From: Chromera velia
Lineage: Eukaryota > Sar > Chromeraceae
Direction: 5' to 3'
DNA length: 20,000 nt
NCBI GenBank assembly: GCA_018398765.1
Contig: JAHBMJ010004247.1
Span: 60,001-80,000 of the forward strand
This document shows, piece after piece, positions 1 through 20,000 of this stretch; the first letter of the stretch is position 1; every line of letters begins with the position of its first letter. Made by a program: the position numbers and the translations under genes. Under the pieces are notes generated by a model. The model was given only the letters and a program-made list of their open reading frames with translations, did not search any database and was not told the origin of the DNA.

Positions 1-1242
1 CATCAAGAAAGAAAATCAGAATAGGCAAAGATTTGTCCCTTCGCCAAACTAGCTCTGTACTACCAGACTGTAAGCTGCGTACGGTACTAGAGGCTCAGTT
101 ACGATAAGTGTAGATCGTAGGCAGACTTACATTAAAGTATGACTTAGCAGAGTCAATCTGTTGATCCACTATTCAGACCAGCCAACACCACGATCGAGAG
201 ACTAGCACAGAACAACTTTCACACGCAAGGTCAGACGTCACTTTATTCAGACTGAGCGCACGTGGCGTTGCAAGGTCAGCAGCGGCCCTAACGTGATGCA
301 ACACTCGTGACAGGCCCACAGCCAAGCTGCTTAACTCCACATTCTGTCTGACCACTTTCTCTCCAAACGTCTCCGGTACTGACACCCAGTTGTCATCATT
401 AAAAATCCCACCTAGCTTTTCTCTAACATACTGCCATCTGCCCCACGAATCCACAATCCTCAGCGGCTCAGACTGTACATGAGGTACACTCACTGCAGTG
501 GCTACGGACCTTACAGCCGTCTCAGGCTCTCTACAGCTCACTCACTTTCCGTGCTTTCTGGGGCAAGTGCGCACCCCATTCAACTCTCGCTCCCACTGTC
601 GCTGTTACTTCCGGTAGCGGTGGTCATGGTCTCTCTCAGACCGTCCCTTATGCTCCTGGCTTCAATTTCCGTCCACCAGGCTCACAGCGACCATCCCAAT
701 ACTCTCTTCCTTCACAGGCTCCAATGGGACAGTCAAACGATGCTCTGCCCTTCGAACCTGACACAACTCCCTCTGTTTTGCTACGATCATAGCTTCTGCT
801 TGCTTGGCATGACAGTTCCGAACAATCTGGTATATTCCCTTCACTTCCGGAGAAAGATCACTAGGGATGTCAGTCTGCACACTGACTCTGCTGGCGAGGC
901 GGTCTGCTTGGTGTAGTTCTGAGTACCGTACCAGCTGCAAGCAGATGATTACTTGTGACCTTCTAGAATGGGAAATTCTCTCTGTCCTATTGTGCTCTAG
1001 TCATACGTCGACTTCTCCTTGTCTTCTTCCTTCCTTCTTTCCAAAACGTCACCACTGACGGTGCCTCAGTCTGATAGATTGCTTTGAGTTCCACCTCAGA
1101 CACAGATTCCTCCTTCTTTCTCACTCCACCTCCCAACAACATCACCAGCTCCTCCGCCACTGTAAAAATTTTTCTAAAAACATCATGTCTGTTCCTTGCA
1201 GCGTCCACCACTAATACATGGCGAAGCTCGTCCACTCGATCG

Positions 1243-1268
1243 ATAAGCAACTAAGCCTAGATAAGCAA
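1243..1268. mobile_element. Probable transposon excision footprint
   Basis: The 8-mer ATAAGCAA occurs at 1243-1250 and 1261-1268. The ten bases between them are CTAAGCCTAG. These read as the two terminal 5-mers (CTAAG and CCTAG) of the inverted-repeat family found at 10601-13878, joined head to head. This is what is expected if an element with an 8-bp target duplication was cut out and left its end bases. Confidence 0.6.
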
Positions 1269-1735
1269 CGCAACTTTCTCAAACATTTCTAAAATTTCTC
1301 TACTCATGATAAACAAAACGACTCAGCATAATTTTTAACGAGTATCTGACTGTTTCTACATATTTTTCGACACTGTGAGCAGCGAACCGTGTAGTCGGTT
1401 TAACTGTATCATCAACAGTGGTGATTTGGGTTCAACAGAAACTTTCAGCGATGGTCTACAATCCTTGCTGTCAGTAACTGTGAACGTCCACATAGCCGTG
1501 GTCGATCCTGCTCTACTAACCAAACTATCAGCTTTGTACGGGGCTCTAGAGTATAATGGGGCTCTTAAGGATTCTTAGGGAAGGAGGTTGTCAATGTCCT
1601 GTTATTCAATGTTAGTCTGCTAATAGCAAACGACCTCGACACATAATTTAGACCATGCAATTGCTGTGCGCGCACGCTCTCTTTGATCACTGGCATAATT
1701 CAGTCTGTCGCGCGCGTTCCGCCATGTTTGCTGCC

Positions 1736-1753
1736 GCCACGCCTCTTCGTGGC
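1736..1753. repeat. Perfect dyad, 6-bp stem
   Basis: GCCACG and CGTGGC flank a 6-base loop. The 9-mer GGCGCGCCC overlaps its right arm (1751-1759) and recurs at 1964-1972 beside a second dyad. Confidence 0.5.
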
Positions 1754-1939
1754 GCGCCCAAGTGTAAGGCTCGAGTATTCAGTTAGACCGTTTTCTATCA
1801 TTCGATCCCATAGCCGTCTCCTTTGAGCAACACCTTTGGGAGCGTTAATCTCTCAAAATTTTTCACTATTTTTTCTTCTGTTTTGAGTTGGCAACAATCT
1901 CTTGAGCTTCTGAACTCCTTTCTACAGCCTGATCACTGT

Positions 1940-2100
1940 GTGTAGGTATGCGCCGCACTGTGCGGCGCGCCCGTGTCCGGGGCCCTGCAACCGCGCCGGC
2001 CCGGCGGGCGGCCTGCCGTGGGTCGCACATGCGCGGGCCGGTCGGATGCACCGATGCATGCACCGAAGAATCACCGCGAAGATGTCGACGTCTCCGCGTA
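1940..2100. promoter_or_regulatory. GC-rich block with a perfect 8-bp dyad upstream of the HPF-cupin gene
   Basis: This block is much richer in G+C and CpG than its surroundings and lies 220-380 bases before ATG 2324. It holds a perfect inverted repeat, GCGCCGCA/TGCGGCGC with a 3-base loop (1950-1968), and a repeated GATGCACC/GATGCATGCACC motif (about 2044-2064). A promoter or 5' UTR role is inferred from position only; no TATA box is evident. Confidence 0.3.
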
Positions 2101-2323
2101 GCTGGCTGAAACAGGATCAAAGATGATGAAGTCTTCTGGTGAGTTAGGGGTGACTTTAATGTATCAAAAAGAATCAAATTGCTCCAGAGTGTCTTCTACA
2201 CCGAGCAGGTCATCCAAGTCCGAGTGAAGGTGCCGTAGCGCTTCGTCTTGACTGTCAATAAGCCACGTGCAGAGCCGTCTTTTTGCGACAACACTTCGAC
2301 ACCATCTTTCTGTAGTTTGGAAC

Positions 2324-2457
2324 ATGCGACAGCTATCGCTCTCTCTTTTACCTTTTTTGCTTGTGCAAGCAGTCCACAGCATACGCTTTACGAGGCGGTG
2401 GGCCGCCTACACAGTCGAACCGCTTGCAAAGTCCTCCGTGGACAAGAATATTTATAG
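2324..2457 (+). other. Exon 1: bipartite plastid-targeting leader
   Basis: This exon encodes a short n-region with Arg, a hydrophobic core (LSLLPFLLVQAV) and a plausible cleavage site after AVHS. An Arg/Lys-containing stretch poor in acidic residues follows. It ends at a strong donor (AG/GTGAGT) with two bases left over; exon 2 supplies the third to make an Arg codon. The exon carries only the leader, which is common when targeting sequences are acquired by exon addition. Secretory targeting alone is the alternative reading. Confidence 0.7.
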
Positions 2458-4576
2458 GTGAGTGCTTTGGCTTCTCTTCCTTTGTCGGTGCATCGTTCGA
2501 ACCTCACAGCTATGCTCAGATACGTGTACTAGAGGCTAAAGGGTGGACATGAAAAATGCGTGCGGACGGTCGACATGGACTACCGGGAGCCAGATCGCTG
2601 ATGCAGACCCCAAAGGTAGACAGAGCCTCCAACCAAGCACATGTTGTCTTGCCCCGTCTTCTCTTCCTTCCTTCCTTCCTTCAGAGTCTTCTTCCGTCTG
2701 TACGACAAGAGCGGGGAGCTGAAGCCCGTCTCAGAGCAGATCTTTCAGAAGAAGAAGAACGTCGGCTGGGAGGAATTCGAGGATGTCAGTCAGGCAGGCA
2801 GGCAGGAGGACAGACTGAAAGTTCCAAATCGGGAGCGTGAATCCAATGTTGAGGATTTCTTCAGACTGTTCCTACTTTGATTCCTGCTCGGTTCCGTTTT
2901 CGCAGTGCTCGCTTTCTGTGCAGGCATCACTGAAAAGTTGACGGGCGCGATGAATTAATGCACGGGTCCCTCAGAACAGAATAGATCAGAATGTCTGTGT
3001 GTGCTTCTGATTCCTGCATGCTTGTATGCATACCTACATGCATCCAATGATTTGTTCTCAGCGTTTTGCCTCCCTGGAGGCCAGCAAGGCCTACGAGGAC
3101 CCCGAGAATCTCGAGATCCCCCAGGGGATGGAGATCATCGAGGCGAAGGAAATCAACGAAGCTGTGGCAGAGACGCCAGACAAAGAGACCATCGCGGCCC
3201 TCTGGAAGGCCCTTGCTGGTCTGTCAGTCAGCCAGGGAGGCAGGGAGGGGACCTGTGCAGTCAGGAAATCGTAAAGGCGGGTAGGCGGGGAGGGAGGCAA
3301 CTCAGTGAAGGGACAGTGGTAGGACATGTAGGAAAGACGCACATGCGTATCAGCACACACATTTTGAAAAGAGGCAGGCAGACGGCTAACGCACTGACTC
3401 GTTTCTTCTTCTTCTTCGCCTGAATGAATCTTCCTTTCTCTGCTGCCGTTTCCTTTTCGCAGCACAGGGGGGAGAGAACGCTCGTCTGCCTGCTTGTTCT
3501 GCGAACCTTCAGTGTAATCCATGCATGCAGTGAATGATGGATCCATGCAGTGAGGAATGGCTCTCTCGCTCGTACACCCCTCTCCTCCCCTATATGTGCG
3601 CGCGCGTGTGTGTGTGTGTATGTATGTATGTACGTATGTATGTATGCAGAGGACAACGAAATTCTTTTGAGGGAGGATTTCGAGAAGATGCAGAGGCAGT
3701 GGTCTGGAAAGAGTGAGTGAGTGAATGACCTGATACAAAAAGCAGGAGCCTGGACATGTTTTTTTTGTTCTGTTCGACCGTTTGTCTTGCCCTGAAACCT
3801 TCTGACCGCACGAACGTGCCGAATCTGCCGCTTTATTATTCTTGAGGCGGCCTCTCTTTCCTACACCACGCTTCTCTCCCAAACACTTCTTTGGCTCCCT
3901 CTCTTTACCTCCTCATGAGTCACATGCGTGTCACTGTGATTAGCCATGAGCAGGGAGGGCGTGTGGCGCATCCGGCAACTGAATACAGCACGTCCGTGGC
4001 TCGGAATCGTTTTTTCTTTCCGTAAAAGACCCCCCTCCCCTGCCGCACCTCCTCTGTTTCTGCTGATCCATTCATTCCTTTCCTTGGGTCGGTTGCGATG
4101 AAAGGAACGGAGCAAAAATAGGACCGGGCTGTTCTTATCCTCATCTGCGTCCTCTCACAGTTCGCGAGCCTTTAATTTCTCGCGAGCTTCTTGATATCTA
4201 TCTGTGCGCATTTCTGTAACTCTGTGAAGTCGGGCATCACATCCCTTTCTTTTTTGCAACCTGTTCTTCTCACATGTGCGTGTGTGCAGGCCTCGTTCAG
4301 TTCAGCGAGAAGTTTTCGGAGTCTCTGAAGGGCCCGACGGACGTCATGCAGGCAGAGGAAGAGGAGAAAAGACTCTCTGTCAAAATGATGGGCAAAAACC
4401 TCCCTCAGGTCGGTACTGTTGTGAGGGAGGGAGGGAAGGAGGGAGGGAGGAAACGACGACATGGCTTTTCCTTCCTGACTGGTGCAGTCTTTCTTGCAGG
4501 GCTGAACTGCAACGAATGGACTCACACAGACACAGAAACAAGGATACGCTCACGCAGACACTCGCACACACACTCG

Positions 4577-4642
<66 letters not shown>

Positions 4643-6890
4643 CGGACATGCAGCGACGCTAGCAAGGAGCAGAAGTGCCACATGGGTAAAAAAAAAATCG
4701 AGCTCTTGAGAATCCGACGAGAGACAGAGAGAGCCCTCCCTGCGAACAGTCGGCTTTTTTGGTTTGACTTGATGCTTATCTGGTCGATGTTTTCCTCCCA
4801 GTTTTCATTTCTCTCCCCCTAAATCGAATGCGCGTTTCCTCGACTGACCCCATTACGCTAAATCCTTGTCTCTCTCTCTCTCTGTAAGGGCGCGCGCGCG
4901 TGTCTGTGCGTGTGTATGTGTGTGTGTGTACGTACGTATGTATGTATGTGTGTATGTGTGTGCGTGTGTTCGTCGTGTGCATGCGTGTGTTTGTACGCAG
5001 AGTGAATTTGTGGCGTTGGAGCGTTACGTGGTCAAGAAAATTGGGCACATCATTGACCTCCACTCGAATTGGCTCAGCCAGGTAGGAGACAGGGAGGGGA
5101 GGCATGGATGGATATGCAGCGATGTTCCCTCCCTGTATGACAGACACAAGCTGTTGAAGAAAAAGCAACCAACCAACCGTGTGTTCCCTCTGTCTGTCCT
5201 CTTCTCGGAGGAAGGATGCAAAGCAGGACTTGGACATACATCCTGGAGGGGCTGTGTAACAGATTCGCGTAACATCTCTCGTGCACCTAGACAGCGCGGT
5301 GGAGACTGGAGAGATCCACTCTCTCCTCTCATCGTGTTCGTTTTTTTCTTTCTTGTCAGGTGTCCTTCTTTCCTTTCTTCCTTCCTGTCTTCCATCTGGT
5401 TGATACCCTTTCCTCTTTCGTCGACTGAAGCGCATGTCGCAGGATCCTCTCTCACTTCTCCTCCCTCTCTTTTCCTTTCATTCTCTGTCGGGTGAGTAGG
5501 ATGTCGGATGGGGGCACATAATTACGGAAGGAAGGAAGTTTCCCATTGCTTCCCTTCGTTTCCCTTCCCTTTGCTTCCCTTCCCTTCCGTTGTCTTCTCC
5601 TGCGAGCTGCTGGATAGGCAGATAGCTTGAGGACGGTTGTTTGGCCAGCTGGTTGGTTGGCCCTTGATTGATTGATTGACTGACTGAAGGAATGATGGAT
5701 CGGATGATTGCAGGTGAAGGTGACCCTAGATGCCGAGAAGGAGCGTCACAAGAAGGAGCCCTTCTCCTGCACTGTTGTGGGAGTCCCCAGAGGAAAGGGC
5801 GGATTGAGAAGGGCACTGGAGGTGGGTCGGTCAGCAGAGTTGCATCGTTGTCATCATATTGGAGGATAGTGGAAATGCGTCGTTGTCATCATATTGGAGA
5901 ATAGTGGAAATGCGTCGTTGCTCGAGGATGGACGCGAAAAGGCAGACGGCAGGAATCAAGCAGACGGGTATTGTAAGTTGGTTCGTGGACTGGATGGTTC
6001 ATTCCATTTGAGGTGTGTACAGCCTGACCTCATTGATTTCATTTTGCCTGTGCACGTTGAAGTTGGGATTACTTTGTGATCATGACGTCGGCCCCGCCCC
6101 GTCTTTTTCTCTTGTGTCTTTCTTCATGCATTTGTTTACCTTCCTTCGGCTCTCGACATGTTTTTTCCTGCATATGGTTTTGCTCTCCCCCTCAGGTCAA
6201 AAAAACGGGAGAGTCGCTGTACGCAGCTGTCGACTTTGTCGAGTCTGCTTTCGGCCGCGTGTGTGCAAACTACAAGGTAGGGTGTGTGTGTGCGTGTGAG
6301 TGAGTGCAACCACACCGACCATGCACGCGCACAAGCTAAAGGCGGGCTTCTGAGCGAGAAGAGAAAGCAGTGACTGAGAAGGGCGGAGTGGTTGTTTGCA
6401 TGCTCTGCACGTGAAGAGTCTGTTTGGTCTTGTGGCCTGGGTCTGGAGAAATTGAGAGTCGCGTAACTGCCATGATTTCAATAAGGTCATTCCGCTCCTC
6501 GATTTTCTTTCTAAACCCACTTGCCTGTCTCCTATCAGGCCAAGTGCATTCACGATCCGCTGTCCGTCAGACAGACACAATTATGTGGTGGACTTGGAGG
6601 GAGTTAGAGGCAGAAATTCGATCGTTGACTGGCTGGCTGACCGACCGAGAGGCTCCCTCTCTTCGTTCCAACTCCCATCCGCCCGTAGCTATTGATAGGA
6701 TGGCTGACCCTTTCTGTCTCACGACCGCCCTTCACCGCACGCAGTCTTCTCCTTGCAGAGAAAAAAATTCAGTGTGCGAGTATGCTTTCACGCATGCTCT
6801 GGTGGCTCTGAATGCCGAGGCAAGACAGTACTGTCCGACGACTTTCCTCCCCCGTGTCTGTATGTGTGCGTGTGTGTCTGTATGTGTGTG

Positions 6891-6922
<32 letters not shown>

Positions 6923-7115
6923 CGTGTGTGTNGAATTGTTGGAAAGAGCTCAAGGTCGGACGGTCAGAAAAACAACTGGAACACAGAGAGACTGACATAC
7001 ATTTTTGATTTTTTTCTTTCAAGGCAGACAGAGAGACAGACCAGAAAGAGAAGGGGAAAGAAAGAAAGAAAGGAAAGAAAGAAAGAAAAAAGGAAAACAC
7101 TTCTGTGTGATGTAC

Positions 7116-7156
<41 letters not shown>

Positions 7157-7936
7157 TGTGCATCGCTTCGCACACAATCATTTCACCTTCATGAGATGAC
7201 ATGCAGAGCTGGGTCTTGAGGCATCAGCCATTCCTGAGGTGACTGGCCTGGCGTGCGGCGTCGTGTGTGCGCCTAGTCTTCCCGACTCGGTGGTAGAGGA
7301 GCTGGGAGCGTTGAACTGGGCAGAGGACAAAGGAGAAGCGGGAGAGACGAAGGAAGTCGCGATGGAGTCAACGGAGATGACGCTCATCACTTATGGTCAG
7401 TTGGTTCATTGTTCTTGTGGGCGTCTTTCCTCGTTGCTTCTCTCTCTCTCTCTCTGTGTGTGTCTGTCTGTCTGTCTGTCTCTGTCTCTACTCTCGCTCG
7501 TGCAGTCAGACAGACGGGCGATGCAGATCAATCGATGGATGGATTGATGAATGCGTGCAGACCTAGGGACGAGGGACAGAACCGAAGCCGCTCCACACTT
7601 TGCACCCACCCACTTTGTTGGACTGCCTACATTGCAGTAGCATCCGCCTGACTGAGTGTTGAGTGCGTCTGCCATCGGAGTCATTTCGTGTGTTCTCTCG
7701 CGCACTCTCTCTCCCCCTCCCGCACACTCACTCACTCTATCTCTCTATCTTTCTATCTATCTATGTACCCCTTCTGCTTTGACCATGCAGGCACCCTGAA
7801 GGTGGATGTGCCGGTGACTGGGGAGTCTCTCACTCTGGCTGCAGGGGACCTCGCGACATTCCCCCGAGGCCTGGCTGTGGTTTTCTCTGCAGGGGAGGAG
7901 GGGATGGAGAGGCGGTTGAGGAATATCGAGGACTGA
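2324..7936 (+). CDS. Plastid-targeted HPF/RaiA (S30AE) domain protein with C-terminal cupin_3-like domain
   Basis: Spliced gene, about 406 aa. Exons: 2324-2457, 2685-2784, 3062-3218, 3650-3712, 4290-4408, 5001-5081, 5714-5821, 6196-6276, a tentative one at 6759-6801, 7207-7395 and 7791-7936 (TGA). All other junctions are GT-AG and keep the frame. Residues 1-19 (MRQLSLSLLPFLLVQAVHS) form a signal peptide; a basic stretch (IRFTRRWAAY...) follows, as in bipartite leaders for complex plastids. ATG 2324 is the first in-frame ATG. Residues about 60-177 are charged and helical. Residues about 178-284 match the HPF/RaiA fold: LSVKMMGKN, ALERYVVKKI, VKVTLDAEKERHK, ESLYAAVDFV, ending NYK. This family binds the small ribosomal subunit and silences or dimerises ribosomes; plant PSRP1 is the plastid form. 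Residues about 313-406 match cupin_3: EELGALNW, then GDLATFPRG. The long-HPF C-terminal dimerisation domain is not seen. The inferred site of action is the plastid stroma. The weak point is the HPF-cupin junction. Confidence 0.8.
3601..3646 (+). repeat. GT/TATG microsatellite ending at a 3' splice site
   Basis: Alternating GT passes into repeated GTAT units and ends 3 bases before exon 4 (3650), where a pyrimidine tract would be expected. Confidence 0.85.
4584..4642 (+). repeat. (CA)n-(GA)n compound microsatellite in intron 5
   Basis: About 18 CA units are followed directly by about 11 GA units. It lies mid-intron, away from splice sites. Confidence 0.9.
4888..4998 (+). repeat. TG-rich tract running into the exon 6 acceptor
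   Basis: Over 100 bases of TG, TATG and CGTG units lead into TTTGTACGCAG just before exon 6 (5001). Confidence 0.85.
5842..5920 (+). repeat. 35-bp minisatellite, about 2.3 copies, in intron 7
   Basis: Units at 5842-5876 and 5877-5911 differ at two positions; a partial third copy follows. The unit starts GCRTCGTTGTCATCATATTG. No coding role is apparent. Confidence 0.85.
6759..6801 (+). other. Tentative exon 9 joining the HPF and cupin parts
   Basis: Exon 8 ends in phase 0 (NYK) and exon 10 needs one incoming base, so the linking exon must be 3n+1 bases long. A good acceptor (TTCTCCTTGCAG) precedes 6759, and the frame opens with Arg-Lys-Lys-Phe, a natural continuation of the basic HPF end. 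Donor GT at 6802 gives 43 bases; GT at 6772 would give 13. Both donors are weak. Reading on from exon 8 without splicing reaches a stop at 6301-6303, so a separate short HPF gene or isoform is possible. Confidence 0.3.
6854..6931 (+). repeat. (TG)n microsatellite adjoining an unresolved base
   Basis: A long TG tract with occasional C ends at an N at 6932, the only ambiguous base in the window. Tract length, and the sequence near the uncertain exon 9/intron 9, may therefore be misassembled. Confidence 0.9.
7116..7161 (+). repeat. (TG)n tract about 45 bases before the exon 10 acceptor
   Basis: Nearly pure TG on the sense strand, preceded by a GAAA-rich purine tract (about 7055-7092). Confidence 0.9.
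7438..7493 (+). repeat. (CT)n / (TGTC)n compound microsatellite in intron 10
   Basis: CT units pass into TGTC units. A further short TCTA array lies at about 7737-7764, close to the exon 11 acceptor. Confidence 0.8.
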
Positions 7937-8014
7937 GTGAGTGAGTGAGTGTTTGACTGCCTGCCTCGCAGAGTCTGGTCTGTCAAGGAGAAATGAATGG
8001 ACCAGAAAAGCGAA

Positions 8015-8020
8015 AATAAA
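8015..8020 (+). promoter_or_regulatory. Candidate polyadenylation signal AATAAA
   Basis: AATAAA lies 78 bases after the TGA of the HPF-cupin gene, a normal distance for a short 3' UTR. The use of this hexamer in this organism is assumed. Confidence 0.4.
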
Positions 8021-8219
8021 AGGCAGCGGCGACTGATTCTTGTGTTTACTGAAAGCCAGAGAGACAAGAGAGACAGAGACAGGAAGATCTTGGGGAGGGG
8101 AGGGGAGGGGAGGAGGAATGGTCTATCGAAGAGAGGGAAGGAACCTTGAGGGAAGACAAAAAGGACAACGAATGAAGAGAAAAACTCTGTGTCTGTGTTT
8201 GTCTGATCGTCTGCGTCGT

Positions 8220-8293
8220 GTGTCTTTTTGACACGCCTCGCGGCAGCCGTGTGGAGCAAAGAAAGCATCGTGTGTGCGTGTCTTTTTTGACAC
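8220..8293 (+). repeat. Twin near-identical stem-loops in direct repeat
   Basis: GTGTC-T5-GACAC (8220-8234) and GTGTC-T6-GACAC (8278-8293) are two perfect 5-bp hairpins with U-rich loops. Similar flanks follow each (GCC...GTGTGG and CTGC...GTGTCGG). They lie about 200-260 bases past the polyA signal. Confidence 0.6.
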
Positions 8294-8620
8294 CTGCACG
8301 AAGCTGTGTCGGCCCTGCAGGTTCGGCATGGCATGAGATTCGCTTGGAGGGTGCAGCAGGGAGACGGAAGGAATTCATTTGAATAGGAGCCGGACAAAAG
8401 GGAACGGAGAGGATGGCATTGTACTTCGTCTTTGCACGTTAATGAATGGATGTCAACATGCCATTGCTGTTAGGCAGGGAGAAGCGAAGTGCTTACAAGA
8501 TAGACAGATAGACGGAAAGGCAAGCGCTTCAGAAAGGAAGTAGAGAGATTTGGTCTTCTTCGATCCAGTGATTGACTTTGAATAATGTAAACTAATTAAC
8601 TCAGCACTCAGACCTCACAG

Positions 8621-8670
8621 CCACACACACACACACACACACACATACACACACACACACACACACACAT
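8621..8670 (+). repeat. (CA)n microsatellite
   Basis: About 24 CA units with one TA interruption. Any open frame across it (Thr-His or Val-Cys) is an artefact. Confidence 0.9.
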
Positions 8671-9122
8671 CTACAGATACAGGCAGGGACCATACGTGGT
8701 GCAGATTTACGCCACGAAAGTCAAATGTGATTATTTGGTGACGGGTGCCTGCATCTATGCTGTGCGTCTCTGTCGCTTTCTTTCCTCCTTGTCCCTCCAC
8801 CTCTATACTTCCTTTCTGCGTCGGTGCTCTCCCTTTCCTTCCTTCCTTTTGTGGGAGGGAACCTCGAGGAGACTCCAGTTTCCTCTGCGAGTTTAGAACG
8901 AAGAGCGCGGGTGAGCACAAAAAGAAAGACAAGAGGACAGAAGGAACATCGTTGGCCGGAGATTGGATGGTTTGAAAGGGAAACAGAGGGGGGGAGGGGA
9001 GAAAAAGATTCAGTCTCTGTCTCTCTTTCCGTCTCCGTCTCTGATTGGCTCCAAAGCGAGCTTCCTTCCTTCCTCTCTGTCTAGCATCCTTTCTTTCCCT
9101 CTCATTCATTCTCTTTCCCTGT

Positions 9123-9171
9123 ATGTGTGTGTGTGTGTGTGTGTGGGTGGGTGGGTGGGTGGGTGGGTGTG
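9123..9171 (+). repeat. (TG)n(GGTG)n compound microsatellite
   Basis: TG units change into tandem GGTG units and back to TG. Confidence 0.9.
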
Positions 9172-10600
9172 TGAGCATGTCTTTCCTCGCTGAATTTCTC
9201 CTGCCCGCCTGCCGTGAAGAAGCAAAGGAAGGAAACAGACACACAACTAACCAAGTCCGTGAAGCAGAAGAGGCAGAAAAGTGGCCAGGCGAGTGTGGAG
9301 GAGGAAACGTGACGGTGCATTGTCTGGCCAAAGAAGGGAAGAAAACATGTCTTCTTGAGTGTATGAGAAGATGACAGCAGGCCGACGGCAATCAGCCAGT
9401 CTGTCTCGGGCGGTAACGAGCTGCTGGTTGTTCTCTTCTTTTGTATTCATTTATTGTATTCCAACAGATGGACGGGGTTCATTCTCTCTCTATTTCGATG
9501 CATCGATCAATAGATTGATGTTTCAATTCCACGCTGCAGAGTGATGGCGGGTGCCTATAAAGAAAGCAAGATGGGGGTCTCCAAAGGATGCTTCGTTTTT
9601 TATGTTCGACCGGAATAATGAAATCGGGGAATGTACGATACATATAAGCTGATAGAGAAACGAGGGATGACCTGTGCATGTCGATCAGCGACTCGGGGTG
9701 TGATGGTGGAGAGGAGGGGGGGGAGAACTCATGGGTCAACTGATTGGGTTGGCTGGTGAGGTGAGATGCTCACAAAGTTTGTTTGTGTCGCTCCCTTGCT
9801 GGCTCAGTTTCCTTCGTGCCGATCGATCAATTGATTCTTTCTCTGCAGGACGGGCAGGCGGGGAATAGACAAACAAAGATCCGTGCGTAATCTGTACAAG
9901 TACTTTTCTGTCTTCGGTTCTTTCCCTCCCCTAGCTCTTTTCTGAAGGACGAGCTGGCTCAATGCGTGAATCCAGGAAGGCGGCATGCATGTTTTCGCTT
10001 GTTGAAACGGCCGGTCTGAGTCTGACGGGGGGGAAACAAGGAGGCGGACAGGGAGGGACAGACCGTAAGCATGCAGTCGTCAAATTGAACTGATTGATCA
10101 ACCTTATCGCTCGAATTCGTTCGTCCTTTCATCCATCCATTCATGTCTCCAATTCTCCCCCCTCAGTCTTTCACTCTCTCACTCACTACTTCGAATTCGA
10201 TTTTAAGCTCTTTGATTGATCGAGTGTAAGATTCTATGAAGATTGAGTCGTGAAGTCTTCAACCATTAAAAAATTTATGGCATGCACCCAGTGACTGCAA
10301 GTCGGACAGCAAGTTTTCTGACGACTTGTAAATGGCAGTCATTACATTTTTTTTTTAGTATTTCCTAGGAAATGTTTCTGTATATGAATATATGGGTCAT
10401 ACTTTATGTTATAATCTTGGTCATAATATGTGGCTTAGGACTCGGCGGATTCTGAAGTTAGGAAACTTGTAACGTCTACATATGGCTCTAGATAATAGAT
10501 ATGGCTGCTAGTATAGTTGCCTACAAGTAGCTAGTTGTAGTTGTATATGAACTTATTAAGTCAAAATTATATTCCGGTGCTAAGTTTGCTGCGTACATAT

Positions 10601-11313
10601 CTAGGGTTCACACTCTAAAGTTCTAAAAAAAGAAAGAAAGAAAGTTTGTCTGAGTTTTATATATTTTAAGCTTTGTTAGGATGATTAAGTTCATGCAGAT
10701 CGACCTATAGAGATCGATGCAGTTGTCTGACAGTTGATGGGCAATATTATGTTTTCCATCGATTCCTATAGGTGTTTTTTAATGTTTAAACCATATATTT
10801 GTACTAGAAAATCTATATAAAACCGGTTTCGCTAATAGTTAGGCTAATAGTTTGATCGCTATAGTTGGATCGGACCTTTAACACCGTGACATATTTGTTG
10901 TATACCGACCTAGCTGCTATACCAGTGCAGCCTAGGCGTAACACGAGGAAAACATAATCTATACGTCACGATCCCGGATAAGGTGAGAGTACGGAGGTCA
11001 GACTTCAATTCATTTAATCGATCGATCAGCGCTCTGGCAATGCCGGTCACTACTAAAGATCAATAAATACCGACTTGCATGCACCGATGTGGCTAAATGC
11101 TATAGCCCCCAACCGTTTGTATAGGCGGCCATAAGCTCTATGGAGGAACATACCGCAGCCCCCGAGAGGGCCGTGTCCAGGCGGAACTCAACATGATTTT
11201 TACTTATAAATTTTACAAAGTTCTAAACTTGAATCTAAAGAAAAAAATAACTTTGAAAGAAAGAAAGTTGCCCTCAGTTTTCGTTGTTTAAGGCTTTACA
11301 GTGTGAACCTTAG
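10601..11313. mobile_element. Non-autonomous TIR transposon, element 4 (713 bp)
   Basis: The left end is CTAGGGTTCACACTCTAAAG; the right end read inward is CTAAGGTTCACACTGTAAAG (18 of 20 identical). Exact 8-bp direct repeats GTACATAT flank it (10593-10600 and 11314-11321). The inside is AT-rich with no meaningful open frame. It also has a direct repeat near each end: AAAGTTCTAAA at 10617 and 11217, and GAAAGAAAGAAAG with following sequence at 10632-10675 and 11255-11299. The 8-bp duplication suggests a hAT-like or similar DDE transposase acting in trans; none is encoded here. Confidence 0.88.
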
Positions 11314-11407
11314 GTACATATCATATATAATCATTGTATACAGTCAGTATTTTCTTACACGCTAGATGCTTAGGCTGGAGAGGTTCCTACAGTTGTTAAT
11401 AGCCTGT

Positions 11408-11623
11408 CTCGGCGCCGGCTAGAGAAAAACAAAAAAAAAGATCTCCCTCGATCGTCCACTGTTTTTTTTTTCAGTTAAACAACTATTGTTCAACTGTTGC
11501 ACAAGTGTTGTTTGTGTGTTGCACAACTGTTGTTAAGTGTTGTTCAGGGTCAAAAAATATATATTAAAAAAAAAAAGACTTCCCAAGATCGTCTACTTTT
11601 TTTTTTCTCTAGCCAGCGCCTAG
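11408..11623. mobile_element. MITE-like foldback element 1 (216 bp)
   Basis: The left end is CTCGGCGCCGGCTAGAG and the right end read inward is CTAGGCGCTGGCTAGAG; both are followed by A-tracts. The 8-bp duplication TAGCCTGT is exact (11400-11407 and 11624-11631). Inside is an array of TTGCAAC/GTTGTT-type short repeats (about 11477-11548), in inverse orientation to those of elements 2 and 3. Confidence 0.85.
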
Positions 11624-11631
11624 TAGCCTGT

Positions 11632-11956
11632 TATCATAACAGAAAGTCATTTGTATCAACTTCTCATACTGGCACAGGAGTCTCGAGAGTGACAGGACTG
11701 TCTGTGTCACACCGGCGAGCACATCAGGTGTATAATTTTATGGTAACATATGATAAAACCTTTTTTAAGGCTTCTTATAAAATTAAGCGCTTTTCAGTTT
11801 CTAGTCACTCTCCAATCATCCGAGCAATCATCATTATAAGTCCAATGCATAGAACACTATAAGTAGAACGACTACTTTTACTAGTTTTATATTAGCTTCT
11901 AAACACTCTAGCAAAGCCAACTTCATTCATTCATTCATTCATTCAAATAAAGTTAA
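11632..11956. other. AT-rich spacer between elements 1 and 3
   Basis: Nothing is recognisable apart from a short ATTC tandem repeat at about 11925-11944. Confidence 0.5.
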
Positions 11957-11964
11957 TAAACATT

Positions 11965-12135
11965 CTAAGCATGTCACAGAAAAAAAAAGTCTCTAGAAAA
12001 ATAAGTTTTTACCTGTAACACTTTGCAACACTTGTACAACACTCGTGCAACAGCTAAACAACAGTTGTTTTAGACAAAAAAAGAGTACCTGACAAAGAGA
12101 GTTATTTACTTTTTTTTTCTTTGTGATACCCCTAG
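11965..12135. mobile_element. MITE-like foldback element 3 (171 bp)
   Basis: The left end is CTAAGCATGTCACAG followed by an A-tract and GT; the right end read inward is CTAGGGGTATCACAAAG followed by an A-tract and GT. The exact 8-bp duplication TAAACATT flanks it (11957-11964 and 12136-12143). The interior has a GCAACACTTG-type array ending in AACAACAGTTGTTT (about 12018-12072). Confidence 0.85.
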
Positions 12136-12143
12136 TAAACATT

Positions 12144-13644
12144 CCTTACTTATTTTACTTACTTAATTGTGGTTAAGCCTAGGGTCTTTGAAACCAGAGA
12201 CAAATGGCAATCCATGCATGCAGTTATAAATAAAAGGAGCAAACCACCGCAGCTTAGCCTGCTTCTGCATGAATATGAATAACCACGACCTTCCGCAGCC
12301 TAGGCTGAAGCTAAAGGCTGAACAACCCCACAAGACGTGCGTGCACTCATTTCAGACAAGCTTTGATCAGTGCACTTGCCTTCTTCGGCTCCCGGTCTAC
12401 AATGAATGAAATAAGCTCTCTTACATATGTCTCTTCTTCCCCAATACCTCTTCCCCCAGCTGTAGCAGTCCATCTTGCTCTGCAGACCCTTTCACCGATT
12501 CTTGTTCTCTCTTTCACTCTCTCTGCCAGCAAGTGAAGTTTAGACTTAAGCTGCTCTGTTCGCACGTATGCAGACAATCGATGCACCGCATCATCGATCA
12601 GCTTTTTGCCTTCGACTGCAGGACAGTGAATACAGTGTTCTTCGTAGGATCCACCATGTCTCTTTCCCCCACCAGCATATGCTCGAAGGAGAGAGGTGAA
12701 AAGAGAACTACCAGACAAGAGAGAGCGAGGCAGAGTACGCAATTGAACTGTGTAACCCCACCCTCTTCTAACCCTCCCCCCTAAAAGCAACATGGCCAGA
12801 CGCTGGTGCGATCGGTTCTCTATCTAAAACTTACTCAGTCAGGAGTTGCGTGGATAGATGCCACATGAACGGGTGAGTCTATGCTTACCGACGGGTTTTG
12901 AAGTCAACCATTCCGACAACCATTCTGAGGCTTCCCTTTCTCTCGCTTTCTGCCTGAGTGTCCATTTATTTGTTCCGTTTCTCCCTCTCTGGGTTTCTTT
13001 TCTTAAAAGATCTGGTGCGATTGTCTGAAGCATGCTACTGGCTGAATTGGCCCATATCGGGGTCAGCGATCTGTGCCATGCATCCCAGACTGCCCGAGGA
13101 ACCTCCCTTTCTGTTCTCTTTATGCTTTCTATGAAACCTCCCAACCGACAATCCTATAAACATTCTCTATCAGAATCTCTAAAACATAATAAATTCTAAG
13201 TTAATTTAAAATTTTCTAATATTTCAATGAGTATCAATGAGTTATAATTACAAGTTATACAAATTATAATAAATATTGGAATAAGTGAAACTTATATAGA
13301 TAAAAACTATATGAATAAAATTAAAATCTTGATCGACTGATCAATAATTTGTTACAATGTTATTTATGCATGTGTGCATAGGCTACACTAGTAGGCTGAA
13401 TAGCGAGCCATTAAAGCGAAACAAAATGATGACAAAACGCCTTAATTTATTTCCGGATTCAATCAAGAACGTGCGTGAGAGGCTGAGATGGTGGGAGAAG
13501 TTGGGAGCGCACTCGTCTGAAACGATTGTTACAGACGACTCCAGAAAATTTAAGCTGTATGCGTCTGACCAGATTCGACTGGCTTCTTATTCAATTCTGT
13601 TCTGCCCTTACCTTGGCTCGTTGACATCTCTCAGCGCTAGATTG
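12144..13644. other. Spacer with GC-richer minus-strand open frames of unknown nature
   Basis: Inside the AT-rich island, 12340-13150 is richer in GC and holds two minus-strand open frames (12793-12347, 148 codons; 13144-12839, 101 codons) in different frames. The first contains a Cys-x-x-Cys (HCIHCPAV) and a long helical charged stretch beginning KKLIDDAVHRL. A plus-strand frame at 13357-13656 encodes 99 residues. I recognise no family. A decayed mobile element or captured gene fragment is plausible; expression is unsupported. From 13190 to 13340 the sequence is very AT-rich and empty. Confidence 0.35.
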
Positions 13645-13652
13645 GGGGGAGG

Positions 13653-13878
13653 CTAGGCTCTACACTCTATAAAAAAAAAAAAAAAGTTTCCAATCTTTTA
13701 TTTTTTTTTATTTATCAACTGAAATGTATATGGTTTTCAACGCAACACCCCGTGCAACACTCTTGCAACACTTGAACAACAGTTGTTTGCCTATTGAATG
13801 CCATGATAAATAAAAAAAAATCTATAAAGAAAAAACTTTTTCTCTTCTTTTATTTTTTTTATGTAGTGCGGAGCCTAG
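13653..13878. mobile_element. MITE-like foldback element 2 (226 bp)
   Basis: The left end is CTAGGCTCTACACTCTATAA and the right end read inward is CTAGGCTCCGCACTACATAA; both run into A-tracts. The flanking 8-mers GGGGGAGG (13645-13652) and GAGGGAGG (13879-13886) match at 7 of 8, consistent with an older target duplication. The interior (about 13742-13790) carries a GCAACACTTG-type array ending in AACAACAGTTGTTT, as in element 3. Confidence 0.8.
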
Positions 13879-15354
13879 GAGGGAGGGCACATATGAATTC
13901 ATGGTTGAAGCGTCTCCTTCCTTCTCTCTGTTCCTCTTTGGTTTTTGTGATTTCGCCTCGACACAGAGGGAAGAAAACAATTCTTGGCCGACAATCTGTC
14001 TATCCTGACCTACCGAAGAAGCTAGGACAAAGAAAGAACAGAATGCCCAAGGACCGGAGGGAGAAACGAATGACCAGCGCCGACACGTCTTCAAAATGCC
14101 ACCAACGCTCCCTTCATTTCCTTGCGAGCGACAAAAGACAGAGAAACGAAGAAAGAAGGCAAGAAAGAAAGTGACTACTCGACAGACTGAAAAGGACTGT
14201 ACCCACCCACCCACCCAGCCAGCCACCCTCGCGTTTCTCTCTTCAAACAGACCCTACCCACACAGCCCTCCAGCCATCTCGTACATCAGGAAGTAAGCAA
14301 GCAAACCGTCTTTCGTCCTCCCTGTCCTTTGTTCTCTGTACTTCCCTGCGATGCCCCCTCCCCTACCTTCCCTTCTCTGCCTGACGCCCGCTTCCCTTTC
14401 CGTCCTCTACTTCCTTTCCTGTTGTTGATGTGGTGAGAAGAGAAAAGATCTGGGAAGTGCAAGACGAAGCCTCATCAAAAAAGAGAGAGAGGGACAGAGA
14501 GAAAAGAACCCCCTGAAGTCTACTTCGAGCGGAAGACCGGAGACAAACTTATCCCTCCCTCGGCTTTTGTGCCCCTTCGTTCGGCCAGACCACCGTCAGA
14601 CGACTCGCTCCAATGCACGCACGCACGGCTGAATTCCATTCCTGTGCACGCACGCAGGCAGGCAGGCAGGCAAGCAAGCAAGCCCGTCTTCCGTCAGTGC
14701 TGATTGATATGAACTCGACAGCCTGTTCTGCCGGGCCAAAGACAGAAGAGAAGGGAAAGGAAGGAACGAAGAAATTTGATGTTCTGTCGGGTCGATCGAT
14801 GGAAGGATGGATGAGGATGGGAAGGAAAGAAGGAAGCAAGCTAGTGCAACTCACTCACTCACTCTCTGTCTGTCATTCATGAATACCATTCATACAAAAC
14901 AAAAGCAAAGTAATCAAACCACCACCTCCCAATTGCCCCAACCCCCCCCCCTAAATCGATCCATTTTGAATTTGAAGAGAAGGCCCACAAAGCCCTCCCT
15001 TTTCCCCCTTCCCCAAATGAATAAGTGAATGAATGAAACAAAATCTTCGCTCAAAGAACACCACCCGACCGCCTCCACACCCTTCTCCAGTCGTCCTTCC
15101 CACACTGGTATGCCAGCTTGATCTTGATTTCTATTGATTTTCGCAGCAGACTCAGCCCCCCACCGACCCCCTCTCCACCAATGAACACTTCAATGAGTCA
15201 TTCATTTTCTTCATAACAAAAACCAGCAACACACATGAAAAACAAACATGCAATGCAGACTCCCACCACCGCAAGCACTCATCCGTCCCCTCCAACTGCC
15301 CGATTCAATTCAATTCAGTTCGACTCAAGCAGAGCTCTCCCTCTCTTTCTCTGT
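13879..15354. other. Non-coding spacer downstream of the Hsp110 gene
   Basis: Pyrimidine- and purine-rich DNA with simple repeats (CCCA at about 14200-14215; GCAG/GCAA at 14650-14683; GAAT/TGAA runs near 15017-15035). A plus-strand frame from ATG 13893 could encode 93 residues with a hydrophobic start, but its remainder is Arg/Lys-rich and featureless. No clear AATAAA on the minus strand was found just after the Hsp110 stop. Confidence 0.5.
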
Positions 15355-18300
15355 CTATGCCTGCACGGGCTCTTCCATCGGCACATCCCCGTTCGCGTCC
15401 CCGTTGAGCTTCTGCTCAGCGTCTCCCTTCCCAACATCATCTGCGTCCCCCATGGGTGCGTCCACCTCACCCTCTGTGGTGGGCTGCTCCCCCTCAGGAA
15501 CGTTGTCCCCTCCCTCAATGTCCTTCTTTTCCTTCTTGGGGGACGGGGGGCGCTTCTCTGACATGACCTTGTCCGTCTGCTTCTGCAAAGCCTTTGCCTT
15601 CTCCTGCACCTGCTTGCAGAGGAACAGAGGAGCCTCGTAGGGCTTCCTCAGACTCTGCTTGGTCATAGAGTCCTTCAACCACTGCTGGAGGGATTCTGCG
15701 TCCTCCACAATCTTCTTCCGCTTGTCCGCAGCGATGTGCGCGTAGGCCTCGTCGGGGGACTGGGCCAGCTGGCGGCACTCCGTGATGACAGCCAGGGCGG
15801 AGTCACAGACCTCATTGCGTTGTTGCGCCTCTGTGTAGCGCTGCTGGATCGGGTTGATCTTCGACTGCAAAAAAAGGGGGGGGCGGGAGGGAGAAGGGGG
15901 AAAGGGAGCAAACAAGAAAGGAGCCAAGTTGAGTCGGCGTCGGTGAATACGGTCAATCGTCGTGTGAGCAGAATGAAGAGGGAAAACAAGCCGGTCGGCC
16001 GGCTATGTATTTGTTGCTTTGCATACAAAGCAATAAATAAAGGCTCTCCAATGGACGAACAACCTTCATTCCCAGCAGGGAGCAACAGAGAGCGAGAGGC
16101 AGAAAGAAAGAAAAACATCCCACCCAATCCAATCGGAAATGCGCGCACATACCCCCAAAAAAGTTCGCAGTCACAGCATCAGAAGGGACAAAAATTAAAT
16201 GACGAATCGAGAGGTACTTGCTCACTACCAAGACGAAAGGGAGCATGGAAAAACACAATAAGGTAGAATGAAAGTATGCCATTAGGAAGGCATATGGTTG
16301 CAGCGCCTTTCTTTTCCAGTGCGCTGAACAAGGGACTCAAGACGATCAAATAAAGAGAAGAAAAAGAGAGAGAGACTTTCGAGGCTTCCTGGTGGAGCAG
16401 AGAACGCCAAAAGCTGAGAGCGAATTGTGAAATGGCAGTCAAAAGACACCACCGATATCTCATTGTGCTTTTGACAAACAAACGAACAGAAACTCCCAAA
16501 CAATTAAGTCTCTCTCTCGCTCTTTTTTCTGACAAGGCAACCCACTCCCTACTCACCTGCAGCTCCTCAAGTCTTTTGACGAAGGTGGACTTGGGTGCGT
16601 CGTACTGATCGTACAGCCAGTCCTCTGTCTCTGTCAAGAAAGCCATGACTGTGTCTGCCTGTGCAGGCTCAGCAAAGTCCTTCATGGGCCCAGAGAGCAG
16701 TTCTCTCCCTCTGTACACAAACGACTCACACTCGTTCTGCTTCTCCAGTGTCTCCTGGATCATTCGGTCCGAGTCAATCATAGCCAACTCAGCCTCAAAA
16801 TATTCTTTCAATTTGTTCTCATCGGGAATACCCGGGAAGGGGGGGGGGAGGACTTTCAATTCGATGCGCTTCGTGCGCGTCTTTCTCTTCACCACCTCTT
16901 CCTCCACCTCCTCAAACTCCTCAGCAGGCTTGGCGGCGGCGCCATCTGTGGGCGCATCTGCAGCGGCGGCGGCAGGTGCCTCACCGGCAGGCGCCGCGTT
17001 GGCGTCGTCCATTTTGGCGTCTGCCGACGCCTCTGCGCCCTCTGCAGGGGCAGCAGCAGTCGCATCTCCGTTCATGGTGGCGTCACCTTGTGCGTCGGTG
17101 GAGGGGGGTGCTGCTGCTGGGTCTTCCTTCTTTGCCTTGGGCACTTTCTTCTTCACCTTCACCTTCTCTTCATACTCCTCCTCCTCAATCGCAGTAGCGC
17201 TCTCGACTGTGAACACGCCGTGGATGTTGACGGTCGTGCGGACCTTGATCTTTCGGTTCGAGCCGTCGGCGAGACGGTCAAACTGGATGTGGTATGTTCC
17301 TGCATCAACAAACGAACAAACAGGAACAAAAGAAATGCGAGAAGGAGAGGACAGGAGGAGAGATAGAATGGGGCACACGGACTTGTATTCTCTTCTCTTC
17401 TCTTCCTGTCTCTCCTCTTTCGCGTCTCCAGTCTGACATACCCTGCCTCACCCTCTCCCTTCTCCAGTCAGCACAAGAACCCCGAAAGAGCCAGCTACTG
17501 CCCTTCTCCACTGCGCCACCGACCGACCGACCGACCCAGGTTTTGGTCTTCATCCTTCACTTTCTTGAAGGCCGTGACGTCGAAGGACTCCGCTCTGTTG
17601 AAGGAGACCGTCTTGATCACGTTCATGCAGTCATGCTTGTTGAACAGAACGGAGGACTTCTGAACCGGCCTGCACCGACAAACAAGACAGAAAAAAGACA
17701 CAAGGAAGGACGAATGTAAATGACAACCAAACCAAAGACAGAGACACCGAGAAGAGCACCCCCAAGTTGCCTGTTGACATGACTGCGTGGCTTCCCCTCC
17801 GTGCCAGTTCCCTACACGCAATACCTCCCACAATTGAGCAAAACTCAACATGAAAGCAAAAAAACAAACCCAACGGAAGAGGCAGAAAAGCAAATAAATC
17901 CATGAACAGAGACTGCCGACAGACCCACCCCTTGGCCTCCCGGTCTGCTGCCCCGACCATCTCGACGTCTCCAGATTTCTCCCATGCAATAGAGATGGGT
18001 TGCTGAACGACATCGTTCACCTGCAACAACACAACACACGCACACACGCGCCCATACACACACACACACACACACACAAGACACAGATATTCACACGGGA
18101 GGATAGGAGAAGAAGGAGAGTGACAGATAGGGGAAAACAGAAAAGGGAGAGAAAGCACAACCAATCGATTCATACGAAAGGAAAGGGAACACGAAGAATG
18201 CAGAGAGGGGGCTGGTTCAGCCAAGCCAACCAGCCACGCAGCGCAACTTCATGCTGATCACAACTGCCCCGTCTGCTGACAATCCTTCTCCCTCTCTTCC

Positions 18301-20000
18301 TACCTGAAATTCCCTGACGGTGAAGAAGGGCGAGAGCATTGCCGCCTGGAGAGCGCACCCCCTCGCCACGCACTCATCCATCTGGAGTGTCTTCGAAGGC
18401 TCCCTGCCAAAGAACTCGGTGATGGCCGACTGGATCCAGGGCGTGCGAGGAGCGCATCCAACCAACTCGACAAACTTCACGTCTTCTCTTGTGATGCCTG
18501 AAGCCAAGGGAAACGAAGGGAAAAGATGAAAATTTAATACAAGAACTGAGAGAAAGCAAACAGCAGAAGTTGAAAGAGGTTGGTTCAGTTTGAGCCACGC
18601 CGAGACGACAAATTTCAACACAATCCGGGGAATCGAATCGAGCCATGCCGAGCCAACGCAGGTCGGATCACTCCAGAAAAGAGAGAAAAGAACCTCAAGA
18701 ACAGTCTGACATGCAGCCTTTTGTCGCGCAAAACACTCAACCAGCCTCCCTCCTTGCCTCAGCGTTATCCCTTCAACGAAAAAGAGAAAAAAGACGTCCT
18801 TTGTTCTGCCATCTCAAACAACCTCAGTCAGCAGCTGAGCTGACCGGATGCTTCGAGGACGTTGGAGAGGACTTTCTGCAGTCTGGGTCTGTACCCCTCA
18901 CACATGGCCTCATAGTCTTCTCTCTTCAGGTGCCCCGCCAGGTCCTCATCCTCCATCAAACACTCAATCGAAATCGGGGCGTCAGTGTTGGCAGACAGAA
19001 TCTTCTTCACCTTCCCACACGCCTCTTCGAGCCTGCATGGGGTCGGAGGAAAGTGGGAGTACACACACATGGGTTGGTTGAGTGGGGGGGAGAAGGGAAA
19101 CGAAAAGAAACGAATGAGGGACGCAAAAAGAACAGTCAGTAACTCATTTAGCCTTGCTCGCTCGTGATCCAGTGATCGCGTGATCAGATCAGATTCTAAT
19201 TCCCTTCCAACAGAAAGAAAGAAAGAAAGAGGGCAGGCCAGTTTGTCATCTCGGGTCCCCTCCCTTTCCGTTGTCTCCCCAGAAAGAAGACAAGATAAGA
19301 CAGACAGATGGAGCTGGTGAAAAACTGGTAGAACAGCGCCGTCTGATGGTGTGATGGTGTAGGTGTGTGTGTGAGAGTGTTCAGACACATACAGATTCGA
19401 GCATTCAAGCATGCAGAAAGACAAGACACCGGCCGCTCGACTGATCCATCCACTATGAAACATAAAAACCAAGACACTCATTGCACTCACGCAGAAAAGA
19501 AAGAGGGAGGACTCACTGACTTGAGTCTGGCCTTCGCATTCTCGAGGGGGTTGAGTTTGAACTTTTTCTCGAACTCCCCTGCGAAATGTTCCATGATCTT
19601 CCTGTCAAACTCCATCCCTCCAAATCCCTCGTCGTGCTCCGAGGAGAGAATCTCCAACTTCCCCTGCAGAAGAACACCAAGAAGAATGAATGAATGAAAA
19701 TAAACATAAAGAAAGATGCATGCAGATTTGACTGAGTCCTGTCCCCCCAAACCGCTCACTCGCCATATTCTGAGAAGAGACTTCCCATCTTTCTCCATCG
19801 AAAAAATGTTGCAGTCTAACTTGGTTTCCCTGGACACTGCTCAGCTCGTTCGGTGGCCGAGGCAGCCTGCCAGACAGTGGAGTCAGTCGGGTCCAAAAAA
19901 CCGCCTGAAAGAAGAGACTCACCTTGTGATTTCATTGGGAAGGGAGAATGTGAATGTGAGATGGCGGATGGGATAAACCGATTGAAAGAAAGGGAAGTCA
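15355..20000 (-). CDS. HSP110: Hsp110-type Hsp70-family chaperone / nucleotide-exchange factor, 5' part off the window
   Basis: Spliced minus-strand gene, about 667 C-terminal residues placed. Exons in transcript order: 19836-19760 (tentative), 19663-19521, 19032-18845, 18497-18304, 18020-17929, 17669-17536, 17299-16557, 15864-15355 (TAG). From 19663 onward all junctions are GT-AG with matching phases. ATPase-domain pieces include GKLEILSSEHDEGFGGMEFD, SANTDAPISIECLMEDED and FVELVGCAPRTP...ECVARGCALQAA. The beta substrate-binding domain follows (VVQQPISIAW, then KVRTTVNIHGVFTVESA). It is interrupted by a long Ala/Asp/Glu-rich loop, as in Hsp110 rather than canonical Hsp70. The helical lid carries the Hsp110 signature TETEDWLYD. 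Hsp110 proteins exchange nucleotide on Hsp70 and hold unfolded clients in the cytosol. The C-terminus (PMEEPVQA) lacks EEVD. No ER-retention tail is present, so it is probably cytosolic. The N-terminal ATPase portion lies beyond 20000. Confidence 0.93.
16860..17160 (-). other. Low-complexity acidic/Ala-rich loop inside the Hsp110 substrate-binding domain
   Basis: Roughly 90 residues in exon 17299-16557 are dominated by Ala, Pro, Asp, Glu, Gly and Thr. They run from a Lys-rich KVKKKVPKAKK segment to the acidic EEFEEVEEEVV. Hsp110 proteins carry a variable acidic loop here, between beta strands of the substrate-binding domain. The codons are GCN-rich and repetitive, which suggests growth by slippage. 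Confidence 0.7.
18024..18078 (-). repeat. TG tract upstream of an Hsp110 3' splice site
   Basis: On the minus (sense) strand this is (TG)n followed by a GTTGTTGCAG acceptor for the exon starting at 18020. It repeats the arrangement seen in the introns of the plus-strand gene. Confidence 0.85.

Follow-up and report, generated by a model that had tools for sequence, protein, structure and literature searches.

The four elements of the window

The window, i.e. the whole 20-kb stretch of DNA analysed here, comprises positions 60001-80000 of contig C3517 within an assembly of 177.8 Mb (4040 contigs). Four short elements with inverted ends and sizes of 171-713 bp were present in it and are numbered E1 to E4 by position. 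They are listed below as MITEs, the reading for which we argue in the following, and no strand was assigned to a feature unless one is given.

10593..10600: left target site duplication of E1, GTACATAT, an exact match; right copy at 11314-11321
10601..11313: E1, MITE of 713 bp; ends CTAGGGTTCACACT / CTAAGGTTCACACT; terminal inverted repeat of about 35 nt, 80%
10632..10674, plus strand: possible subterminal direct repeat of E1, left copy; right copy at 11255-11297, 77%; largely GAAA repeats
11400..11407: left target site duplication of E2, TAGCCTGT, the same on both sides; right copy at 11624-11631
11408..11623: E2, MITE of 216 bp; ends CTCGGCGCCGGCTAGAG / CTAGGCGCTGGCTAGAG; terminal inverted repeat of 27 nt, 89%
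11431..11472, plus strand: subterminal direct repeat of E2, left copy; right copy at 11568-11609, 83%
11463..11531, minus strand: core module of E2; opposite orientation in E3 at 12017-12082, partly present in E4 (about 13742-13788)
11957..11964: left target site duplication of E3, TAAACATT, the same on both sides; right copy at 12136-12143
11965..12135: E3, MITE of 171 bp; ends CTAAGCATGTCACAG / CTAGGGGTATCACA
13645..13652: left target site duplication of E4, GGGGGAGG; right copy GAGGGAGG at 13879-13886, 7/8
13653..13878: E4, MITE of 226 bp; ends CTAGGCTCTACACT / CTAGGCTCCGCACT; terminal inverted repeat of about 65 nt, 71%

The first-pass annotation had described four short elements with terminal inverted repeats in this size range, three with exact 8-bp duplications and one matching at 7 of 8 positions, and this description was borne out: the duplications of E1, E2 and E3 are exact and that of E4 matches at 7/8. 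The window was scanned for the pattern CT[AC]RG...CYTAG with a spacing of 100-1000 bp and an 8-bp duplication with at most one mismatch, and the scan returned E1 to E4 and nothing else. As a chance control 300 first-order Markov windows were used, in which exact cases numbered 0 (maximum 0) and cases with at most one mismatch had a mean of 0.04 (maximum 1). No stop-to-stop frame of at least 100 aa was found inside any of the four elements, of which only E1 is long enough for one. The end beginning CTCGG, which the annotation had assigned to its element 1, is the left end of E2, the second element by position, and the numbering used there was not positional. The G+C content between positions 10001 and 14000 was 34-42% in seven of the eight 500-bp steps and 49% in the remaining one, while most of the window is at about 50%; A and T runs are frequent in the interiors of the elements.

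Dispersed copies and their target site duplications

DNA searches were performed against the own assembly and the best 40 candidates per family were scored. At first look 86 candidates were obtained for E1, 488 for E2, 244 for E3 and 378 for E4, which are candidate numbers and not copy counts. The commonest E2 end in its exact form occurred at 134 genome sites and the E1 end motif with at most one mismatch at 40, and the reversed-pattern control gave 0 in both cases. The divergence of 27 E2 copies was 7.4% on average (range 2-14%), a figure that is biased low because these copies were the best-scoring ones. E1 to E4 are real, dispersed repeat families that have been amplified in their own genome. 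Like MITEs they are repeated in the genome and contain no transposase gene.

Exact duplications in the 77 end pairs of the fetched copies were 8 bp long in 30 pairs, 9 bp and 10 bp in one pair each, and 5, 6 or 7 bp in none. At a threshold of at least 7/8, 40 of the 77 pairs match and 37 do not. This set includes overlapping pairs, and E4-like elements were tallied as E3 in it at least once (L005); with one pair per overlapping place, 29/74 were exact and 39/74 near-exact at 8 bp. Most of the loci had been picked on the likeness of the element and not of the flanks. A scan by CTARG...CYTAG and an 8-bp duplication alone yielded 20 distinct elements in 68 loci, two of them derived from the window, and 0 in five shuffles. 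When duplicates were kept in the same 68-locus scan, duplication lengths of 6, 7, 9 and 10 bp gave 0, 1, 3 and 0 cases, respectively. The scan also recovered element types that had not been used as queries, e.g. at L015 and L048, and the duplication that matches at 7/8 in the window copy of E4 is exact in the copy at L012. The duplication length of these families is thus constant at 8 bp, as in MITEs. The first-pass annotation had staked its reading on the existence of further copies and on their flanking repeats being longer than expected by chance; further copies exist for all four families, and where other copies have a duplication it is mostly one of 8 bp.

For hAT transposons the target preference is nTnnnnAn. 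Duplications with T at position 2 or A at position 7 made up 32/74 (p=0.03), a weak bias, and T at 3 or A at 6 was equally strong (0.46 vs 0.43).

One could take the repeats for chance or simple-repeat look-alikes and not for transposons, given the interiors rich in A and T runs, the 37 end pairs that fall short of a 7/8 duplication and the direct repeat of E1, which consists mostly of GAAA. This reading is contradicted by the Markov and shuffle controls, both of them free of exact cases, and by the reversed-pattern controls (134 vs 0 and 40 vs 0), and we regard it as extremely improbable.

Insertion into other sequences was seen at contig C1028, where an element of the E1 family contains an E4-type element, the latter with the duplication GCTTGAAC. 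Seven other loci align across this place without the E4-type element; 12 extra nucleotides beside the element leave the empty site not perfectly clean. In the empty-site search over 37 listed elements (with repeats) this was the only distinct place with spanning matches.

The annotation had further proposed that the cluster marks an insertion haven. Nine of 65 further loci, a set with some overlaps, were listed with a match to another of the families. By our reading two of these (L006, L008) are accounted for by the common core described below and two (L012, L018) are one place, which leaves six places, against a rough expectation of about one that was derived from candidate numbers and not from copy counts. 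The cluster in the window and this weak excess elsewhere hint at such a haven.

End form and internal anatomy

Both ends of E1, E3 and E4 carry CAC at positions 11-13 and E2 is without it. In 13 ends from seven element types, positions 1-3 and 5 were invariant (C, T, A and G), position 4 was G or A, and C, A and C occurred at positions 11, 12 and 13 in 9/13, 10/13 and 10/13 ends. Only CAC is independent evidence here, since the ends had been hand-picked from earlier outputs by the CTARG rule, which fixes the first five positions. In a wider set of 148 ends, chosen by likeness to CTARG ends, 118 started with CT, 104 with CTARG and 0 with GG.

E2, E3 and E4 have a core module in common, with best pieces at 80-88% identity and with reversed orientation in E2. 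E1 gave no match to E2, E3 or E4 in this comparison and has nothing but the end form in common with them. Instead of the single family that had been proposed, the elements thus represent, as judged from their sequences, at least four families with one end form, CTARG-N5-CAC (in E2 minus CAC).

The subterminal segments were compared in direct and inverted orientation after masking of A/T runs and GAAA. For E2 the direct score exceeded the inverted one in 18/19 copies, with one equal (mean scores: direct 27.5, inverted 12.5, shuffled 9.6), and for E3 in 13/15 copies, again with one equal (direct 13.8, inverted 8.6, shuffled 8.3). An E3 motif derived from the copies themselves was directly oriented near both ends in 23/29 rows and inverted in 0/29, the rows including overlapping pairs in L040 and L043. 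The E3 element of the window is shorter than the other listed E3 copies and is without the left subterminal repeat. For E4 a direct repeat was found by score in 1/2 copies, and the L012 copy has one by eye. A direct subterminal repeat of E1, at first seen in 6/6 copies, was withdrawn: the alignment was mostly GAAA, and after masking the direct orientation prevailed in 2/5 copies, with one equal.

Search for an autonomous partner

A full-length relative with the same ends and a transposase, as the first-pass annotation had suggested looking for, was found neither in the long end pairs that were read nor in the fetched hAT loci. Three long pairs were read. The end-pattern search was done for E1 and E2, with 100 of the 134 E2 sites listed, which leaves room for an autonomous copy that escaped notice. 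The pair on C3469 (5.9 kb, duplication 7/8) has frames that read as a nested reverse-transcriptase element, with no Pfam match above the cut-off; it also contains other non-coding repeats. In the pair on C2194 (8.4 kb, no duplication) N makes up most of the sequence (7012 of the 8521 bases of L078), next to remains that we read as Copia-like. On C1968 the third pair (7.1 kb, exact duplication) belongs to an E2 copy in which an LTR-type retroelement is nested, while the E2 ends still match and the E2 duplication CCAAAAGC is preserved. The retroelement has reverse transcriptase, RNase H and integrase zinc-binding matches and by our reading is Ty3/gypsy. Far-apart E1 matches on C3594 and C3719 formed no pair with a duplication, and the frames there were Copia-type (RVT_2, 31.3 bits, just below the cut-off) and LINE-like (RVT_1).

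Candidate transposases

The assembly was searched with Pfam domains of transposases. The hAT dimerisation domain was found at seven places, with a hAT control that was silent in all 14 control genomes, and the domain was confirmed at three fetched loci. Five hAT loci were fetched, two of them truncated by contig ends, and a CTARG pair was present in none. Locus L069 has CAGGGTTGC ends and, by eye, a duplication of 7/8 (GAGTCATC vs GAGTTATC). For the hAT family of L071, 40 matching 3' ends were obtained among the candidates scored; the 20 ends that were read started with CCTAGTTGC in 17 cases and with CCTAGTTAC in three, with an invariant extra C in 20/20. No duplication was seen by eye at L071 or at the pair on C304, which may not be one element. 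On C600 the distance between an E2 end and the hAT match is about 4 kb, and in the 7 kb read there an E2-like partner end with fewer than five mismatches was absent.

The end consensus of hAT elements is YARNG. The CTARG start does not fit it, although E1 and one E3 end would do so from the second base on. The duplications of hAT elements are usually 8 bp long, with variants of 5-7 bp known, according to PMC12730594, and those of the E1-E4 families have this usual length. Like hAT-derived MITEs the elements are short, with inverted ends and 8-bp duplications, and hAT domains are present in their own genome. They differ in that their ends start with CTARG and perhaps also in the direct subterminal repeats of E2 and E3. 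No hAT transposase was seen between CTARG ends at the loci fetched; hAT was rejected as a proven source and kept as the best guess.

The second known candidate is a transposase of the Merlin/IS1595 type. DDE_Tnp_IS1595 gave 19 matches in the own genome, 18 of them above the cut-off (best E value 7.6e-14; control positive in 1/14 genomes), some in frames of 330-394 aa free of inner stops. The 8-bp duplications are in line with the 8-9 bp given for Merlin in PMC8101967. The Merlin ends described there start with 5'-GG, in contrast to the CT start of 118/148 ends here (in the set picked by CTARG likeness), and contigs with IS1595 matches were absent from the listed E1-end sites and from the 100 of 134 E2-end sites listed. 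We therefore consider it unlikely that a Merlin/IS1595 transposase moves the E1-E4 families. Of these two known candidates hAT is the better one: the length of the duplications fits and its ends loosely resemble those found here, whereas the described Merlin ends begin with GG.

The mobilising enzyme could also belong to another or an undescribed superfamily, be it P, KDZ or one without a name. CTARG-N5-CAC departs from the end forms of both hAT and Merlin, and the long end pairs that were read contained no recognisable transposase. KDZ elements (Zisupton, Dileera) have duplications of 8 bp according to PMC12730594, a likeness of duplication length. KDZ and P each gave 0 Pfam matches in the assembly, zeros that are no evidence of absence since neither control gave a signal in any of the 14 control genomes. 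MULE likewise gave 0 matches, with a control positive in 3/14 genomes, which argues against this superfamily, and an undescribed one is unnecessary as long as most hAT ends are still to be read. We regard this origin as a serious possibility, if the less probable one when set against hAT.

The annotation had inferred a hAT-like or related transposase. The 8-bp duplications and the seven hAT places are compatible with it; a transposase did not turn up in any CTARG-ended element, and with 19 IS1595 matches also present the proposal falls short of an identification. A hAT lineage resident in this genome may well be the source of the transposase, a reading that we hold at about even weight.

Proposed mode of transposition and its meaning

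The reading that best fits E1 to E4 is that of non-autonomous DNA transposons (MITEs) which move by cut-and-paste. Their inverted ends would be recognised by a transposase provided in trans, which in E2 and E3 would perhaps also bind the subterminal segments. The element would then be excised and joined to a target whose strands are cut 8 bases apart, and subsequent gap repair would yield the 8-bp duplication.

In a literature search limited to open-licence papers, none of those listed dealt with CTARG ends; a Tol2 paper (PMC4818426) contains the string ctagg twice. As families the four are new, as a kind of element they are known, and E2 and E3 carry a direct subterminal repeat. It is conceivable, though quite unlikely in our estimation, that CTARG-N5-CAC marks a distinct lineage, moved by an undescribed transposase or by a hAT lineage whose end specificity has shifted, and that in it E2 and E3 would combine inverted outer ends with direct subterminal sites in an asymmetric design.

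If the transposase is of the hAT type, as we favour, the E1-E4 families add members to a well-known class. The direct subterminal repeats of E2 and E3 provide a testable hint on how a transposase distinguishes the two ends of an element. If the end form does mark a lineage, CTARG-N5-CAC together with an 8-bp duplication would be a simple key with which to search this genome and those of its relatives for repeats that are still unclassified.

Transposase domains in the assembly

Transposase domains of the Merlin/IS1595 superfamily were matched by Pfam search at 19 places in the C. velia assembly (G000:C4019:60166-60495 and 18 more), and some of these matches lie in long frames that no stop codon interrupts. 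A hAT-domain family was found at locus L071 and, among the candidates scored, at at least 39 more places, with 92-98% identity to the query for the other copies. The 20 ends read in this family (L099-L118) start with CCTAGTTGC or CCTAGTTAC, and no duplication was visible at two end pairs. Separately, an end of E2, one of the four MITEs (E1 to E4) of the window, was observed at G000:C600:31443-31459 (-), ~4 kb away from a hAT-domain match; it stands alone as judged from the stretch read, which is bounded by position 31000.

Insertions within MITE copies

At L079 (G000:C1968:15600-22850), an E2 copy holds a nested retroelement with Pfam matches to reverse transcriptase, RNase H and integrase zinc-binding domains, and still keeps its exact 8-bp duplication. 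Broken frames are nested within an E1-family element at L077 (~1731-5199, -); at two other loci the sequence runs on without this interruption. These frames, which gave no Pfam match above cut-off, were read by us as reverse-transcriptase-like. At L012, where an E4-type element is nested in an E1-family element, the target-like CTTGAAC occurs one additional time beside the nested element, separated by a few bases (~1100-1120), and looks like an excision footprint.

Open frames in the window

Matches in open frames of the window were:

4776-5477, minus strand, weak DDE_3 match (E 0.0048, below the Pfam cut-off)
16179-17447, minus strand, HSP70 match above the Pfam cut-off
18828-19604, minus strand, HSP70 match above the Pfam cut-off

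The first is perhaps a Tc1/mariner-type remnant. The two HSP70 frames, located to the right of the MITE cluster, may be exons of a single gene.
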